The notes below the pieces were generated by a model that saw only the letters and a list, made by a program, of their open reading frames with translations, had not been told where the DNA came from and made no database searches. A stretch of 64,000 bases of DNA from a virus: positions 1-64,000 of IMG/VR virus record IMGVR_UViG_3300045257_000193. The stretch is one strand, 5' to 3'. The position numbers and the translations under genes are program-made. Shown here piece after piece: positions 1 to 64,000 of the stretch (its first letter is position 1; each line of letters begins with the position of its first letter).

Positions 1-95
1 GTTTCAATAATATATGGATTTTTTACCCATACTCCATTTTTACCTTGTCCAGTTTCTACTGGCAAAACATTGATAACCGTTCCTTCAACATTCAT
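1..95 (-). CDS. DUF3127 single-strand-DNA-binding-like protein (5' part only)
   Basis: Only the first 31 codons lie in the window; the gene runs off the left edge. The visible N-terminus (MNVEGTVINVLPVETGQGKN, then GVWVKNPYIIET) matches the start of the Bacteroidota DUF3127 family, an OB-fold-like small protein often found in phage DNA-metabolism regions. I chose the ATG at 93-95 because the family begins there. No promoter is evident. The family match rests on a short stretch and comes from memory, so function is inference. Confidence 0.6.
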   Translation of the reverse strand, partial: MNVEGTVINVLPVETGQGKNGVWVKNPYIIE

Positions 96-159
96 AATTA
101 CTATGTGATTTTTATATAAACAAATATACGTAATTTTATAATTACAATGCAAATAATAT

Positions 160-480
160 TTACAAATTAATTATAAAACTTTCATCTAATCCTTCTTCCC
201 GGATAAATAAATTGCATATGCTGGCATTCATTTTATAGAACTCTTTGGCTTCTATTTCAAGAATTTCCTGCATCTTACTTATATTACAGATAATCGGTCG
301 ATCTTCATATACAGAACATTTGTTATCGATATACTTCTCACAAATACCTGATTCGTTGGAATATGGGAATATTAAATCCGGCATTGATTTTTGAATAGAT
401 AAAGCTTCACTAAATTCTTTAAGATTATATATTCTTTGGCAACATAATCCACAACTTGTGCATGGGAATTTATCAATCAT
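160..480 (-). CDS. YkgJ-type CxxCxxCC putative metal-chelating protein
   Basis: A 106-residue protein with an N-terminal CTSCGLCC cluster (residues 8-15) and two further cysteines in the pattern NKCSVYEDRPIICNI. This is the layout of the YkgJ family of putative zinc- or iron-chelating proteins. The family's biochemical role is not established. It sits divergently from the structural gene at 569 and may be an accessory cargo gene. A palindrome and a TATCTTTA box lie just upstream. Confidence 0.7.
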   Translation of the reverse strand: MIDKFPCTSCGLCCQRIYNLKEFSEALSIQKSMPDLIFPYSNESGICEKYIDNKCSVYEDRPIICNISKMQEILEIEAKEFYKMNASICNLFIREEGLDESFIINL

Positions 481-510
481 AATTTTTTTATTAACTAAAC
501 ATTAAAGATA

Positions 511-524
511 AGACTTTTAAGTCT
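511..524. promoter_or_regulatory. Palindrome between divergent genes (operator candidate)
   Basis: AGACTT and AAGTCT form a perfect 6-bp inverted repeat with a 2-bp spacer. It lies in the 88-bp gap between the reverse gene ending its 5' end at 480 and the forward gene at 569. Position and symmetry suggest a dimeric repressor site. No binding protein is assigned. Confidence 0.3.
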
Positions 525-540
525 AAACATTGCATTTAGG

Positions 541-548
541 TATTTTTG
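541..548 (+). promoter_or_regulatory. TAnnTTTG -7 box for the tail-protein genes
   Basis: TATTTTTG is a perfect match to the Bacteroidota -7 consensus and lies 20 bp before the ATG at 569. The -33 element is weak (a TTTT run around 515-518). It would drive the fibre and lysis genes to the right. Confidence 0.45.
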
Positions 549-568
549 TTTATATAAAAACTAATACT

Positions 569-1009
569 ATGGCTTTAAAGACATTAAGATATATAGCCGG
601 CTCAGGCGGATTCCCTTCTGCCGGATCACTCCCAGCAGCAGTAACAAAAACAGGAACAATTACTTCTTTATTAACTATTGTTACCGGAACGGGGACGCAG
701 TTTACTAAGGATTTAGTAAGAGGTCAATATTTATACAATTCATCAACTAATGAGGTTAGAAAAATAACAGGTGTATCAAATGATACTACTTTAATAATTG
801 AGTCAGCATTCACATCTGAACTATCTGCTTCTGCAGTTTATATGACTGAGGCTCAATATGTTTCTATTGCAATAACAGCAACGGGTGGGGCATTTAAAGA
901 CGGAGTTGCAATAGCAACCGGTCAATTTATATCATTCAATAGTGATTCGGCAATATCCCCATTCACATATTCAGGAAGTTTAACATTTGACGTAGGATAC
1001 ACCGAATAG
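569..1009 (+). CDS. Virion appendage / fibre-associated structural protein
   Basis: A 146-residue protein rich in Gly, Ser, Thr and Ala. It contains a segment (TGTGTQFTKDLVRGQYLY, then RKITGVSNDTTLIIESAF) of a beta-rich module I recognise from many phage tail and fibre proteins. I chose the ATG at 569 over an in-frame ATG at 530 because 569 follows the -7 box at 541 and the upstream residues look non-coding. The fibre gene follows after 2 bp, so the two are probably co-translated and may assemble together. Confidence 0.6.
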   Translation: MALKTLRYIAGSGGFPSAGSLPAAVTKTGTITSLLTIVTGTGTQFTKDLVRGQYLYNSSTNEVRKITGVSNDTTLIIESAFTSELSASAVYMTEAQYVSIAITATGGAFKDGVAIATGQFISFNSDSAISPFTYSGSLTFDVGYTE

Positions 1010-1011
1010 TT

Positions 1012-3930
1012 ATGAGCAGAAATAATATATTAGTAATCCCGCAAGGGACAGGTGGAGGCGGCGGCGGTGGAGGTTTGACTTCATTTAATGGTCGCACAAC
1101 TCCAGCAGCAGTCCCTACAGCTGGCGACTATGATACATTTTATTATACTAAAGCACAAGGGGATGCTAGATATCTACAACTTGGCAATAATCTTTCTGAC
1201 TTAGCTTCAGCATCTACAGCCAGAACAAATCTGGGACTTGGAACACTTGCTACTCAAAATGGTGTATTTTCTGGAACTTCTTCCGGAACAAATACCGGAG
1301 ATCAGACAATAACATTAACCGGAGATATTACTGGTAGTGGCTCCGGATCTTTTGCAACTACTATTGGTGCTGGTAAAGTAACGAATGCGATGCTTTCCGG
1401 ATCAATCGCATATAGTAAATTATCTCTTTCTGGAGCACTATTGCCTACCGATTTCCCTAATCAATCAGCAAATGTTTTCTTTTCTGGTCCTTCATCTGGA
1501 TCAGCTGCAACTCCTTCTTGGAGAGCGTTAACACTTGCTGATATGCCTGTATTTACAGGGTATACTTCCGGTCCAGGTGTAATTAGTTCTACCGATACAG
1601 CATTTACAGCCATTCAGAAATTGGATGGTAATGCTCAAAAGAATAGAGAAACAGGTACAATATATAATGAAGGTTTTGCTTCAGGAACAATAGCCACAAA
1701 CTATACTGTAATAGGTGGGGCTGGCCCAACGTTTACACTAACAGGTAGTTCTATTGTTGTAAGTGGTGGAACGGGTGTTTATACGCAAGGGATTTCATTG
1801 AAAGATTATCCGCTTGTTTCTGATAGATGGTTATGGACTGCTGAATACACGCTTGGTGACGTAAATACTGCTGGAATTGCCTTTGGCGTTTATTCTGCAA
1901 CGCGGTCTTTAATAATTCAGCTTGACACGACAACATCTGCGACATCTGTATTCAAAATACAAGATGGATCATTTGACATTAGTAATACTATTAATGATTT
2001 CAACTCAAGTATAGCGGTAGCATCAGGAGATTCTATTCGAATTTCAATTGAGTATCTTGATAATAACTTAAATGTTATCGCATATAATAAAACTGCAAAA
2101 ACAACATTAAAGTATACCTTCTACTTCTCAGAAGGTGGTGCTGCAACTCCGGCTGAATATACATATGGGTCACCTACTATATTTGCAATTGGTGGTAATA
2201 ACCATGCAGTCACGCTAAGTACTATTAAAGATAGGAATCTATATAATTGTGATTACTTCTTTACAGGTGATTCAATAATGAAAGGATATTCTGGTTGTGA
2301 TGCAGAATATACATTTGTTGGATTGCTTAGACAGGAAGGAATTTCTCTTGCTAAACTGGCTACCCACTCAGCCGTTATATCTGATTTCAACAACCAGGCA
2401 TACATAAACTATTTATTGAAGGTAAACCCGACAATAGCAATAGTTAATTTTATTGGTACAAATAGTGTTGTAGGTGTCGGTGCAACTCAGGCAGTTATTG
2501 ACTACAACGCTTTGGTTACGCGCCAGAAGGCTGCTGGATTTACAGTAATACATATTACAGCTCTTGATAGATCTGGCGTAACTGCTGGGATAAATACATT
2601 TAATGCAAACATATTCTCTACATATCCAACAGATACTATTATTGATGCAAATGCAATAATGGGTGCAAACTCTTCTGGATTAATGGATGGAATCCATCCT
2701 TATGTAGAAGGACATAGAATATTAAAAAATGCAATCAAGCCTTATCTGCAAGTTAAAACAAGTACAATTCCAAGACATTTTGTAGACAGAAGTGCGCGTA
2801 TTTTATCATTAAGTGGTAATACTGTATCAAGTAATGCAACATTTACAACAACAGATACTTCATTAACATTAAATACTGCAAACTTCTCAAACTTTACATT
2901 TAATGGATATATCTCTATATTCAAAACATCTACCGGAGAAACTGAGTTGGCTTCTTATAATGGGCGTGATTCAACAAGTAAATTAATAGGCGTAACTAGG
3001 GGCTTATACAATTCAACAGCATTAGCCATTGCAAGTTCTAGTGATGCTGTTATATCTACTATATTAGATATAAAAAGTGCAAGCCAAATTTCAACACCAT
3101 ATTATACTGAAAGAGTGGTACCTTCTGGTGGTGGAACCGGATTTGTATGGAATAGGCTTGGACCAATGACAAATGGCGATCAATACCACTGGCATGTTAC
3201 CACTGCTTCAAACCTTGTTAGATTTTCTTCTGTAGGAAGTTTATTTATGCGTTATACGCGTAACGCTACTACCGATGTAGTTGAACAAATGTACCAAACA
3301 TATACATCAGGAACACTCACAACCAATTATAGACAATCGTTAGATGCTAACGGGCTATTTATATTAGTTGCTGGAGCAGGTTCTACTTCTTATGTTTGGG
3401 CTGCTGATGCATCAAGAAACTTCTGTATTGGGAGCAACACTACAATATATAGAACAACAAATGCTGGAGGTAACGTAACAGCACAAATATTCTTAAATCC
3501 AGCTCAATCTGTTACTGCTGGAGTAGGGTATGCTTATGATACAACGAATGGAATGTCATTTACGCAAGGTAATGGTACTAGAATGGTTGCTGGAGCAGCG
3601 TTCAAACCTATTAACTTAACAGCAACAGCTGGTAGTGAAGCTATGGATTTAGGTGTTTATACTCAAACGGGCGGTACGGCAATGGCGGTACGTGCAACAT
3701 TTGGAGCTTCTACATTAACATTAATTGATGCTTATAATTTAGTAGTAGGCACAACAACAGGCACAAAAATAGGTACTGCAACAACACAAAAAATAGGGTT
3801 TTGGAATGCAACGCCAGTAGTTCAACAAACTGGTGGGGCAGCAACAGCGGGAGTAGCATATACAAGTACAGAACAAGCAATGTTGAATGCGCTATATACA
3901 ATGGCTCGTAATACAGGGTTACTATCTTAA
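1012..3930 (+). CDS. Tail fibre/spike with SGNH (GDSL) hydrolase domain
   Basis: A 972-residue fibre protein. The N-terminus has a glycine run followed by fibre-like low-complexity sequence (TSSGTNTGDQTITLTGDITG). Residues about 410-580 form an SGNH hydrolase: block I FTGDS with Ser421, block III GTNS with Asn484, and block V DGIHP with Asp559 and His562. Such domains in tail spikes remove O-acetyl or similar ester groups from surface polysaccharide. The C-terminal third is beta-rich and ends in a motif (GTATTQKIGFWNATPVVQQ) seen at the ends of many phage fibres, probably for trimerisation. It is followed by two small genes and the lysis cassette. The domain assignment is strong; the substrate is unknown. 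Confidence 0.85.
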   Translation: MSRNNILVIPQGTGGGGGGGGLTSFNGRTTPAAVPTAGDYDTFYYTKAQGDARYLQLGNNLSDLASASTARTNLGLGTLATQNGVFSGTSSGTNTGDQTITLTGDITGSGSGSFATTIGAGKVTNAMLSGSIAYSKLSLSGALLPTDFPNQSANVFFSGPSSGSAATPSWRALTLADMPVFTGYTSGPGVISSTDTAFTAIQKLDGNAQKNRETGTIYNEGFASGTIATNYTVIGGAGPTFTLTGSSIVVSGGTGVYTQGISLKDYPLVSDRWLWTAEYTLGDVNTAGIAFGVYSATRSLIIQLDTTTSATSVFKIQDGSFDISNTINDFNSSIAVASGDSIRISIEYLDNNLNVIAYNKTAKTTLKYTFYFSEGGAATPAEYTYGSPTIFAIGGNNHAVTLSTIKDRNLYNCDYFFTGDSIMKGYSGCDAEYTFVGLLRQEGISLAKLATHSAVISDFNNQAYINYLLKVNPTIAIVNFIGTNSVVGVGATQAVIDYNALVTRQKAAGFTVIHITALDRSGVTAGINTFNANIFSTYPTDTIIDANAIMGANSSGLMDGIHPYVEGHRILKNAIKPYLQVKTSTIPRHFVDRSARILSLSGNTVSSNATFTTTDTSLTLNTANFSNFTFNGYISIFKTSTGETELASYNGRDSTSKLIGVTRGLYNSTALAIASSSDAVISTILDIKSASQISTPYYTERVVPSGGGTGFVWNRLGPMTNGDQYHWHVTTASNLVRFSSVGSLFMRYTRNATTDVVEQMYQTYTSGTLTTNYRQSLDANGLFILVAGAGSTSYVWAADASRNFCIGSNTTIYRTTNAGGNVTAQIFLNPAQSVTAGVGYAYDTTNGMSFTQGNGTRMVAGAAFKPINLTATAGSEAMDLGVYTQTGGTAMAVRATFGASTLTLIDAYNLVVGTTTGTKIGTATTQKIGFWNATPVVQQTGGAATAGVAYTSTEQAMLNALYTMARNTGLLS

Positions 3931-3935
3931 TAATT

Positions 3936-4169
3936 ATGACAAAAGAAGAAATTACATCGCAGGCAATAGTTGAAAATATAGGACAGGATGAACAAGATTC
4001 AGCCCTTACTATGTTTTCAGTAAAAATTCAAGATTCAGAATTTAAATATGGGATTGGAATTGATTTAGAAGCTGGCAAATCAAGACTAGATGGATTGAGT
4101 GAAAAAGAGCAATTTGAACTAGTAATTTCAGAAAATTTGAATGATATTTACGATAAGTTAAACCAATAA
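3936..4169 (+). CDS. Hypothetical acidic protein
   Basis: A 77-residue acidic protein with no motif I recognise. It starts 5 bp after the fibre gene and precedes another small gene, so it may be a fibre chaperone or assembly protein; that is inference from position only. Confidence 0.5.
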   Translation: MTKEEITSQAIVENIGQDEQDSALTMFSVKIQDSEFKYGIGIDLEAGKSRLDGLSEKEQFELVISENLNDIYDKLNQ

Positions 4170-4180
4170 ACAAACAGAAA

Positions 4181-4654
4181 ATGAAAGTATTACCATTAGA
4201 TTTAGCACCAGTAGCAACATTAATCTCTACGTACGAAGAAGGGAAATTAGTGTCAGGGCTATTACTGGAACCTACATTAACAACAGGAACTTTGAATCGG
4301 TTAATTAAAATAAGATCTAAATTCTTGGCTGCAAACGAAGATTACGAAACAGCAAGATTGGCTATTGGCGATAGAAATGGAATTAAAGCAGGAGACGTAT
4401 TAGATGAAAATAATGAAGATCATAAACAATTCTTCATTGAATTTCAGGAGCTTATTTCAACTCCGGTAGATATTGATTTTACTTCAGTGTCACCTGACTT
4501 TATTGACAATATTGTTATTTCTGAAAGCAAAATAATCGACGGATTTAAAGACAATCTTGAAGCATTATATGTACTTCTGGAGATTATTAAAGGTGAATAT
4601 GAATATGTAGCGCCTGTTAAGGAAGCGGTATTGACTCCTGAGATTACTGAGTAA
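4181..4654 (+). CDS. Hypothetical protein between fibre and lysis genes
   Basis: A 157-residue, mostly helical acidic protein without a recognised domain. Its TAA overlaps the ATG of the next gene (TAATG), suggesting translational coupling with the papain-like enzyme downstream. Possible roles are tail assembly or host-surface processing; neither is shown by the sequence. Confidence 0.55.
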   Translation: MKVLPLDLAPVATLISTYEEGKLVSGLLLEPTLTTGTLNRLIKIRSKFLAANEDYETARLAIGDRNGIKAGDVLDENNEDHKQFFIEFQELISTPVDIDFTSVSPDFIDNIVISESKIIDGFKDNLEALYVLLEIIKGEYEYVAPVKEAVLTPEITE

Positions 4655-5229
4655 TGATTGACTTAACTAAAATACAAACAGGTGACGTAATGTTTCTACG
4701 GGTTCGATGGAATCCGTGGAACATTAAAACCTATTTGTCCAGGCTAATTAATTTCGGAATTAATTTTTGGGATGGATTACTAAACGGCGTTTTCGGAGCA
4801 GATTATACATATTGCCCATGCAACCATGTGGGCATATTCATTAATGAAAATGGTACCATATATTTATGTGAAGCGGATGAATTTGGCTTTACTAGGAAAA
4901 TATCCAGCATAAGACTTCGTGATATAAACAATAACGATATCTGGGTTAAGAGATTCCCAGATTTAAATAACGTAGAAGATGACATAAATAAAATGCTTGG
5001 AACTAAGTATGATTATGGTTTTCTTATTCGTGAATTTGGCGATCTATTGACAGACAAAAAGTTTGAAGGTTCAAAGATGCATGATTTTAAAGAGGGTGTT
5101 TGTTCAAATATAGTAGCAAAGATATTAAATTCAAGTAACCCGGATCTATGTAAAAGTCCTTATAACTATACACCAAAGGATATTTACTTTGAAAAAGGTG
5201 GCATATTATTAACAGATATATATAATTGA
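4654..5229 (+). CDS. Permuted NlpC/P60-like (YiiX-type) papain-fold enzyme
   Basis: A 191-residue protein with the motif order of circularly permuted NlpC/P60 enzymes: GDVMFLR near the N-terminus, a histidine in CNHVGIFI (about residue 58), then a late cysteine in GVCSNIVAKIL (about residue 150). Members hydrolyse amide or ester bonds in peptidoglycan or lipids. It opens the lysis cassette and its TGA overlaps the next ATG, so it may be a second cell-wall enzyme beside the glucosaminidase. The cysteine/histidine assignment is by pattern only. Confidence 0.65.
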   Translation: MIDLTKIQTGDVMFLRVRWNPWNIKTYLSRLINFGINFWDGLLNGVFGADYTYCPCNHVGIFINENGTIYLCEADEFGFTRKISSIRLRDINNNDIWVKRFPDLNNVEDDINKMLGTKYDYGFLIREFGDLLTDKKFEGSKMHDFKEGVCSNIVAKILNSSNPDLCKSPYNYTPKDIYFEKGGILLTDIYN

Positions 5230-5660
5230 TGGATACACTATTGATGGAAGTCGCAAAATATTCATGGATAGTAGCCGTAATGGTTGCAATGTTTCTGCTT
5301 ATTTTGTGGCTTCTATATAAAATTAACAACAGCAATATTGATAAGGTAAAAACGGAATTAATGACTAGCATTAATAATGTGAAAATTGATATGATAGAAA
5401 ATGCCAATAAAATAAAAATTGGTGTTGATAAGGACGTTGTAGTCCTTAAATCAGATCAGGACCATCTATCAAAACAGCTTGAAGAGGTTAAGTTTAATAT
5501 CCATAATGTGAATAAAAACATGGTAACTATGCAGCACGATGTTAGAACTATGAACCGGACTATGGATAAGGTGAGTCACACGCTTACACTTCTGTCGATT
5601 CAAATGGGCAGCAATTTAAAGGATGCGATAAAGGATAGTATTGATAATCTAGGAGAATAA
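5229..5660 (+). CDS. Membrane-anchored coiled-coil protein in lysis cassette
   Basis: A 143-residue protein with one N-terminal membrane segment (about residues 10-30), then a long helical part with heptad-like spacing. I start it at the ATG at 5229-5231, which overlaps the previous TGA. The layout suits a membrane-tethered lysis accessory (spanin- or holin-accessory-like) protein, but no family is recognised. Confidence 0.6.
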   Translation: MDTLLMEVAKYSWIVAVMVAMFLLILWLLYKINNSNIDKVKTELMTSINNVKIDMIENANKIKIGVDKDVVVLKSDQDHLSKQLEEVKFNIHNVNKNMVTMQHDVRTMNRTMDKVSHTLTLLSIQMGSNLKDAIKDSIDNLGE

Positions 5661-5663
5661 ACT

Positions 5664-6176
5664 ATGAAAATGACACCACAAGATTTTACTAAAGTATACT
5701 ATCCTTATGCCTTACAGTGTGAAAAAAGCACAGGTATTTCTGCGTTAGCTATACTAGCCCAGGCGGCATGGGAAAGTGGATGGGGTGAACACACTATAGA
5801 TAATAATTTCTTCGGTCAAAAGGATTCTGATAAGGATCACTCAAATGCAAAATTAGTAACAACTACCGAATACAGTTCAAGAGCTGACCTAAAGTTCCCG
5901 GAAATAATTTCAATTACGCCATATACTAATTCGTTGGGGCAAAAAAAATATAAATATTTAATTAAGGACTGGTTTACAACCTACTCAACTCCAGCTGAAG
6001 GATTTGAAGATCATGCACAGTTCTTTATTCGTAATCCAAGGTATTCACAAGCCATGAAAGTAAAGGTTGATCCAGAATTATTTATACAAGAAGTTTCTAA
6101 GGCTGGCTATGCAACAGATCCTAACTACGACAAGAATTTAATATCTATTGTTCATACATTAAAGAAATTTATATAA
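5664..6176 (+). CDS. Endolysin: glucosaminidase-type peptidoglycan hydrolase
   Basis: A 170-residue glucosaminidase (FlgJ/LytF-like, GH73-type). The signature AILAQAAWESGWGEH carries the likely catalytic Glu37, followed by NNFFG, the typical block of this family, and a C-terminal YSQAMKVK...GYATDPNYDKNL segment. It has no signal peptide, so it should need the holin candidate next door to reach the cell wall. It is flanked by membrane-protein genes with a TAATG overlap downstream. Confidence 0.88.
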   Translation: MKMTPQDFTKVYYPYALQCEKSTGISALAILAQAAWESGWGEHTIDNNFFGQKDSDKDHSNAKLVTTTEYSSRADLKFPEIISITPYTNSLGQKKYKYLIKDWFTTYSTPAEGFEDHAQFFIRNPRYSQAMKVKVDPELFIQEVSKAGYATDPNYDKNLISIVHTLKKFI

Positions 6177-6466
6177 TGAACAAGATACTTTCATACATAG
6201 GCGCAAGTTTCGATACCACAAAAGAAGGTGCCAGCGCGCGCAAACTTACAGCCTTTTGGTTTGTAATGCTCACTACATATATAGAAATTAAGCATGTAGA
6301 CAAGGAAAGTATAGTTATGATATCGTGCATTGATGTGGCTGCAGCATTTTTATGTCTATCAATTATTAGTATTACTGATATAATTAATTTAAGAAGTGGT
6401 AATACCACTGTAAGTAAACAAGAAATTACAATTAAGGATACTAAAACTGAGTCGCCAACACAATGA
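6176..6466 (+). CDS. Holin-like small membrane protein
   Basis: A 96-residue protein with two hydrophobic segments (about residues 26-38 and 46-70) and a hydrophilic, charged C-terminal tail. It lies immediately after the endolysin with overlapping stop and start. Size, topology and position are those of a holin; no family signature is recognised. Confidence 0.6.
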   Translation: MNKILSYIGASFDTTKEGASARKLTAFWFVMLTTYIEIKHVDKESIVMISCIDVAAAFLCLSIISITDIINLRSGNTTVSKQEITIKDTKTESPTQ

Positions 6467-6885
6467 TATACCCAGTCATAATCATACTAACAGTTCTAAT
6501 CCTTATCACAATTGCAGGTTATTGTAATGGGGTAATGGATTATATAAAAATGCATAACCTGGATTCTGAAAGCTGGAAAAATAAATGGGAGTGGATAATT
6601 ACCGAAAATGGAGAAGAAAGACAACCGTATATAAAACAATGGTATTATCTAGGATTGTATTCACCTGCATTTAAAGAAGAATACCCATTCTCAAGCACTA
6701 TTTTAGTTTTCTTAACCGATGAATGGCATAGTGAAAAGTGGACAATGTTTCTGATGTACGAGTTTATTATTTCTACCGGATTTGTTTGCTATGAAAACCT
6801 TGATTGGTGGTTAGTTCCAGTCGGAATAATTATCTTAAAAACAGTGCGTGGCTTAGGATTCACCTTAAAATACGATAAGAAATGA
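6463..6885 (+). CDS. Membrane protein of lysis cassette
   Basis: A 140-residue protein with an N-terminal membrane segment (residues 4-22) and one or two more near residues 95-130. It is rich in Trp and Tyr. It overlaps both neighbours by 4 bp. No family is recognised; it could be a holin partner or a membrane-remodelling lysis protein. Confidence 0.5.
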   Translation: MIYPVIIILTVLILITIAGYCNGVMDYIKMHNLDSESWKNKWEWIITENGEERQPYIKQWYYLGLYSPAFKEEYPFSSTILVFLTDEWHSEKWTMFLMYEFIISTGFVCYENLDWWLVPVGIIILKTVRGLGFTLKYDKK

Positions 6886-6959
6886 AATATTATAACGCGC
6901 TAATGATTGTTGTTGTAATTGTAATAGCTATATTACTATATATGAACAACGTTAAGTAA
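6882..6959 (+). CDS. 25-residue single-span membrane peptide
   Basis: A very short reading frame, MKYYNALM then a hydrophobic stretch of Val, Ile and Leu and a YMNNVK tail. Its ATG overlaps the upstream TGA and its TAA overlaps the downstream ATG, exactly as in the other cassette genes, which is the main reason to believe it. A small membrane peptide here could modulate holin timing. Confidence 0.5.
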   Translation: MKYYNALMIVVVIVIAILLYMNNVK

Positions 6960-7486
6960 TGTTTGCCATCGGACCGATATTAGACTTTATTAAAAATCTA
7001 TTCCCATTCATTGTTTGCGGAGTAATATTCCTATTATTTCACTTGTGGCAAAAGTCACAGCAAGAGTTAGAAAATGCTAAAACTATTGCTGGATTTAAAG
7101 AGTCGCACTTCGCTATCAGTAAGGATCTATTAAAAGAGCAACTTCAGAATAAGTGGAATGATTCAATACTAACAACTAACGGATATAAGACAAAGAATGT
7201 ACAGGCGGTCACTAATATCCATTACCACAAGACAGAAATTGTAAGCAAGGACTCTGTGGTGACTATCATGGATTCTTCCGTGTGCATCGATTACAATTAC
7301 AAAGGATTTAAGTTAAGTGGGTGTAATGGCACCTATACGGACGATCGGGACTTTGCTGCAACGGGGTTTGTAATCAACCAGCCTACTAAAAGGTTTTTAT
7401 TTATCAAGTACCGTAAAAGGCCAATACTAAAAGCATGGACCTCTTACGGGGATACTCTAAATGTTAGTTTGATTCAGAAGAAGTAG
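6959..7486 (+). CDS. Spanin-like membrane-anchored lysis protein
   Basis: A 175-residue protein with one N-terminal membrane segment (about residues 12-30), a helical stretch to about residue 70, then a beta-rich C-terminal domain with two cysteines. Inner-membrane anchor plus periplasmic domain at the end of a lysis cassette is the layout of an inner-membrane spanin. No lipoprotein partner was found nested within it. It converges with the reverse operon ending 3 bp away. Confidence 0.5.
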   Translation: MFAIGPILDFIKNLFPFIVCGVIFLLFHLWQKSQQELENAKTIAGFKESHFAISKDLLKEQLQNKWNDSILTTNGYKTKNVQAVTNIHYHKTEIVSKDSVVTIMDSSVCIDYNYKGFKLSGCNGTYTDDRDFAATGFVINQPTKRFLFIKYRKRPILKAWTSYGDTLNVSLIQKK

Positions 7487-7489
7487 GTA

Positions 7490-8044
7490 TTAATAAATGC
7501 CTAAGTCAATAAATATTTCCTTGTCTGTAATCTTTTGTATAGAAGGATTTGATCCTCTCATTTCTAATACAACAGGGACTAACACCATTTCCTCATAGAA
7601 CACTTCTTGATATTCTCTAAACATGAATTGCTTGTATCTGTTGTCTTTGCCTAATAGGGTTATGTACCTTCCATCATATTCTACGCGGTAATCTCCAGCA
7701 AAGTGAGGTTCTATTGGTACAGTAATAACAGTTGGAGGCTTATTGACACCTTCAACCATTCCTTTATCAACTGAGAACTGGTACCACTTTTTAAGCTCTT
7801 CCTTCTTCTTTCCAACTTCTTGGCGCATATATGTTGTATTGATATACATAAGCTTTTCTTCGTCTAACAATTCCATGTACGCTACGATATGAGCGAACTC
7901 TTCAACTAGGCGTGTGTTATTACTTTTTTCTTGTCCATTCTGCACATCATCCAGGCCAAACACAATTGCCTTACTTGCGCGCTGAGCTGTCTCACTACAT
8001 TCTTCTGCCAACTTTGTTAGCAGATATTGAACTCGATTCATCAT
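7490..8044 (-). CDS. MazG-like all-alpha NTP-pyrophosphohydrolase-related protein
   Basis: A 184-residue protein whose first about 80 residues follow the MazG-like pattern: EECSE (Glu14, Glu15, Glu18) and later EEFAH (Glu48, Glu49). In this fold the second motif is normally EExxD; here His52 takes the Asp place, so activity is uncertain. The last about 75 residues are an extra beta-rich part of unknown function. It is the last gene of the reverse GroES operon and overlaps the stop of its upstream neighbour. Two adjacent ATGs are possible starts. Confidence 0.6.
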   Translation of the reverse strand: MMNRVQYLLTKLAEECSETAQRASKAIVFGLDDVQNGQEKSNNTRLVEEFAHIVAYMELLDEEKLMYINTTYMRQEVGKKKEELKKWYQFSVDKGMVEGVNKPPTVITVPIEPHFAGDYRVEYDGRYITLLGKDNRYKQFMFREYQEVFYEEMVLVPVVLEMRGSNPSIQKITDKEIFIDLGIY

Positions 8045-8757
8045 AATATTTTTGTTCTACAATAATGTATACTATCCTGAACACCGCCTTTTGCGGGATC
8101 GTACTTGTTGCGTGGGTCGTTGTGACAATCACATGTCTGATTAATCACTTTTGCGATTATATATTCCTGCCTCATTACATAATACTTCTTGCCTTCTATC
8201 TCATTCTCAAACTCGGAGTTCTCAAAGAAATGAATGGTATCTCCAACTGTAAAATCAACCGCGCCACCAATGTACGGAGATGGCACATGATCTACTATTC
8301 CGGTTAAACTTTGAATCTTCTCTATACTATACAGTAAGGCGCTTTCAACGCTTTTCTTAGGAGTTATAAGTACGTGTCCGGCGATAGTTTTAATCTCACC
8401 GTCGCGGACCACACATATGATGCTGTCATACCTAACCTTCAGATACATTTTATCTTCATGCACGATCAGGTTTTCATCATTGAAGGCAATGTAGTAGAAG
8501 TAGGCTTTGTCGCCGACCTTAACTTCCATTTCACAATCCTGCAGCTTATGGTACGAAAAGTCCATAGCATCCGATCCAAGTCGATCCGGAACAGATACAA
8601 CCTCGCCGTAAATACGAATACGATCATTTGGGTTGTACGTTCCGTCATTAAATGCCAGCTTTCCGTCATAAAGGAATAGGGTGGTGCCACCGATCTGTAA
8701 TTCGTTTTCTGACTTCTTATATACCCTTAGTAGGACAAAATCTTTTGAACACTTCAT
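8041..8757 (-). CDS. Tandem GroES-like protein
   Basis: A 238-residue protein that reads as two GroES-fold repeats. The first (residues 1-115) has DFVLLRVYKK, GEVVSVPD, VKVGDKAYF and YDSIICVV. The second (about 125-215) has GHVLITPKK, TGIVDHVP, FTVGDTIHF and EYIIAKV. Both follow the co-chaperonin strand order. It overlaps the true GroES gene upstream. Fused or double GroES folds can act as a heptamer cap or as an unrelated beta-barrel scaffold; which applies here is unknown. Confidence 0.65.
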   Translation of the reverse strand: MKCSKDFVLLRVYKKSENELQIGGTTLFLYDGKLAFNDGTYNPNDRIRIYGEVVSVPDRLGSDAMDFSYHKLQDCEMEVKVGDKAYFYYIAFNDENLIVHEDKMYLKVRYDSIICVVRDGEIKTIAGHVLITPKKSVESALLYSIEKIQSLTGIVDHVPSPYIGGAVDFTVGDTIHFFENSEFENEIEGKKYYVMRQEYIIAKVINQTCDCHNDPRNKYDPAKGGVQDSIHYCRTKIL

Positions 8758-9017
8758 ACCTTTTTAATTACGCACAACAATTCACTTTCCTTTACTATCA
8801 AATATTCATTATCCCCATCCTTAATAGAGTTAACGGAATGCTTAGGGTAAAATACAATATCCCCAGGCTGCACAGAACATTCCGGCGTTCCCACTGAAAT
8901 AACGGTTCCTTTTACTGGCTTTGGAATAGCTGCATTAGGAATGATAATCCCCGACGCTGTTTTAGATTCATTGGCGATTGGTTCGATCATTACCCAATCA
9001 TGAAGTGGTTGTACCAT
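8754..9017 (-). CDS. groES: GroES-type co-chaperonin
   Basis: An 87-residue protein with the canonical order: PLHDWVMIEP, a mobile-loop segment TASGIIIPNA, KGTVISVG, VQPGDIVFYPK, and YLIVKESELLCVI. It should cap host GroEL, as phage T4 Gp31 does for capsid folding. No GroEL gene is in the window, so host chaperonin use is implied. It is the first gene of a three-gene reverse operon behind a near-perfect promoter at 9050-9080. Confidence 0.9.
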   Translation of the reverse strand: MVQPLHDWVMIEPIANESKTASGIIIPNAAIPKPVKGTVISVGTPECSVQPGDIVFYPKHSVNSIKDGDNEYLIVKESELLCVIKKV

Positions 9018-9049
9018 ATATTTTTTTCTTTCTGTAAAAATTAATTATA

Positions 9050-9080
9050 CAAATATATTACTTTTTAATTGGATTGCAAA
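9050..9080 (-). promoter_or_regulatory. Promoter for groES operon (TTTG-N19-TATATTTG)
   Basis: On the reverse strand TTTG (9077-9080) and TATATTTG (9050-9057) are separated by exactly 19 bp, the Bacteroidota sigma-factor consensus. It ends 32 bp before the groES ATG. Confidence 0.7.
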
Positions 9081-9098
9081 TTTTATTTAATAGATTTG
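9068..9098 (+). promoter_or_regulatory. Forward promoter for replication operon (ATTG-N19-TAGATTTG)
   Basis: TAGATTTG (9091-9098) is a perfect TAnnTTTG box with ATTG 19 bp upstream (9068-9071). It overlaps the divergent groES promoter, so one bound factor could switch both. The first ATG is at 9126. Confidence 0.6.
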
Positions 9099-9125
9099 TG
9101 ATAGAAATAATTGGTCAAAATAAAT

Positions 9126-9341
9126 ATGTATATACGAAACATTGACAAGGAAGAAAAAATGAATAGGTGGAAGATTGAAAATAATGTAGAAACTGCTGGT
9201 GATATCATTTCTGATAAGACAGCTATTGTCCAAACAATAATTCAAGGTTTATTTGGTTGTTATTCAGTTGTAATAGTTCCAATATCAAGCACTCTTGATT
9301 TAGGAATTGGTTGTGGTCGTGCTGTAAAAATCGAATTTTAA
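9126..9341 (+). CDS. Small hypothetical protein, first gene of forward early operon
   Basis: A 71-residue protein starting at the ATG at 9126; a TTG at 9111 would add five residues. The C-terminal half reads like one beta-alpha unit (VVIVPISSTLDLGIGCGRAVKIEF). No family recognised. It lies 27 bp behind the promoter, so it should be among the earliest expressed genes. Confidence 0.5.
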   Translation: MYIRNIDKEEKMNRWKIENNVETAGDIISDKTAIVQTIIQGLFGCYSVVIVPISSTLDLGIGCGRAVKIEF

Positions 9342-9343
9342 TT

Positions 9344-9475
9344 ATGGCAGAAAACACGCCTTTTGGATACAAAGAAAACGAAGACCTTGATAACTTTGTT
9401 TTTGAGGATTTGACCGATCAGTATCTTGATGCCGAATATCCATACATAGAAACCATTGAGGAGGAAATAGAATGA
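9344..9475 (+). CDS. 43-residue acidic peptide
   Basis: A very acidic 43-residue reading frame (many Glu and Asp, ending EEEIE). It starts 2 bp after the previous stop and its TGA overlaps the next ATG. The tight packing supports a real gene. Function unknown; DNA-mimic or host-takeover peptides are often this acidic, but that is speculation. Confidence 0.45.
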   Translation: MAENTPFGYKENEDLDNFVFEDLTDQYLDAEYPYIETIEEEIE

Positions 9476-9564
9476 CACCAGCGCACATATTAATATCGAT
9501 TATCTTTTTTGTATTAGTTATTATTTCTATTGCATGGGTTGTCAATCTTTACAATCATAATTAA
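9472..9564 (+). CDS. 30-residue membrane peptide
   Basis: MTPAH followed by a hydrophobic span of about 20 residues and a NLYNHN tail. Overlaps both neighbours (ATGA upstream, TAATG downstream). A single-span membrane peptide of unknown role. Confidence 0.45.
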   Translation: MTPAHILISIIFFVLVIISIAWVVNLYNHN

Positions 9565-10010
9565 TGGGTCCTCGAATATTTAATGGTACGCAATTTAATT
9601 TATATGACATATATAAATCAAAGAATAATTTAATAATAAAAGAATATATAAAAGTATCAAAAATGGAAAGAGAAATAATAAGTAAAGAAATTGGCGATCC
9701 AATAAATATTGATAGGTATATTCCAAATGGTCATGAAAGATTATATCTCGAAATAGATTCATTAATTAATTCACTAATTAAATTAAAGGATGATGGCGCT
9801 ACCCATATTTATGTAGATGGTGAATCTGAAAGCGATTCCTCTATAGTTAATAGTATAGAAATTCAGGCTGTATTAAATATTATAGAATCGGACGAAAGTT
9901 TTGAAGAAAGACAGCGCAAAAGCAATGAAGCTGCTGAAAATAGTCGTAGATTTTTTGAACAGTTGGAAAGGCAGCAATACGAAATACTCAAGAAAAAATT
10001 TGAATCGTGA
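9564..10010 (+). CDS. Hypothetical protein with helical C-terminus
   Basis: A 148-residue charged protein. The last 40 residues are a strongly helical, Arg/Glu/Gln-rich tail. There is no family match. It overlaps the peptide gene upstream by one base and the GTG-started gene downstream by four bases. Confidence 0.55.
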   Translation: MGPRIFNGTQFNLYDIYKSKNNLIIKEYIKVSKMEREIISKEIGDPINIDRYIPNGHERLYLEIDSLINSLIKLKDDGATHIYVDGESESDSSIVNSIEIQAVLNIIESDESFEERQRKSNEAAENSRRFFEQLERQQYEILKKKFES

Positions 10011-10165
10011 GCAACAGGTTAGAAATCCTTAATGCTAATTATTGGCAGCATTATAAAGCAGCTCAAGAACTTGCTGGTTTTTTATATTTAAAACATCCGC
10101 GCAGGGTTGCTATTGAGGCAGAGTTAAATAAATTATTAACAGAAATACATAAGTTAAGCAAATGA
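10007..10165 (+). CDS. 52-residue protein with GTG start
   Basis: A short basic helical frame starting at GTG 10007, overlapping the preceding TGA, and ending in a TGA that overlaps the ATG of the next gene. Overlaps at both ends, plus helical character (NANYWQHYKAAQELAGFLYL), support coding. No function assigned. Confidence 0.5.
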   Translation: MSNRLEILNANYWQHYKAAQELAGFLYLKHPRRVAIEAELNKLLTEIHKLSK

Positions 10166-11466
10166 AAGAAGAAGTAAAAAAACAAGATCCAGTAGAAGCA
10201 ATGATCGCTACTCAATTGGAAAGATTTGAAGTAAAGCCAGAAGAACTACAGGCAATAGTAAAACAATATTCAGAACTAGTTGTAACTGGTGTAAATGATA
10301 AGTCCGGTAGAAAAGCAGTTTCAGAAGCCAGAAAGCACTTAAAAAGATTACGCACCGGTATTGACAACAATAGTAAAGAGTTTAGAGAAAATTTCAACAA
10401 AGTTTCAAAAGCTATTATTGGAAAGGCAAAAGAACTAGTTTCAATTGTTTCCCCAGAAGAAGAACGACTAGAGCGTATCGAAAAAGATATTGAAGAAGAG
10501 GAGGAGGAAATTGCCCGCGTTAAAGCATTCGAAGAACAGGAACGAATTATTGCTCGAACAAAGCTATTAGAAGGCTATGGCGCCACTTTCAACGGTGTTC
10601 AGTATCAACTCGGAGATAATACCATAACAATCGCTGAGGTTCGCTTATTTACCGATACAGAGTTTAATAGGGTTGAGACTTTCTTCAGGGAGGATTATGA
10701 AAACTTTGAGCAGTTAAAACTACAGGCGGAACTGGACCGTATCGCTTTCATAAAAGAACTTTCAAATGATGCAGCAGTATTCATAATAGACCTTGGTTTT
10801 AAACCAGAAGATTTTCCACATAAAGAATTTGAAACTATAGAAGAGCTTGATGATTTTAAAGTTTGGGCAGAAAATAAGATCGCCAAAGAAAAGAAAGATA
10901 AAATCGATGCAGAAAATAAACGCATTGCCGACGAAGAACTAAAAGCAGAACAAGCGCGCCTGGCAGAAATTGCAGCAAAGCAGAAAGCTCAACAGGATGA
11001 ACTAGACCGCAAGCAGAAAGAACTAGATGATCAATTGGCGTCGGTTAAAGCTCAACAAGAGAAGGATGCTTACAATGCAAAGGTAAATCTATTTGAATCG
11101 CGTAGATCTCAATTATTAAACACCCCAAACCTAATACACAAAGCAGTTATAGATAATATTGGCTCTGGATTTTATTCATTAAATGATGAAATATGGATAT
11201 CATTTCTTCATGGATGTAAAAATGACTTTGAAAAAGAGCAAGAGCGCCTCGCAATAGAAGCAGAAGAAACTGCAGCTGCAGAAGAAAAGCGCCGTGCTGA
11301 AATGGAACCGGACGTAGATGTTTTAAAACAAATCGCTGTGGATATTAAAGGCTCAATTGTAGATCATAAAATGAAGTCATCAAAAGGCCAAGCAGTTATA
11401 AATAACATCAACGAACTGAAACGTAAGACTATAACTTACATCGAAGAACAAATTAAATCACTTTAA
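10162..11466 (+). CDS. Coiled-coil protein, DUF1351-like, recombination-module type
   Basis: A 434-residue, highly charged protein. Residues about 1-110 (LVVTGVNDKSGRKAVSEARK, then RTGIDNNSKEFRENF) resemble the DUF1351 / host-nuclease-inhibitor-like coiled-coil proteins found beside single-strand annealing genes. Residues about 230-300 are a long Lys/Glu/Gln coiled coil. A small beta-rich protein follows after a one-base overlap. A role in recombination or protection of DNA ends is inferred from family context only. Confidence 0.5.
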   Translation: MKEEVKKQDPVEAMIATQLERFEVKPEELQAIVKQYSELVVTGVNDKSGRKAVSEARKHLKRLRTGIDNNSKEFRENFNKVSKAIIGKAKELVSIVSPEEERLERIEKDIEEEEEEIARVKAFEEQERIIARTKLLEGYGATFNGVQYQLGDNTITIAEVRLFTDTEFNRVETFFREDYENFEQLKLQAELDRIAFIKELSNDAAVFIIDLGFKPEDFPHKEFETIEELDDFKVWAENKIAKEKKDKIDAENKRIADEELKAEQARLAEIAAKQKAQQDELDRKQKELDDQLASVKAQQEKDAYNAKVNLFESRRSQLLNTPNLIHKAVIDNIGSGFYSLNDEIWISFLHGCKNDFEKEQERLAIEAEETAAAEEKRRAEMEPDVDVLKQIAVDIKGSIVDHKMKSSKGQAVINNINELKRKTITYIEEQIKSL

Positions 11467-11804
11467 TGGAAAACACCCTTACAATACCCCTAGTAAAACA
11501 CACCACAGGCAATTCAAAGCCAAATCAACTATTAGGAGCCGGATCTAAATTCTTTAAACTTGTATTTACCGATGAAATAATAAATCATTTGGGCAGGGAA
11601 GTTAAAGTAAATCTACGGCTCAATGATGCCAACTTCCCATGCATCGTAATCGAAAAGTTCGGGCAGATAGATCATGGTACACCTAGTATTATTTCAGGAA
11701 AGACTCTTCGCATTCCATCCAAGTTAGTGGATGAATGGTGTGATCTAGGTGATTACAACGTGGAGTTCGGGGTGGAGTGTATCGTATTAACTAAAAATAA
11801 TTAG
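11466..11804 (+). CDS. Small beta-rich protein downstream of coiled-coil gene
   Basis: A 112-residue protein predicted by eye to be mostly beta strand (KFFKLVFTDEI, REVKVNLRLNDANFPCIVIE, DYNVEFGVECIVLTK). It could be a single-strand-binding or assembly barrel. It is translationally coupled to the upstream gene. No family recognised. It ends the block before a 157-bp gene-free stretch. Confidence 0.5.
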   Translation: MENTLTIPLVKHTTGNSKPNQLLGAGSKFFKLVFTDEIINHLGREVKVNLRLNDANFPCIVIEKFGQIDHGTPSIISGKTLRIPSKLVDEWCDLGDYNVEFGVECIVLTKNN

Positions 11805-11820
11805 TGTATATTATTTGATT

Positions 11821-11961
11821 ATTCCGAAGTAAATAATTAGTTTTGATTCAAGAATCGATCTGACACTATAGATTCAAAAAACATTAAAAGAATTGCCATT
11901 CTCAGAAAATTACCGAAGTCAGATCCGGTGAGAAGTACGTGGATGGCATCTTTATTTTATT
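11821..11961 (+). ncRNA. Candidate structured RNA or long structured leader
   Basis: This is a gap with no reading frame. GATCTGAC (11857-11864) pairs perfectly with GTCAGATC (11918-11925). Inside it, AGAAT (11889-11893) pairs with ATTCT (11898-11902) around a TGCC loop. CCGAAG occurs twice (11824 and 11913 regions). Strand is assumed from transcription direction. It could be a leader of the gene at 11962 or a processed small RNA. Confidence 0.35.
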
Positions 11962-12147
11962 ATGGCAGAATATAAATTATCTGATTTCTACGACGAAGAA
12001 ACAGTTGAAGAAATCAAGGATCAATCAGGTCTTGGCGATGCGGTTTTATTGCCAGCAGAAAATCTATCAGACCTTATGAAGGCGGAATTTTTATGTGAGA
12101 TATTCAATAAATTCACACTTGCTCAATTGCAGGAAAAACTTAAATAA
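11962..12147 (+). CDS. 61-residue acidic hypothetical protein
   Basis: A small acidic, helical protein (MAEYKLSDFYDEETVEEIKD) with no recognised family. It follows the structured gap and precedes the gene at 12149 by one base, so the two are probably coupled. Confidence 0.5.
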   Translation: MAEYKLSDFYDEETVEEIKDQSGLGDAVLLPAENLSDLMKAEFLCEIFNKFTLAQLQEKLK

Positions 12148-12148
12148 C

Positions 12149-12571
12149 ATGGAAACAATTAATGCATCAGAATTATCTGTACTTCTTGATATTGACAAGA
12201 AGTCTGCAGTAAAAAAGATTGTATTTTGCCTTGACAAAAACAATATATGGTACGATATAGATGACACTAAAAATGTGTCTGTTAGCACCGAAATTCTAAG
12301 CAAGCACCTTGGTGTTGATTTCAACTTTTATATTAAAAATATACAGGAAAAGTACTTGACATCGCCAACTACAAGGGGGTTTATTTTTAATTATCCGATT
12401 AATGAAAAATTAAAGCTTAATCCAAAAACTAAGACTTATCCAAAGACAGTGTCTATTCCGAGATATATTTCACAGTTTTTGACAGACGATCAAAAAGAGA
12501 CCATTGTTCAGGAATGGAAGGATAGATATAATTCTCAAAAGGATTTCATAAATGTAATTTTCAAGAAGTAA
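12149..12571 (+). CDS. Hypothetical protein upstream of replication initiator
   Basis: A 140-residue protein. I start it at ATG 12149 (METINASELS), not at 12095, because the longer form would overlap the previous gene by 53 bp. The first 55 residues read like a helix-turn-helix or winged fold (SELSVLLDIDKKSAVKKIVF). No family is assigned. It sits directly before the replication initiator, so a DNA-binding role is plausible. Confidence 0.5.
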   Translation: METINASELSVLLDIDKKSAVKKIVFCLDKNNIWYDIDDTKNVSVSTEILSKHLGVDFNFYIKNIQEKYLTSPTTRGFIFNYPINEKLKLNPKTKTYPKTVSIPRYISQFLTDDQKETIVQEWKDRYNSQKDFINVIFKK

Positions 12572-12574
12572 TCT

Positions 12575-13357
12575 ATGGCAAACACAAATACGCACTCATT
12601 TAACATTGATGACGCTATAGAGTACGGTGTTCACGAAGCGATACTTCTTTATAATATTACTTATTGGGCAAAATACAATAAGGCAAATGGTAAAAATTAT
12701 TATGAAGTAGATCCAGAACAATATCCAAAACTGTCGGGTCAGAAAAGGTATTTCACATATAACTCCATAAAGGCTTTTAGTGAACTATTCCCTTATTTTT
12801 CTGTGGATCAAATAAGATTGATTATTAAAAAGCTTTGTGAAAAAGGCGTTTTAATAAAAGGTTGCTACAACAAATCTTCATACGATAGAACAATTTGGTA
12901 TGCATTATATGACGAGAAGTCGATTGGGGTAATCACACAAGACCATTTGGTAGAAATCCCAAATGAATTTGGTAGAAATCCCAAACCTATACCAGATATA
13001 AACACAGATGTAAACTCAGGTATAAATATCATATCTCGAACTATTGCTTTACTGAATGAAAAATCAAATTCAAAATATCAGCCTACACGTAAAAGCACAG
13101 TTGCAGTAATTAAAGCAAGACTTGCCGAAAAGTTTACGGAAACAGATTTATCATTAGTTGTGGTTTCCAAAAGTAACCAGTGGTTAAATGATCCAAAAAT
13201 GTCCGCATTCCTTCGACCAGAAACTCTTTTTGGCAATAAGTTTGAAGGATATTTGAACGAAGCTTTGCGTGCGGCGGCAAAACCGAAAGGAACACAGGAA
13301 TCAATACAAGACAAAGTAGCGGCGGCGGCGGCAACAAGTGAATTTAACCAGAAGTAA
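12575..13357 (+). CDS. Phage replication initiator (winged helix + phg_2220_C domain)
   Basis: A 260-residue protein. Residues about 10-110 form a winged-helix region (EYGVHEAILLYNITYW, SVDQIRLIIKKLCEKGVLIK). Residues about 150-225 match the conserved phage C-terminal domain phg_2220_C: TIALLNEKSNSKY, IKARLAEKF, NQWLNDPKMSAFLRPETLFG, KFEGYLN. Proteins of this build bind the phage origin and help load the helicase. The helicase-primase gene follows directly, overlapping in its longest form. A run of alanines from a GGC repeat marks the C-terminus. Confidence 0.8.
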   Translation: MANTNTHSFNIDDAIEYGVHEAILLYNITYWAKYNKANGKNYYEVDPEQYPKLSGQKRYFTYNSIKAFSELFPYFSVDQIRLIIKKLCEKGVLIKGCYNKSSYDRTIWYALYDEKSIGVITQDHLVEIPNEFGRNPKPIPDINTDVNSGINIISRTIALLNEKSNSKYQPTRKSTVAVIKARLAEKFTETDLSLVVVSKSNQWLNDPKMSAFLRPETLFGNKFEGYLNEALRAAAKPKGTQESIQDKVAAAAATSEFNQK

Positions 13358-13358
13358 G

Positions 13359-15290
13359 ATGGGTAAACTGAAATTTATACCGGTAAAGGATAAGATCCCT
13401 CAAGTTAAGGATTGGCAAACATCAACAGAAGATTTTGAAATAACCGGCGATCGCGGACTTGTTACAGGGTTATTATCAGACAATCTAGAGGTTCTTGATT
13501 TTGATTTAAAGCACGAAGTAATTAAAGGCACATTAATGCCAGCGTATAAAGAAATGGTTTTGTCTTACGATAAAAACCTTTTAAGTCGCTTAACTGTACA
13601 AAAAACGGCAAACGGTGGATATCACTTTATGTACCGTTGTGAGGAAATTGAAGGGAATTTAAAATTAGCATCGAGAGGAGTAACAACTGAAGAGAAGTTA
13701 ATCAGTCCACATTTGAAGGTGATGGTGCTAATTGAGACTCGCGGACTTGGAGGACAGGTTGTTGTAAGTCCAACTCCTGGATATGAAATAATACAAGGTA
13801 CTTTAGAAACAATTCCTACAATCACAGTAAAACAACGAGAAATATTAATTACCTGCGCCCGATCATTCAATGAGTTTGTAGAAGTTGTTAAGCATCAGAC
13901 AATCCCAAACCCTAGCGGTATGGCAAGAATGTCCCCCTGGGAAGATTTCAATTTAAGGGGTGATACAGTATCTTTGCTTGAATCTTGCGGTTGGACTCAT
14001 GTAATGACCAAAGGAAGTAAGATACACTTCAAAAGACCTGGTAGTACAGATGCATTAACGTCTGGTAATTACGACACAGAAAAGAATATGTTTTCTGTAT
14101 TCTCCACATCCACGGAATTTGATATAAACAAGGGATATAAGCCATTTGCCGTGTATGCGATGTTGAAGCATGGCAACGACGTTAAAGCAGCAGCAAGAGA
14201 TTTGTATAACCAAAACTATGGAGAGCGCAACGAGTTTAAACCGGCAGAAGAATTAAAGCCAGCCCGAATTGTTGAGGATGACGACGACTTTAGTTTCCTT
14301 TCAGACGAGTCAGATATTGGTCAATACTTGGAACAGGTCCGGAATAATACGTTTGAACTTGGTTTATGCATGGGTTCTGCTACTATCGATAAGTACCTTC
14401 GATATAAGCGTGGTAATCTCATGATGATAAACGGGTCTGACAACGTAGGTAAAACAACTACAATTATCTGGCTGTACGTTCAGTGGTCAAAGGTAAATGG
14501 ATTGAAATGGTTTATCTATACAACAGAAAATACCAACGGGTCGATAGCGGAGGACGTTATGGTTTTTTATATAGGTAAGAAATTAGATCAGTGTACTCCG
14601 GAAGAATTTTCTGAAGCTAAAAACTTCTTTAAAAAGCACTTCTTTCTGGTGAGACAAGTTGAAACATCTTTTGATTATGAAGAAGTGATCTTGATGGCCC
14701 GGAAAATGATAAGCAAGTACAGTATCGACGGCATGTTAATAGATCCTTTTTATAGTGTGCTTGGTGATATTAATGAGCAGAAGACGAGCGATCACGCATA
14801 TCAGTATAAAGTTATAAGGGCTGTCAAATCATTTGGTCGAATGAACGGCGTTTCAACATATATAAACATTCACTTAGCAACAGCCGCTTCACGTAAAGTA
14901 GATGCAGACGGCCATATGATTGCGCCTCAAAAGTCTGATTCTGAAGGCGGCAATAAGGGGTCTAACGTTGCTGACGAGTTCATTACTATACACAGAAAGA
15001 CTCAGCACCCGGAACACTGGATGATAACTGAACTCCACGTTAGAAAAATTAAAGAGCGTAAAACTGGAGGTATGGTAACTCAAATGGATTCTCCAGTTAT
15101 GCTAAGAATGAATAAGGATTTCTGTGGATTTACTGTAATCGGAGACGAGCAGAAGTATGTGGAGCCTAAGAATAGTTTAAGTGAACGCACTCGAATATCT
15201 GGAAACGATAATTGGGTAAGTGAACAATCAGATACATTTCAGGACTGGTATAGTAAAATAGAGAAAGATGACGAGCCAGCACCTTTTTAA
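13359..15290 (+). CDS. Primase-helicase (prim-pol N-terminus, RecA/DnaB-type C-terminus)
   Basis: A 643-residue fusion. Residues about 1-170 are a primase-polymerase domain: LDFDLKH with Asp47 and Asp49, GGYH with His89, and IETRGLGGQVVVSP with Glu126. Residues about 195-290 are a linker domain I know from phage primases. Residues about 340-600 are a DnaB/RecA-like helicase with Walker A GSDNVGKT (Lys365). It should prime and unwind at the phage fork. The ATG at 13359 is preferred over an in-frame GTG at 13338 inside the upstream gene. No DNA polymerase is present in the window. Confidence 0.85.
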   Translation: MGKLKFIPVKDKIPQVKDWQTSTEDFEITGDRGLVTGLLSDNLEVLDFDLKHEVIKGTLMPAYKEMVLSYDKNLLSRLTVQKTANGGYHFMYRCEEIEGNLKLASRGVTTEEKLISPHLKVMVLIETRGLGGQVVVSPTPGYEIIQGTLETIPTITVKQREILITCARSFNEFVEVVKHQTIPNPSGMARMSPWEDFNLRGDTVSLLESCGWTHVMTKGSKIHFKRPGSTDALTSGNYDTEKNMFSVFSTSTEFDINKGYKPFAVYAMLKHGNDVKAAARDLYNQNYGERNEFKPAEELKPARIVEDDDDFSFLSDESDIGQYLEQVRNNTFELGLCMGSATIDKYLRYKRGNLMMINGSDNVGKTTTIIWLYVQWSKVNGLKWFIYTTENTNGSIAEDVMVFYIGKKLDQCTPEEFSEAKNFFKKHFFLVRQVETSFDYEEVILMARKMISKYSIDGMLIDPFYSVLGDINEQKTSDHAYQYKVIRAVKSFGRMNGVSTYINIHLATAASRKVDADGHMIAPQKSDSEGGNKGSNVADEFITIHRKTQHPEHWMITELHVRKIKERKTGGMVTQMDSPVMLRMNKDFCGFTVIGDEQKYVEPKNSLSERTRISGNDNWVSEQSDTFQDWYSKIEKDDEPAPF

Positions 15291-15298
15291 CCAAAACA

Positions 15299-15330
15299 TT
15301 TGTATATATCAATTTAATAGTTTATTTTTG
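15299..15330 (+). promoter_or_regulatory. Promoter TTTG-N20-TATTTTTG
   Basis: TTTG (15299-15302) and TATTTTTG (15323-15330) are 20 bp apart. The ATG at 15341 is only 10 bp past the -7 box, so the transcript would have an almost absent leader. Confidence 0.55.
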
Positions 15331-15340
15331 AATCAGAAAT

Positions 15341-15568
15341 ATGTATAGAGTCAACTTTACCTGCTGGGTCAAACCAAACCCGCTCAATAAAAAACCGGAT
15401 GTATCAGATTGTATTTCATACTGGTATGAAGAAGTTGGAAATGATATTGAGCAGCTTAAAGCAAATGCGCGGAAAGCGTGGGGAGAAAATAAAGGTCCAA
15501 AGAGATTTAGGCTTTCACAAATAGTGAAAGGCGGAACTGACATACTGATTGAAGAACATAACATTTAA
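15341..15568 (+). CDS. 75-residue hypothetical protein
   Basis: A small protein with two cysteines, starting MYRVNFTCWVKPNP. No family recognised. It is the first gene after an internal promoter, so this segment can be transcribed independently of the primase-helicase gene. Confidence 0.5.
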   Translation: MYRVNFTCWVKPNPLNKKPDVSDCISYWYEEVGNDIEQLKANARKAWGENKGPKRFRLSQIVKGGTDILIEEHNI

Positions 15569-15571
15569 ACA

Positions 15572-15967
15572 ATGGAATTGATAAAAACAAAGATGGGTAG
15601 GGTTGGTAACAACAAGAAATACGAGAATAAATTATTTATGTCAATCCAGCAAACGCGAGGAACAATGACTGATGATACAGCTAAATTTCTTGGCATTGAA
15701 ACAGTTGGAATGATAGCGTTTTTTAGGAATGAAGGGAAAATATACATTAGTGTAGCTAAACTTGGCGATGATGTTTCAGATTACAAAAAAGTTGCAAGAG
15801 TTAACGGAAGATTTGGAATGTACACCAAGTCGCTCTGTTCATCTTATGGAGCAATTAAAGCAGGTGATTACGAAATAAAGATTCCGCCAGTTTCGGTTAA
15901 TGGGAAAGATTGTTACGAGTTAAAGGTGATCAAGTATAAGCCAAAAAGTAAGGTTAAAAATAAGTAA
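15572..15967 (+). CDS. 131-residue hypothetical protein
   Basis: A basic protein ending in a Lys-rich tail (KPKSKVKNK). The body looks like an alpha/beta or beta-rich fold (TVGMIAFFRNEGKIYISVAKLG). It is followed by a 252-bp gene-free stretch with strong RNA structure. Function unknown. Confidence 0.5.
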   Translation: MELIKTKMGRVGNNKKYENKLFMSIQQTRGTMTDDTAKFLGIETVGMIAFFRNEGKIYISVAKLGDDVSDYKKVARVNGRFGMYTKSLCSSYGAIKAGDYEIKIPPVSVNGKDCYELKVIKYKPKSKVKNK

Positions 15968-15975
15968 AATCATTT

Positions 15976-16207
15976 CAGCCAAGTATAGTACCTTCGAGTA
16001 CGTGAGGCTGGGATAAAAACTATCTGCTGAAGATAAACATCCGCTACAAGAGAATGTGACGTGGAAGTGCTGCTAAGGGCACGTTGTTTATTGTAAGATA
16101 AAGTGATTAAAGGTAATGAGTAAGAAACATGTAAAAGTAGTTCTCTCAAACTCCTAGCGCATTCAGAGTTGCGGCTTTATTCCACTTAGAAATGGACAGA
16201 TAGTTTT
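15976..16207 (+). ncRNA. Candidate structured RNA upstream of HNH gene
   Basis: The 252-bp gap has a coherent set of helices. CAGCC/GGCTG (15976-15980/16006-16010) encloses GTAC/GTAC. A perfect 10-bp closing helix AAAACTATCT/AGATAGTTTT (16016-16025/16198-16207) encloses nested CCGC/GCGG (16041/16171), AGAGAA/TTCTCT (16049/16141), GTGC/GCAC (16067/16079) and AACTC/GAGTT (16149/16166). No reading frame is present. It ends 12 bp before the HNH ATG. No known RNA family was recognised. Confidence 0.55.
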
Positions 16208-16219
16208 AATTTATAAAAT

Positions 16220-16552
16220 ATGCCAACACCCTGCCCCAAGCCAGAGAAGCGACAACCGAAAGAGAAGAAGCCGCTGAAGCGCGTAGGTAAACCTAATCTA
16301 GTTTCCAGTAAACGTATGATTCAGAATGCTGAGTACAAAATCGCAAGAGAAGAATACCTTTCGGAATACGTTGTGTGTGAAGTGAAAGAATGCATGCATC
16401 CATCGGAACAAATTCACCATAAAAAAGGTCGGACAGGCAGTTTGTTGACAGATAAAAGATTCTTTCTAGCCGTATGTGCTTACTGTCATGCAGAGATCGA
16501 GAATAAGCCTGAATGGGCTAAGAAAATGGGGTATAGTTTAAATAGAATATAG
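16220..16552 (+). CDS. HNH endonuclease, phage replication-module type
   Basis: A 110-residue protein with a basic Pro/Lys-rich N-terminus. The HNH core has a structural zinc Cys4 set: Cys53 and Cys58, then Cys86 and Cys89 in VCAYCH. The HH pair at 66-67 lies in QIHHKKGR, followed by RTGSLLTDKRFFL. This family is common next to phage replication and packaging genes and differs from the NUMOD homing types elsewhere in the window. Its TAG overlaps the GTG of the next gene. Confidence 0.85.
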   Translation: MPTPCPKPEKRQPKEKKPLKRVGKPNLVSSKRMIQNAEYKIAREEYLSEYVVCEVKECMHPSEQIHHKKGRTGSLLTDKRFFLAVCAYCHAEIENKPEWAKKMGYSLNRI

Positions 16553-16929
16553 TGATCAGTAAAAAACCAGTAGCTAAGCGCAGCAAATACGGAAACGTAA
16601 AGACAGAATACAGCGGATATAAATATGATTCAAAAGCAGAGGCGCTGTATGCCCAACATCTTGATTTAAGAATACGAGCCGGAGAGGTGGAAAAATGGGA
16701 TCGCCAGGTAGTTGTTCATTTGGATATAGGCAAGGTTAAGATTTGTAAATACATAGCCGACTTTGTTGTAACGCTTAAAGACGGGTCGGTAGAATGGATT
16801 GATGTAAAAGGAGTTAAAACTTCTGTATTCCAAATAAAGCATAAGTTATTAAAGGCATTAAGGCCTGATATAAAATTAATACTTATAGAAAAGAAGAAGC
16901 CGGCAAAGAAAAATATTAAAAAGAAATGA
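16552..16929 (+). CDS. DUF1064 PD-(D/E)XK nuclease-like protein
   Basis: A 125-residue protein with the DUF1064 order: SKYGNVKTEYSGYKYDSKAEA (Glu30), QVVVHLDIG, CKYIADFVV (Asp70) and EWIDVKG (Asp84, Lys86), then FQIKHKLLKAL. This is a small phage PD-(D/E)XK nuclease fold, proposed to resolve or process branched DNA. It starts with GTG at 16552, which overlaps the HNH stop, and overlaps the phosphatase ATG. The C-terminus is a Lys-rich tail. Confidence 0.75.
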   Translation: MISKKPVAKRSKYGNVKTEYSGYKYDSKAEALYAQHLDLRIRAGEVEKWDRQVVVHLDIGKVKICKYIADFVVTLKDGSVEWIDVKGVKTSVFQIKHKLLKALRPDIKLILIEKKKPAKKNIKKK

Positions 16930-17621
16930 GAATAGTAGCAATAGGGGATACTCACGGACGAGACACGTGGAAGAAAATTGTTGATAAAGAAATGGATGCA
17001 GATAAAATTGTATTCATGGGAGACTACTTTGATAGCAAGGATAATATCAACGCTGAAATTCAAAAGTTAAACTTTAAAGAAATTTGCGAGATAAAGCAGT
17101 TGTATCCTGAAAAGTTCATTTTGTTATTTGGCAATCATGATTTTCATTATATCAGAGGTATACGCGAACAATATAGCGGATTTCAGGAATGGCAAATGAC
17201 TGATATTGGGGAGTTAGTCCATAATGCCATAGATAAAAATATAGTGCAGATGTGCTATATGAACGGAAACTTTATGTTTACTCACGCAGGAGTTACTAAA
17301 ACTTGGTGTGAAAACAATGGAATAGATTTGTCACAGGATATCGAAGAAGCAATAAATCTAAAGTTCTATTTTAATCCTGCAGCATTCAAGTTTAAGGCTG
17401 GCAAAAACGCTAGTCAATATGGTGATGATGTTACTCAATCCCCAATATGGGTAAGACCATCAAGCTTATTAGAGGATCAGATAAACGATTATATACAGAT
17501 TGTTGGCCACACAGTTCAGAAAGAAATTGTTGACTATATAGCATTAAGTTTAATTGATACGATCGAAGTTGGTGAGTATTTATCAATAACTAACGGGAAG
17601 CGTAAAACAGAAAAACTATGA
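16926..17621 (+). CDS. Metallophosphoesterase (calcineurin-like)
   Basis: A 231-residue protein with every metal-binding block of the family: GDTHG (Asp8, His10), GDYFD (Asp33, Asp36), GNHD (Asn70, His71), THAG (His120) and GHT (His195). Phage relatives of the lambda phosphatase remove phosphate from proteins or nucleotides. It sits in a string of overlapping DNA-metabolism genes. The substrate is unknown; NAD- or nucleotide-related targets are possible. Confidence 0.85.
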   Translation: MRIVAIGDTHGRDTWKKIVDKEMDADKIVFMGDYFDSKDNINAEIQKLNFKEICEIKQLYPEKFILLFGNHDFHYIRGIREQYSGFQEWQMTDIGELVHNAIDKNIVQMCYMNGNFMFTHAGVTKTWCENNGIDLSQDIEEAINLKFYFNPAAFKFKAGKNASQYGDDVTQSPIWVRPSSLLEDQINDYIQIVGHTVQKEIVDYIALSLIDTIEVGEYLSITNGKRKTEKL

Positions 17622-18223
17622 GCGAACTAGATTTCTCCGGACTATACTGGAATGCACATAATACAAAGAAGCCACTGGTAGATTTATACCCAGAGATAAA
17701 CCAATACCCAGAACTTCGCTACGGCGGCATATACAAACAGGATAGTATACTAAAGTATATAAATTACCTATACTCAGAAGGAACGCCGCTAATCAAGAAG
17801 TTCAAGGATAACCTTTTAGCTAGAAAGACGGAAGCGCTAAAACTTGCCGGTATAAAACTTAATGACCATGTAAAATCAGATCTATTCGAATTTAAGGATC
17901 CGGAATTTACCAAGGCAGTTGTAAAGTTCCTGGCAATTCAGAATAACCCTCTTTGGGCCAATATTGTGGTGGATAATCAATTCATGGAGGATAACATGCT
18001 TATCGTGTTATCGCAATCCTTAGATGGCAAAGACAAGGATATTGCACAGACAGCAAAGATTAAAGGTGATCTGCTTAGGATAAATTCGGAAGTACGCGAT
18101 CGATTGACTGGATATTACAAGGAGTTCTTTAAAAATGATACCGCACTTCAGAATGCGGCTAAGAAAGTAGAGTTTAGGGCAACAAATCCCGAAAGCGTGG
18201 CTAAAATCAATAGAGACTTTTAA
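17618..18223 (+). CDS. Hypothetical helical protein, small-terminase candidate
   Basis: A 201-residue, largely helical protein (FKDNLLARKTEALKLAGIKL, then long helices to residue 190). It lies shortly upstream of the large terminase and overlaps the phosphatase stop. Size, helicity and position would suit a small terminase subunit, but I see no clear HTH signature, so this is inference. Confidence 0.4.
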   Translation: MSELDFSGLYWNAHNTKKPLVDLYPEINQYPELRYGGIYKQDSILKYINYLYSEGTPLIKKFKDNLLARKTEALKLAGIKLNDHVKSDLFEFKDPEFTKAVVKFLAIQNNPLWANIVVDNQFMEDNMLIVLSQSLDGKDKDIAQTAKIKGDLLRINSEVRDRLTGYYKEFFKNDTALQNAAKKVEFRATNPESVAKINRDF

Positions 18224-18224
18224 T

Positions 18225-18521
18225 ATGGATACCGGAGAAAAATCACCCAAACCAATTGATAATATAGCAATAGGTGTAAATAACACCCCTACTGGATTAT
18301 CAAATCATGATATAAAATGGAGTATAACAACCGATCACAGACTTATTATTAAAAAGCCTTTACAAATAAATTGGGAACCAAAAGAAGATATTACAACATA
18401 TGAATTAGCTCAATGCCAAAATATATTAATGATAATATCAAGAGGGCCAATAATGCCAGAATGGATAGATATGACACCTACATACATGCGCCACTTTAAT
18501 ATAATAGATCCAAACAAATAA
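18225..18521 (+). CDS. 98-residue hypothetical protein
   Basis: A protein with a Pro/Asn-rich first half and short beta/alpha elements. It is compact against its upstream neighbour (one base apart). No family recognised. Confidence 0.5.
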   Translation: MDTGEKSPKPIDNIAIGVNNTPTGLSNHDIKWSITTDHRLIIKKPLQINWEPKEDITTYELAQCQNILMIISRGPIMPEWIDMTPTYMRHFNIIDPNK

Positions 18522-18532
18522 AACCTAAAACT

Positions 18533-18877
18533 ATGTGTACATCTACTACAATATCGCCAGAAGAAGTTATCGATATCATTTGTCAATTCTACGAACTAGA
18601 TGTTGAAAAATTAGTCAAGAGAAAAGAAACCGGACGGCATCACCGTTCTAAAGAATACGTAAAAGGACGCCAATTCTTCGCATACTGGATGATGAAAAAC
18701 ACAGAATTATCTCAAACAAAAGTTGGAAGATACTTAGATGGTGTTGACCATTCCACGATCAGCCATTCAGTTGATACCGTTTTAGAAGAAATGAACTTGT
18801 ATTCTCGCTATAAAAAGGAGATATTTACTTTAAATCAGCTAATACAGGAAAGAGAAGCAGCATTAGCAGTAGCATAA
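18533..18877 (+). CDS. DnaA domain-IV (origin-binding HTH) protein
   Basis: A 114-residue protein matching the C-terminal DNA-binding domain of DnaA: SPEEVIDIICQFYELDVEKL, a basic R-rich segment (residues 30-42), ARQFFAYWM-like GRQFFAYWM, and the recognition helix GVDHSTISHSV (Asp72-His73-Ser74-Thr75). It lacks the AAA+ ATPase domain. It could bind DnaA boxes to redirect host initiation, serve the phage origin, or recognise DNA for packaging, since the terminase lies close by. The leader AACCTAAAACTATG resembles leaders of several reverse-strand genes. Confidence 0.75.
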   Translation: MCTSTTISPEEVIDIICQFYELDVEKLVKRKETGRHHRSKEYVKGRQFFAYWMMKNTELSQTKVGRYLDGVDHSTISHSVDTVLEEMNLYSRYKKEIFTLNQLIQEREAALAVA

Positions 18878-18879
18878 AT

Positions 18880-19143
18880 ATGGCAAAGATGTTCATACCA
18901 TACATGGGTAAGTTAGATGGAAGTGCATTTGTTCCTTGCTCAGATATAAAATTGAAAACCAAGAAAAGGCTGAATAGAAAAGCTTGGTTATTTTATAAAA
19001 ATAAACCATTAGGCAGACTATCCAGAGCTATGTTTGTTTCAGCAATTGAATATGATCTTGCTATTTTAGAGCAACCGCTTAGAATAAAAATGAACAAACT
19101 AGTTTTAGATACATTGCTTGATGGATATATAATTGGTAGATAA
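18880..19143 (+). CDS. 87-residue basic hypothetical protein
   Basis: A small basic protein (KLKTKKRLNRKAWLFYKNKPLGRLSRAM region) with a helical C-terminus. It sits between the DnaA-like gene and the homing endonuclease; its TAA overlaps the endonuclease ATG. Unknown function; DNA binding is plausible from charge. Confidence 0.5.
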   Translation: MAKMFIPYMGKLDGSAFVPCSDIKLKTKKRLNRKAWLFYKNKPLGRLSRAMFVSAIEYDLAILEQPLRIKMNKLVLDTLLDGYIIGR

Positions 19144-19700
19144 TGGAGCAGGAAGAAGAAGTAAGAGAGGTGATGATTGAAGGGTATCCGGATTACGGAG
19201 TGGATACCCTTGGGAACGTTTGGTCGTATAAGAAGGGTATTAGAAAGAAACTAAACCATACAATTGGATCGCATGGATATCCATATATTTCTACATCGGT
19301 AAAAAGTGTAGTAAAGAAATTTACAATTCACCGTCTCGTTGCTAAAGCATTTCATGAAAATCCGGAGAGCAAACCAATGGTTAACCACATAAATGGAATA
19401 AAAACCGACAATAGGGCAATCAATTTAGAGTGGTGTAATAATAGTGAGAATTTAAGGCATGCATATCGTGTAATGAAGGTTGTTCCACACAGTGTAGGAA
19501 AGTTTGGCGTTTTGCACCACAATTCTAAGCCAATAATTCAAATGACTAAGAATGGTGAATTTGTAGCGGAACATGCGGCAATAGCTGAAGCTGCAAGACA
19601 TATAGGATTAAGTCACACATCTATAATCAAAGTACTATCAGGTAAAGGTTCAACTTGTGGAGGGTTTACGTGGAAATACAAGGAGGTGACTAGTGTTTAA
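19143..19700 (+). CDS. Homing endonuclease NUMOD4-HNH-NUMOD1
   Basis: A 185-residue protein. Residues 10-45 form a NUMOD4 module (GYPDYGVDTLGNVWSYKKG). Residues 60-100 are the HNH core ([25 protein letters not shown]). The C-terminus has a NUMOD1-like DNA-binding helix (IAEAARHIGLSHTSIIKVL) and GGFTWKY. It lies directly upstream of the terminase gene and overlaps it by 8 bp, a typical site for free-standing homing endonucleases. Confidence 0.9.
   Translation: MEQEEEVREVMIEGYPDYGVDTLGNVWSYKKGIRKKLNHTIGSHGYPYISTSVKSVVKKFTIHRLVAKAFHENPESKPMVNHINGIKTDNRAINLEWCNNSENLRHAYRVMKVVPHSVGKFGVLHHNSKPIIQMTKNGEFVAEHAAIAEAARHIGLSHTSIIKVLSGKGSTCGGFTWKYKEVTSV
19681..19687 (+). promoter_or_regulatory. Shine-Dalgarno sequence of the terminase gene
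   Basis: AGGAGGT lies 5 bp before the GTG at 19693, inside the end of the homing endonuclease gene. Nearly all other genes here lack such a site, so this decides the terminase start and hints at a different origin for the junction. Confidence 0.6.
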
Positions 19701-21756
19701 GCCTTTTGAAAATGGTACATCAGTTGTTATTCAGGATATAGAGATATTCTTGCCACCCTTCCCTTTTGTGCCAAATTACTACGATGGGAGTGGTGATTTA
19801 ATTGTTTCCGATGTTTTATTTTCAGATCAAGAAAAGGAAGGTCAATATTGGAGACGAGTTTTTGATCAAGTCTCTTATAATGAAAGGCGCAAGGAAGAAA
19901 AGCGACTTCAAAAACAGAACCCAGAATATATTGACGAAGACTTAGAGGAAATTAGAATCCTTGAGTGGAAACGCCGTATGAACGGTGTTTGGATGATGAA
20001 TAATGGCGATCCGGTCTATATGCCCGGCTTATATTATTTCTACCTAGCTCATTGGGTAATGGACACCGGATACGCAAAATTCAGGATACCAGACTTAGAA
20101 GATTTTTTATTTTGGCAGTATTGCTGTGAGGATCCATTATGCTTAGGTATGTTAAAGGTCACGGTTAGGCGTAACGGAAAGACGTACCAGGCAACAGTTA
20201 AGACTGCAGAGTATGTAATTAGACAAAGATTTAAGCACGGAGGAATACAGTCAAAAGCAGATGCCGATGCAAAAAAAGTTTATACTAAACACTTAATACA
20301 GCCATTAAAATATGTTGTTGACTTTTTCAAGCCAACGATGGACGAACAAAAAGGCGCAGCTCCTAAAAAGGAACTTTCATTATCTAAAACAATAACAAAA
20401 GACACTGATCAGCACGAAGCGTTTGAAACTGAACTTGGGTCTCTTATCGATTATAAGCCATCAGACATTATGGGTTATGACGGGGATAAATTACACAGAT
20501 TCACGCACGACGAAGTTGGAAAGACCACATTAATAGACGTTTACGAAAGACACAGAGTTGTCCGTAAATGTTGTACGGATACCGAGACGGGCCATTATAT
20601 CGGCAAAATGATAGCTACAACAACTGTTGAAGATATTGAAAAAGGCGGCAAGGAGTTTAAAGAATATTGGGACGGATCTAATCAAAAAAAGAAACATCCA
20701 CAAACCGGACAAACAGAATCAGGATTGTACAGATTCTTTGTTCCGGCTTTTAGAACAAAGCATTTTGATAAATATGGTTATCCGGACGAAGATCGCGCTA
20801 AGAAGGAAATATTGGCAATGCTTGAAAGCTATTCCAATAATCCCAAAATGCAGACTGCTGAGAGAAGGATGAATCCAATGACAGAAGCAGATCTTTTCGC
20901 ATCTGATGCCGAACATTGCCCTTTTAACGTAGCCGTAATCGATAGCACGTTGCAATATATATCAATGCTTCCGGATAATGATAGGGAGCGTTGTAGAAGA
21001 TTTGATTTGGTATGGGAAATTCCTGATGTAAAAGTAAAAGCAATCCCCAATTCAACAAATGGTCGGTGGTCTATATCCTGGTTGCCGCCAGAATCTGATC
21101 AAAATCAAGTGCATGATAGCGGAGGTTCAGAACATAGATTTAAACCACTGAATGATCATAAGTTTGCAATGGGGTGTGATCCGGTATCTATGGGTATAGA
21201 AGCTGTACACGGAAGTTCTTGTGCAGCCATAGCTGTCTATAGAAAGGCGGACGTTCATCATGAGGCTGAATTGTTTTCCGAAAACTTTATAGCTGATTAT
21301 GTGCATGACCCAGATAATCCAGAAGAGTTTTATGAAGACCAAATAATTGCTTGTTTCTTTTTTGGATGCGAAGTTCTTATAGAAAAAAACAAGTTCGATA
21401 TTTACAATTACATGAAAAGGCGTGGGTATTTATCCTTTGTGATGTCTCAGCCTGAGAACACCGTATCTATCACCCACAAGGGAGAAATGAAAGAGGGGAT
21501 ATCTGCTGGTACATATACTATTGATTTATATGTAACAAGGTTAAAGTCTTGGTGGTCTCTACATGGTCACAGATGTAGGCAAGAAAGGGTTTTAGAGGAC
21601 GCCAGAAGCTTTACCGTTAAAACTCGCGGCGAACACGATTTAACCGTTGCTTGCGGCTGGGCCAGACTTGCCGCGGAGAAACCATACAAACCGAAGACGG
21701 TTAATATACCGATCGGCTCACTATTTTCATTTAGGGAGCAACAAAGTAGACATTAG
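19693..21756 (+). CDS. terL: Terminase large subunit
   Basis: A 687-residue packaging motor of crAss-like type. The N-terminal part has [19 protein letters not shown] (residues 103-121). The ATPase has a Walker A variant RRNGKT (Lys163), Walker B with THDE (Asp273, Glu274) and a coupling TTTVE motif (309-313). The nuclease domain starts at [10 protein letters not shown] (Asp496). It translocates DNA into the prohead and cuts it. It starts with GTG behind an unusually good Shine-Dalgarno site. It ends in TAG, which overlaps the end of a reverse-strand homing endonuclease. Confidence 0.9.
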
Positions 21757-22298
21757 TCTAATCGCCTCCAAAGGAACCCGCCAGCGATTTTGCCAGGAGT
21801 TTTAGATGCTATGACTATAGAGTTCATTCCTATTTTGTTATCATTATAGGCTTGTTTTATTGATTCATATACTTTAACTGGGATACTATCAATAGTAAGT
21901 TTTTCAATCCTTATACCAGCAATTCTATCCTTTCCGAACCTAGTTCGAACAGACCCTACTTTGCCAAGGGTATCATGAGAATGGTATTCATTTTCTTGAT
22001 ACGTACACCATTCTAAATTTTCAACTCTGTTATCGGTCTTTATACCGTTAATATGATTAACGCATGGCTTATTATCCGGGTTTGGAATAAAGTGCAACGC
22101 AACCAGCCGATGCACTGTAAAAAACTTTCTTTTTGCATTATTACTTAATCCAATCCTAGGATACCCATATCTATTATTTGGAGTAGCTCTTTTCTTTTTC
22201 TGCTTAGTTGTCCAATAGTCTAATGAAAATACTTCTCCATTAGTATTTATAGTGTATAGGTTTTCGTAATTAATAATTGGCACTTCTAAAATTTCCAT
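21753..22298 (-). CDS. Homing endonuclease NUMOD4-HNH, reverse strand
   Basis: A 181-residue protein from the ATG at 22298 ([20 protein letters not shown]); an upstream in-frame start at 22358 adds a non-family 20-residue leader. It has NUMOD4 (residues 1-35), the HNH core with [19 protein letters not shown], and a C-terminal DNA-binding segment ending GGFLWRR. It is inserted between terminase and portal on the opposite strand. Its HNH core is encoded by an 85-bp stretch identical to one in the gene at 48862-49446. Confidence 0.9.
22008..22092. repeat. 85-bp perfect direct repeat, copy A (HNH core)
   Basis: Identical over 85 bp to 49147-49231. It encodes the [19 protein letters not shown] to NLEW part of two homing endonucleases. 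The sequences on either side differ, which points to gene conversion or recent shared ancestry of that segment. Confidence 0.9.
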
Positions 22299-22398
22299 AT
22301 AACAAAATTGACCTTTACATACTAGGAATGTCTCACGATTCTGTTCTATAAAGGCCAATGATAAAGATTTTTTGCCCTATTGTGAGACAAGCGATAAA

Positions 22399-22430
22399 CA
22401 AATATATGAAATATAAAAATAAAAAACTAA
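22399..22430 (-). promoter_or_regulatory. Possible promoter for reverse homing endonuclease
   Basis: TATATTTG on the reverse strand (22399-22406) is a perfect -7 box. The -33 position, 20 bp upstream, reads TTAG, a poor match. Located 101 bp before the ATG at 22298. Confidence 0.35.
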
Positions 22431-22460
22431 ATTAGCGTAACTTATTGAAAATAATTAACT

Positions 22461-24854
22461 ATGAGGTCATTCTCCACAAGTTCAGATATATCTCTAATTA
22501 CAGATAAATACCAGACGTTAAGTTCGGGGAGGCCCTCGCACTTAATCCCGCCCAACCGAAAGGATAAGGCTTGGTGCCTACAAATGGTAAGGTGCGCTTA
22601 CAACGAGTTCAGGAATAACTGTCCGAACTTGTTCTATAATGCTGCTGCCAACTACACGGAAAATATACGATACTTTCAGGCACTCCTTGATCCGGAACGT
22701 TATATGGATCAGTATGATAATAATCAGTCAGTAACAGAGAACCAAACCAGCGTAGCAAGGGATAAGAGGATATTAAACGTTGCCTCTAAATATATCAGGA
22801 TACTTAAAGGTAGATTGTCGGACCTGAAATTCGATATTACAGCTACTCCTATTAATGCTTTGGCACGTCAGCATGAGGAGGAATTTACTTCTCGTATCCG
22901 TGCCGCAATGAAAGCAAAGAAAATTGCTGATCAGTATAATCTTCCTGAGATCAATAAAATGCTGCAGGAACTAGGGTTTGATAGTTTACCAGCAGATACC
23001 GAAGAATTAGAAATACAAAAGTCTAATTTATCAATGCCGTATCAAATGGCAATGAATATTGAATTATTCTTACAGTATGCTAACCAGGTTGATAATTTAG
23101 AAAGAAAGTTACAGGAAGAAGACCTGGATGTTATTTTACAAGGGTGCTACGCTACAAAAGTTACAACGGATGCAGATGGTACACCAATAGCAGAGAAGAT
23201 AGATCCAAGATCACTTTTAGTTGGATTTAGTAATACAGAAGATTTTAGGGACGTTTCGGAAATTGGCCAGTATAGGGCCATATCAGTACCTGAATTAAAA
23301 GAGGAAGATATCGACCAACAATTAACTGAGGATGATTATTTTGACATAGAAAATAATGTTGCGGGAGTAAATGTTAATAATATTGACCGAGCTATTTATT
23401 TCGCGGATAAATATCTGTCTAAAAAAGTATTGATCTTAGATTTGTACTTTTATTCATGGGACGAAGAAGTAAAAGTTCTAAAGAATAATTCCCAAGGGAA
23501 CCCTAGAATTCACATGAAAAACTTCGACTATTACAGAAATAGAGAAGATGAATTCTACAAAAACAATCCTGGCAAAGAAATATTCAGAACAAAAAATCAA
23601 GTTGTATACAAAGCATCGTGGATTGTTGGGACTGATTACTTATACAATTGGGGATTATTCAGAGATACGGCTAGATCACAATCGGACCCATACAGAACTA
23701 AGTTGCCTATTCTCATTACGGCACCACTTATCAAGGATGGTCAGACTCATTCAATGATGGATGAAATTAAACCAATTATTGATGCAGTTCAGTTAAACTG
23801 GCAAAGAATACAAGAAGTAGTTGCAAAAGCAATGCCACCAGGGTTTACTATTGATCCTAATGGGCTTATGGATGCAGTTCAAAGTATCGGAGACAAAAAA
23901 TACGATTTCCAAAAATTGCTACAAATGGCAACAAAGGAAAACATTCAATTAGTTTCAGCGAGTAAATATGCAGCTCATGGCAATAAATCTGTAGAGTTGA
24001 ATTACGGTGGATTAGGTCCTGACTTCCAAGGATGGATTACGGCACTTAATTACAATCTCACTTTAATTCAAGAGATTACCGGATTCAATTCAGTTGCGGC
24101 AGGATCACCTGAAAAATACATGGGGAAAGGTGTTTCTGATAACGTAATGCAGACAGCGGACTTCTCTATTAAACACTTATACGAAGCAAAGCGCATGCAT
24201 TGGGAAGATATCAATAGGCTGAAAACAACCTTGGGTATGGATCTTATTGCATCCGGGAAAGCGATTGGCATTAAGAAAGCAATCGGATCAGAAGCATTCG
24301 ATTACATGCAGATCAATGCACAGGCAAGTAAATATGAATATAGTATTTCTGTTAACTATAGAGCATCAGCTGAAGTTTGGGCAGATCTATATGCTGCAGC
24401 TAAAAATGCCCAGGCAGTCGGTCCGGAACAAGGTGGTATTACACTAGATGACTACCTTCAATTAACAGAGTGTACAACATTAAAACAAGCAAAGGCATAT
24501 CTGTATATAACAATTAAGAATCACAGAAGACAAGCGCAGGATCAGCAACGTCAAATTGTACAAGAGAAAGCGCAATCGGATCAGGAAACAGCTAAAAATT
24601 CTGCAATGATTCGCCAGCAAGAGTTACAGGCACAGGCTGAAATTGATTCTAATAAAATAAAAATGCAATTAGATGCAGATCTTACAAAGTTGAAAGCTAC
24701 GCATGAGTATACAATGATTGAACAGGAAGCTCAAAATCAAAGTAAATCAAATCATATCGTAACTAAGGAAACGTATAATTTGCAGGATACGCAGATTAAG
24801 GCCAATGCCAACATAGACAGGCTTAGAACTACTGGCAGCGGCGTTGAAAAATAA
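22461..24854 (+). CDS. Portal protein
   Basis: A 797-residue protein placed between terminase and scaffold/capsid, of the length and sequence type of crAss-like portals. The N-terminal part has KDKAWCLQMVRCAYNEF, the middle has a long helical region (RILKGRLSDLKFDITATPIN), and the C-terminus from about residue 690 is a Gln-rich long helix (barrel-like). It should form the dodecameric vertex ring for DNA passage. An intrinsic terminator follows at 24928. Confidence 0.85.
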   Translation: MRSFSTSSDISLITDKYQTLSSGRPSHLIPPNRKDKAWCLQMVRCAYNEFRNNCPNLFYNAAANYTENIRYFQALLDPERYMDQYDNNQSVTENQTSVARDKRILNVASKYIRILKGRLSDLKFDITATPINALARQHEEEFTSRIRAAMKAKKIADQYNLPEINKMLQELGFDSLPADTEELEIQKSNLSMPYQMAMNIELFLQYANQVDNLERKLQEEDLDVILQGCYATKVTTDADGTPIAEKIDPRSLLVGFSNTEDFRDVSEIGQYRAISVPELKEEDIDQQLTEDDYFDIENNVAGVNVNNIDRAIYFADKYLSKKVLILDLYFYSWDEEVKVLKNNSQGNPRIHMKNFDYYRNREDEFYKNNPGKEIFRTKNQVVYKASWIVGTDYLYNWGLFRDTARSQSDPYRTKLPILITAPLIKDGQTHSMMDEIKPIIDAVQLNWQRIQEVVAKAMPPGFTIDPNGLMDAVQSIGDKKYDFQKLLQMATKENIQLVSASKYAAHGNKSVELNYGGLGPDFQGWITALNYNLTLIQEITGFNSVAAGSPEKYMGKGVSDNVMQTADFSIKHLYEAKRMHWEDINRLKTTLGMDLIASGKAIGIKKAIGSEAFDYMQINAQASKYEYSISVNYRASAEVWADLYAAAKNAQAVGPEQGGITLDDYLQLTECTTLKQAKAYLYITIKNHRRQAQDQQRQIVQEKAQSDQETAKNSAMIRQQELQAQAEIDSNKIKMQLDADLTKLKATHEYTMIEQEAQNQSKSNHIVTKETYNLQDTQIKANANIDRLRTTGSGVEK

Positions 24855-24927
24855 TAATTTGTATTAATGATTTTTATTATTAACTTTGGTTAAAGTTTAG
24901 TTAGATAAGTAGTTTAAATTAGGTTTA

Positions 24928-24963
24928 AGTTAGCCGGGGGTAGTAGCTCGGCTAACTTTTTTT
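24928..24963 (+). terminator. Intrinsic terminator after portal
   Basis: AGTTAGCCG (24928-24936) pairs perfectly with CGGCTAACT (24949-24957), a 9-bp stem followed directly by a T7 tract. It ends the terminase-portal transcript. Confidence 0.85.
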
Positions 24964-24969
24964 GCCTCA

Positions 24970-25003
24970 TAAAAAAACTACCACACAAGTTAATGTATGG
25001 TAG
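24970..25003 (-). terminator. Intrinsic terminator for reverse gene at 25037
   Basis: On the reverse strand CTACCATACA pairs with TGTGTGGTAG (10 bp with one G-T), followed by a T8 tract (24970-24977). It faces the portal terminator 7 bp away. Confidence 0.8.
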
Positions 25004-25036
25004 CTTAGAAAACATAAACAAACCAGAAAGAAAGTT

Positions 25037-25309
25037 TTAAGCGTCTAATGCAATAATTGCGGCTACGGTTAATGTAGACTCGTAAAGTTTTGCTGCAAAC
25101 TTTGATGGATCAGCATATTTGAATAAAGACTGTACACCAGTTGCGGCAGTTACCGCTGCTGATACAGAACTCATTTCAACAATATAAGCCTTATTAAAAG
25201 TTTGTGTTACTGCATTCGCGGCTAATTTTCTAACTCCGCCTGGGAAGTCTGGAATTAAACCAAGCTCACCTTTAACTACTGGAATTTGTAAGAAAGTTGT
25301 AGTGCCCAT
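25037..25309 (-). CDS. 90-residue hypothetical protein, possible minor capsid or decoration protein
   Basis: A small Ala/Val-rich protein without charges in its central part. It begins MGTTTFLQIPVVKGELGLIP and ends VAAIIALDA. It is monocistronic, in reverse between portal and scaffold, with its own strong terminator, which suggests high expression. I do not recognise the family; a decoration or accessory virion protein would fit, but that is inference. Confidence 0.55.
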   Translation of the reverse strand: MGTTTFLQIPVVKGELGLIPDFPGGVRKLAANAVTQTFNKAYIVEMSSVSAAVTAATGVQSLFKYADPSKFAAKLYESTLTVAAIIALDA

Positions 25310-25374
25310 AATTTTTTTATTTTAATTGATGGGATAAAAATAGGCTAAATTAAATTTTCAATTTATAATTATAC

Positions 25375-25389
25375 CATAAAAGGTAAGTT
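25375..25389. repeat. 15-bp direct repeat, left copy flanking antirepressor
   Basis: CATAAAAGGTAAGTT, matching 25711-25725 at 14 of 15 positions. It ends one base before the stop codon of the antirepressor-like gene. Confidence 0.55.
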
Positions 25390-25390
25390 A

Positions 25391-25702
25391 TTATTTTTTC
25401 ACATTAACTCCAAGTATTCTCCTAAATTCATATTTTAATTGTCTTCCTGATTCTGATCTTGAAAAAGCGCATAACTCACATGCGAATAAAAGTGTCACAT
25501 GATACCTCTTTCTGAGTAAAACTTCTGGCGCATCAAACAACATACTTTTATGTTTGAAAAAATCAATACCCTCTTCACCTAGCTTGTGAAAATTTTTAAC
25601 CCACCGGCTATAATGTTCAGGCTTATATCCCAAGGCTATAAAAAGGCTTCGGGAATCTACACAACTAATAGAATTATATTCTGTAACCTTAAAACTTTTC
25701 AT
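25391..25702 (-). CDS. AntA/AntB-type antirepressor-like protein
   Basis: A 103-residue protein matching the AntA/AntB domain: a VDSRSLFIALGYKPEHYSRW block (residues 15-34), GIDFF, then HVTLLFACELCAFSRSESGR and YEFRRI. Such domains act in lysogeny control or in superinfection in temperate phages, yet no integrase or repressor pair is seen here. The gene is in reverse orientation within the head-gene region and is bracketed by 15-bp direct repeats, so it looks like an inserted cassette. Confidence 0.65.
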   Translation of the reverse strand: MKSFKVTEYNSISCVDSRSLFIALGYKPEHYSRWVKNFHKLGEEGIDFFKHKSMLFDAPEVLLRKRYHVTLLFACELCAFSRSESGRQLKYEFRRILGVNVKK

Positions 25703-25710
25703 TAACTAAT

Positions 25711-25725
25711 CATAAACGGTAAGTT
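25711..25725. repeat. 15-bp direct repeat, right copy flanking antirepressor
   Basis: CATAAACGGTAAGTT, one mismatch from 25375-25389. It lies 8 bp upstream of the antirepressor start, so the two copies bracket the gene closely. Confidence 0.55.
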
Positions 25726-25778
25726 GCCATTTTACTAATAATCAAAGGTATTATTTTTAGGCCAGAAAAACTACAAAC

Positions 25779-26885
25779 ATGGCAGAAAATACAGATAATA
25801 CACAAGAACAGGTAGCGGAGGCCATAACAAGCACCCATAACCCGTTTGAACAGGTTGAAGAAGCGGCAAGCAGACAATTCGTAGCTAACGAAGTATTTGG
25901 TGATCCAGTTGAAGAAACTGCTGCAAACCAAGAGGATGCTAATACAGCTACCACTCCGGCAGCAACCCCTCCTGCAGACGAGCAGGTTGAAGAAAATGAT
26001 GACCCGGTTTCTTGGCTAAATGAACAGTGGAGGGCACAAGGAGTTAAAATTGAATCCCTTGATGATATTCCATATATAGTTAGTGAATATCAAAAGTTAC
26101 TTGCAATAAAGAAACCAGACTATACGCCGGAAGAAATTGCAAGGATTAAACTTGGAAGAGAAACTGGGAATTGGGGATTATATGATGAAATAGTATCTAT
26201 TGATACTAAAACAATCAATATTAAAAACCCAGAAGAGGCAAAAGATATAATGAAGACCAAGTTTATACTTGAGCATCCAGAAATGTCAAGACCTTTTGCG
26301 GAAAAGTTATTTGAAAAGAATTTAAGTAAAACATTTTCTGAAGAAGATTCAGAAGAGTTTATAGCACAATATTTAGAACACGAGGCTGCAATAGCAAAGA
26401 AGTGGTTAGAGGAAAAGAAGGCTTCAATCAATATCGCTGAGGATAGCACCGTTGAGGAAGTTAAACAGACAGATGACCAGTGGTTTGCTCAAGTAGATAA
26501 GGTTATTAATCAAATAGTACAAGACAAGTTACAGGTAACTTATGAAGTAGAAGATAAGGCGGTTAATGTGGTTATTGACCAAGATGAACTTCGAGAACTA
26601 AGGGACGCAATGGACTCGCCTCAGACATGGTTGAGAGATAACATTCTAAATGAAAGAGGGGAATACGATCATGAGAAACTGGCACATCTTATTATCAAGG
26701 ACCTTCACAGTGCAAAAGTTAATAAAGAGTTCTATGAACTTGGCCGAGTTCACCAAGAGCAGCACCTATTAACAAAACAGCGTGGCACAACCATGCAAAC
26801 AACAGCTACAGGAGCACCAAGGAACAATTCTGATCCAAGGGACGGAGTAGCAGATGCTTTCTCAAAATTAACTAGAGGTTACTAA
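25779..26885 (+). CDS. Capsid scaffold-type protein
   Basis: A 368-residue, strongly acidic protein rich in Glu, Gln, Asp and Ala, with a disordered N-terminal 75 residues and helical remainder. It sits between portal and major capsid, the usual scaffold position. The C-terminal 40 residues are basic (TKQRGTTMQ, RNNSDPRDG), a possible capsid-binding tail as in other scaffold proteins. No protease motif is seen. The assignment comes from composition and position. Confidence 0.65.
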   Translation: MAENTDNTQEQVAEAITSTHNPFEQVEEAASRQFVANEVFGDPVEETAANQEDANTATTPAATPPADEQVEENDDPVSWLNEQWRAQGVKIESLDDIPYIVSEYQKLLAIKKPDYTPEEIARIKLGRETGNWGLYDEIVSIDTKTINIKNPEEAKDIMKTKFILEHPEMSRPFAEKLFEKNLSKTFSEEDSEEFIAQYLEHEAAIAKKWLEEKKASINIAEDSTVEEVKQTDDQWFAQVDKVINQIVQDKLQVTYEVEDKAVNVVIDQDELRELRDAMDSPQTWLRDNILNERGEYDHEKLAHLIIKDLHSAKVNKEFYELGRVHQEQHLLTKQRGTTMQTTATGAPRNNSDPRDGVADAFSKLTRGY

Positions 26886-26899
26886 AAAAATAACAAACA

Positions 26900-28273
26900 A
26901 TGAGCGATATCATTAATAATTCAACCCAAGGCCCAAATCAGAATAGTTTTATCCCATCGATTACATCGGGACAATTACTACGTAGTGACGGGCTTTTATG
27001 GAAAAAAATATTCAGACAAGCGGACGAGCAAGATTTCTTGATGTTCATCGAATCTATTCAGGCATGGAAACTTGCTGATGACGTAGGCGTAAGATGGCAT
27101 GAAGAAGGTTATGTAATGGCTAACGCAACTATTGCATCATTTACGGGTGGTGCATCAGCGGGCGCAGCAGCAGTAATTACATTGCCGGCATCAGCTCACC
27201 AGAACTCTGGTACACGTTCTCCTTTCAAAGAAAACAACATCTTGAAAGTCGATGGAACACAAATGTTTGTTGTATCTAAAAACACAACAACTCCAAATGC
27301 GCACACAATCACTGTAACACCGTTGCCAACAACAGTTACATTGAACACTGTTCTTGCAGCAGGTAAAACAATCATTATTTCCGGTTCAGCTTACGGCGAA
27401 CAGACTGGTTATACTGAAGGTATGATGAACTTACCGATCAAGTTTGAAGAACAAACTGGTATCGTTAAGACTAAGATCACTACTTCAGGAACGTTAGCTT
27501 CTAACGTAATGAAAGTTCCGGGTGCATTATCAGGGTCAGATCGTTTCTTGTATGAAGCTGATATGAAGTGTTTCTTACAACACAAATCAGAGGTTTCATT
27601 AGCAGCGTTAATTGGCCCAGGTGGTACAACAACTGATGCAGCTGGTAAAACAGTACAAGTTGTAAAAGGTGCTATCACACAAGTGTTAGAAAGAGGTAAC
27701 GATTACGGTTACAATGGTTCATTAACGTATAATGATATCCAAAACTTGACTCGTATCCTTATTAAGCAACGCGCAGGTAACGAACATTTGATGAATGTTG
27801 GTCACGAAGCGGACTTAATGATCGAGCAATTTGTAAGTGATTCAATGAGAAATGGTGCAAGAATTTATCTTGATAACCAAAATGGTACATTGAAAGGTCA
27901 GAAGTTGGTTGACTTCGGTTGCGATGGTTTCAGATTATCTAACTTCACTTTTGTGAAAAAGAGAATGTCTGAATTTAATAACCCTGTCAGCTTATATGCA
28001 CCGGGACAAGAGTATCCATACTATGTTTGGACTACGCCGATCGCTAACACAAAAGATCCGGTATCAGGACAAGCAGGATATGCATTGCAATTTGCATACA
28101 AAGGTATCCAAGGACCTAAAGGGATGAATTTCGATCGTAAGTTCTATGCTCCAACGCCTGGTGGTGATGGCCGTACTTCTGAGATTGATGAAGTAAACTT
28201 CCGTTATTTGACTGAATTTGCACCATTGTTAGCACTTGCAAACCAATCAGTAATAATGAGAAAACTTTCATAA
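26900..28273 (+). CDS. Major capsid protein (HK97 fold)
   Basis: A 457-residue protein following the scaffold, the size and sequence type of crAss-like major capsid proteins. Visible parts are an N-terminal arm, a beta-rich inserted region (residues about 85-170), and a C-terminal core with GNEHLMNVGHEADLMIEQF and QFAYKGIQGPKGMNFDRKF. Its codon use is noticeably different from its neighbours, with more GC-ending codons, as expected for the most abundant virion protein. A strong hairpin follows its stop. Confidence 0.85.
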   Translation: MSDIINNSTQGPNQNSFIPSITSGQLLRSDGLLWKKIFRQADEQDFLMFIESIQAWKLADDVGVRWHEEGYVMANATIASFTGGASAGAAAVITLPASAHQNSGTRSPFKENNILKVDGTQMFVVSKNTTTPNAHTITVTPLPTTVTLNTVLAAGKTIIISGSAYGEQTGYTEGMMNLPIKFEEQTGIVKTKITTSGTLASNVMKVPGALSGSDRFLYEADMKCFLQHKSEVSLAALIGPGGTTTDAAGKTVQVVKGAITQVLERGNDYGYNGSLTYNDIQNLTRILIKQRAGNEHLMNVGHEADLMIEQFVSDSMRNGARIYLDNQNGTLKGQKLVDFGCDGFRLSNFTFVKKRMSEFNNPVSLYAPGQEYPYYVWTTPIANTKDPVSGQAGYALQFAYKGIQGPKGMNFDRKFYAPTPGGDGRTSEIDEVNFRYLTEFAPLLALANQSVIMRKLS

Positions 28274-28280
28274 TAAAATT

Positions 28281-28309
28281 AAGGGGTGGTGATTCGTCAC
28301 TACCCCTTT
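28281..28309 (+). terminator. Hairpin after major capsid gene (partial terminator)
   Basis: AAGGGGTGGTGA (28281-28292) pairs with TCACTACCCCTT (28297-28308) across a TTCG tetraloop, with one G-T pair. The T tract is short (TTTCTT), so it probably stabilises the capsid mRNA end or terminates only partly. Confidence 0.65.
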
Positions 28310-28338
28310 CTTAATAAAAACCAAAAGAAAAGAAAACA

Positions 28339-29238
28339 ATGAGCACACTAGAACAAATATTAGAAAAAAAACCATTAACTGCAGCTGAAGCAAAAGATAA
28401 ATTAAATCCTGAATATGTTGCTGATCTTGGATTAAAAAACCTTGAAAGAGACGAAAGGATTGTATTTAAGGTATTACAAAAGCCAATTGTTGCTTCGGAT
28501 ACCAGCGGACAAAAAAAGGATATTTACAAGGCTTCACAACGCGTTCCAAATAAATGCACAGTATATGATGGGAAGGCAATGTATGAAGTATCATATCCTG
28601 AAGAAATTAGCTTTTATCGCGAATCAAACAGCGAGATTGTAATCACCGGGAAAGAGCCACATAAGTTTGCTTTGCTATGGTTCCTTAGAATGTCAAATAA
28701 CAACCTAAGTAATCCATATGCTATCCAAGGAAGTGAATATATCTTCGAGGAAGTTGCAGAGTTAATGAAATCTCAAAATGCTTTAGATAAAGAAGTAGAA
28801 GTTGCAACACTTATTACTTTTATTAAATCTAAGTCATTGGAAGATGTTGCACAGCTTTGTAAGCAGTTGAATGTTGCATGTGGAGAGACACAAGTTGAGA
28901 AGCAGATGGCTTTGATCGAATACATCAAGAACGATACAAATAGAAATAGATTCAGATCAACGTCTATTAATGCGCTTGGAACTATTAAGGAATTGATTAA
29001 CAAGTCAATTGAGCTTGATATCCTATCATTGGACAATGAGACTAAAATGTGGTCAAGACGAGTTGATGACAGAAGTATTGATATTGTACAGGTTTCTATT
29101 GGTGAAGATCCAAAAGACTTCCTTGTTAAATACTTTATTTCCAATGACAAAGGTAAAAAACTGAAGACATTCTTCGAACAAAAAACAATTTCTATACTTG
29201 CCGAGCGGAAGGCAACGCAAGTTGGAAAGAATATCTAA
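28339..29238 (+). CDS. Hypothetical virion-module protein downstream of capsid
   Basis: A 299-residue charged protein in the conserved slot after the major capsid gene. The N-terminal 30 residues are helical; the centre carries a beta-rich part (FKVLQKPIVASDT, KCTVYDGKAMYEVSYPEE) and the rest is helical. No domain recognised. Flanked by hairpins on both sides, so it can be expressed as its own unit. Confidence 0.55.
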   Translation: MSTLEQILEKKPLTAAEAKDKLNPEYVADLGLKNLERDERIVFKVLQKPIVASDTSGQKKDIYKASQRVPNKCTVYDGKAMYEVSYPEEISFYRESNSEIVITGKEPHKFALLWFLRMSNNNLSNPYAIQGSEYIFEEVAELMKSQNALDKEVEVATLITFIKSKSLEDVAQLCKQLNVACGETQVEKQMALIEYIKNDTNRNRFRSTSINALGTIKELINKSIELDILSLDNETKMWSRRVDDRSIDIVQVSIGEDPKDFLVKYFISNDKGKKLKTFFEQKTISILAERKATQVGKNI

Positions 29239-29264
29239 AAAAGTAATTTGACACTCTTAAATTA

Positions 29265-29298
29265 AGACTATTCACCTTCATTGGTGAATAGTCTTTTT
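29265..29298 (+). terminator. Intrinsic terminator before appendage gene
   Basis: AGACTATTCACC (29265-29276) pairs perfectly with GGTGAATAGTCT (29283-29294), a 12-bp stem with a TTCATT loop and a T5 tract. It is only 12 bp before the next ATG, so it may also act as a leader hairpin. Confidence 0.85.
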
Positions 29299-29309
29299 AA
29301 TTAAAAAAA

Positions 29310-32300
29310 ATGATACAGAATACGCTATTATTCTCAACAAAGTTCAATGTAGTTCCGACTACTGGAAAATTTGTATTAACCGATTTGTCACCATACGCTG
29401 GAGAAGGCATCGCCTTAACTAATGTAAAAGGTGTCTTCAAAATTGAAGGGCCTAGTGGTATAATTTATAACAATACGAATTTTGCAGCACCGGATATTGC
29501 TGCCAATGTAAGTTTAATATTTAACTCTGTATCATTGCCATTAGACACAGATGGAAATATATTGAAAGGTACATATGTAATTACCTATAAAATTAGAGTA
29601 GCCGGCGGCGTTCAGTCAGGAGATTATACTTTTGTAGACACATCGTACTATTGCTATGTAGCTCCGGTAGGGGATATTCAAGTGACAAATAGTGTAAGGC
29701 TAGCGAAAGTTACAAGTCAAGATTTGACTTCATATCCAATCAATGGCATTGTCCCAACTATTTCAAGAACACATACATTGTGGTATCCATCTAGCTTGGG
29801 TTTGTCACCGACCGTATCTGGATTAGCTGAAATACAATTGTCATACCCAAATGTTTATACAGGGACGTATACCGGTAAAATATCTACCGTTGCATCCTAT
29901 GTATTTACTGATGGATTAATTGTTGACTACCTGATTACTGCAGTTGACGAAACAATTGTTGACAATAAAACGCTTTGTGATATTTATTGTGGGATTAAGA
30001 ATCTTACAAACGAAATGCTTACAGCTAGATCCACTGGAGATTTTGGCAAAGCTGACAAAATACAGGAAACACTATCCTTAGTGTCAATACTATTCACGCT
30101 TTACGACGATGCAATTACTTGCGGCAAGGAAGATGATGCTACAAATTGGCTGAATCAAATAATTGCTATTGCAAACATTACAGTAGGATGTGGATGCACT
30201 GGCGACGAACCTACATTAGTTATTCCTGATGGGGGTGCCGGATCTGGCGGGGATGTAAATGTTCTAGGAGACTCATCGTTTGGAACAGCGGTAACATCCT
30301 CTACGGTAGGCTCAACAACTACATATACAGTTCGATTAACTGAGACGTATAAAGATTTAATACTATCGGCCCTTCAATCACAGGACCTATCAGTTACAGC
30401 ATTCAGAGCAGCCGGGATTCCAGAAGAGGCTAGAGGCGTTACAGTAACACCTATTACATCAGGTGGTGGTACAATATCATTAACTCCTGGAGTATCTAAA
30501 AAAGTTTTAGTATTAACTGGTTCACCTTCATTATCATCATCACTAACAGTACAAACCGTAGGAACTCCTATTGATGGTGATTCTTTTATTGTAGACTATA
30601 GAGCAACGTTAACGCCTAATGGCAATAATGTTACAATATTTGGGTTGGGGTTATCTCCTTCTGAAGCTGCTAGTGGAAATTGTTTAATATACACATGGTA
30701 CGCAGCATCAAATACAACATGGTATGCTAAGTTAATTAGTAATCAAGCTGGATCAGCAATACAGGATGGATTAGCATTTTGGGTTGCCGGATCTGACTTT
30801 GTACTATCTAAAACTGTTTTATATGGATCTAATCCATCATTGATTTATAAAAATATTCAAGCGTCCGGGTCTGGATCAAATCCTCCAACAGGAACAACGG
30901 CTAGTAATACGTGGTGGCAATTTGTTGGTAATAAATCGGCATTATATGATTCAAGTGATAATATAGTATTCGATGTTACAAGTGGCAAGCCATTAATAAT
31001 TCCAACATTAAATAATTCAGCATCTACATTTAATTTCCTTGTACTTGAGGGGCAAGAAGTTAAAACTCGTGCATTGGCAACTTTAGCATTAGCTGGAACT
31101 ACATTAACAACTGATAAAATATTAGTTGGTGGTGCCAGCAATATCGCTGTAGAAAAGACTTTAAATAGCGCTTTATTAAGAGCAATACCAGTTGGTAATA
31201 TTTCTGGCCCTACATTTTACATACAGAACTTAATTAACTCCGGAACGATTACCATCGACCCTAGTCTTAGTACAAGACCGTATGTATTAAATGGTACCGT
31301 TACTCTTATAGGGAATGTATCAGTAGTTGCCAATGTTGGAACATCTATTCCTGGGGATAACTTATGGATAGATTATAAGTCTATCGCAACACTTGGTGGT
31401 AATTCACTTACAATACTAGGAGTTACAATATCCGCCGCCGATGCATTAGCTGGTAACTTTGGTATATATGGATACTTTGATAGCGGTTCAAGTGTTTGGG
31501 TTGGTCGAAAAATATCGTATGGGGTTGCACTTCCGATTGGAACAGTTAATCAAACGGTACGATATAACTCCTCAAACGTTCTTGTGGCTGACCCAAATGT
31601 ATTACAAGATAATGTTGGTAATCTAATAGCTGCAGTATCAGTAAAGTCTGGATCAGGGCATAGTGGTATAGGTACTTCAGTGGTAGTAGCCGGAACCAGC
31701 AACGTTATAGATGGTAATAACAATATTGTTGGTGGTGCTGTAAACACGGTTTCCGGAGCAAATAACTTAGTTTCTGGGAATACAAATACGGTCGCTGGCA
31801 TAAGAAATACAGTTTCAGGTCAGCAAAATAATATCACAGGTAATTCGAATCTTGTTTCAGGTCAGCAAAACACAGTTTCAGATAACTTCGCAGTAGTGAC
31901 AGGTGTTTTAAATAGCGCAACGGGGATAACAAAAATAATCGGATCAGCAAATACTGGAACCGGCTCTGGTGGGTGTACAATAGAAGGAGATAATAATAGT
32001 CTTGATTTCTTTGGCGCATTATATGTTAGAATCATTGGTAATTATGCAAAAGCTGTAAATAGCTTTACACAAATATTCTCTACTGGTAATGGCGCACTTG
32101 GTAAACACCAAGAGGAAAAAGGCTTATTGTTCGGAACAACTACATCGGCAACCCCGTTAGTATTAAAACTAGATGTTGTAAGTCTTTTGTTTACCCTTCA
32201 GCCAAACGCAGCATATATATTCCAATGTAAGGTTGTAGGTATACAATCAGCAGGATCAGCCGGCACAGTTGGGGATACGCATGCAATGGTAATCAAAGGA

Positions 32301-32498
32301 GCAGTTAAAAATATTGCCGGAACAATTACTTTGGTTGGGACACAGGTTGTTGATGGAGACTTCTCAGATGCAGCAGCTTCTACGTGGACAGCAGTATTCT
32401 CTGCTAGTACAAGCACATTGAACCTAACAGTTACCGGGCAGGCAAATAAAACGATAGAATGGACAGCATGCTTAACCGCTGTTAACGCAGGATACTAA
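29310..32498 (+). CDS. Virion appendage protein (head fibre or tail fibre) with heptad beta repeats
   Basis: A 1062-residue Ser/Thr/Gly/Asn-rich protein. The N-terminal 330 residues form a distinct part with several Cys (CDIYCGIKN, GCGCTGDE), followed by fibre-like beta sequence. Residues about 790-880 carry a repeat close to every seven residues, in the style NxVSGxxNxVSG (for example ANNLVSGNTNTVAG), like YadA-head repeats. The gene lies in the head/connector block, so a head fibre or collar appendage is likely. Its TAA overlaps the next ATG. Confidence 0.65.
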   Translation: MIQNTLLFSTKFNVVPTTGKFVLTDLSPYAGEGIALTNVKGVFKIEGPSGIIYNNTNFAAPDIAANVSLIFNSVSLPLDTDGNILKGTYVITYKIRVAGGVQSGDYTFVDTSYYCYVAPVGDIQVTNSVRLAKVTSQDLTSYPINGIVPTISRTHTLWYPSSLGLSPTVSGLAEIQLSYPNVYTGTYTGKISTVASYVFTDGLIVDYLITAVDETIVDNKTLCDIYCGIKNLTNEMLTARSTGDFGKADKIQETLSLVSILFTLYDDAITCGKEDDATNWLNQIIAIANITVGCGCTGDEPTLVIPDGGAGSGGDVNVLGDSSFGTAVTSSTVGSTTTYTVRLTETYKDLILSALQSQDLSVTAFRAAGIPEEARGVTVTPITSGGGTISLTPGVSKKVLVLTGSPSLSSSLTVQTVGTPIDGDSFIVDYRATLTPNGNNVTIFGLGLSPSEAASGNCLIYTWYAASNTTWYAKLISNQAGSAIQDGLAFWVAGSDFVLSKTVLYGSNPSLIYKNIQASGSGSNPPTGTTASNTWWQFVGNKSALYDSSDNIVFDVTSGKPLIIPTLNNSASTFNFLVLEGQEVKTRALATLALAGTTLTTDKILVGGASNIAVEKTLNSALLRAIPVGNISGPTFYIQNLINSGTITIDPSLSTRPYVLNGTVTLIGNVSVVANVGTSIPGDNLWIDYKSIATLGGNSLTILGVTISAADALAGNFGIYGYFDSGSSVWVGRKISYGVALPIGTVNQTVRYNSSNVLVADPNVLQDNVGNLIAAVSVKSGSGHSGIGTSVVVAGTSNVIDGNNNIVGGAVNTVSGANNLVSGNTNTVAGIRNTVSGQQNNITGNSNLVSGQQNTVSDNFAVVTGVLNSATGITKIIGSANTGTGSGGCTIEGDNNSLDFFGALYVRIIGNYAKAVNSFTQIFSTGNGALGKHQEEKGLLFGTTTSATPLVLKLDVVSLLFTLQPNAAYIFQCKVVGIQSAGSAGTVGDTHAMVIKGAVKNIAGTITLVGTQVVDGDFSDAAASTWTAVFSASTSTLNLTVTGQANKTIEWTACLTAVNAGY

Positions 32499-33157
32499 TG
32501 AATATTGACGAAGCTAAAGATTTCATATTCGCTATTGCCAGGAAAAATCAGATAGGCAATATTCCAATAACCCAATTGAATGGATATTTCGAAAGGGCGC
32601 AGTTGGATATTGTTTCTGAATTAAGGACGGCATTCCAGCAGACATCCATCATTTCGGATAATTTATCACCATTGATAACTCCTGTAGAAATATACAATCA
32701 AGGGGATGTATTCAATAAGCCAAGTGATTATTTATATTGGGTGGATCTATATTCTTTTGCTTTTACAAATAATAAGGATTGTGGAGTATTACCGGATAAG
32801 CAATGGGTGCCAATAGAATTAATACCACAAAATAAGTTAGCATATAGAAACAGATCAACAATAGTTCCAGCCGATACCATGTATCCAGTTGCAGTTGATT
32901 ATGATAAATACTATCTTGTATTGCCGGCACCAAGTAAAGTTCAATTAACATACATCAGGGTACCTAAAAAGCCTAAGTGGGGATATATCGATACACCGCA
33001 AAGGCCAGTATATGATCCGACAACTTCTCAGGATTTTGAATTGCCGGAGATAACACACAAAGAGATTTGTTTTAGGGTATTATCATTTATGGGAATAGCT
33101 ACAAGGGACGCTGATTTATATCAAACCACTACAGTAAATGACAGACCAGGTAACTAA
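32498..33157 (+). CDS. Head-tail connector / ring protein candidate 1
   Basis: A 219-residue protein in the conserved block between capsid and tail of crAss-like phages. It has an N-terminal helix-rich part (IDEAKDFIFAIARKNQIG) and later beta/Pro-rich sequence (YYLVLPAPSKVQLTYIRVPKKP). By position and size it should be a connector ring or tail tube component; no catalytic motif is present. The next gene overlaps its last 20 bp. Confidence 0.6.
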   Translation: MNIDEAKDFIFAIARKNQIGNIPITQLNGYFERAQLDIVSELRTAFQQTSIISDNLSPLITPVEIYNQGDVFNKPSDYLYWVDLYSFAFTNNKDCGVLPDKQWVPIELIPQNKLAYRNRSTIVPADTMYPVAVDYDKYYLVLPAPSKVQLTYIRVPKKPKWGYIDTPQRPVYDPTTSQDFELPEITHKEICFRVLSFMGIATRDADLYQTTTVNDRPGN

Positions 33158-33725
33158 GTTAGCAGAACAGGTAATGCGCCTCCTGAATGGGGGAGATTAC
33201 TCACCATCTGATTCTAAATGGGATATCAGGGAGATTGCTATTGCCGTTGAACAGGCTTCAGCTAAATTAATACGACTAAGAACATTTGAAGAGTATAGAT
33301 CTGGTGAACCAAATTCACCAGGTCAATATTTGGCAACATTTACAGGAATACCCATACAACGCGATACAACTAGAAATTTATCGTATATTGATATTCCGGC
33401 TAAGTATATTTCCCTTCCAAAAGGGCGCGGAGTACATTCGATAGGTCCGGAAGGGAATGAATTTGTAAAATACATTCCGCTTGATGCGGGGGCTTTAAAC
33501 TTCACAAACATCAGACAGGCACCATTCCTTCAAGGAAATTCAGGTTACTGGCTAGAAGGAAGTAATGCTTACTTCAGCAATGAGTTAAAGGGAAATGTAG
33601 TTATTAAATTAATTACCGGATCAGATCTAGTTGCCGATATGGAATCAGATATTGTAACACAGGTTTATTCTATTTACAGAACAGAAAAACTAGAAGATAA
33701 AGTTATTAACGCTCAGGAGGAATAA
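33138..33725 (+). CDS. Head-tail connector / ring protein candidate 2
   Basis: A 195-residue protein overlapping the previous gene by 20 bp and the next by one. It begins with two helices (LAEQVMRLLN, IREIAIAVEQASAKLIRL) followed by a beta-rich part. This repeats the general build of its neighbours and fits a stacked ring of the crAss-like neck. Confidence 0.6.
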   Translation: MTDQVTKLAEQVMRLLNGGDYSPSDSKWDIREIAIAVEQASAKLIRLRTFEEYRSGEPNSPGQYLATFTGIPIQRDTTRNLSYIDIPAKYISLPKGRGVHSIGPEGNEFVKYIPLDAGALNFTNIRQAPFLQGNSGYWLEGSNAYFSNELKGNVVIKLITGSDLVADMESDIVTQVYSIYRTEKLEDKVINAQEE

Positions 33726-34492
33726 TGGATCAGGGATACACCACATTAGATCAAATAGTTCGCGAGGCTTGCATAGAATCCGATGATGCTGGACTACACA
33801 ACTACAACAAATTTATGTTGTGGGCCATGGAAGGTCTGCAGGAAATGCGTATCGATGATTTCCAGGAAATTAAATCCATCCTTGTAACTACTTCTACAAT
33901 TGCTACGGTACCATTCCCAGTTGATATGGTTAAATGGACAAAGATCGGTGAAGTATCCGGTGATCGAGTAAAAGTTTTTACGATCAATAACTCTTTAATG
34001 CTTAATCATAAAACTGATTGCGGCATTGAACAGAATAATCCCAAGTATCAGGCTAAATCATACTACAACATTGCTAAAAATGATGTAGAGACATTGGATG
34101 GTTATTTCTTTTATGGATACGGTAGTTCAGGCGCTATTTACGGATACGGTAATGGTGTACAGGGTGATGGGCAATTCAGAGAAGATAAATCACGCAGAGA
34201 GTTCCAGTTCAGCTCACAGTATGCCTCAAAAGATATTGTACTGGAATACGTTTCAACCGGTTTAAACCCTTCCGGACAGTCTTATATCGAAGAATCAATA
34301 AGAAAAGCAGTTAAAGAGTACATTTTCTGGTGGAAGACGGAACGCGATCGGACAGCGAGTGGCGGAGAGAAGGATCGGGCCAAATATCTGTACGATCAGG
34401 CAGCAAGAACAGCGCAGCGAAGAAACATGATTGACTTAGATACAATACAAGCTATAGTACGTAAGTCTTATTCACAGACTCCAAGAGGTTAA
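33725..34492 (+). CDS. Head-tail connector / tail tubular protein candidate
   Basis: A 255-residue protein with the order I know from crAss-like neck proteins: an N-terminal helical part (IVREACIESDDAGLHNYNKF), a beta core (TIATVPFPVDMVKWTKIGEV), a Gly/Tyr loop, FSSQYASKDIVLEYVSTGLNPSG, then a helical arm (IRKAVKEYIFWWKTERDR). It likely forms a ring under the portal. It is the last gene before the terminator at 34545. Confidence 0.65.
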   Translation: MDQGYTTLDQIVREACIESDDAGLHNYNKFMLWAMEGLQEMRIDDFQEIKSILVTTSTIATVPFPVDMVKWTKIGEVSGDRVKVFTINNSLMLNHKTDCGIEQNNPKYQAKSYYNIAKNDVETLDGYFFYGYGSSGAIYGYGNGVQGDGQFREDKSRREFQFSSQYASKDIVLEYVSTGLNPSGQSYIEESIRKAVKEYIFWWKTERDRTASGGEKDRAKYLYDQAARTAQRRNMIDLDTIQAIVRKSYSQTPRG

Positions 34493-34544
34493 AATAAACA
34501 GTAGTCAATACGATAATTGATCGTACCAGATTGACTCATTTGCG

Positions 34545-34574
34545 AACACCTTCATTAATTTGGAGGTGTTTTTA
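34545..34574 (+). terminator. Terminator ending the structural forward operon
   Basis: AACACCT (34545-34551) pairs with AGGTGTT (34564-34570), followed by a T tract to 34573. It lies 53 bp after the connector stop. Confidence 0.7.
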
Positions 34575-34745
34575 TTTTATATGAAAAGCAATATATACAG
34601 CACAAAATAATGAGGCCATTAATGATAAATGTGCAAATAATAAATCATGAGTATAATCATGTTTAATAAATCTTTTATTAAACCATATAAAAGACATGCA
34701 TGAAAAACTCATTATTAACGAAAGCAATAGTGTATTTGTATTCAT
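34572..34745 (-). CDS. 57-residue putative two-span membrane protein
   Basis: A reverse-strand frame, beginning MNTNTLLLSLIMSFSCMSFI, with two hydrophobic stretches (about residues 5-21 and 35-54) split by a basic loop (NKRFIKHDYTHD). It fills the gap after the connector operon and could be reached by the promoter at 35159-35189. Very AT-rich and short, so it may be chance; membrane character argues for it. Confidence 0.4.
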   Translation of the reverse strand: MNTNTLLLSLIMSFSCMSFIWFNKRFIKHDYTHDLLFAHLSLMASLFCAVYIAFHIK

Positions 34746-35016
34746 AATCTTAAATTTTAACTCGATTACCTTTAAACATGATTTAGATTCTTTGAGAGAA
34801 GTGATTGTTAAGGTTAAGCTAGTCTAAAACCCCTCCTATAAAAGACTAGCCTAACAATACCATGATTTGAGTTCAATCGTTCGTTTCATGTGCATCAGAA
34901 AAAGCTATCCAATCTTAATGCGGTTTTAAATTTAACCTATTGTACAATAAAACAATGGCCTGATCCAACGCACTATAAGAACGAAGTTTGAGGCAAACAA
35001 AACGACCAACAATTTA
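34746..35016. other. Gene-free stretch with a strong bipartite hairpin
   Basis: No reading frame over 40 codons on either strand. GCTAGTCT/AGACTAGC (34818-34825/34843-34850) is stacked, across a small asymmetric loop, on ATTGTTA/TAACAAT (34804-34810/34852-34858). The perfect 12-bp palindrome TATTGTACAATA is at 34938-34949. It continues into the pseudoknot region to the right. Confidence 0.6.
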
Positions 35017-35154
35017 ATTAATAGCACCTCTATTAATGTAGGGCACAAAATTAAAGCCCTAATGATCTCGTACATCAATTAGGGCTTTGTTGATTATGCT
35101 CTACTAAAGCATAGATTGGAAAGACTTTCATAGGTGTACGAGACCCGATTTATA
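35017..35154 (-). ncRNA. Candidate pseudoknotted RNA
   Basis: Four perfect helices lie in 127 bp. ATTAATAG/CTATTAAT is at 35017-35024/35030-35037. AAAGCCCTAAT/ATTAGGGCTTT (11 bp) is at 35053-35063/35078-35088. TATGCT/AGCATA is at 35095-35100/35108-35113. TCTCGTACA in the loop of the 11-bp hairpin (35066-35074) pairs with TGTACGAGA at 35135-35143, forming a 9-bp pseudoknot. A reverse-strand promoter lies just beyond (35159-35189), so I assign the minus strand, though the pairs work in either strand. Confidence 0.55.
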
Positions 35155-35158
35155 TATT

Positions 35159-35189
35159 CAAAATTAATACTATTTTTCAATAGTACAAT
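35159..35189 (-). promoter_or_regulatory. Reverse promoter ATTG-N19-TAATTTTG
   Basis: TAATTTTG (35159-35166) is a perfect -7 box on the reverse strand, with ATTG 19 bp upstream (35186-35189). It lies just after the stop of the tail stabilisation gene and points into the pseudoknot region, giving it a dedicated transcript. Confidence 0.55.
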
Positions 35190-35199
35190 AGATAATTTA

Positions 35200-38100
35200 T
35201 TATTTATTTGTCCTTTGATTAATTTGAGAATACAAGTTCAGATACCTAAGACGGAATAAGCTATCCCCATCGTAACGGAAAGTAACATTGAACAAGTGAG
35301 AACTAATAAGGTTGCCTTCCCACTTGCTCAATCCGGATGAAGTATCTCCCGGAACATCACATTGCCAATCTTTATTTATACGTTCAAAGGCACCATTCTC
35401 AATTGTTGTAATCTGGCCATCTTGGTTAGTGATTGACTCACACCAAAGAGGCGTGTCGCTTTCCTGAGATATAAAGTTGGCTATCTTCTGCATATTTGGT
35501 TCTGCATTAAATATAACCTCAATACGGCTAGGATATTTTACACCATAGAAAGTATTAACCGGACCTGCTTCATGTTTATACATCTTACCATCCTTAAAAG
35601 TGTAAAGCTGCAGCTGAATATAAGCGAACTGCTCAGGAAGGAAACTAAAGAAAGATGACCATGTATTTGGGTAATCCTGACTTGCCGGATCAATGAATCC
35701 TATATTTTCATCATCAAATCTAAAGTATTGAGTTCTAAACTTTGGGTCAAACCCGGTAAAGCATCTATCCGAAACTTTGTTATAGAAATATGATCGCGCT
35801 TTGTAGTTACCGGATATATCGAATATGCTGTTGAATGTGTTATATCTTAAAGCGCACCCTTTTAGCTTGCTCCAGAAATAAATATAGTCATCATATTTGT
35901 TCACTGATTCGGGGTTAACGCAGCCATATCCACCAGGCAGCTTTCTTGCTGAGTTCAATAGGTGATCTGATATGATAAGGTTATCGCTTCCATCCGCATT
36001 CGCAAGCATGGCTTTATTAACATATACAAGCGCTGCTTCCTGCTCACAATTTATAAGAAGTATTTGTTCTTGGGAAGTCATCTTTCTGATAGCACCCCAT
36101 GTATAATCTAATTGATATGAGTTAAAGGAATAGAATGTACTTGTTCCATTAATACTTGCCCCATCAATATATCTGTCTGAATATCGAATGGTGTCCCTTC
36201 TTCTTGTTTGTCTTTCACCGTCAAGTAAAACAACGTTTGGCCTACCATTAGCCTTCTCCCATATTCCAGCTCTATTTAAGTTATCCGGACTCATAGAGAA
36301 GAAAGGATATTGAGAATAGCCTCTGCCTAAACTAAAGTCAATTACGCCTCTTTTTCTATAATTTATTCTAATGTCCTTAGCGTACATTGGAGCATACATC
36401 ATATAATGCGTGTCCCCTTCAAATATACTGAACGAGGTTTTAGAATATTGTCTCAGATCGGTTTTAGAATTATTTATAGGATAACAATCGCCATATTCAT
36501 AAAAGAATATATCATCTGATCCAGTATGAGGTGTATATATTTCAATAAATGCACCTGACCCTAAAATATTATCTTCCAGCAATCTTTGGTCGAATTTAAC
36601 TTTAAGGTATCTACCCTCAACAAAATCCTTTATTTCAAGATCAAGAATACCTGAATATGTTCCAGTGCTAGAATAGTAAATATTTAATCTATCTCCTGAT
36701 TGAAAAACGTATGGAGTTTCACAAGAGGGGTTGTATACTTGTCTTGCAACGGTATTCGTACTATTAAATTGGTTTTCTTCAAAGTTGGTTGTATTGTTCC
36801 AGTTATAAATATCTATTAGAATATCAACAGCTGAATCAAGCCCTGCTTTAGAGAATTCATTTATTTTCTCCCCTCTACGGTTAACTCCGCCTACATATAT
36901 TGCGGTCCCGTCAGGGGAGTATCCAATTATATAATCATTTTCATCACTATTAAATGGAACACTATCTGGCGTTCCTGGCCAAGTATAGTGTTGTACTGGC
37001 TTATATCTAGCTTGAGTAAATATTAAACCAGCTTGGTTATAGTTTCCTCCGGCACTTTTTGCCCAATATGTTACCTCTTTGTATATTGGCTTATCAGTAT
37101 CGCTAAGGCCATATTCATATACTGGAAGTGGGCTACTCCAATCATTCCCATCAGCAATCATGTTGTTTACCCGTCTTTCTCCTGGAGTTGCGCCAAGCGG
37201 AGGTAAATAAAGAGTTACATTTTCTTTTGTTTGTGCAGCGGCAGTTCCAATTACTTTTCTTATGAAAGATGGATTACCATTAGAGTCATAGCCAGATACA
37301 TATAGGATATCATTCGTAATACCCTGTACAAATCTTGTAACTTTATTATTGTTTGTTCTAACAATTTGATAATGTGTTGCCCATTCTGGCGGAGATCCAG
37401 CGATATCAAAGTCAAAACACCAAACTTTCTCCTTGTCACCAGCCCTATAATCCGGAGGTGTTAAAACTTTTAATCGTTGGTCTGTGTAAACGCCCGACTT
37501 TTGTCCAAACTCATTATAAAAAACAAGGCCTATTTCATATTTAGAATTATTCTTCCATACCATGAAATTCCCAACTAATTCTGCTTGGCTAGGTCCTGTA
37601 ATTGTATCGGTAAAATAATCTACACTTTTTCTTCCCTGACTAACATTTCCAATAACCAAATTAAATTCAGCAAACCCTTCAAGCGTGTTTCCTATAAGAT
37701 TTCTATTATCTACTGTTTCAATAGTTTCACACGGCCAAATATCATCATATGGCCGCTCAGTATCAGTTGGTGCTATTACGCTAAAAGATAAATCATTTCT
37801 AAATTGTACAGATAAATCTTCATTACTGCCATATACGGACAAATCAGTATCGGATAATATTAATTGATCCCATTCAGTCTGATTGATAACTTCATCTACT
37901 TTAGTTCTTTTAAATAATTTAAAAGGCCCTAAATATGTATTTGCGTATGCAAAATCTATATATTTAATCTTTGTATTATAGTAAAGTCCGTCAATACCTC
38001 CAGCTCTAAAGACCCTAAACTCATTGATTTTAAATTGAGAATAAATGGCATCATCTAAAACTAGCGTAGTATATTTACTGCTAACTAGTTTAGAATAAGG

Positions 38101-38697
38101 TGACCAAGAGCTTTGTTGCCCATTGTCATATACAAATCGATATATGAAATAGTAGTTTTCTTTCCGGTAAAAATTAGTATTAACAACTCCAGTTTGCTGC
38201 AATTGTATTTGCAAAGGAAACGTGGGTGGAGTTTTTATTAAAGACATATCAAACTCAATTGGATCAAATAAAAATTCCAATACGTTTATTTGTCTTGGGT
38301 ATTTAGATCCACCTTCAGTCCATGTAAGTAAGTTGTTTATAAGCGTTACGGAATGAATGATCAAGTCTGATTCCCACCCCAAATTGCCAATAACTAATTG
38401 AGTAAAATTAGTGCCATCAAAAACACTTATCGAGTCGTTATTATTTGAATTCCAAGTAAAAACGTATATTTTATTTTTTGATGTATCAGAATACTTACCT
38501 ATTGTTTTATTATCCCCAGGCGCAAGTGCATTTGGAATCTCGACATTACCCAATACCGGTTCGATAATACCATCTTTACTATTGTTTACAATATTTACCC
38601 TACAGTTTTCAACTCTTCTAGAAAATGTTTTGTCTACACCTTCATCAGCAGTATCAAAATCCATTCCGATTACAACTCTTTTATCCTGTAGATTCAT
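35200..38697 (-). CDS. Tail stabilisation protein (crAss-like Tstab type)
   Basis: A 1165-residue, beta-rich protein of the size and sequence type of the large crAss-like tail stabilisation protein. The N-terminus has a conserved opening (RVVIGMDFDTADEGVDKTFS, then ENCRVNIVN) and WTEGGSKYPRQINV. Later parts contain many Tyr/Asn/Gly beta segments (DGQTPI-type loops are absent). It is thought to plug or stabilise the portal and tail after packaging. It is the last gene of a short reverse operon behind a lipoprotein gene and is isolated on the reverse strand inside the structural region. Confidence 0.75.
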   Translation of the reverse strand: MNLQDKRVVIGMDFDTADEGVDKTFSRRVENCRVNIVNNSKDGIIEPVLGNVEIPNALAPGDNKTIGKYSDTSKNKIYVFTWNSNNNDSISVFDGTNFTQLVIGNLGWESDLIIHSVTLINNLLTWTEGGSKYPRQINVLEFLFDPIEFDMSLIKTPPTFPLQIQLQQTGVVNTNFYRKENYYFIYRFVYDNGQQSSWSPYSKLVSSKYTTLVLDDAIYSQFKINEFRVFRAGGIDGLYYNTKIKYIDFAYANTYLGPFKLFKRTKVDEVINQTEWDQLILSDTDLSVYGSNEDLSVQFRNDLSFSVIAPTDTERPYDDIWPCETIETVDNRNLIGNTLEGFAEFNLVIGNVSQGRKSVDYFTDTITGPSQAELVGNFMVWKNNSKYEIGLVFYNEFGQKSGVYTDQRLKVLTPPDYRAGDKEKVWCFDFDIAGSPPEWATHYQIVRTNNNKVTRFVQGITNDILYVSGYDSNGNPSFIRKVIGTAAAQTKENVTLYLPPLGATPGERRVNNMIADGNDWSSPLPVYEYGLSDTDKPIYKEVTYWAKSAGGNYNQAGLIFTQARYKPVQHYTWPGTPDSVPFNSDENDYIIGYSPDGTAIYVGGVNRRGEKINEFSKAGLDSAVDILIDIYNWNNTTNFEENQFNSTNTVARQVYNPSCETPYVFQSGDRLNIYYSSTGTYSGILDLEIKDFVEGRYLKVKFDQRLLEDNILGSGAFIEIYTPHTGSDDIFFYEYGDCYPINNSKTDLRQYSKTSFSIFEGDTHYMMYAPMYAKDIRINYRKRGVIDFSLGRGYSQYPFFSMSPDNLNRAGIWEKANGRPNVVLLDGERQTRRRDTIRYSDRYIDGASINGTSTFYSFNSYQLDYTWGAIRKMTSQEQILLINCEQEAALVYVNKAMLANADGSDNLIISDHLLNSARKLPGGYGCVNPESVNKYDDYIYFWSKLKGCALRYNTFNSIFDISGNYKARSYFYNKVSDRCFTGFDPKFRTQYFRFDDENIGFIDPASQDYPNTWSSFFSFLPEQFAYIQLQLYTFKDGKMYKHEAGPVNTFYGVKYPSRIEVIFNAEPNMQKIANFISQESDTPLWCESITNQDGQITTIENGAFERINKDWQCDVPGDTSSGLSKWEGNLISSHLFNVTFRYDGDSLFRLRYLNLYSQINQRTNK

Positions 38698-38706
38698 ATT
38701 GGTTAA

Positions 38707-39066
38707 TTATTCTGGTAAAGAACTTAAATCTAAAGTCCCTGAAGTAGTATTTAAAATTTCAATGTAGATATGGCCAGACTGGTAATTATTTAAATCTCTA
38801 GCTCTAACTCTTATGTTTATAGGGTTGTCACAGCTATATTTGATAGTTCTATTTTTATCTATTGTAGTAAAAGAAAAAGCTGGCCCACTTTGAGGCGCAT
38901 CTACCACCGTATCATTATCTAGGTAAGAAGTCACAGTAGTATTTTCAGGAACTTCGTATTCCAGGAAATATAAAGTTGATGGCTTTGTTGGCATAGGGTC
39001 GTTATTTTTTTTATTGCAAGAACAAATAATCAAACATGCAAATAAGGTAAATATTAAGTTTTTCAT
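38707..39066 (-). CDS. Phage-encoded lipoprotein
   Basis: A 119-residue protein with a lipoprotein signal: MKNLIFTLFACLIICSC, with the lipobox cysteine at residue 17 (IICSC), then a hydrophilic linker and a beta-rich domain. It would be lipidated and placed in the outer or inner membrane. It lies 9 bp upstream of the tail stabilisation gene. Phage lipoproteins often block receptors or superinfection; an outer-membrane spanin role is less likely because it is far from the lysis genes. Confidence 0.7.
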   Translation of the reverse strand: MKNLIFTLFACLIICSCNKKNNDPMPTKPSTLYFLEYEVPENTTVTSYLDNDTVVDAPQSGPAFSFTTIDKNRTIKYSCDNPINIRVRARDLNNYQSGHIYIEILNTTSGTLDLSSLPE

Positions 39067-39088
39067 AGTAGTAAGGTTTAGGTTAATA

Positions 39089-39123
39089 CAAATATATTCA
39101 AAATTATATGTAATAATAGCAAA
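39089..39123 (-). promoter_or_regulatory. Promoter for lipoprotein-Tstab operon
   Basis: TATATTTG on the reverse strand (39089-39096), the same -7 box as groES, lies 23 bp before the ATG at 39066. TTTG is found 23 bp upstream (39120-39123), at the long end of the spacing range. Between box and ATG is the AACCTAAACC-TTACTACT leader. Confidence 0.5.
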
Positions 39124-39183
39124 AATTTTAGATATTATTAGTAAAATTGGTTAATATTGTTAATGTAAATAAATGATACCAAT

Positions 39184-39912
39184 ATGGCTATACCATTAGC
39201 ACTTATAGGAATGGCAGCGGATGCTGGGATGAAGGCTCAAACTGCATATAGTCAAGATAGGCAGCGCAAGCAACTTCAGGCTGCAGCGAAAGTCAGGCCA
39301 ATTTTAGGTATTCCAACTGCTTTGCAGGAGAAGGCTAATTTGGCTAAGAATATGGCTAATAGTTCCCTTTTGCCAGCACAGGGATACTATGAAAATCAAT
39401 TAGGCGCCAGTACATCCAGAGCAAACAGGGAAATACAAAATACTGGCGGGTCGGCCAGCGACGTTATAGCTGGATTGACTCAGGTTGACGCAAATAACAG
39501 AAATCAACTATCAGCCTTAGCAGCTGCAGGAGCAGAAAATCAGCAACAAAATAAAGCTAGTTACGGGAATACTTTATCAGAAGTAGCCGGACAGCAGAAT
39601 GAAATGTTTGATTATAATCAAAACCAACCATATCAAAGCCAACAGTTAAAGATACAATCACTGAGAGATTCTTCTAATAGAAATCTTAACAACGCAATAA
39701 GTTCAGGTATTGATCTTGCATCTAATTATGATACAGGAAAACAAATGGACGATGTGTACGGTACTAATTACTATGGTGGGAATAGACAAGTAGGAGCAAG
39801 AGCGCCACGCAGTAGCAGGTCTGCTTCAGGAGCACCTTCGGCCCCGAATGCGCCACAACAATATAGCCCAATGTTTAATAATACTAACTTAGGGATGGCC
39901 CCAATACAATAA
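39184..39912 (+). CDS. Virion internal (cargo/ejection) protein, small
   Basis: A 242-residue protein rich in Ala, Gln, Asn and Ser. An N-terminal hydrophobic patch (IPLALIGMAADAGM) is followed by helix-forming Gln/Asn-rich sequence with no cysteines. It is the first of three consecutive genes encoding large, helical virion proteins, the slot of ejected cargo proteins in crAss-like and P22-like podoviruses. The function is inferred from composition and order. Confidence 0.6.
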   Translation: MAIPLALIGMAADAGMKAQTAYSQDRQRKQLQAAAKVRPILGIPTALQEKANLAKNMANSSLLPAQGYYENQLGASTSRANREIQNTGGSASDVIAGLTQVDANNRNQLSALAAAGAENQQQNKASYGNTLSEVAGQQNEMFDYNQNQPYQSQQLKIQSLRDSSNRNLNNAISSGIDLASNYDTGKQMDDVYGTNYYGGNRQVGARAPRSSRSASGAPSAPNAPQQYSPMFNNTNLGMAPIQ

Positions 39913-39922
39913 TAATTTATAG

Positions 39923-41722
39923 ATGGCAGCACCAGATTTAACTTCTCAGAAATTATTAGCTACTAATCCAGACCAAGGTTTTGGAGATTCAGTTGTATTG
40001 CCATACCGTCCGCGAGGTTTTGATTATACCCCATATCAATTTATGGGCGCTAATGAAGATCGTGCAGCAAAAGAAAGGGCAGCCAAGGCTGATAGGGACC
40101 TTAAAATGTTAGCTGATTTTGGTAAAATTAGTAATGATACAAAGGGCAATCCAGAGTTGCAGTACAAACAAGGAGAATATAAAAAGTATTTTGCTGGTAA
40201 ATTAGATAGGGGGGAGAATATACCAAAAGAGGAATTGGCTGCAGCACAAGCGGATTTAGATTTACATTCTGCAATAAGTAAGGATGAAAAGAATAAGTAT
40301 GATAATGAAATATCTACTGTTATTCCGGCTTATGCACAAACATATGGAGATGCATATAATAAAGGATTAGCAGCACATGCTGCAGCAAAAGGCGAAGGTG
40401 GATATTGGACTACTCCGCAAGGTGGTTTTAGGGCGCAATCTGACCCAACAGAAGCTACACACCTTTATGATGCTGAAACAGCAGTAAAAGATTTTGCTGG
40501 AAATTTTAAGATGTCTTCTCAAACAAATGAGAACTCTTGGGAAAATCCAGAAAAGGCCGGTTCTAAAAAAACAACAGCAGGAGCATTATTCATGGTTTCG
40601 GATCCAAAAAATCCGGGACAAATGAAGATAGGTGTTGGGCAACAACATGTAGATGCTTTGTTATCAGAAAAAAACGGTGTTCTTCAAAAAAAAATAGATA
40701 AAGAAATGGTTTTCCCTCAATTCCAAAAGGATGCTGAGGAAATAGCGAGACTATCAAAAACAGATAAAAATTACGCTAAGTATGCATTGATGACTCCTGA
40801 ACAAATAGCTCAAGATTTAATTACCAATGGCAACCCTTTACGCAAAGGTCAGGGCGGGACAAGTTTAAATGCTGCAGGATATCGTAACCAAATAGCAAAA
40901 GAAATGCTTGAGGTGCATAATCAGAAAACGCAAGGTTTAGTTGAAAGCAATGAAGAAAAGTCAGCCGTAGATAGTTCTACAGGGGGTAATGCATCGACAA
41001 ACGTTATTGCAACTCCAGGTGAATATTCCCATACAACAACAACAGCTGCTCCAACATATTACACCGACCCAGTTACAGGAAAAGTAACAAGAACAACATA
41101 TAAAATAAATCCAGGGCCAGTTCCGGGCGTCTATTTCTCAGTTAAAAAGGGAGAAAATGGGCCAGCAACTCCAGGTTTACCACCATTAACAACGAACGTT
41201 AAAAATCTACGTAATTTAACAACCGGTCAGATACTTCAAAAAACAACAACAGATCCTACATTCCAAATAACGCATGCTGGTTTTGGGCTTATTGATCCAC
41301 AAGGGAAAAAAATAGGCGGACCTATAGATGTTACAACTGCTCGGTTAAATGAGTTAGCCAATAAATGGAAAGAGTATTATGCTAATGGAATGAAAGGTAC
41401 TAAGCCAGATAGTTTTGGTAATTATACCGGACAGGATATAGCAACTGGATTTGTTAATGAAAAAGTAAATGTTGAAAATGATGAAGCCGCCAAAAAGAAA
41501 GCTGAAGAAACTGGTGGAGAATACTTATATTCAGAGGATGAATCTGGTAAAAAGATAGCAACAATAAGATATGCGGTTCAGACACCATTTAGCCAACAAG
41601 ATGCAATAGGTAGTCACGTAAGGGCTAATACTAACTATTACAATAGGACTAAATTGTCTCCAGAAGAACAAGCGTTAAGAGATGCTTGGGATAAATACGA
41701 TAAAGCATTACACGGATATTAA
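39923..41722 (+). CDS. Virion internal (cargo) protein, medium
   Basis: A 599-residue, Lys/Glu/Ala/Thr-rich protein. The first 150 residues are helical; the middle has a Thr-rich low-complexity stretch (residues about 350-380) between two folded parts. No enzymatic motif recognised. It lies between the small and giant cargo genes with 9-10 bp gaps. It should be ejected with or form the channel for DNA entry. Confidence 0.6.
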   Translation: MAAPDLTSQKLLATNPDQGFGDSVVLPYRPRGFDYTPYQFMGANEDRAAKERAAKADRDLKMLADFGKISNDTKGNPELQYKQGEYKKYFAGKLDRGENIPKEELAAAQADLDLHSAISKDEKNKYDNEISTVIPAYAQTYGDAYNKGLAAHAAAKGEGGYWTTPQGGFRAQSDPTEATHLYDAETAVKDFAGNFKMSSQTNENSWENPEKAGSKKTTAGALFMVSDPKNPGQMKIGVGQQHVDALLSEKNGVLQKKIDKEMVFPQFQKDAEEIARLSKTDKNYAKYALMTPEQIAQDLITNGNPLRKGQGGTSLNAAGYRNQIAKEMLEVHNQKTQGLVESNEEKSAVDSSTGGNASTNVIATPGEYSHTTTTAAPTYYTDPVTGKVTRTTYKINPGPVPGVYFSVKKGENGPATPGLPPLTTNVKNLRNLTTGQILQKTTTDPTFQITHAGFGLIDPQGKKIGGPIDVTTARLNELANKWKEYYANGMKGTKPDSFGNYTGQDIATGFVNEKVNVENDEAAKKKAEETGGEYLYSEDESGKKIATIRYAVQTPFSQQDAIGSHVRANTNYYNRTKLSPEEQALRDAWDKYDKALHGY

Positions 41723-41731
41723 TAAATAAAC

Positions 41732-44700
41732 ATGCCAGAAGCAGTAATACAAAGAGCGGATCAATATCTAGCAGACAAATTTAATAACGGTGTTTTAACA
41801 CCTGATAAATCAGCCGCATTAGTTGCGAATCCTGAGGTATATAATAATGCATTGGCTAAAATGTATACCGATAAATATTCAGGATCATTTGAAGATTTTG
41901 ACAAGTTTAAATCCGCATATCAATCCCAATACGGTGATCCTTTTAAAAAAAAAGAACCATCGGCACCCTCTTCAACAGAAAAAAAGGTACAGAGCTTCGA
42001 TACAAAGCAGAGAATACAGCAACCATTGACGACAGCTCTTCAGGAGGCAGCTACGCCAACACAAGAAACGTCTTTAGAGAATTATGTAACGCCATCCGAC
42101 GGGGCACAATTAGCTACATTCCAAACTGGTGGAGAAAGAAAACAGATTCCTGTAGCCGATGCATTACAACCATTAAGCACGCAATCAAAGCAGCAAGAAG
42201 CGGATGCACTGCGTTCCGAACAGTATTCAAAAGGGCTTTTGCAGAATACCAATCAGGCACCTACGACAGCAATACCGAAGACTGATTTTTCTGTCGCATC
42301 AGAATCAACAGTCCCACAAATAAATAAGCCATTAACATTTGATGAAGCCAAGAATTTATCTTTTGGCAATGTACCGACTGTTATGGATGAAGCTTTAGGT
42401 TCGGCAAACGAATTTCTTGCCCCCTTAAACAAGGCTGTATATGATGCAATACCTCAAGCAGTACTTACATTAAATAATATTGCTGGATATGGAGCAGAAA
42501 AGTTCACAGGAACGCCATCACCATATACTTTTGAGGAATATAATAAAGCCTACGACAATTCGTCTCCTATGGGGAAGGCCGCAATGTGGCTAACCGGAAT
42601 CAAAGAAGCTACAATGTGGCATGATTTTAATGAAGAAAATATGTCCGCTTCTCCTGAATTTGAGCAAAGTATTTTAGGTGGGGTTAGTTCTGGATTAGGC
42701 CAAGGAATTACTATGATCGCCGGGACTGGCGCCGTAAATATGCTTAGTAAAGGTAAGCAATTATTGGATGCAGCAAAATATGCCAATGCATTATCAAAAT
42801 CAGGATCAATTATAGGCGCAGGTGCTCAGGCGGCTAAAACGATTGCTACACAACCAGCAACATACGTTGCCGCATCACAAGTATTCAATTCTGAATTTCA
42901 AGATGCTTATAATCAAACAGGTAATGCCGATGCTGCTTTTAAGTCCGCAGTAATAAATACTGTTGGGTCAGCTGGTCTTGAAGCTATGCCTATTATGTCA
43001 TTTATGGGTAGGCTAGATAAAGTAACTGGGGGAGGATTAAAACAAACATTAATAAACGGATTTAAGGGTGGTCTTGAAGAAGCAACAACTGAGGTTTTGC
43101 AGCAAGCGTTATCAAATATGGTAGCATCCAATTTGTATGATGACACCAGAAATATTACTGATGGCATGGTTCAATCAGGCGAAGTTGGAGGGTTGACCGG
43201 ATTTGCATTGAATATTATAGGCGCATCCCTTGGAGCTAAACTAAGAGCAACAACGGACCCATATGAGGCTCAGGAAATAAAGAAGACTCAAGAATATGTT
43301 CAAGCAAAAAAGGATTTATTTGATAAAGAGCAAGAACAGATAGTCGCAAATATGGAAAATCAGATAATATCAATGAATACTACTGAAATGCAAAAACAAC
43401 TAAATGTAGAGAATATAACACCTAAAGAATTTTCCAATGTAATGCAGGTTATGCAAACTATGCCTAACTCAGAAGCAATTACGCCTAAAACTGTAGGGGT
43501 TACAAATAAGATCAATGGCTTATTAGTTGAAAAACAAGATATATATTCTAACGTATTAAGCGTTGAGCAACAAGAGGTAGCAGATAAAAGAGCTGAAAAA
43601 ATAGATACAGAAATAAGAGATCTTACAAATACTATTGGTGAGATATATGCTAACCCATCCAAAAAACAAATAGAAGAAAATGATAATAAAATTGGGCAAC
43701 AAGTTCCAGGTGAAGAGCGAATCGGGCAAGAATCTGAGCAAGCCAAACCTATCGAAACAACAAGCGGAACGGAGACTGAAACAAGTCGAGATATTCAAGC
43801 ACATGAAGAAGTAGCTCCTAATCAGGAAGAGGATTTGACCGACCCTGAAGTAATTGCTACTAAATATCATGAAGAACGAACAAATCCGGTACATATTACC
43901 CCAGCAGAACGCGCTATTGCAGACTTGTTAAGATCGGGTGTATCCAAAGAAGGAGTTAGAAGACAAGGTGATGTTAATAAATTTAATAACTCCATGGCGC
44001 GCGCTTATTTTAAAGAAGGTGCAAATACTATTGATCAGGTAGCACAGCAAGCAAGCAGCACTATCAATCCGGAAGGTGATGGAAATGAAGTTACCCCGGA
44101 AGATGTGTGGGATTTTATGAATAAATACCCACAAGGTCCCGACCAAATTGATAGACCAGCGGGAAATCCAAGATTAAGGGAATTATCCGATAAATACGAA
44201 GAGGTAACAGGCAAGCAGTTAAATAAAACAATAGCTAAAAAAATAGCTGAGGCGAAATCAACACCACCTCAAAATATTAAAGAAGATCCTAACTCAGTAA
44301 TTGATAAATATACGGATGAGAATGGGGATGTAAAGTTAGATGAACTTGAAAAAGATATATCGGCATTACCGTTCCTATATGATTTAACACCAGAAGAAAC
44401 TAAAATAGTAGAAAATTATGTCAAAGAGAGCAGAAAAGCTGACCGAACTAGTAGCGAAAGCACTAGCGCAATACCGGTTGAACAACCCGAAAGAAAAACA
44501 ACCATTGCCGACAAATCAGAAACCATCCGCGAAATAAAGGATAAGAAGCTAACCCATGTAAAGGGAGTGGCAATGGGCAGCGGAGTTGCAAAAGGTACCT
44601 ATTTAAGCACCGAGAAAGGCAATAGATACCAAGGCCGTGGTAAAAAGTTCAATGCTGATGTAAATATTAAAAATCCATATACTACATCAGAGAATAATCT

Positions 44701-47700
44701 GAATAAAGAGCGTGGGGATGTGCTCAAAAGCAATATCAATCAATTCTCCGAAACAGATTTTGAAGGCGCAGAAATACCTCCCAATCCAATAATAGATGAC
44801 TTGAGTAACTCCGGCACTGAAAAACTAGCGGACTTATTCACAAAGAACTTACAGGATCAAGGATATGATTCTATGTACTTCCCGGAAAGTAAAACCCAGG
44901 AAGGCGAACTTGTCGTATTTGACAAAGGTAAAGTAACATTAACAGAAGATCCCGAAATTACGGATGCTATGAAGATGTCGCGTGAGGCATATGATCAGAA
45001 ATATCCAGAAGGTAATTATGATGAAGCACGCGCTGAATATACAAAAGATACAGAAAATCTACAGGAGGCTAATAAAAAAGGAGAAACTTTAGAAGGAGTT
45101 ATCCTAATGGAGAAAGGCTTTTTGAAAGCAGTTCCAATGGACACACGTTTCAAAAAAGGTACAGACAAGTTAAAGCAAGCATGGATCAAGGCAACAAGAG
45201 TTGGCGGCGCTATTCCATTTGATCTCGTTTTCAACTATTCCTATATACGAAAAAATACTATCGCTCAAAAGATTGAAGAAGTTGAGCATACAATGAAACA
45301 GGTAGAAAAATCTATTACTAAACACCTTGGGGGTAAAAGCAAAGTTACAAAAGAACAATTAGTAGCTATCGACCATGTATTACACGGGGAGACGCCTTCT
45401 ATAATTCTTCCTTCTGAAGTATTAGCTGAAGTTTCAACATTAAGAAGTGTTATTGATGGATTATCACTTGAAATGAAAAACTCTGGGATGCTTTCAGATT
45501 CAATGCAAGCAGTTATTGATCAGAATATGGGTACATACCTGAATCGTTCATATAAGAAGTGGAATGATCCAGTATGGAAAGAGAATGTTCCGGAAGAAAC
45601 GATGAATAAAGCTGTTGCTTATCTTAAAAATGAGTACATCAAATTTTATACTGCCAAATATCAAAAGTCTCAGGAGGCGTTTAAAAATAAGGATAAGCGC
45701 ATTCGTGATTTCAGAACTACTATTGCAAACAAGCAATCTAAAGTTGATGAAAATAATGCCAAATTAGCTGAATATAAATCCAAACATGATGCATATATAG
45801 CTAAGATCGACAATAAGATAAAGTCATTAAAGAAACGCCCAAATAAAGAGCAAGTAGGCCCTGATTTATCTGGCAAAACCAAGCAGACAAAACACGAAGG
45901 TAAAATAGCGTATCTTGAAGCAGTTAAAGCTGATTCTATTAAAGACTTCAATTCTATATACGATACTAAAAAATCTCAATTTGATAAGCAGAATGCAAAA
46001 ATAGAGGCCGCCATAGCTAAAGCTGAGAATGCAGCATATAATATGCAGCAGAAAAACTATCCGGAAGTAATGAAGGAAAGTTTGGATAAGTTTACAAGCC
46101 CTGACGATGGGGAAATAAGCGCACTTATCAATCAAATCCTTTATGCGCCAACGGATAATATCAACCCAAGTGGTAAAGCCGGAGCAATATCAGGATCATT
46201 CTTAAAGCAGCGTAGTGAAAGATTAAATCAAAGTCCAGAGATAAGAGAATTAATGGGTGAATATCAAGACCCATATATTAACTTCTTGTCTACGGCAAAT
46301 AAAATGATTACTTCTATTCAGAACTATACTTTCCAGAAGCAATTAAAGGCTCAAGGAATGGGTACTATATTCTCTGATAAACCAACAGGTGATTTCCACC
46401 GACAAATTGAAGGGGATGCATGGAAAGGATTAATAGAAGATGGTGATGTATACACTACAGAAACATTTGAAGCGGCATTAAAAGAACTAAACGGAATGAT
46501 TCAGCAGGATATGAGTCCTGGAATGAAAACATTTAGGGCTATCGTATCCTTAGTTAAAGTAGGCAAGACTGCAGCGTCTGCTCCAGGAGCCGTAGCCAAT
46601 TATATTTCTAACGTATCAAATATTGTTAGTAATGCATGGAATCCTACGTATGCAGCAAAAAAATGGGTTCAGTTAAGTAGACCACAATTAGTAGAAGAGA
46701 TAAAAGATCTAAAAAAACTAGGTATTTTAGGGCAAAGTGTTTCTGGTAGAGAGTTAGCTGATCGTATTAAAGATACAGCTGGATATGTGCCTTTTGAAAC
46801 TTATTTAGAATCGGTACCCGGATTAGACATTTTCTCAAAAGGAATAAAAGGTATAGTTTCTGGCAGTAAAAAGATATTTGAGGTTGGTGATGAATACGCC
46901 CGCGTTATTGGATTCTATGCAGAGGTTGAAAGATATCGTACAGTTCATACAGATTGGACCGAAACTCAATTACGTGATAATGCAGCTAAGATTGTATCCA
47001 ATAATTCGCCAACATACGATCTGGCCTATCCATGGGTTAAAAACTTCAGAAATTCTCCTTGGTTCTCAACATTTGCGACATTCCCTGCAGAGATTTATAG
47101 GACAACCACAAATCAAGCATATCAAATTAAGAAAGACCTATCCAAGTCTGAAACAAGGGCTATCGGCGTAACGAGATTAGCCGGAATATTAACTTCAATG
47201 GGTTTTGGAGCTTATCAGATTATGCAAATGGCAACCACCATGATTAGCGGGGATGATGAAGATGAAAGGGATTTAAGATTATTTGTTCCTGAGTATTCAA
47301 AATTTAATCCATTGCTATTATATAGAAAAGATGGTGACGAATACACATATACTGATGCCGGCAGATTTACATACTATAACAATTTCATATCTCCAATTAT
47401 AGCTTTCTCAAATGGAGATATAGAAAAAGAGGAATTTGATTCAAGAATATATAATTCCATTGGACAGATGTTACAGCCATTTACTGATATAAATATTGTC
47501 ACAGAAGCGGGTGCTGATATTGCATTTGGATATAAGTCTGGTACCGATGAAAAAATATATAGCGAAAATGATTCAAATACAGAAAAACTACGTAAAATAT
47601 CTGAGCATATCGGGAATAAACTGGAACCAACAAATGTTAAGGTGGGCCGCAGCTTTTATGATTTAGCAGTATACGGTAAGACAAAACACGGGTCAGAAGT

Positions 47701-48100
47701 AACGCTAGAAACTGCTGCATTAAGCGCATTTGGGGTTAAATCAAGAGTCCTAAATGTTACAAAGCAATTTACATATCAATTTTATACTCAAAAAGAGCAA
47801 GGTGATTCGGATAAAAATGCATTTGAGAGATCATATAAAAATGCCAGATCTGAAGAAGAAAAATCTAAAGCAATTGAAATTTACAAGACGCAAGTTGTAA
47901 ATCAAATAAATAAAATGTCTTATCTTTATCATGCAGCTTTAAGACAAGGGGCAAACTTAGCAGAAATTAATAAGCATACTGCTAAAATGCCTCAATTAAT
48001 TAAAGTTGGCATTAGAACAAATAGTGGATTATACGATCCTAATAAGGCAGCAGATATTTTAATAAAAATGTACATTAAAGATTTAACCAATAAAAAATAA
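41732..48100 (+). CDS. Giant 2122-residue polyvalent internal virion protein with ART-like domain
   Basis: A multi-domain protein. Residues 1-200 are a Gln/Thr-rich N-terminus with the LTPDKSAALV repeat-like start. At about 205-520 is a helical, hydrophobic membrane-active region. At about 940-1065 is an ADP-ribosyltransferase-like domain (KGTYLST at Gly955, GYDSMYFPE at Gly1044, then EGELVVFDKGKV) of the kind found in phage polyvalent proteins. At about 1300-1420 is a coiled coil, and at about 1600-2000 a conserved domain of large polyvalent proteins (NYISNVSNIVSNAW). It should enter the cell with the DNA. The ART assignment is by pattern, not proven activity. Confidence 0.65.
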   Translation: MPEAVIQRADQYLADKFNNGVLTPDKSAALVANPEVYNNALAKMYTDKYSGSFEDFDKFKSAYQSQYGDPFKKKEPSAPSSTEKKVQSFDTKQRIQQPLTTALQEAATPTQETSLENYVTPSDGAQLATFQTGGERKQIPVADALQPLSTQSKQQEADALRSEQYSKGLLQNTNQAPTTAIPKTDFSVASESTVPQINKPLTFDEAKNLSFGNVPTVMDEALGSANEFLAPLNKAVYDAIPQAVLTLNNIAGYGAEKFTGTPSPYTFEEYNKAYDNSSPMGKAAMWLTGIKEATMWHDFNEENMSASPEFEQSILGGVSSGLGQGITMIAGTGAVNMLSKGKQLLDAAKYANALSKSGSIIGAGAQAAKTIATQPATYVAASQVFNSEFQDAYNQTGNADAAFKSAVINTVGSAGLEAMPIMSFMGRLDKVTGGGLKQTLINGFKGGLEEATTEVLQQALSNMVASNLYDDTRNITDGMVQSGEVGGLTGFALNIIGASLGAKLRATTDPYEAQEIKKTQEYVQAKKDLFDKEQEQIVANMENQIISMNTTEMQKQLNVENITPKEFSNVMQVMQTMPNSEAITPKTVGVTNKINGLLVEKQDIYSNVLSVEQQEVADKRAEKIDTEIRDLTNTIGEIYANPSKKQIEENDNKIGQQVPGEERIGQESEQAKPIETTSGTETETSRDIQAHEEVAPNQEEDLTDPEVIATKYHEERTNPVHITPAERAIADLLRSGVSKEGVRRQGDVNKFNNSMARAYFKEGANTIDQVAQQASSTINPEGDGNEVTPEDVWDFMNKYPQGPDQIDRPAGNPRLRELSDKYEEVTGKQLNKTIAKKIAEAKSTPPQNIKEDPNSVIDKYTDENGDVKLDELEKDISALPFLYDLTPEETKIVENYVKESRKADRTSSESTSAIPVEQPERKTTIADKSETIREIKDKKLTHVKGVAMGSGVAKGTYLSTEKGNRYQGRGKKFNADVNIKNPYTTSENNLNKERGDVLKSNINQFSETDFEGAEIPPNPIIDDLSNSGTEKLADLFTKNLQDQGYDSMYFPESKTQEGELVVFDKGKVTLTEDPEITDAMKMSREAYDQKYPEGNYDEARAEYTKDTENLQEANKKGETLEGVILMEKGFLKAVPMDTRFKKGTDKLKQAWIKATRVGGAIPFDLVFNYSYIRKNTIAQKIEEVEHTMKQVEKSITKHLGGKSKVTKEQLVAIDHVLHGETPSIILPSEVLAEVSTLRSVIDGLSLEMKNSGMLSDSMQAVIDQNMGTYLNRSYKKWNDPVWKENVPEETMNKAVAYLKNEYIKFYTAKYQKSQEAFKNKDKRIRDFRTTIANKQSKVDENNAKLAEYKSKHDAYIAKIDNKIKSLKKRPNKEQVGPDLSGKTKQTKHEGKIAYLEAVKADSIKDFNSIYDTKKSQFDKQNAKIEAAIAKAENAAYNMQQKNYPEVMKESLDKFTSPDDGEISALINQILYAPTDNINPSGKAGAISGSFLKQRSERLNQSPEIRELMGEYQDPYINFLSTANKMITSIQNYTFQKQLKAQGMGTIFSDKPTGDFHRQIEGDAWKGLIEDGDVYTTETFEAALKELNGMIQQDMSPGMKTFRAIVSLVKVGKTAASAPGAVANYISNVSNIVSNAWNPTYAAKKWVQLSRPQLVEEIKDLKKLGILGQSVSGRELADRIKDTAGYVPFETYLESVPGLDIFSKGIKGIVSGSKKIFEVGDEYARVIGFYAEVERYRTVHTDWTETQLRDNAAKIVSNNSPTYDLAYPWVKNFRNSPWFSTFATFPAEIYRTTTNQAYQIKKDLSKSETRAIGVTRLAGILTSMGFGAYQIMQMATTMISGDDEDERDLRLFVPEYSKFNPLLLYRKDGDEYTYTDAGRFTYYNNFISPIIAFSNGDIEKEEFDSRIYNSIGQMLQPFTDINIVTEAGADIAFGYKSGTDEKIYSENDSNTEKLRKISEHIGNKLEPTNVKVGRSFYDLAVYGKTKHGSEVTLETAALSAFGVKSRVLNVTKQFTYQFYTQKEQGDSDKNAFERSYKNARSEEEKSKAIEIYKTQVVNQINKMSYLYHAALRQGANLAEINKHTAKMPQLIKVGIRTNSGLYDPNKAADILIKMYIKDLTNKK

Positions 48101-48104
48101 GACT

Positions 48105-48254
48105 ATGAAAATCACAATGGGTCCCGGCAAGGGTAAAAAAACAGAAGTAACTAAAAGAACATTCGATAGCCCAAGCGGCCGCGAGTCAGACAATGTTACA
48201 ATGGTGAAAACTAAAACCTCTGTTCCAGGAGTAAAAAAATGGAAAAGACTATAA
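48105..48254 (+). CDS. 49-residue very basic peptide
   Basis: A short frame (MKITMGPGKGKKTEVTKR, ending VKKWKRL) with about one-third Lys/Arg and no cysteines. It lies 4 bp after the giant gene and one base before the next gene. Coding is supported by packing. It may be a DNA-binding virion peptide. Confidence 0.5.
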   Translation: MKITMGPGKGKKTEVTKRTFDSPSGRESDNVTMVKTKTSVPGVKKWKRL

Positions 48255-48255
48255 T

Positions 48256-48531
48256 ATGCTAGTTCCAACCAAACCTACAGCAGAACAGCGCAAGGCCATA
48301 AAAGCAAAGTATAAGGCCAAATTAGAAGAAGCGCGCGAAAAGGAAAAAGCTAGATCAGCACGATTCAAAGATGATGAAGGTGCCGAGAAAGCTGTCAAAC
48401 AAATGACAACGAAACAAGGTTATGATCCAAATCCATTAGCACCACGTGGTGGAGGGCAAACTGAAATGGCACCACAGCCAGGTAAGTCAAGACCGAAGTT
48501 CAGAGCATCAACTATATTTGGAGGAAATTAA
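48256..48531 (+). CDS. 91-residue charged helical protein
   Basis: A Lys/Glu/Ala-rich helical first half (RKAIKAKYKAKLEEAREKEK) and a Pro/Gly-rich second half. It ends the forward internal-protein operon and converges on the reverse gene at 48528 with a 4-bp overlap. Unknown function; possibly a minor virion protein. Confidence 0.5.
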   Translation: MLVPTKPTAEQRKAIKAKYKAKLEEAREKEKARSARFKDDEGAEKAVKQMTTKQGYDPNPLAPRGGGQTEMAPQPGKSRPKFRASTIFGGN

Positions 48532-48857
48532 TACCGGTACCACCAAAGCCTAGTACCTTGCCAATCGGTGAAGACTATAATGAAATTATCATTAGCCATA
48601 GGAATGTTTATGTCATAAATCCCGTCTTGGGAAATGGTATAAACTTCCTTATTTTGCCCATTCCTAACCTCTACCTTTACAATATTCTTTAGATTAAGCA
48701 CCAATGTAAATTGTCCATCTTCATATGCGGAAACGCCGTAAAAGCAACTTGATCTTGTAAATCCATTTTTAGTAAAATTATGCGATTCCAGTTCAATGTT
48801 GATTTGAGCGAAGGATAGTATCGGCACAAGGAGTAATAGTATAAGTAGTTTTTTCAT
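48528..48857 (-). CDS. Secreted small protein (signal peptide I)
   Basis: A 109-residue protein from the ATG at 48857: MKKLLILLLLVPILSFAQ, a textbook Bacteroidota signal peptide with likely cleavage after FAQ, then a beta-rich domain with a single cysteine and a WQGTRLWWYRY end. I chose this start because upstream codons are not part of a signal. It looks like a periplasmic accessory protein taken from a host-type pool. Role unknown. Confidence 0.6.
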   Translation of the reverse strand: MKKLLILLLLVPILSFAQINIELESHNFTKNGFTRSSCFYGVSAYEDGQFTLVLNLKNIVKVEVRNGQNKEVYTISQDGIYDINIPMANDNFIIVFTDWQGTRLWWYRY

Positions 48858-48861
48858 AATA

Positions 48862-49446
48862 TCACTTTTTGTTAGTATTAATATCAATAATTTTATATTT
48901 CCAGATAAATAATCTACTTAAAGGACCTCTCCCGTTAATGGCGCGTATTATTTGAATACCTTTAATGTTATTTTCTCTTGCAGCGCTTGTTATGCTTCTA
49001 TATTCACAAATTAAATTACCATCTAAACTTAATTTTAATATTGGCTTTCTTGAGTAAAATCCTTTTTGCCTATTTAATGGATTTTGTTGTTTTCTTTTTA
49101 TGCCTAATACATCTCTTGCGTGAATTGCATTTTCTTTTACATTAACCCATTCTAAATTTTCAACTCTGTTATCGGTCTTTATACCGTTAATATGATTAAC
49201 GCATGGCTTATTATCCGGGTTTGGAATAAAGGTCTCTGCAACTATTCTGTGGATCCTGACAGTTTTTGATGTGCCATTTAATGAAAGGGAAATATTGCAA
49301 TATTGAGCCCTTGATAAATCCTTACCGATGCCAGGTGTGATCTTTTTTATCTTGCCGAACTTATATGTGTAAACATCTCCATCTGGCGTTATGGAGTAAT
49401 GGTTTTCATACCCTTTTATCCAAGTTGGTATTGGTTTACTTTCCAT
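48862..49446 (-). CDS. Homing endonuclease NUMOD4-HNH
   Basis: A 194-residue protein: NUMOD4 at residues 5-45 (PTWIKGYENHYSITPDGDVY), HNH core with [19 protein letters not shown], and a C-terminal LDGNLICEYRSITSAARE module. It shares an 85-bp identical DNA segment with the gene at 21753-22298. It is inserted between a secreted protein and a hypothetical gene, overlapping the latter by 11 bp. Confidence 0.9.
   Translation of the reverse strand: MESKPIPTWIKGYENHYSITPDGDVYTYKFGKIKKITPGIGKDLSRAQYCNISLSLNGTSKTVRIHRIVAETFIPNPDNKPCVNHINGIKTDNRVENLEWVNVKENAIHARDVLGIKRKQQNPLNRQKGFYSRKPILKLSLDGNLICEYRSITSAARENNIKGIQIIRAINGRGPLSRLFIWKYKIIDINTNKK
49147..49231. repeat. 85-bp perfect direct repeat, copy B (HNH core)
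   Basis: Identical to 22008-22092, same orientation, 27.1 kb away. Flanking homology falls off abruptly at both ends. Confidence 0.9.
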
Positions 49447-49951
49447 TATTCAAAAATTGGTTTAGTATTTCTTTTATATCGTTTGAAATTGGGTCAATAA
49501 TTGCTCCTAGTCTATTAGGTCTTTGTTTTAAAATCTCGCAATACTCGTTAATTTCGCTGAACAATAACTCATAATTATGCTGAATATCATCCTTCTCTTT
49601 TCTGGCTTGCTCTAATGCTTCAATTTTAGCATTAAATAATATAATTCGATCTTCATACTTTTCTTCGGCTTGCTCTACTGCTAGGGATGCGAAGGATTCC
49701 GCAAATCTTAACCATTCATCAGGAGTTATTGGAGCTTTATGATTTTCCATTTCATAAAAATAAAATCTTTCCGCACTCAGCAGGCTCTTTACCTCTTCAT
49801 GTTCGACTTTTGGAGCTTTTAAAGCATCATCGAAAATATTATAAGCCCAATGCTCGATAGAAGTTTTATCGTTTTCTCCAAAGTATTGTTTTAATAGCTT
49901 TAATTGCCAAATTGGAATATTGACCGATATCTGTTGTTCTGTGTTTCCCAT
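49436..49951 (-). CDS. Hypothetical helical protein
   Basis: A 171-residue protein, mainly helical, with a coiled-coil stretch at about residues 95-130 (EEKYEDRIILFNAKIEALEQ). No family recognised. The following HNH gene overlaps its end. Confidence 0.55.
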   Translation of the reverse strand: MGNTEQQISVNIPIWQLKLLKQYFGENDKTSIEHWAYNIFDDALKAPKVEHEEVKSLLSAERFYFYEMENHKAPITPDEWLRFAESFASLAVEQAEEKYEDRIILFNAKIEALEQARKEKDDIQHNYELLFSEINEYCEILKQRPNRLGAIIDPISNDIKEILNQFLNNGK

Positions 49952-49963
49952 ATTATAGTTTGG

Positions 49964-50080
49964 TTATGAATTGATTGGTTTTAAATAGCCACATTGCGTA
50001 CATTTTAACCAACCATCTCCTGTTGAATAAAAAGTATGTTGGCAATTATACTCGATTATGTACCGTTGTTTTTGTTTCAC
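49964..50080 (-). CDS. 38-residue zinc-ribbon peptide
   Basis: A GTG-started frame MKQKQRYIIEYNCQHTFYST ending in WLKCTQCGYLKPINS. The CxH (Cys13, His15) and CxxC (Cys27, Cys30) pairs make a minimal zinc ribbon, which argues strongly for coding despite the length. Found next to a second small zinc-binding protein and a DNA methyltransferase. Confidence 0.6.
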   Translation of the reverse strand: MKQKQRYIIEYNCQHTFYSTGDGWLKCTQCGYLKPINS

Positions 50081-50085
50081 CTAAC

Positions 50086-50220
50086 TCATGGCTTCATTTT
50101 TTCATAGCATGTTAAACATACATGAAATTTTTTTACTATAAGCCCGACTGGAGGGCTTAATAATATAGCTCCAAATTCTTTTAATTCTTTTTTACAATAA
50201 TCACAAATTGGATTTATCAT
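50086..50220 (-). CDS. 44-residue zinc-finger-like protein
   Basis: Starts at the ATG at 50220 (MINPICDYCKKELKEFGAIL), overlapping the methyltransferase TGA. It has two CxxC pairs, CDYC and CLTC, separated by about 27 residues. A small zinc-bound DNA-, RNA- or protein-binding module; no family name can be assigned. Confidence 0.6.
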   Translation of the reverse strand: MINPICDYCKKELKEFGAILLSPPVGLIVKKFHVCLTCYEKMKP

Positions 50221-50822
50221 TTCTGTATGTCGTTTATGTTGATAGAATTTGCAACCTGATTGCCGAATGCATCCCAACCGTCACGATTATTTCTCGCAAA
50301 CAATTCCAATCTTCTGTCGTAACTAACATGCTCCACCAATTCATAAAACCATTCAGGTTTAACAGAGTGCGGAAGCCTTTCAGATAAAAATAATGTTGGA
50401 AATGCCTCCTTCGTTTTTAATCTTAAATTCCCTTTTGTGGCGAATATGAAATGTTCCGTTGCACCTCTAAAATAATATCCTGTTTTCATAGATGGCGTAC
50501 CGTTAGACTTAACTTTGCCCCAAGTAACAACCGTTTTAGGATCAAACCCCCAATCTTTACATAATTGCCATCCACGTTCAATAAATGCGTTTGTGACCCA
50601 TAAGTATAAATGTGCTTTGTCTTCACTCATTCTCCTAATTGGCATGTCAGACAACTCTTTGATGCTCATAGAGCCGTATCGTTCGTGGCTTGAAGGAGAA
50701 GCACCATAGCTATTCGGCCTATGCTGTTTACTTGATGCTGGGCCACTTCCCGAATATCTCCAAGGCGGATCGGCTACAATAGTTTTATATCGGGTTATCC
50801 CCTCTATAGGGTTAGATTCCAT
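50217..50822 (-). CDS. MT-A70-family adenine-N6 DNA methyltransferase
   Basis: A 201-residue protein. The catalytic DPPW motif is at residues 18-21 in KTIVADPPWRYS. The SAM-binding region is LYLWVTNAFIERGWQLCKDWGF, followed by KTVVTWGK and RGATEHFIFATKG, then a C-terminal KPEWFYELVEHVSY and LELFARNNRDGWDAFGNQV. This is the MT-A70 order. There is no partner restriction enzyme, so it is an orphan methyltransferase, probably protecting phage DNA. It overlaps both flanking genes. Confidence 0.9.
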   Translation of the reverse strand: MESNPIEGITRYKTIVADPPWRYSGSGPASSKQHRPNSYGASPSSHERYGSMSIKELSDMPIRRMSEDKAHLYLWVTNAFIERGWQLCKDWGFDPKTVVTWGKVKSNGTPSMKTGYYFRGATEHFIFATKGNLRLKTKEAFPTLFLSERLPHSVKPEWFYELVEHVSYDRRLELFARNNRDGWDAFGNQVANSININDIQK

Positions 50823-51063
50823 AATTAACTATTTTTAAACATTTTTTACAACAATCTAGTCTTTGTTCTTCTGAATAAAGAGATTCGATATTAACAAACT
50901 TTTCATTCTCATCAACTATTCCACCTTTTAACTTGCATGCCGAACGATTACCTTCATAAGCATCCTCCCAAGGCTTGCCACGCATGGCAGGAATATAGAA
51001 GTGCTGCTTTAAAAGTCTTTCGCCATCGAAACTATCAGCTGTATGCCATTTTCCTTTTACCAT
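50812..51063 (-). CDS. 83-residue hypothetical protein with cysteine cluster
   Basis: A small protein with a C-terminal LDCCKKCLKIV cluster and a Cys at about residue 43. It overlaps the methyltransferase start by 11 bp, suggesting coupled expression. No family recognised; metal binding is possible. Confidence 0.5.
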   Translation of the reverse strand: MVKGKWHTADSFDGERLLKQHFYIPAMRGKPWEDAYEGNRSACKLKGGIVDENEKFVNIESLYSEEQRLDCCKKCLKIVNYGI

Positions 51064-51089
51064 TGCTTTGTTTGTTGTGTGGTGGTTAC

Positions 51090-51392
51090 TTATACGTTTG
51101 TGGTTTGTTGGTTGTGCCAGCGAATGAAATCACGAACTACCATAAATGTTTTATCAATACTAGCACCCTGAGTTATAGGGCTAGTTAGGTATGATACTTT
51201 TTGATTTGGATTAAACCAAAGGCGAGTTCTTATAGTAGATACTGAAACTTCTCTAACTGATTCCATTTTACCTATCTTCCCCACTACTGGCATTAAATCA
51301 TTCCAAGTAATAGGATTAGGCATTATTGAACCTGTAAAATTTGTAAGCAAAGCCCAATCTTCGGAGCTAAGTTGTACCTCTTGTTGTTCCAT
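51090..51392 (-). CDS. 100-residue hypothetical phage protein
   Basis: A small protein (LSSEDWALLTNFTGSIMPNP, then TFMVVRDFIRWHNQQ) of a type I have seen in accessory regions of Bacteroidota phages. No known function. It lies in a series of short reverse genes. Confidence 0.5.
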   Translation of the reverse strand: MEQQEVQLSSEDWALLTNFTGSIMPNPITWNDLMPVVGKIGKMESVREVSVSTIRTRLWFNPNQKVSYLTSPITQGASIDKTFMVVRDFIRWHNQQTTNV

Positions 51393-51395
51393 AAT

Positions 51396-51728
51396 TTAAG
51401 ATTTTAATTTTATCCAGCCTCTTTGTACTTGCTCTTCTACTGATATACCCATCCAAGGCACTGAATAACCTTTTGATCGTAAATAATCAATTGCTTGGGG
51501 TATGTCGCTTTCTTTAAATGAAAGATTACTGGTAATATCTCTATCTTCATCCGTTATCATTGATAATGGAGTGAGAAGTAAATAGAATTTATACTTATCA
51601 TCATCACCAATTACCTCAGGATATAATTTACAGGATTTGATAGAGCTAGCCCATAATGATGATCTTAGTATATGTTGACCATAATACTGTGCGAAGAATC
51701 TAGCCTTCTCTTGTTGTTCTGCTGTCAT
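51396..51728 (-). CDS. 110-residue hypothetical phage protein
   Basis: Starts MTAEQQEKARFFAQYYGQHI and ends WIKLKS, a build common among small proteins in Bacteroides-phage early regions. Unknown function. Overlaps the upstream neighbour by 4 bp. Confidence 0.55.
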   Translation of the reverse strand: MTAEQQEKARFFAQYYGQHILRSSLWASSIKSCKLYPEVIGDDDKYKFYLLLTPLSMITDEDRDITSNLSFKESDIPQAIDYLRSKGYSVPWMGISVEEQVQRGWIKLKS

Positions 51729-52030
51729 GATTGAGAAACGTTAACAGGTGGATCAATTAAACTGGCTGTATTTCTTTTTCGGTCAATACAACCGTTTTCA
51801 TCACAATAGTTCATGCCACAATTTCCCGTACATGGCAATAAGCTTTTATAACGCGTAACCAACTCTGAAAAAATAATATCAAAATCAGTTAATCGTGGCG
51901 GTATATGCATTACAAAATTTTTGCCACCTGTTTTGCATGCGTTGCTAATAAATTCTTTACATTCTTTTATTAGTTCTTCAGCAGGCATATTTTCTAAATT
52001 CTGTTGAAATTCTTCGTGTGTCATAATCAT
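51725..52030 (-). CDS. Cysteine-containing hypothetical protein
   Basis: A 101-residue protein with CTGNCGMNYCDENGCIDRKR near residues 67-86, four closely spaced cysteines that could bind zinc or iron. Starts at ATG 52030; an alternative ATG is at 52024. Overlaps both neighbours. Confidence 0.5.
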   Translation of the reverse strand: MIMTHEEFQQNLENMPAEELIKECKEFISNACKTGGKNFVMHIPPRLTDFDIIFSELVTRYKSLLPCTGNCGMNYCDENGCIDRKRNTASLIDPPVNVSQS

Positions 52031-52218
52031 TTACCTTTCGGCTTTTTAATGTAGGTTTTAAGTTTCTTATCTATTTTAGAATCACAGGCTTTTGAATACC
52101 ATTCCCTGTAATCTTCCTCCTTTGACTTTGGAACTCTTCGGCCGAATACCGTTACTGTTTCCTCTCCGTACTTAAATGGCTTCGCTCCGCCTGCTCCTTT
52201 AATTGTGTGTTTGCCCAT
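52027..52218 (-). CDS. 63-residue basic protein
   Basis: Strongly basic (Lys-rich, ending KTYIKKPKGK) with no recognised domain. Stop overlaps the downstream start. May bind nucleic acid. Confidence 0.5.
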   Translation of the reverse strand: MGKHTIKGAGGAKPFKYGEETVTVFGRRVPKSKEEDYREWYSKACDSKIDKKLKTYIKKPKGK

Positions 52219-52418
52219 TATGAATTTAGTATTAGCATGCTGACAGTATCGGAAATGGTATAACCTTGCTTATATAGTTTTCTGCACAATTTTACGTGTT
52301 TTGTGTTGAACTTTATTAAAACATATTGCTTTAATCTTTTACCGACCTCTTTTTCAAAATCATTAAGAGATATTTTATTATCACTATTTTCAGATAATTG
52401 TCCGTAAGTATTTGCCAT
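52218..52418 (-). CDS. 66-residue hypothetical protein
   Basis: A small basic, helical protein ending in a likely HTH-like segment (LCRKLYKQGYTISDTVSMLI). It might be a DNA-binding regulator; similarity is weak. Single-base overlaps on both sides. Confidence 0.45.
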   Translation of the reverse strand: MANTYGQLSENSDNKISLNDFEKEVGKRLKQYVLIKFNTKHVKLCRKLYKQGYTISDTVSMLILNS

Positions 52419-52789
52419 TATGCTACAACCGTTTTAGATCCGAATTGGTATGATTCAACAACATCGGTAGTTCTTTGTCCAAACTTTTTCATAAATTCTA
52501 AAACGCTCATTCCCTTTTTAACTGCAAAAATTCTAACCTTATCTTGATTCATTTCATTAGTAGCACCTTTAACCATTTCTTCAATTTTTTGATCAAAAGT
52601 GATTTTTTTGAAAGATTCTTTAAATTCTAAATCTGTTTGTCCTGACGCTTTTGCACCACAAGACGACCCGTAATAGAACTCATTGTTTGAATCATCAGCC
52701 ATTACAAATGTTCCTTTTAAGCCTGTTTTGCCACAGTAATCACATTCGTTAACTGAGTCTGTAAATCCGATTATTCTAAGTGCTTTCAT
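52418..52789 (-). CDS. Zinc-ribbon protein, DUF-type phage protein
   Basis: A 123-residue protein from the ATG at 52789 (MKALRIIGFTDSVNE). A zinc-ribbon-like CDYCGKTGLKG near residues 17-27 is followed by SSCGAKASGQTD. The rest is helical. I preferred this start over one at 52822 because the longer version runs over the -7 box at 52820-52827. First gene of a long reverse string. Confidence 0.55.
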   Translation of the reverse strand: MKALRIIGFTDSVNECDYCGKTGLKGTFVMADDSNNEFYYGSSCGAKASGQTDLEFKESFKKITFDQKIEEMVKGATNEMNQDKVRIFAVKKGMSVLEFMKKFGQRTTDVVESYQFGSKTVVA

Positions 52790-52819
52790 ATCTGTAAGTG
52801 TTTTACGTTCGAACTGATA

Positions 52820-52850
52820 CAAATATACAACTTTAATTAATCAATGCAAC
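52820..52850 (-). promoter_or_regulatory. Promoter GTTG-N19-TATATTTG
   Basis: TATATTTG (52820-52827) on the reverse strand with GTTG 19 bp upstream (52847-52850). It drives the string of small genes from 52789 leftward, including the methyltransferase. Confidence 0.6.
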
Positions 52851-52861
52851 ACATTCATTAA

Positions 52862-52921
52862 TTATTTTACAAAATATTTATCGGTTCTCATTCCCCTGAA
52901 TAAGTATCTTTCGTTGTTCAT
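52862..52921 (-). pseudogene. YopX-like N-terminal remnant
   Basis: A 19-codon frame, MNNERYLFRGMRTDKYFVK. The RYLFRGxRTD stretch is the hallmark start of YopX-family phage proteins, which are normally over 100 residues. The rest is missing, so this is probably a decayed or truncated copy. It is short, so chance is possible. Confidence 0.4.
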
Positions 52922-52925
52922 AAAA

Positions 52926-53228
52926 TTAAAACTTTGATTTTGCTAAAACTTCTTTGATATATTTATCAGCACGTAATAATTCTCTATCCATTGCGGTTTC
53001 TGTTTCCTTATTTCTACTTTCAAGAACATTCATGGCTAACCTTAGAGCATTCTCTATCGTTACGGCTTGATATTTATTAATTATAAGTTCTTCTATTACT
53101 CTTTCTGGCAATTCGGCCAATAGTTTAGATGTTATATTTTGTTTTGATTCAGACTCGGAACCCATCATTATTTTATCGAAATCGGATATTAACGTTCCAC
53201 AAACGCCAATCCTTTTACCTTTAGGCAT
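52926..53228 (-). CDS. 100-residue hypothetical protein
   Basis: A helical protein (ELPERVIEELIINKYQAVTI, then ETETAMDRELLRADKYIKEV). No family recognised. It overlaps the upstream gene by 8 bp. Confidence 0.5.
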   Translation of the reverse strand: MPKGKRIGVCGTLISDFDKIMMGSESESKQNITSKLLAELPERVIEELIINKYQAVTIENALRLAMNVLESRNKETETAMDRELLRADKYIKEVLAKSKF

Positions 53229-53466
53229 TGTCTTTCTGTTTAGGTGGTGAGGATAAATTTCTGTAATACTTTATAAATATGTATTCAGGTATTTTGTTAC
53301 CTAAGTAATCGTAAAAACAGCCGTCAGTATCTAGGCTTACAGTTGTTGACTTAAATTCAAATAGGTGAGGATAGCATACTAGTACGTCTTTGTCTAATTC
53401 TGGTAAGCCAAAGTACTTAATACTTTTCCACCCTGTTGTAATAAATATCCAGTATGCTTTTATCAT
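53221..53466 (-). CDS. 81-residue hypothetical protein
   Basis: A small protein with a weak DUF551-like pattern (GWKSIKYFGLPELDKDVLVCY: Trp, then LPxxxxxVLV). Beta-rich middle. Match too short for a firm call. About 90 bp without a convincing gene separate it from the next one. Confidence 0.45.
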   Translation of the reverse strand: MIKAYWIFITTGWKSIKYFGLPELDKDVLVCYPHLFEFKSTTVSLDTDGCFYDYLGNKIPEYIFIKYYRNLSSPPKQKDNA

Positions 53467-53554
53467 TTTATTTAGCTGTTTAAATGGTTGCGAAGCTCTT
53501 CAAAATAAAACACTACATCGTTTCCCTTGTTTCTTTATAAGTTTTGCCATACTC

Positions 53555-53737
53555 TTACTTTTTTATCTCTGTTATCTCGATGGGTACGCAGCGGTAGCCA
53601 GCCTTATACATTTCTTTCCAGCTCTTATAGTGAGGTACATAATCCTTAACAGCCTTATCTTTGGTTTGACCTGCATAAAATGAGATATACCACGGCAGAA
53701 TATTTCCTTGCGGATGTTTTATTGCGTATGCTTTCAT
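53555..53737 (-). CDS. 60-residue hypothetical phage protein
   Basis: Starts MKAYAIKHPQGNILPWYISF and ends AGYRCVPIEITEIKK. I know this short build (a beta hairpin, a helix, and a GYRxVxVEI strand) from Bacteroidota phage early genes. Function unknown. Overlaps its upstream gene by 4 bp. Confidence 0.55.
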   Translation of the reverse strand: MKAYAIKHPQGNILPWYISFYAGQTKDKAVKDYVPHYKSWKEMYKAGYRCVPIEITEIKK

Positions 53738-53958
53738 AAGAATGGTGTTTTATGTGAAATGTATTCTTGAAATCCACAAGGCCGATAGCCTATGTAATTG
53801 GTTTCATTTTCTCTCCTTCCCTCGAGGTTTGAAAATCTGGCATGTGTTAATATCTTTGAATTGATACCTACCATAACCCCATCTGAATAACGAGCAAGTA
53901 TATATCTATGGCTTTTAAGTGCCGTAATCAAATGTTTTACTTGAAGATGTGCTTTCAT
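53734..53958 (-). CDS. 74-residue basic hypothetical protein
   Basis: A His/Arg-rich small protein with an initial helix (LQVKHLITALKSHRYILARY). No family recognised. Confidence 0.45.
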   Translation of the reverse strand: MKAHLQVKHLITALKSHRYILARYSDGVMVGINSKILTHARFSNLEGRRENETNYIGYRPCGFQEYISHKTPFL

Positions 53959-53973
53959 AGGTTTTATGTTTAC

Positions 53974-54300
53974 TTATATGGGGTGAACCGACTTTGTTAT
54001 TGCTCCATTATGAACGACTTCCATGTTACATACATCTTCGATCGTTATTTTCAATTCATGCTCTATATGTTGCCATATCCTCCAGCATGATCCGCCACCT
54101 TCTGGAATATCACCGTTTTGATCGACTATATTAAATAGTATTTGCTTTTCCCTATTCAGCACAACAAGCAAGTATCGCATATCGGAAACTGCAATAATCT
54201 CAATGCCATAGTACATTTCCTTTGGCTTTCTTCCATCATTTAAGGCATCGATCAAAGCGTTTGACTTGTCTACTAATCGGCTGAATAAGTCTAGTTGCAT
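53974..54300 (-). CDS. 108-residue hypothetical protein
   Basis: An alpha/beta-looking protein (YYGIEIIAVSDMRYLLVVLN, then CWRIWQHIEHELKITIEDV). No family recognised. It is one base from the secreted-protein gene upstream. Confidence 0.5.
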   Translation of the reverse strand: MQLDLFSRLVDKSNALIDALNDGRKPKEMYYGIEIIAVSDMRYLLVVLNREKQILFNIVDQNGDIPEGGGSCWRIWQHIEHELKITIEDVCNMEVVHNGAITKSVHPI

Positions 54301-54301
54301 A

Positions 54302-54610
54302 TCAAAACGTGTAAGTGTGTTTATAATTTTTACGTGTAACTGTTAATGCAAAACGACAACTCCACACTGTCATAACCTGACCACGTTTTAATTCCATTGC
54401 TCTGCCTCCATTAACACTGAAATACATTTTGTGAGGGTAATGATTATACAATTGTGTCATGCAGTGTACGGTGTCTTTCCGTGCGTATACGAAGGCATAA
54501 TCAATATCATATCCGATCGGTGTGCGAGTTGTGTCTGACTGCGCTCTAGTAAAGTGAGCAAAGCCAAGCAAAAGAGCTAGGATTACAATAAGTATTTTAA
54601 GTATTTTCAT
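54302..54610 (-). CDS. Secreted small protein (signal peptide)
   Basis: A 102-residue protein with an N-terminal signal (MKILKILIVILALLLGFAHF then TRAQ; likely cleavage after RAQ) and a beta-rich mature part with two Cys. Together with the frameshifted membrane gene upstream it forms a small envelope-directed group. Confidence 0.6.
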   Translation of the reverse strand: MKILKILIVILALLLGFAHFTRAQSDTTRTPIGYDIDYAFVYARKDTVHCMTQLYNHYPHKMYFSVNGGRAMELKRGQVMTVWSCRFALTVTRKNYKHTYTF

Positions 54611-54616
54611 TATGAT

Positions 54617-54806
54617 TTATTTATTAATATGATATACAAATACGCCAAAAATGCTAAGCATTACCCCTTCAATTGCAACATAAAGTCTAGCCATATGGCT
54701 CCATGATACAGGATTTAGATCTAAATAATAAAACCCTGAAATCAAATAAGCTATGCCAATAATCAATATTGGAATAATTATGTAAAATAATTTTTTTTAT
54801 TATCAT
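54617..54806 (-). pseudogene. Frameshifted two-span membrane protein (A8 homopolymer)
   Basis: From ATG 54806 the frame reads MIIKK and then departs after the A8 run (T8 on the forward strand, 54791-54798). With one A fewer it would read on as MIIKKLFYIIIPILIIGIAY through WSHMARLYVAIEGVML to HINK, a coherent 62-residue protein with two membrane spans. The downstream frame is intact to its TAA at 54617. Either a sequencing indel, a recent mutation, or transcriptional slippage at the A8 run explains it. Confidence 0.55.
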
Positions 54807-54809
54807 AAC

Positions 54810-55784
54810 CTATTCCTCCAGATATTTAATATTAAATTCTTTTTCTACTAGTTCAATAGCGTAATCCTCAAACGAACACACTTTATAGTGTCCAGTAAAA
54901 TAAGGCTTGATTTCTTCTATTGTAAATTTTCTTTCAAGGGTTTTCTTTTCCACTTCCGATTTAAGTCGTTGATTAGCTTCTTTGGGTGAAAGGTATGCTT
55001 TGGAAAAATTTGGACTGCTAAAATTCCATCCTTCTATCGTTACTCTTTCTCCAACTGGTCTAATTTCAAGTTTCATAATGTCGATATCCCAAGCAGGAGT
55101 ATCATGAAATATTTCCGTATTTTCATACACCCCTATACTCTTACGCTGTACGGGAGCGGGACAAACTTCGAATTTCATAGACCACGGCACAGGAGAATAC
55201 CCATTATCAGTATTACCATCATCGTCTAATACAGTTTGAAAATCCCCTTTTTCATATAAATCAGATCTCAATTGATAAGGTTTATTAAGCGTGTGTGATG
55301 ACATGGAGAAATCTACACTTACAATCTTAATCCACTCTCCGACTCTTGCTATTAGCTTAGGGGTGGCGTTGTAACCTACTTTAGAAAAGAACTCTTCAAC
55401 TGTGTGCAGCTCGGTAAAGCCTTCACAAATAAATTCTTCTAAATAAGGAATTGCTTCATTATTTACTTTGCCTGAATGAATATAATCTATATTCATATAT
55501 GAACGTGTTTGCACTCCTTCCTGATTATTTACCCATTCGTTAATTTCATCTGCATTCTCTGGTGTTCTCTTAATACACCATCCTTTCGGTTCTGGCTGTA
55601 CGTGGTCTACTGGATCAACTACGGTGCAATCGGATTTAGGAATAAAAACTCTTAAATATGGCAATTTGAAATATTCGCCTTTGTCCTTAACCATAAATTC
55701 GCATCCTTGTTGATTGACGTACCAAACACGCTCGTCTTTATGAGATAGATTTGTATTTACTTTTACTTTTACCAAGCCTTCCAT
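54810..55784 (-). CDS. Large hypothetical accessory protein
   Basis: A 324-residue acidic protein, the largest in this region without a recognised domain. It reads as several small beta/alpha units (GWCIKRTPENADEINEWVNN, then LRSDLYEKGDFQTVLDDDGN). It ends just before the frameshifted gene. Confidence 0.55.
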   Translation of the reverse strand: MEGLVKVKVNTNLSHKDERVWYVNQQGCEFMVKDKGEYFKLPYLRVFIPKSDCTVVDPVDHVQPEPKGWCIKRTPENADEINEWVNNQEGVQTRSYMNIDYIHSGKVNNEAIPYLEEFICEGFTELHTVEEFFSKVGYNATPKLIARVGEWIKIVSVDFSMSSHTLNKPYQLRSDLYEKGDFQTVLDDDGNTDNGYSPVPWSMKFEVCPAPVQRKSIGVYENTEIFHDTPAWDIDIMKLEIRPVGERVTIEGWNFSSPNFSKAYLSPKEANQRLKSEVEKKTLERKFTIEEIKPYFTGHYKVCSFEDYAIELVEKEFNIKYLEE

Positions 55785-55817
55785 TTCCTTTACTGTTTAC
55801 TGTTATTACTTTTATAT

Positions 55818-55982
55818 CTATCTGTTTTCATGAGGAGAAGAACAGAAGTCAAACTCCATAGCACTATATTTTACATTTGGCTTATTATAAAATCCAACAC
55901 ATAGATAATTATATCTGCCATATCTTTCCCATTGACCTTTCAGGTTGATTTTAAAATGAATATTTGTGATTTCTGGTAGCAT
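55818..55982 (-). CDS. 54-residue hypothetical protein
   Basis: MLPEITNIHFKINLKGQWER, then YNYLCVGFYNKPNVKYSAME, a beta-strand-rich small protein. The frame is intact between flanking genes with clear protein-like composition. Function unknown. Confidence 0.5.
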   Translation of the reverse strand: MLPEITNIHFKINLKGQWERYGRYNYLCVGFYNKPNVKYSAMEFDFCSSPHENR

Positions 55983-55987
55983 ATATT

Positions 55988-56086
55988 TCACTTCTGTTTA
56001 AATTTTCTATACTGTTTTTCCTGTATTCTTTTTAGCTCAACCATTAAGCGGTTAAACCATATGGGGTTGGGTTCGAGGAGGTTCAT
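55988..56086 (-). CDS. 32-residue basic peptide (start uncertain)
   Basis: MNLLEPNPIWFNRLMVELKR followed by a Lys/Arg/Gln tail. It overlaps the end of the Gly-rich gene by 35 bp if this ATG is used. An 18-residue version from an ATG at 56041 is possible, as is a longer version. Weak evidence. Confidence 0.3.
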   Translation of the reverse strand: MNLLEPNPIWFNRLMVELKRIQEKQYRKFKQK

Positions 56087-56894
56087 AATAAGGGATAAGT
56101 AATTTAATCGTTTCTCCACCGTATGAATTCTGAGTTTTTTCAATGAATTCTTGTGGTGTATACTTTTTGCTTTCAATTCCTTTAATGAAGGAATCTCTAC
56201 CCATTTGACAAGATCCAGTTAACTTATTGTGAGCTTTTGAAAATTCTTCAATCGAATACAATTCATCTTTTTTAAATTGATCGACGAACATTTTAATTCG
56301 GTCTTCAATTGGTAGATTATCCTCAAACTTTTCATTAGCTTCCTTGAAAGCTTCTTCTACAGTATCGGCATGAGCAAAGTAATTGCCAACTTTTGCAACA
56401 AAACATGGTGTTGTAGTTAAATCAGAATTAAGTATCCGACCTTTAACTAAGTTATTTCTGATTAACTTATCAATTATTGTGTTTACGCCATCAATTTTAT
56501 ATACCTTGCCTTCATTAATAGTTAATATGCCACTGCCACTGCCACTGCCATTGCCATCGCCATCGCCATTGCCATCGCCATTGCCATAGCCATCGCCATA
56601 GCCATTGCCATCGCCACTGCCATAGCCATAGCCATTGCCATAGCCACTGCCCTTGCCACTGCCATAGCCATCGCCATAGCCATCGCCATAGCCATTGCCA
56701 TCGCCACTGCCATAGCCATAGCCATCGCCATCGCCATAGCCATAGCCATAGCCACTGCCCTTGCCACTGCCATAGCCACTGCCGTCGCCACTGCCATAGC
56801 CATCGCCATAGCCCTTGCCATAGCCATCGCCATAGCCATTGCCGCCGCCGTCGCCGTTGTTATTTATGGATAGGAATATTTCTAAGCCTTCCAT
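56052..56894 (-). CDS. Every-second-glycine repeat protein with C-terminal phage domain
   Basis: A 280-residue protein from the ATG at 56894 (MEGLEIFLSI). Residues 14-122 are a strict Gly-X array, X being Tyr, Asp, Asn, Ser or Lys (GYGDGYGSGDGSGYG style). Residues about 125-280 are a separate domain with CFVAKVGNYFAHADTVEEAF, HNKLTGSCQMGRDSF, TPQEFIEKT and YGGETIKLL. I recognise that domain from Bacteroidota phage proteins (DUF7666-like), usually without a long Gly-X array. The repeat could be phase-variable or phase-separating; unknown. Confidence 0.65.
   Translation of the reverse strand: MEGLEIFLSINNNGDGGGNGYGDGYGKGYGDGYGSGDGSGYGSGKGSGYGYGYGDGDGYGYGSGDGNGYGDGYGDGYGSGKGSGYGNGYGYGSGDGNGYGDGYGNGDGNGDGDGNGSGSGSGILTINEGKVYKIDGVNTIIDKLIRNNLVKGRILNSDLTTTPCFVAKVGNYFAHADTVEEAFKEANEKFEDNLPIEDRIKMFVDQFKKDELYSIEEFSKAHNKLTGSCQMGRDSFIKGIESKKYTPQEFIEKTQNSYGGETIKLLIPYYEPPRTQPHMV
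56529..56855. repeat. Low-complexity 6-bp-based tandem array
   Basis: About 327 bp of gccatc/gccata/gccact-type hexamers encoding the Gly-X array on the reverse strand. Imperfect repeats of longer blocks (for example GSGDGNGYGDGYG twice) suggest repeated slippage or unequal exchange. Confidence 0.9.
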
Positions 56895-57175
56895 ACTTTT
56901 TGAGCATTTAAATTTTTGATAGCAAATTCTGTACAAGGTATAATCTGCTCAAATTTTTCAATCAAAATAGTTTCTACCTGAACAGTAACTCTTGATGTCT
57001 CAAGTATTCCAGTTTGTGAAATATCTTCAACTGTATTAGCTCCATTCCAGCGATAAATTTTCCGGGCATTTTTAATTAATACCTGCGATCCTTCAATTTC
57101 TGCAACTTCACCGAAAAATACGCCAGCCATATTAGAGCGTACTACACAAATTTTACCTTTTAATAAATCTTTCAT
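56882..57175 (-). CDS. DUF6948-like phage protein
   Basis: A 97-residue protein with the pattern GKICVVRSNMAGVFFGEV, KNARKIYRWNGANTV, DISQTGIL, and a final helix, which I associate with the DUF6948 family of Bacteroidota phages. No activity is known. It overlaps the Gly-repeat gene and follows a strong promoter at 57239-57270. Confidence 0.65.
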   Translation of the reverse strand: MKDLLKGKICVVRSNMAGVFFGEVAEIEGSQVLIKNARKIYRWNGANTVEDISQTGILETSRVTVQVETILIEKFEQIIPCTEFAIKNLNAQKVWKA

Positions 57176-57238
57176 AATTGGTTTGTTTAATTTTACTTTT
57201 GTTTATCGGGATTAACTTCCCATTGTTTTAACTTACTT

Positions 57239-57270
57239 CAAAGATATTAAATACAAATTATATATGCAAA
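57239..57270 (-). promoter_or_regulatory. Promoter TTTG-N20-TATCTTTG
   Basis: On the reverse strand TTTG (57267-57270) and TATCTTTG (57239-57246) are 20 bp apart, a full consensus match, about 64 bp before the ATG at 57175. Confidence 0.65.
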
Positions 57271-57279
57271 TTAATTAAA

Positions 57280-57522
57280 TTATTTTATTATTATTTGTTC
57301 TATTAAGTGCCGTTTAAGTTTCGATATTTCTTCTATGTTTTTAGTATATGGTAAAAACTTTTGGTGTGAAGGTCGATTAAAATTTTCTGTCTCAAACCAT
57401 ATAAGTTCATCAATTGCATCTTCTGGGTCATCATAAACAAATGGAACAACGTCGCATTCTTGATATACAATCCCATAAAGGCTATTTCTTTTGCAAAGAT
57501 TAAATTCCGTTATATTTTCCAT
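57280..57522 (-). CDS. 80-residue acidic hypothetical protein
   Basis: A small protein with an acidic middle (VYDDPEDAIDELIWFETENF) and a helical end. No family recognised. It is 8 bp downstream of the nuclease gene. Confidence 0.5.
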   Translation of the reverse strand: MENITEFNLCKRNSLYGIVYQECDVVPFVYDDPEDAIDELIWFETENFNRPSHQKFLPYTKNIEEISKLKRHLIEQIIIK

Positions 57523-57529
57523 ATTTTAT

Positions 57530-58360
57530 TTATTCCCCAATTAATAATGCTTTTAATAATAAATAATCTTCTGTTAAATCTTCGCACTTTATTAATTCGT
57601 CGGTGGCGCGCCCGTAATTCAAATTAGCCGTGCTGATAATCCAGTTTTCTTTGTGTTTGAATCCTGTTAGCTGGCTAATCATATTTGCATAGATTGAAAG
57701 CTGCAGGGAGTAGTGCATAAAGTTACAATCTTGAAGCATTCCAAACGGTGGCAACATTCTCTTATTCATAAATGCTGATCGTTCTATCTTTTTGTTGGTT
57801 TTATAATCTAGTACCATAAATGTACCGTTGTCAAATACTGGTAAATCTGCCAAGCCTCCAAGTTTCATGCTGTGATCCCATATTAGCATTTCAGTTAAGC
57901 AATATCTGCCCGTACTTGGAATACTTAAAACGTCTGTGTTAATGTATTCGTAGAACAGTCCTTGAAATTCTATCCCGCCGTTGGAAATAATTTCCTGCTC
58001 CCTTTTACTATGCTCTAAAGTTCCAAGCTCTGCTTCATGTTTCCATTTAGCTAGGTGAAAGTCCTTCCGTTCAATTAAGGCATCAGCCCATTCACGTTCC
58101 ATTAGTTTGTCCCAGAAGGTGTGAATGTTTTCCCATCCGCCAGCATGCTTCTTTAGGGCTCTAAAATGATTCTCAGGAAGAATCTCTTTTATCGCTTTGT
58201 ATTTGGCTGTCTGATCATCGTAGAAAGGGGCCTTATATTTTTTAATGATACCGGTTGAGGATTCATATTGCTCGCCCGTAGCATTAAAGTAGGAGTGATT
58301 CTCCTCGTTAAAAACTATCCCGTCCTTGTGCCGGAGATCAAAGGATCTGTTCTGGATCAT
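57530..58360 (-). CDS. RecB-like PD-(D/E)XK nuclease
   Basis: A 276-residue protein from ATG 58360 (MIQNRSFDLRHKDG). Catalytic pattern of the RecB/Cas4-like nucleases: Gly113, Glu157, GGLADLP with Asp172, FMVLDYKTNK with Asp185 and Lys187, and HYSLQLSIY with Gln220 and Tyr224. It may process DNA ends during recombination or degrade host DNA. An upstream start at 58453 gives a membrane-like leader that overlaps a separate small gene, so I reject it. Confidence 0.75.
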   Translation of the reverse strand: MIQNRSFDLRHKDGIVFNEENHSYFNATGEQYESSTGIIKKYKAPFYDDQTAKYKAIKEILPENHFRALKKHAGGWENIHTFWDKLMEREWADALIERKDFHLAKWKHEAELGTLEHSKREQEIISNGGIEFQGLFYEYINTDVLSIPSTGRYCLTEMLIWDHSMKLGGLADLPVFDNGTFMVLDYKTNKKIERSAFMNKRMLPPFGMLQDCNFMHYSLQLSIYANMISQLTGFKHKENWIISTANLNYGRATDELIKCEDLTEDYLLLKALLIGE

Positions 58361-58511
58361 TATTCTTAAGACATTTATCAAAATCATCAAGAATATTACC
58401 CCATTCCAAAAGTAATTCGGTAGGGATTGGTTCACCTTTAATAGTAAGCTCATGAGCTTTTAACTCATATTTTCTTACCTGTTTATGAACGGCAGATTGT
58501 TTATCAGTCAT
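58338..58511 (-). CDS. 57-residue hypothetical protein upstream of nuclease
   Basis: MTDKQSAVHKQVRKYELKAH to NNDPEQIL, charged and helical, overlapping the nuclease start by 23 bp. Intact frame with a clean ATG and TGA. Function unknown; possible nuclease partner. Confidence 0.5.
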   Translation of the reverse strand: MTDKQSAVHKQVRKYELKAHELTIKGEPIPTELLLEWGNILDDFDKCLKNNDPEQIL

Positions 58512-58516
58512 TTTTA

Positions 58517-58816
58517 TTAAAGTTTAGCTCCAAGATTTCGTAATCTAATTTCAACTTCTCTGAATGATTGCTTCCCGAAGTTTTCTATAAATGTAAATGC
58601 TGCATCATTACCATGCTCATCTTTTATTTTATTAAACATATCAGTTAGTTCTTGGTGTGTAACTTGGGATGGAAGTTTACTTTTATCTTTTATATCTGGT
58701 TTTACTTTTTCTTTATAGGGAGATTTAACAATTACTATCAAACAGAATGCCATTACTGCCATGAGCATTAATACTAATCCCAATAAGAAGCAAACTTGAA
58801 TTACTATTATTTCCAT
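58517..58816 (-). CDS. Single-span membrane protein
   Basis: A 99-residue protein with one long N-terminal membrane span (residues 3-32), then a Lys-rich linker and a helical domain. No family recognised. Confidence 0.55.
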   Translation of the reverse strand: MEIIVIQVCFLLGLVLMLMAVMAFCLIVIVKSPYKEKVKPDIKDKSKLPSQVTHQELTDMFNKIKDEHGNDAAFTFIENFGKQSFREVEIRLRNLGAKL

Positions 58817-58895
58817 AAGTTTTAAATTTTAAAATTAAAGTTTTTGTATTGTAAGAATGTAAATCGTTGCCCGTAGTCTGTTATTCAGTATTCGG

Positions 58896-59222
58896 CTATT
58901 CGTGGGTATGTCCTTTACTATGGTATATTATTTTTGTACCTATAGCTTTTGCATCGCCAACTAACCATTTCCCATGAATTGTATTATCCATTAAAAATTT
59001 ATCTCTAATTTCTATATACAACTCATTTTTTCTGCCCGTAGGTTGGACCTTATCTATTGGGGTGAAATCCAGGTCAAAATCCGGATTCACGCGCTGGCAG
59101 ATGTGTGAGCGTATAAATCTGCGTAAATGTAAACGGGTGCGAATGGCTATTTTATGCCAATTAAAATAAAAAGCAAGGAATAAACCAATAGTTACAATTT
59201 CGGTGAATAGTGGGTATTTCAT
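58896..59222 (-). CDS. Membrane-associated hypothetical protein
   Basis: A 108-residue protein with one hydrophobic N-terminal stretch (residues 8-25), an Arg/His-rich juxtamembrane part (RTRLHLRRFIRSH) and a soluble domain. No function recognised. Confidence 0.5.
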   Translation of the reverse strand: MKYPLFTEIVTIGLFLAFYFNWHKIAIRTRLHLRRFIRSHICQRVNPDFDLDFTPIDKVQPTGRKNELYIEIRDKFLMDNTIHGKWLVGDAKAIGTKIIYHSKGHTHE

Positions 59223-59362
59223 ACGTTTATAGCTTTTGAAACTTTTCTAATCTGTGATAGCACGGATACATGGGCGCAAACTAAATTTGCTGCGGTTGTA
59301 GTGTTTAAAACTGGCGGTTTTGCCCATTCTAAATTCTCAATTTTATTATCTCCTTTGGGGGG
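59219..59362 (-). pseudogene. Possible HNH endonuclease remnant
   Basis: An open frame without ATG that reads KGDNKIENLEWA near its start, the end-of-core signature of HNH homing endonucleases, then degenerates. The upstream part is interrupted by a stop. A similar DNA segment (ttAAGATGGGCAAACGCG) lies in the next gene, so a duplicated end of that gene is an alternative. Confidence 0.35.
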
Positions 59363-59383
59363 TTATAAATCGTTCCCATAATT

Positions 59384-59572
59384 TTAAAATATGTTTTGGT
59401 TAGTCGGCGCGTTTGCCCATCTTAAAATTTCTTTCATTGGTGTATTAAGGGGGAAATTTGTTCCCTTTAATGGCATTTTATCATCACCTTTGTATACATG
59501 TGCGAACTTTTCACCTTCTTTAGTTTTTACAACTAGTTTGATATTTTCCTGAATGTATGTATTTGTTTTCAT
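59384..59572 (-). CDS. 62-residue hypothetical protein
   Basis: MKTNTYIQENIKLVVKTKEG then LKGTNFPLNTPMKEILRWAN. Small alpha/beta protein, unknown family. Its ATG overlaps the TGA of the gene upstream. Confidence 0.5.
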   Translation of the reverse strand: MKTNTYIQENIKLVVKTKEGEKFAHVYKGDDKMPLKGTNFPLNTPMKEILRWANAPTNQNIF

Positions 59573-59682
59573 GGCTTCAAGGATTTGCTAACGTGTTTAA
59601 TTTGGCTAGTAATTGATATAATTAAAGCCTGTACACACAGGTTTAATTTTGTTTTACTTATTTCTAATTCTTGGCTATTCAT
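59569..59682 (-). CDS. 37-residue peptide
   Basis: MNSQELEISKTKLNLCVQAL then IISITSQIKHVSK. Its stop overlaps the next ATG and it sits 4 bp after another stop. Tight packing is the main support. Confidence 0.4.
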   Translation of the reverse strand: MNSQELEISKTKLNLCVQALIISITSQIKHVSKSLKP

Positions 59683-59686
59683 AATC

Positions 59687-59923
59687 TCAAAGGGTTGAAA
59701 TGAATGTTTCTAACTGTTCAATACATTGTTTATCGCTTGCCGTATCGCTATCCTGCAATACAATATCAAGCACTTGTTTTTGCAATTCTATATCCTGAAT
59801 TTTGTTTATGGCATAAATAGCAAAACATAAAGTTTGAGTATAGTTTTCATGCTCTTTTGTTTGCTCGATTTCTTCGGCAATATCGAAAAGGGTGCTTTTG
59901 TCAATAGGGGTGAGGTTTGCCAT
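59687..59923 (-). CDS. 78-residue acidic helical protein
   Basis: Helical throughout (DIAEEIEQTKEHENYTQTLC, then KQVLDIVLQDSD). No recognised family. Confidence 0.5.
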   Translation of the reverse strand: MANLTPIDKSTLFDIAEEIEQTKEHENYTQTLCFAIYAINKIQDIELQKQVLDIVLQDSDTASDKQCIEQLETFISTL

Positions 59924-59935
59924 AGTTAAAAGGGT

Positions 59936-60280
59936 TTATTCGTTATAAAGTTTTTCATATGCACTTTCAAGGCTATGACCTGTATTAAGAAGCGGATTAA
60001 CTCTTTTAAAGAAGTCTATTGCTCTTTGCATTCTATTGTTATTTGCGTACAAAGACTTGTATTCTGTATCTTCATCTCTATTACGGGCTGAAATCTTTCG
60101 CTCTACTGGCATAAGGTTAATTACTCCACGCACTTCAAAGCGATATTGAATATCGTACACTTTGTAGTACATTTCATTAATTGCAATAACATCATTAATA
60201 TTAATCTCTTGCTTCAATGACATAGGACAATCAAATACTTTCGTGTCATTGCCATTGTATAAATATAGCGTATGAAACAT
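59936..60280 (-). CDS. 114-residue hypothetical protein
   Basis: Starts at ATG 60280 (MFHTLYLYNGNDTKVFDCPM); a longer version would need TTG at 60304 and overlap its neighbour. The N-terminal part is beta-rich, the C-terminal part helical. No family recognised. Confidence 0.5.
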   Translation of the reverse strand: MFHTLYLYNGNDTKVFDCPMSLKQEININDVIAINEMYYKVYDIQYRFEVRGVINLMPVERKISARNRDEDTEYKSLYANNNRMQRAIDFFKRVNPLLNTGHSLESAYEKLYNE

Positions 60281-60284
60281 AGAA

Positions 60285-60458
60285 TTATGAGTTGATTTTG
60301 TCAATAATCTCCTTTACTGTGTTTATATTATCGGCACTCGCTTTAATATTCAAGCTAATACCATTTGTTAAATTAGTAGGGTATATATTCCCTTCTTTAT
60401 CTTTCTTAAAAAGGAATCCGCCGTACATTAACGGGATAGTGTTTGTTTGTGTCTTCAT
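60285..60458 (-). CDS. 57-residue hypothetical protein
   Basis: MKTQTNTIPLMYGGFLFKKD and then KGISLNIKASADNINTVKEI-type sequence. Intact frame that fits the spacing of its neighbours; function unknown. Confidence 0.5.
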   Translation of the reverse strand: MKTQTNTIPLMYGGFLFKKDKEGNIYPTNLTNGISLNIKASADNINTVKEIIDKINS

Positions 60459-60460
60459 GA

Positions 60461-60610
60461 TTACAAAGTGTTATGTTTTACTTCTTTTATTTCATCTGCA
60501 TTAAATGGCACTTCCCGCCCTCCCACGGTTAGCCAAAAGAACCCGTACTGTAAGTATGCCACGGGGTAAGACGTGCGCCCGTGGTGGGGCGTGTGTAGTA
60601 TGGCGGTCAT
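60461..60610 (-). CDS. 49-residue GC-rich small protein
   Basis: MTAILHTPHHGRTSYPVAYL to NADEIKEVKHNTL. The first 35 codons are far richer in G and C than any neighbour, with C-ending codons. Its ends abut neighbours by 2 bp, so it is a real gene by packing, perhaps a recent acquisition. Confidence 0.5.
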   Translation of the reverse strand: MTAILHTPHHGRTSYPVAYLQYGFFWLTVGGREVPFNADEIKEVKHNTL

Positions 60611-60612
60611 AA

Positions 60613-60993
60613 TTAGTTGTTATCTAATTCAAATGCTAATTGCTCCACACATAACCACGCTAATACATTAGTAATTGCGCCCTGTTCGGTTTTCTTATTC
60701 CCGCCTAAAAAGTTGTATAGGTCTTGTTTATCCTTCTTTGAAATTGTATCACGTCGGAAAATACCGAAGCCTCCAACCATAGTTGCAACGTCTTCGCCTA
60801 AATTGTCTGCCATTTCATTTAATAGCTCAACTATTAAAGACTGATTTTTCATTGCAAAGGCATGTGTTTCATTGTGGTAGATAAATCCAGAAATTCCTGC
60901 GGATGCATCTCTATAATCTGAAATGTTAGCTTTGAATTCTTTTAAAGATACGTCTAATTGTTTTAAAACGGATTTTTGTAGTTTCTTATTCAT
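60613..60993 (-). CDS. DUF7222-like phage protein
   Basis: A 126-residue protein whose order (SGFIYHNETHAFAMKNQSLI, VELLNEMADNLG, then a C-terminal NVLAWLCVEQLAFELDNN) matches a family I associate with Bacteroidota phages (DUF7222-type). Function unknown. Its leader carries the AACCTATTTAATTACTACTACT pattern directly before the ATG. Confidence 0.6.
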   Translation of the reverse strand: MNKKLQKSVLKQLDVSLKEFKANISDYRDASAGISGFIYHNETHAFAMKNQSLIVELLNEMADNLGEDVATMVGGFGIFRRDTISKKDKQDLYNFLGGNKKTEQGAITNVLAWLCVEQLAFELDNN

Positions 60994-61040
60994 AGTAGTA
61001 GTAATTAAATAGGTTTAAATGATAGGTTTAAATGATAGGT

Positions 61041-61112
61041 TTAGATAGATGTAACAATAGTAATAAGTGCAATGAATGCGGTAATAAGCGGAAGTAGTAA
61101 AAAGATTTTCAT
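61041..61112 (-). CDS. 23-residue hydrophobic peptide
   Basis: MKIFLLLPLITAFIALITIV followed by TSI. It has the AACCTAAAATACTACTACTACTT leader shared with other genes here, and a promoter-like TATCTTTA upstream. That leader is the main reason to call it. Confidence 0.45.
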   Translation of the reverse strand: MKIFLLLPLITAFIALITIVTSI

Positions 61113-61152
61113 AAGTAGTAGTAGTATTTTAGGTTTCTTTAATTATTATACT

Positions 61153-61185
61153 GTAAAGATAAGGTAAAGGTTTCGTTTATGCAAC
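61153..61185 (-). promoter_or_regulatory. Promoter-like GTTG-N21-TATCTTTA
   Basis: TATCTTTA (61153-61160) on the reverse strand, one base off the -7 consensus, with GTTG 21 bp upstream (61182-61185), about 40 bp before the peptide ATG at 61112. Confidence 0.4.
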
Positions 61186-61231
61186 AATTATTTAATTTAT
61201 TTTTACTATTTATTTGTAATTTATAACTAAT

Positions 61232-61438
61232 CTAAATAGTATTTGTATTGATTGTGATTTTGTGGCCAAGTGCGCCCGCTATGGCTGTAATTTGTCCGAT
61301 TGTGGCATCGGTTATCCCGCTTTTAATTCTCCAAAGGGTGGTACGATGTATTTTAACTTTCTTAAGAAGTTCTACGTCCGTGATGCCTTGGCGGGCTTGT
61401 TCGGTGCCTAGGAAGTGTATAATTTCGGTGGGTGTCAT
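61232..61438 (-). CDS. Small HTH transcriptional regulator
   Basis: A 68-residue helix-turn-helix protein of the Cro/C1 type: ITDVELLKKVKIHRTTLWRI forms the HTH (helices at about residues 19-40), followed by GITDATIGQITAIAGALGHKI. No dimerisation domain beyond this. It could repress neighbouring early genes. It lies 2 bp after the upstream gene's stop. Confidence 0.75.
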   Translation of the reverse strand: MTPTEIIHFLGTEQARQGITDVELLKKVKIHRTTLWRIKSGITDATIGQITAIAGALGHKITINTNTI

Positions 61439-61440
61439 AA

Positions 61441-61713
61441 TTATAATTCTTGAGAATGTGTTGCTAATGCGTAATAGTAGTAATCGGTGCTGCCAGAATC
61501 TTCATAAGTTTCATAAATATCATATGCATCTATGTATCCTTCTTGCGAATATTTAGCCGACTTGATTGAGCCTATTTTGCGAATAGTTACATCACCATCA
61601 AATGCGCTTTCGGCTTCGTGAACTAAATCGGTGTAATCATTTGAGGCGATAATGTCCGCTGATCCTTGGTGTAGTTCTGTTTGTCCTTGAATTCTGAAAT
61701 TTAGATTGTTCAT
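61441..61713 (-). CDS. 90-residue acidic hypothetical protein
   Basis: Starts at ATG 61713 (MNNLNFRIQGQTELHQGSAD) behind an AACCTAAAC-TTACTACT leader. Tyr/Asp-rich C-terminal half (DAYDIYETYEDSGS, then YYYYALATHSQEL). No family recognised. The longer TTG form would overlap the upstream gene by 100 bp. Confidence 0.5.
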   Translation of the reverse strand: MNNLNFRIQGQTELHQGSADIIASNDYTDLVHEAESAFDGDVTIRKIGSIKSAKYSQEGYIDAYDIYETYEDSGSTDYYYYALATHSQEL

Positions 61714-61738
61714 AGTAGTAAGTATAAATAGTTTAGGT

Positions 61739-62173
61739 TTATTTAATAAGTGAGTTGTATTTTTGCTCCATAAATGTGTCAATTTCTTCGTATAATTCTC
61801 CATCCCAAAAACGACCGGAATTTTTCGATTCAAATTCAACAGCCCACTTCATTAACAAATTGATTGCGCCTATTTGCCCGATTTCTTGCTTTGAAGCTAT
61901 TTTAGTTACATAATTACCAGACGCACACATAATGCCGAATGTTTCAGCAAATGAAATAAATATAGGGTGCTGTGCCATGTATACAATATCAGACATATCC
62001 ATTAATTCCCATAATCCTATAACATCATCTGAACTATTAAATATATCTCCGCATTGGTCATTTTGTTGAATAGCATATATAATACTTTCCTCTTGATCTT
62101 CATCAATTAAAATATTGTCCGCTGATTCTATTTTAATTTGATTTGTTCCTATTGCAATAATTTCAGTTTTCAT
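61739..62173 (-). CDS. 144-residue hypothetical protein
   Basis: Starts at ATG 62173 (MKTEIIAIGTNQIKIESADN). Acidic, alpha/beta-looking, with the helical end FESKNSGRFWDGELYEEIDT. Preceded by a consensus promoter at 62207-62238. No family recognised. Confidence 0.5.
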   Translation of the reverse strand: MKTEIIAIGTNQIKIESADNILIDEDQEESIIYAIQQNDQCGDIFNSSDDVIGLWELMDMSDIVYMAQHPIFISFAETFGIMCASGNYVTKIASKQEIGQIGAINLLMKWAVEFESKNSGRFWDGELYEEIDTFMEQKYNSLIK

Positions 62174-62206
62174 ACGTGTAGTAGTTTTGTTTAATAATCT
62201 ATACGA

Positions 62207-62238
62207 CAAATATAATAGATTGGTTTCTATTGTGCAAC
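62207..62238 (-). promoter_or_regulatory. Promoter GTTG-N20-TATATTTG
   Basis: TATATTTG (62207-62214) on the reverse strand with GTTG 20 bp upstream (62235-62238), 34 bp before the ATG at 62173. Confidence 0.6.
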
Positions 62239-62384
62239 TATGTTATATATTATTTTTATATATTATTATAATTTGTAATCATTCTAAACAAAATGATCTA
62301 TTTAACATAACGTAACGCCTTAGAATCGCCTGTATAAAAATAATGTGTACATATATACGGTGTATACGCCTGTATAGCGTTGTT
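62239..62384. other. AT-rich gap with short direct repeats (origin or operator candidate)
   Basis: About 146 bp without a gene. The AT-rich block (62239-62320) is followed by CGCCTGTATA at 62327-62336 and again at 62366-62375, plus a CGCCT at 62316, with palindromic GTGTACATATATAC sequence between. This iteron-like layout is typical of origins or regulator-binding regions. Confidence 0.4.
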
Positions 62385-62475
62385 CACGGAGTGCGTTAAG
62401 GATAGTAGCGGAACTCCTTTTTGCCTTCGAACAAAAAGAGTGGGAGCGGATAGCCTGACCTGCAAGGGAACGCCC
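62385..62475 (-). repeat. GC-richer Bacteroidota-type intergenic repeat element
   Basis: On the reverse strand this reads GGGCGTTCCCTTGCAGGTC, GGCTATCCGCTCCCACT, CTTTTTG-loop-CAAAAAG (62417-62438), GTTCCGCTACTATCC and TTAACGC. I recall near-identical strings repeated between genes in many Bacteroidota chromosomes. It begins at the stop codon of the gene at 62475, as such elements often do. Family recollection is unverified. Confidence 0.5.
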
Positions 62476-62663
62476 TAAACCAAGTTAAAGTCAAGGGAAA
62501 GTACATAATCATATAAGGCGTTATACACTCCGTTACTTCCTTCATAGTCTTGCGATAGTTCAAATCCCTGCATTACTCCTATACAATCATCGATGTTCAT
62601 TCGTCCTGTGAATAGATAATCAATGAATAGGGTGTATATACGTTCACTCCTGCTACTTGTCAT
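62475..62663 (-). CDS. 62-residue hypothetical protein
   Basis: Starts at ATG 62663 (MTSSRSERIYTLFIDYLFTG), overlapping the regulator's end by 11 bp. Acidic and helical. The TAG at its end lies at the edge of the repeat element, and the frame stays open for 57 codons past it. Confidence 0.5.
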   Translation of the reverse strand: MTSSRSERIYTLFIDYLFTGRMNIDDCIGVMQGFELSQDYEGSNGVYNALYDYVLSLDFNLV

Positions 62664-63171
62664 TAGAATCAATACCTTTTAATTTATTATCCTCTATAAC
62701 CTGTAGGGCTGCTTTTATCATATGGGGATTATTAGCGAGTTTATTAATGGCTTTCTGCTTGCGCTCTCTTATGCGGTCAAAATAGCTCCCCTCTAACTCA
62801 ACAGCGTGTATTGTCTCCCCTTTATAACTATTAAGACGATTAGTAATACGGTCAATAGCGGACAGTCCCGCAACAGTTAACGAGTATCTGCGCTTATCGA
62901 CTGTCACATAACCCATTTCGACCAAGTTCTTAAGGTTATTCAATATCATAGGCGCGCTCATAGGATTGTGTAAGCCAACCATACGGGCGAATATTCCCGC
63001 ATTATGCGTATCAATGTTGTAGATAGTGAGTAAAACACTAGCCTGATACGTATTTATATTCGCCTCGCTCCTAAATATCTTATAATATGCTGGCATGAGC
63101 TGCACAAGTCTGTGTATCTGTAGCGGTGGGATGGTATAAATAGGCCTTTCTGTGTTCTCTTCTTTCTTCAT
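62653..63171 (-). CDS. Winged-helix (MarR-like) regulator
   Basis: A 172-residue protein. Residues about 40-110 form a winged helix: TYQASVLLTIYNIDTHN, GIFARMVGLHNPMSAPMILN (recognition helix), NLVEMGYVTVDKRRYSLTVA (wing). The C-terminal part is a Lys/Arg-rich helix. It probably controls early or accessory genes. It follows a consensus promoter at 63231-63261. Confidence 0.65.
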   Translation of the reverse strand: MKKEENTERPIYTIPPLQIHRLVQLMPAYYKIFRSEANINTYQASVLLTIYNIDTHNAGIFARMVGLHNPMSAPMILNNLKNLVEMGYVTVDKRRYSLTVAGLSAIDRITNRLNSYKGETIHAVELEGSYFDRIRERKQKAINKLANNPHMIKAALQVIEDNKLKGIDSNDK

Positions 63172-63230
63172 AGTCGTATATGTTTGTCCAAATCGCCCCG
63201 TGAATGGTTATATAATGATATATGGTGTCA

Positions 63231-63261
63231 TAAATATACCAAAACGTAGGGATTTCGCAAA
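63231..63261 (-). promoter_or_regulatory. Promoter TTTG-N19-TATATTTA
   Basis: TATATTTA (63231-63238) with TTTG 19 bp upstream (63258-63261), on the reverse strand, 60 bp before the regulator ATG. One base off consensus. Confidence 0.55.
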
Positions 63262-63359
63262 GCGGGTGGGGGGTTACTTCACGTATGGAGTACGTAACCA
63301 TTAAAAATACCTAAACAAATTGTGTATAGTCTCGATTTTTACGGGGGTTTGACCTAGTT

Positions 63360-63947
63360 TTAGTCCAAAAGTTTATTTTTCAGTGGCTTTATACCATCAT
63401 AAATACCTATGCCTGCATATTCCCACCTGTAGCCACCTGCTGTTTTATATCTTCCTGACAATGCACCACTAATTGATATGTTGGTTAATTTATATACGCT
63501 TTTAACGGAGGGATATATACATTCCATCCCGTTCGGGTGTATCTGCCTTACAAATTTAGGGTGCTGTTTGCCTCCGTACTTGTGGCCGTATGCCCTTTCT
63601 TTATCTTCATCCTGCTTTACATTGCGCCTAAAGTGCAGCATATTCTCGCTGTTCGTGCACCATTCCAAGTTTGTGTAGTGATTGTTGTTTTTATTGCTGT
63701 CTTTATGATTGACAAATTGCTTATTTTCTGGATTTGGAATGAATGCTTGGGCAACGAGTTTATGTACGTATATATCCTTATTGTTTATAGACGCCCTATA
63801 ATATCCGCTTTCTGTCTTCTCTTTTTTGTGTTGCCTGAACGCCCTGTATTTGTAATGCCTACTAAATACGTTACCCATGTGATCTACGAAATACTCATAC
63901 ATCTTTGTTTCTATTGGCAATCTTCTTAACGCTTCTTTATATTCCAT
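63360..63947 (-). CDS. Homing endonuclease NUMOD4-HNH
   Basis: A 195-residue protein from ATG 63947 (MEYKEALRRLPIETKMYEYF). NUMOD4-like start (residues 15-45), HNH core with VHKLVAQAF, VNHKDSNKNNNHYTNLEWC, and C-terminal GGKQHPKFVRQIHPNGMECI with a NUMOD1-like helix and GGYRWEY. More diverged from the other HNH genes than they are from each other. Confidence 0.85.
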   Translation of the reverse strand: MEYKEALRRLPIETKMYEYFVDHMGNVFSRHYKYRAFRQHKKEKTESGYYRASINNKDIYVHKLVAQAFIPNPENKQFVNHKDSNKNNNHYTNLEWCTNSENMLHFRRNVKQDEDKERAYGHKYGGKQHPKFVRQIHPNGMECIYPSVKSVYKLTNISISGALSGRYKTAGGYRWEYAGIGIYDGIKPLKNKLLD

Positions 63948-63950
63948 GCA

Positions 63951-63958
63951 CAAATATA
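63951..63958 (-). promoter_or_regulatory. TATATTTG box right at the HNH start
   Basis: A perfect -7 box only 3 bp before the ATG at 63947, with no good -33 element. If used, the mRNA would be leaderless. Confidence 0.3.
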
Positions 63959-64000
63959 AGCAATGCGGAACTAATAAGGAATAGGCTTTGTTATATTATT

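Follow-up and report, generated by a model that had tools for sequence, protein, structure and literature searches.

Where two operons of a crAss-like phage genome converge, a perfect 11-bp hairpin and a 9-bp match between its loop and a distant strand interlock in a pairing too exact for easy chance, which may mark a small RNA with a terminator hairpin. Our leading explanation, held tentatively, is a short minus-strand RNA of ~110 nt that would have its own promoter and would stop at the muzzle operon's terminator; a bare junction with terminators is nearly as likely. That an RNA is made from the stretch is plausible. The hairpin and its loop match (35066-35074 with 35135-35143) had been described in a sequence-only reading of this DNA, and both coordinates and pairing are exact; the further hairpins listed there, of 8 bp each (35017-35037 and 35167-35186) or in two parts (34806-34862), are also present (Table 1).

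The window, i.e. the whole stretch of 64,000 nucleotides that was analysed, covers almost the full length of a virus record of 64,356 bases. Matches to PHROGs families were obtained for its terminase, its portal and its virion proteins, and a crAss muzzle C-terminal domain is present in the protein of 1165 aa encoded at 35200-38697 on the minus strand. Among isolated phages, those nearest to it have Flavobacterium, Cellulophaga, Maribacter and Tenacibaculum as hosts, and therefore the window is a crAss-like phage whose host is probably a flavobacterium. Several other features of the window were recorded. The virion-gene region encodes a 1062-aa protein with ice-binding-like beta-roll repeats (PF21300; 29310-32498, plus), which is common to L002, L102 and L103 and was not found in the stretches of phi38:1 and elemoF that were searched. 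Two HNH_3 endonuclease genes lie on the minus strand (21753-22358 and 63360-63953), the former between terminase and portal and opposite to the gene direction, and an identical segment, at least 35 bases long, occurs at position 22008, within that gene, and at 49147. The phage-borne Flavo-1 RNA (RF01705) was detected at 62391-62464 on the plus strand, scoring 48.4 bits where the gathering threshold is 42.

Table 1. Features of the convergent junction and its flanks, in window positions.
Feature	Position	Strand	Remark
Intrinsic terminator, plus virion operon	34544-34571	+	11 pairs, loop 6, tail TTATTTTATA
57-aa ORF	34572-34745	-	Two hydrophobic stretches; possible member of minus-strand transcript
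Two-part hairpin	34806-34862		17-nt loop; U-tract on neither side
297-nt domain closed by interrupted long stem	34866-35162	+	z -6.4 plus, -3.7 minus
8-bp hairpin	35017-35024/35030-35037
Candidate pseudoknotted small RNA	35046-35154	-	Putative; predicted start 35154, predicted end in U-tract
UUUAAUUUUG tract after hairpin GGGC	35046-35055	-	First three U overlap outermost stem pairs
Perfect 11-bp hairpin	35053-35063/35078-35088 (35053-35088)	-	Loop 14 nt
Loop half of 9-bp pseudoknot helix	35066-35074		Exact pairing with 35135-35143
8-bp hairpin within candidate RNA	35095-35113	-
Partner strand of 9-bp helix	35135-35143		~11 nt from predicted minus start
15-mer TAATTTTGAATATAT, copy 1 (candidate RNA)	35152-35166	-
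Bacteroidetes-type promoter ATTG-N19-TAATTTTG	35159-35189	-	Sequence motif
8-bp hairpin	35167-35174/35179-35186
Muzzle protein gene	35200-38697	-	Inverted relative to all relatives examined
119-aa ORF, first gene of minus operon	38707-39066	-	Lipoprotein-signal-like start (LIICSC)
15-mer TAATTTTGAATATAT, copy 2	39092-39106	-	Ends 25 nt before start codon of lipoprotein-muzzle operon

The plus-strand virion operon ends with a gp96-like gene (33725-34492), its terminator comes next, and the gap between the gp96-like gene and the muzzle gene measures 707 bp. The stretch had been placed between structural operons, and it is indeed flanked by two, but since the plus operon ends at 34492 and the minus-strand muzzle gene stops at 35200, these operons are convergent. 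On its left, the non-coding stretch adjoins the 57-aa membrane-like ORF, for which relatives were sought and none found. In phi38:1 and elemoF, gp96 is followed by the muzzle gene on the same strand, and the two genes are co-oriented in all 38 loci, the nearest included and some of them near-duplicates, in which a muzzle search detected both. In the two nearest relatives, L102 and L103 (gp96 48% identical, muzzle 33%), the muzzle gene starts one base past the gp96 stop and the junction slot does not exist. Relatives were sought by MCP, TerL, gp96 and muzzle; the single closer one, a 16.5-kb contig (IMGVR_UViG_3300030410_000003; MCP 91%, TerL 70%), ends two genes before the junction. Therefore, as far as these data reach, the inverted muzzle gene, which is a tail gene, the 119-aa lipoprotein-like gene that precedes it and the 707-bp gap are peculiar to this lineage, and gene order is otherwise kept outside 35200-39066 (minus), which holds the two genes. 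Repeats for DNA inversion around the muzzle gene were searched for and rejected, the inverted repeats found being weak ones only.

The earlier judgement that the interlocked complements are unlikely by chance is borne out by counts. In shuffles that kept local dinucleotides (870 in total, with the loop partner required within 150 nt of a perfect hairpin), a perfect pairing of at least 11 plus at least 9 bp arose 0.0057 times per 64-kb window, and in 181 related phage loci (2.02 Mb) it occurred 0 times, with only one case of 10 plus 8. Scored by stacking energies, the pseudoknot of this region ranked first in the window at -38.4, ahead of -32.4 for the next place (mean -24.0, sd 3.3), and it exceeded 300 of 300 shuffles of the region. 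Once G-U pairs and longer spans were allowed, four equally strong pseudoknots appeared in ~190 kb of related DNA, and thus it is the perfection and compactness of the pairing that are rare. Of all perfect hairpins in the window, the longest is a different one (29264-29295); it has 13 bp and a T-rich tail, lies between two virion genes and is probably a terminator.

The closest competitor to a small RNA is an ordinary convergent junction, in which the hairpins would be operon terminators only and the loop match a coincidence; this is possible, and it falls just behind our own reading. It draws on the convergent arrangement with its clear plus-strand terminator, and on the frequency of perfect hairpins of at least 11 bp, ~1 per 120 kb in the 2.02 Mb of relatives. 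Given such a hairpin, moreover, a 9-nt loop partner has a chance of ~1% (0.0057/0.53), which is not prohibitive in a scan of a whole window for oddities. The junction by itself, however, leaves unexplained both the promoter with its exact TAATTTTGAATATAT copy and a long-range fold that survives masking of the hairpin.

On the minus strand, a span of 144 nt holds, in this order, the promoter, the 5' pairing segment, the hairpin and the U-tract. The proposed reverse promoter was located at 35189-35159, as the sole exact ATTG-N19-TAATTTTG and a member of the class [AT]TTG-N18-20-TAnnTTTG, which is threefold enriched (10 found, 3.45 expected), with many members in intergenic gaps; TAnnTTTG alone is not enriched in the genome (86 found, 88 expected). 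Its position and orientation suit a predicted promoter of the candidate RNA. A transcription start map of Flavobacterium psychrophilum places TAnnTTTG at -12 to -5, as the -7 box (PMC9723704), which puts the predicted minus start near 35154. The promoter core, the 15-mer TAATTTTGAATATAT, is repeated exactly before the muzzle operon, and for it no third site was found in the genome even when two mismatches were allowed; a shared word of at least 15 between the two gaps arose in 10 of 2000 shuffles. The second copy presumably belongs to the promoter of the muzzle operon, and at the usual distance from it there is no good -33 box. At the other end, the hairpin runs from 35088 to 35053 into UUUAAUUUUG, combining a stable stem with a directly adjoining U-rich tract, the pattern of an intrinsic terminator; by this pattern it is probably the terminator of both the minus operon and the candidate RNA, the first of these being its simpler first role. 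Because the terminator scan took loops of 3-8 only, this hairpin with its 14-nt loop was not listed by it. The small hairpin whose U-rich tail is overlapped by the -7 box of the promoter could itself be a muzzle terminator.

The favored minus-strand RNA would have arisen as follows. Inversion of the muzzle gene would have created a convergent junction in need of new transcription signals, where the 11-bp hairpin followed by UUUAAUUUUG would serve the minus operon (the lipoprotein-like gene and the muzzle gene) as its intrinsic terminator, and a host-sigma-type promoter just past the muzzle stop would start a second minus transcript, of ~110 nt, that uses the same terminator. From its start at ~35154, such a transcript would pass through the 9-nt partner ~11 nt on, the 8-bp hairpin and the 11-bp hairpin into UUUAAUUUUG, to end at ~35046. 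The 9-nt segment near its 5' end, matching the terminator loop, could form a pseudoknot or a loop-strand contact, which would leave the RNA compact and end-protected. Its likely work would be that of a 3'-end-located phage sRNA, by base pairing via the open stretch CCUAUGAAAGUCUUUCCAAUC or by protein binding. Antisense targeting of start codons was rejected, since no target among the phage's own start regions scored better than shuffled sequences. It is a long shot that the loop of the terminator hairpin is plugged by the sRNA's own 5' end, a contact acquired at the muzzle inversion on which termination or stability of both the sRNA and the overlapping muzzle mRNA would depend.

Both helices are exact, and an H-type pseudoknot built from them has connectors of 2, 3 and 46 nt. 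By the usual rules for such folds, a 2-nt connector suffices for crossing the deep groove but scarcely for the shallow one when the helix has 9 bp, and this geometry suggests a better fit to the plus than to the minus strand. On the minus strand, 2 nt across the shallow groove are too short, so the contact would be partial. Pseudoknot-type scoring and folding of both strands had been proposed together with a minus-strand transcript; the pseudoknot came out as the window's best candidate, and the strand is contested, folding significance and H-type geometry favoring plus, promoter and U-tract favoring minus.

A structured plus-strand RNA of ~297 nt (34866-35162), in which the interrupted stem would close a five-hairpin junction and the pseudoknot would compete with it as a switch, is accordingly a rival, albeit an unlikely one. 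On plus, 35133-35144 would be needed by both the pseudoknot and the closing stem, which can therefore be alternatives only. The domain folds more significantly on plus than on minus (z -6.4 versus -3.7), also with 35038-35104 masked (-5.1 versus -1.4), modeled pair probabilities are mostly 0.8-0.99, and the 2-nt loop, a short one, would span the deep groove, the arrangement of canonical H-type pseudoknots. The value of -6.4 is partly inflated, however, because the segment ends were chosen: a fixed 300-nt window in this region gave z -4.5, and in a background of 300-nt windows (a random 387 of 850; mean -0.43, sd 1.42) one other place reached -5.6. Furthermore, no plus promoter of the class [AT]TTG-N18-20-TAnnTTTG was found in the gap, the terminator at 34544-34571 separates the domain from the plus operon, and Rfam gave no match. 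The most extreme folding score in the window (z -13) belongs to a long GCC-ATA/ATC/ACT/ATT run at 56530-56860, of which the minus-strand reading is a Gly-X repeat. Quite improbable is a minus-strand leader of the 57-aa membrane-like ORF, in which the hairpin would be an attenuator whose read-through changes when the 5' segment pairs with its loop, for although promoter, hairpin and ORF point in one direction and the ORF has two hydrophobic stretches, this ORF without a relative found may be chance, the leader would span ~400 nt, and loop pairing alone leaves the terminator stem undisrupted.

Searches for homologues of the stretch found none, whether by DNA similarity (phages, plasmids, IMG/VR), by exact pattern or with both flanking proteins in IMG/VR; the slot is absent from the nearest larger neighbors. 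Those exact-pattern matches that were read are different sequences without the hairpin and were rejected, and 12 related records contain matches of 14-20 bases only and no copy of the stretch. In Rfam, no family reached its gathering score, the best being a chance snoRNA match (28.8 bits versus 56), on which ground a known family was rejected, as was a group I or other catalogued intron, for want of an Rfam match. A tRNA or tmRNA was rejected, none being detected. A mobile element at the imperfect inverted repeat 34866-34921/35109-35162 was rejected as well, there being no second genome copy and, by eye, no clear target duplication.

Bacterial sRNAs of the DapZ type are transcribed from promoters of their own at the 3' ends of mRNAs and share the terminator of the mRNA, and the candidate would be like them in its predicted promoter at the end of an mRNA and in sharing a terminator with that mRNA; it differs in having no known chaperone or target, in sitting at a phage gene, in a pseudoknot that may link its 5' end to the terminator loop, and in being known from sequence alone. 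As in intrinsic (Rho-independent) terminators, a GC-containing hairpin is followed by UUUAAUUUUG, but the loop here has 14 nt, nine bases of which exactly match a distant strand. GOLLD and ROOL are large ornate RNAs found in phages (PMC12286853), and although the candidate, too, is a structured non-coding RNA candidate within a phage genome, it is far smaller, has no Rfam match and showed no conservation. In Flavobacterium psychrophilum, which uses TAnnTTTG promoters, sRNAs such as Rfp18 are mapped independent transcription units (PMC9723704); the candidate would likewise be an independent unit with a flavobacterial TAnnTTTG promoter, but it belongs to a phage and is known only from its letters. 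Narrow searches of the open-access literature found no report of such non-coding RNAs in crAss-like phages. If real, the candidate RNA would bring along both a promoter and a terminator, and its ends are simple to predict. The inverted muzzle gene also indicates that the order of virion genes, usually fixed in the crAss-like group, can be disrupted, the breakpoint carrying new transcription signals.
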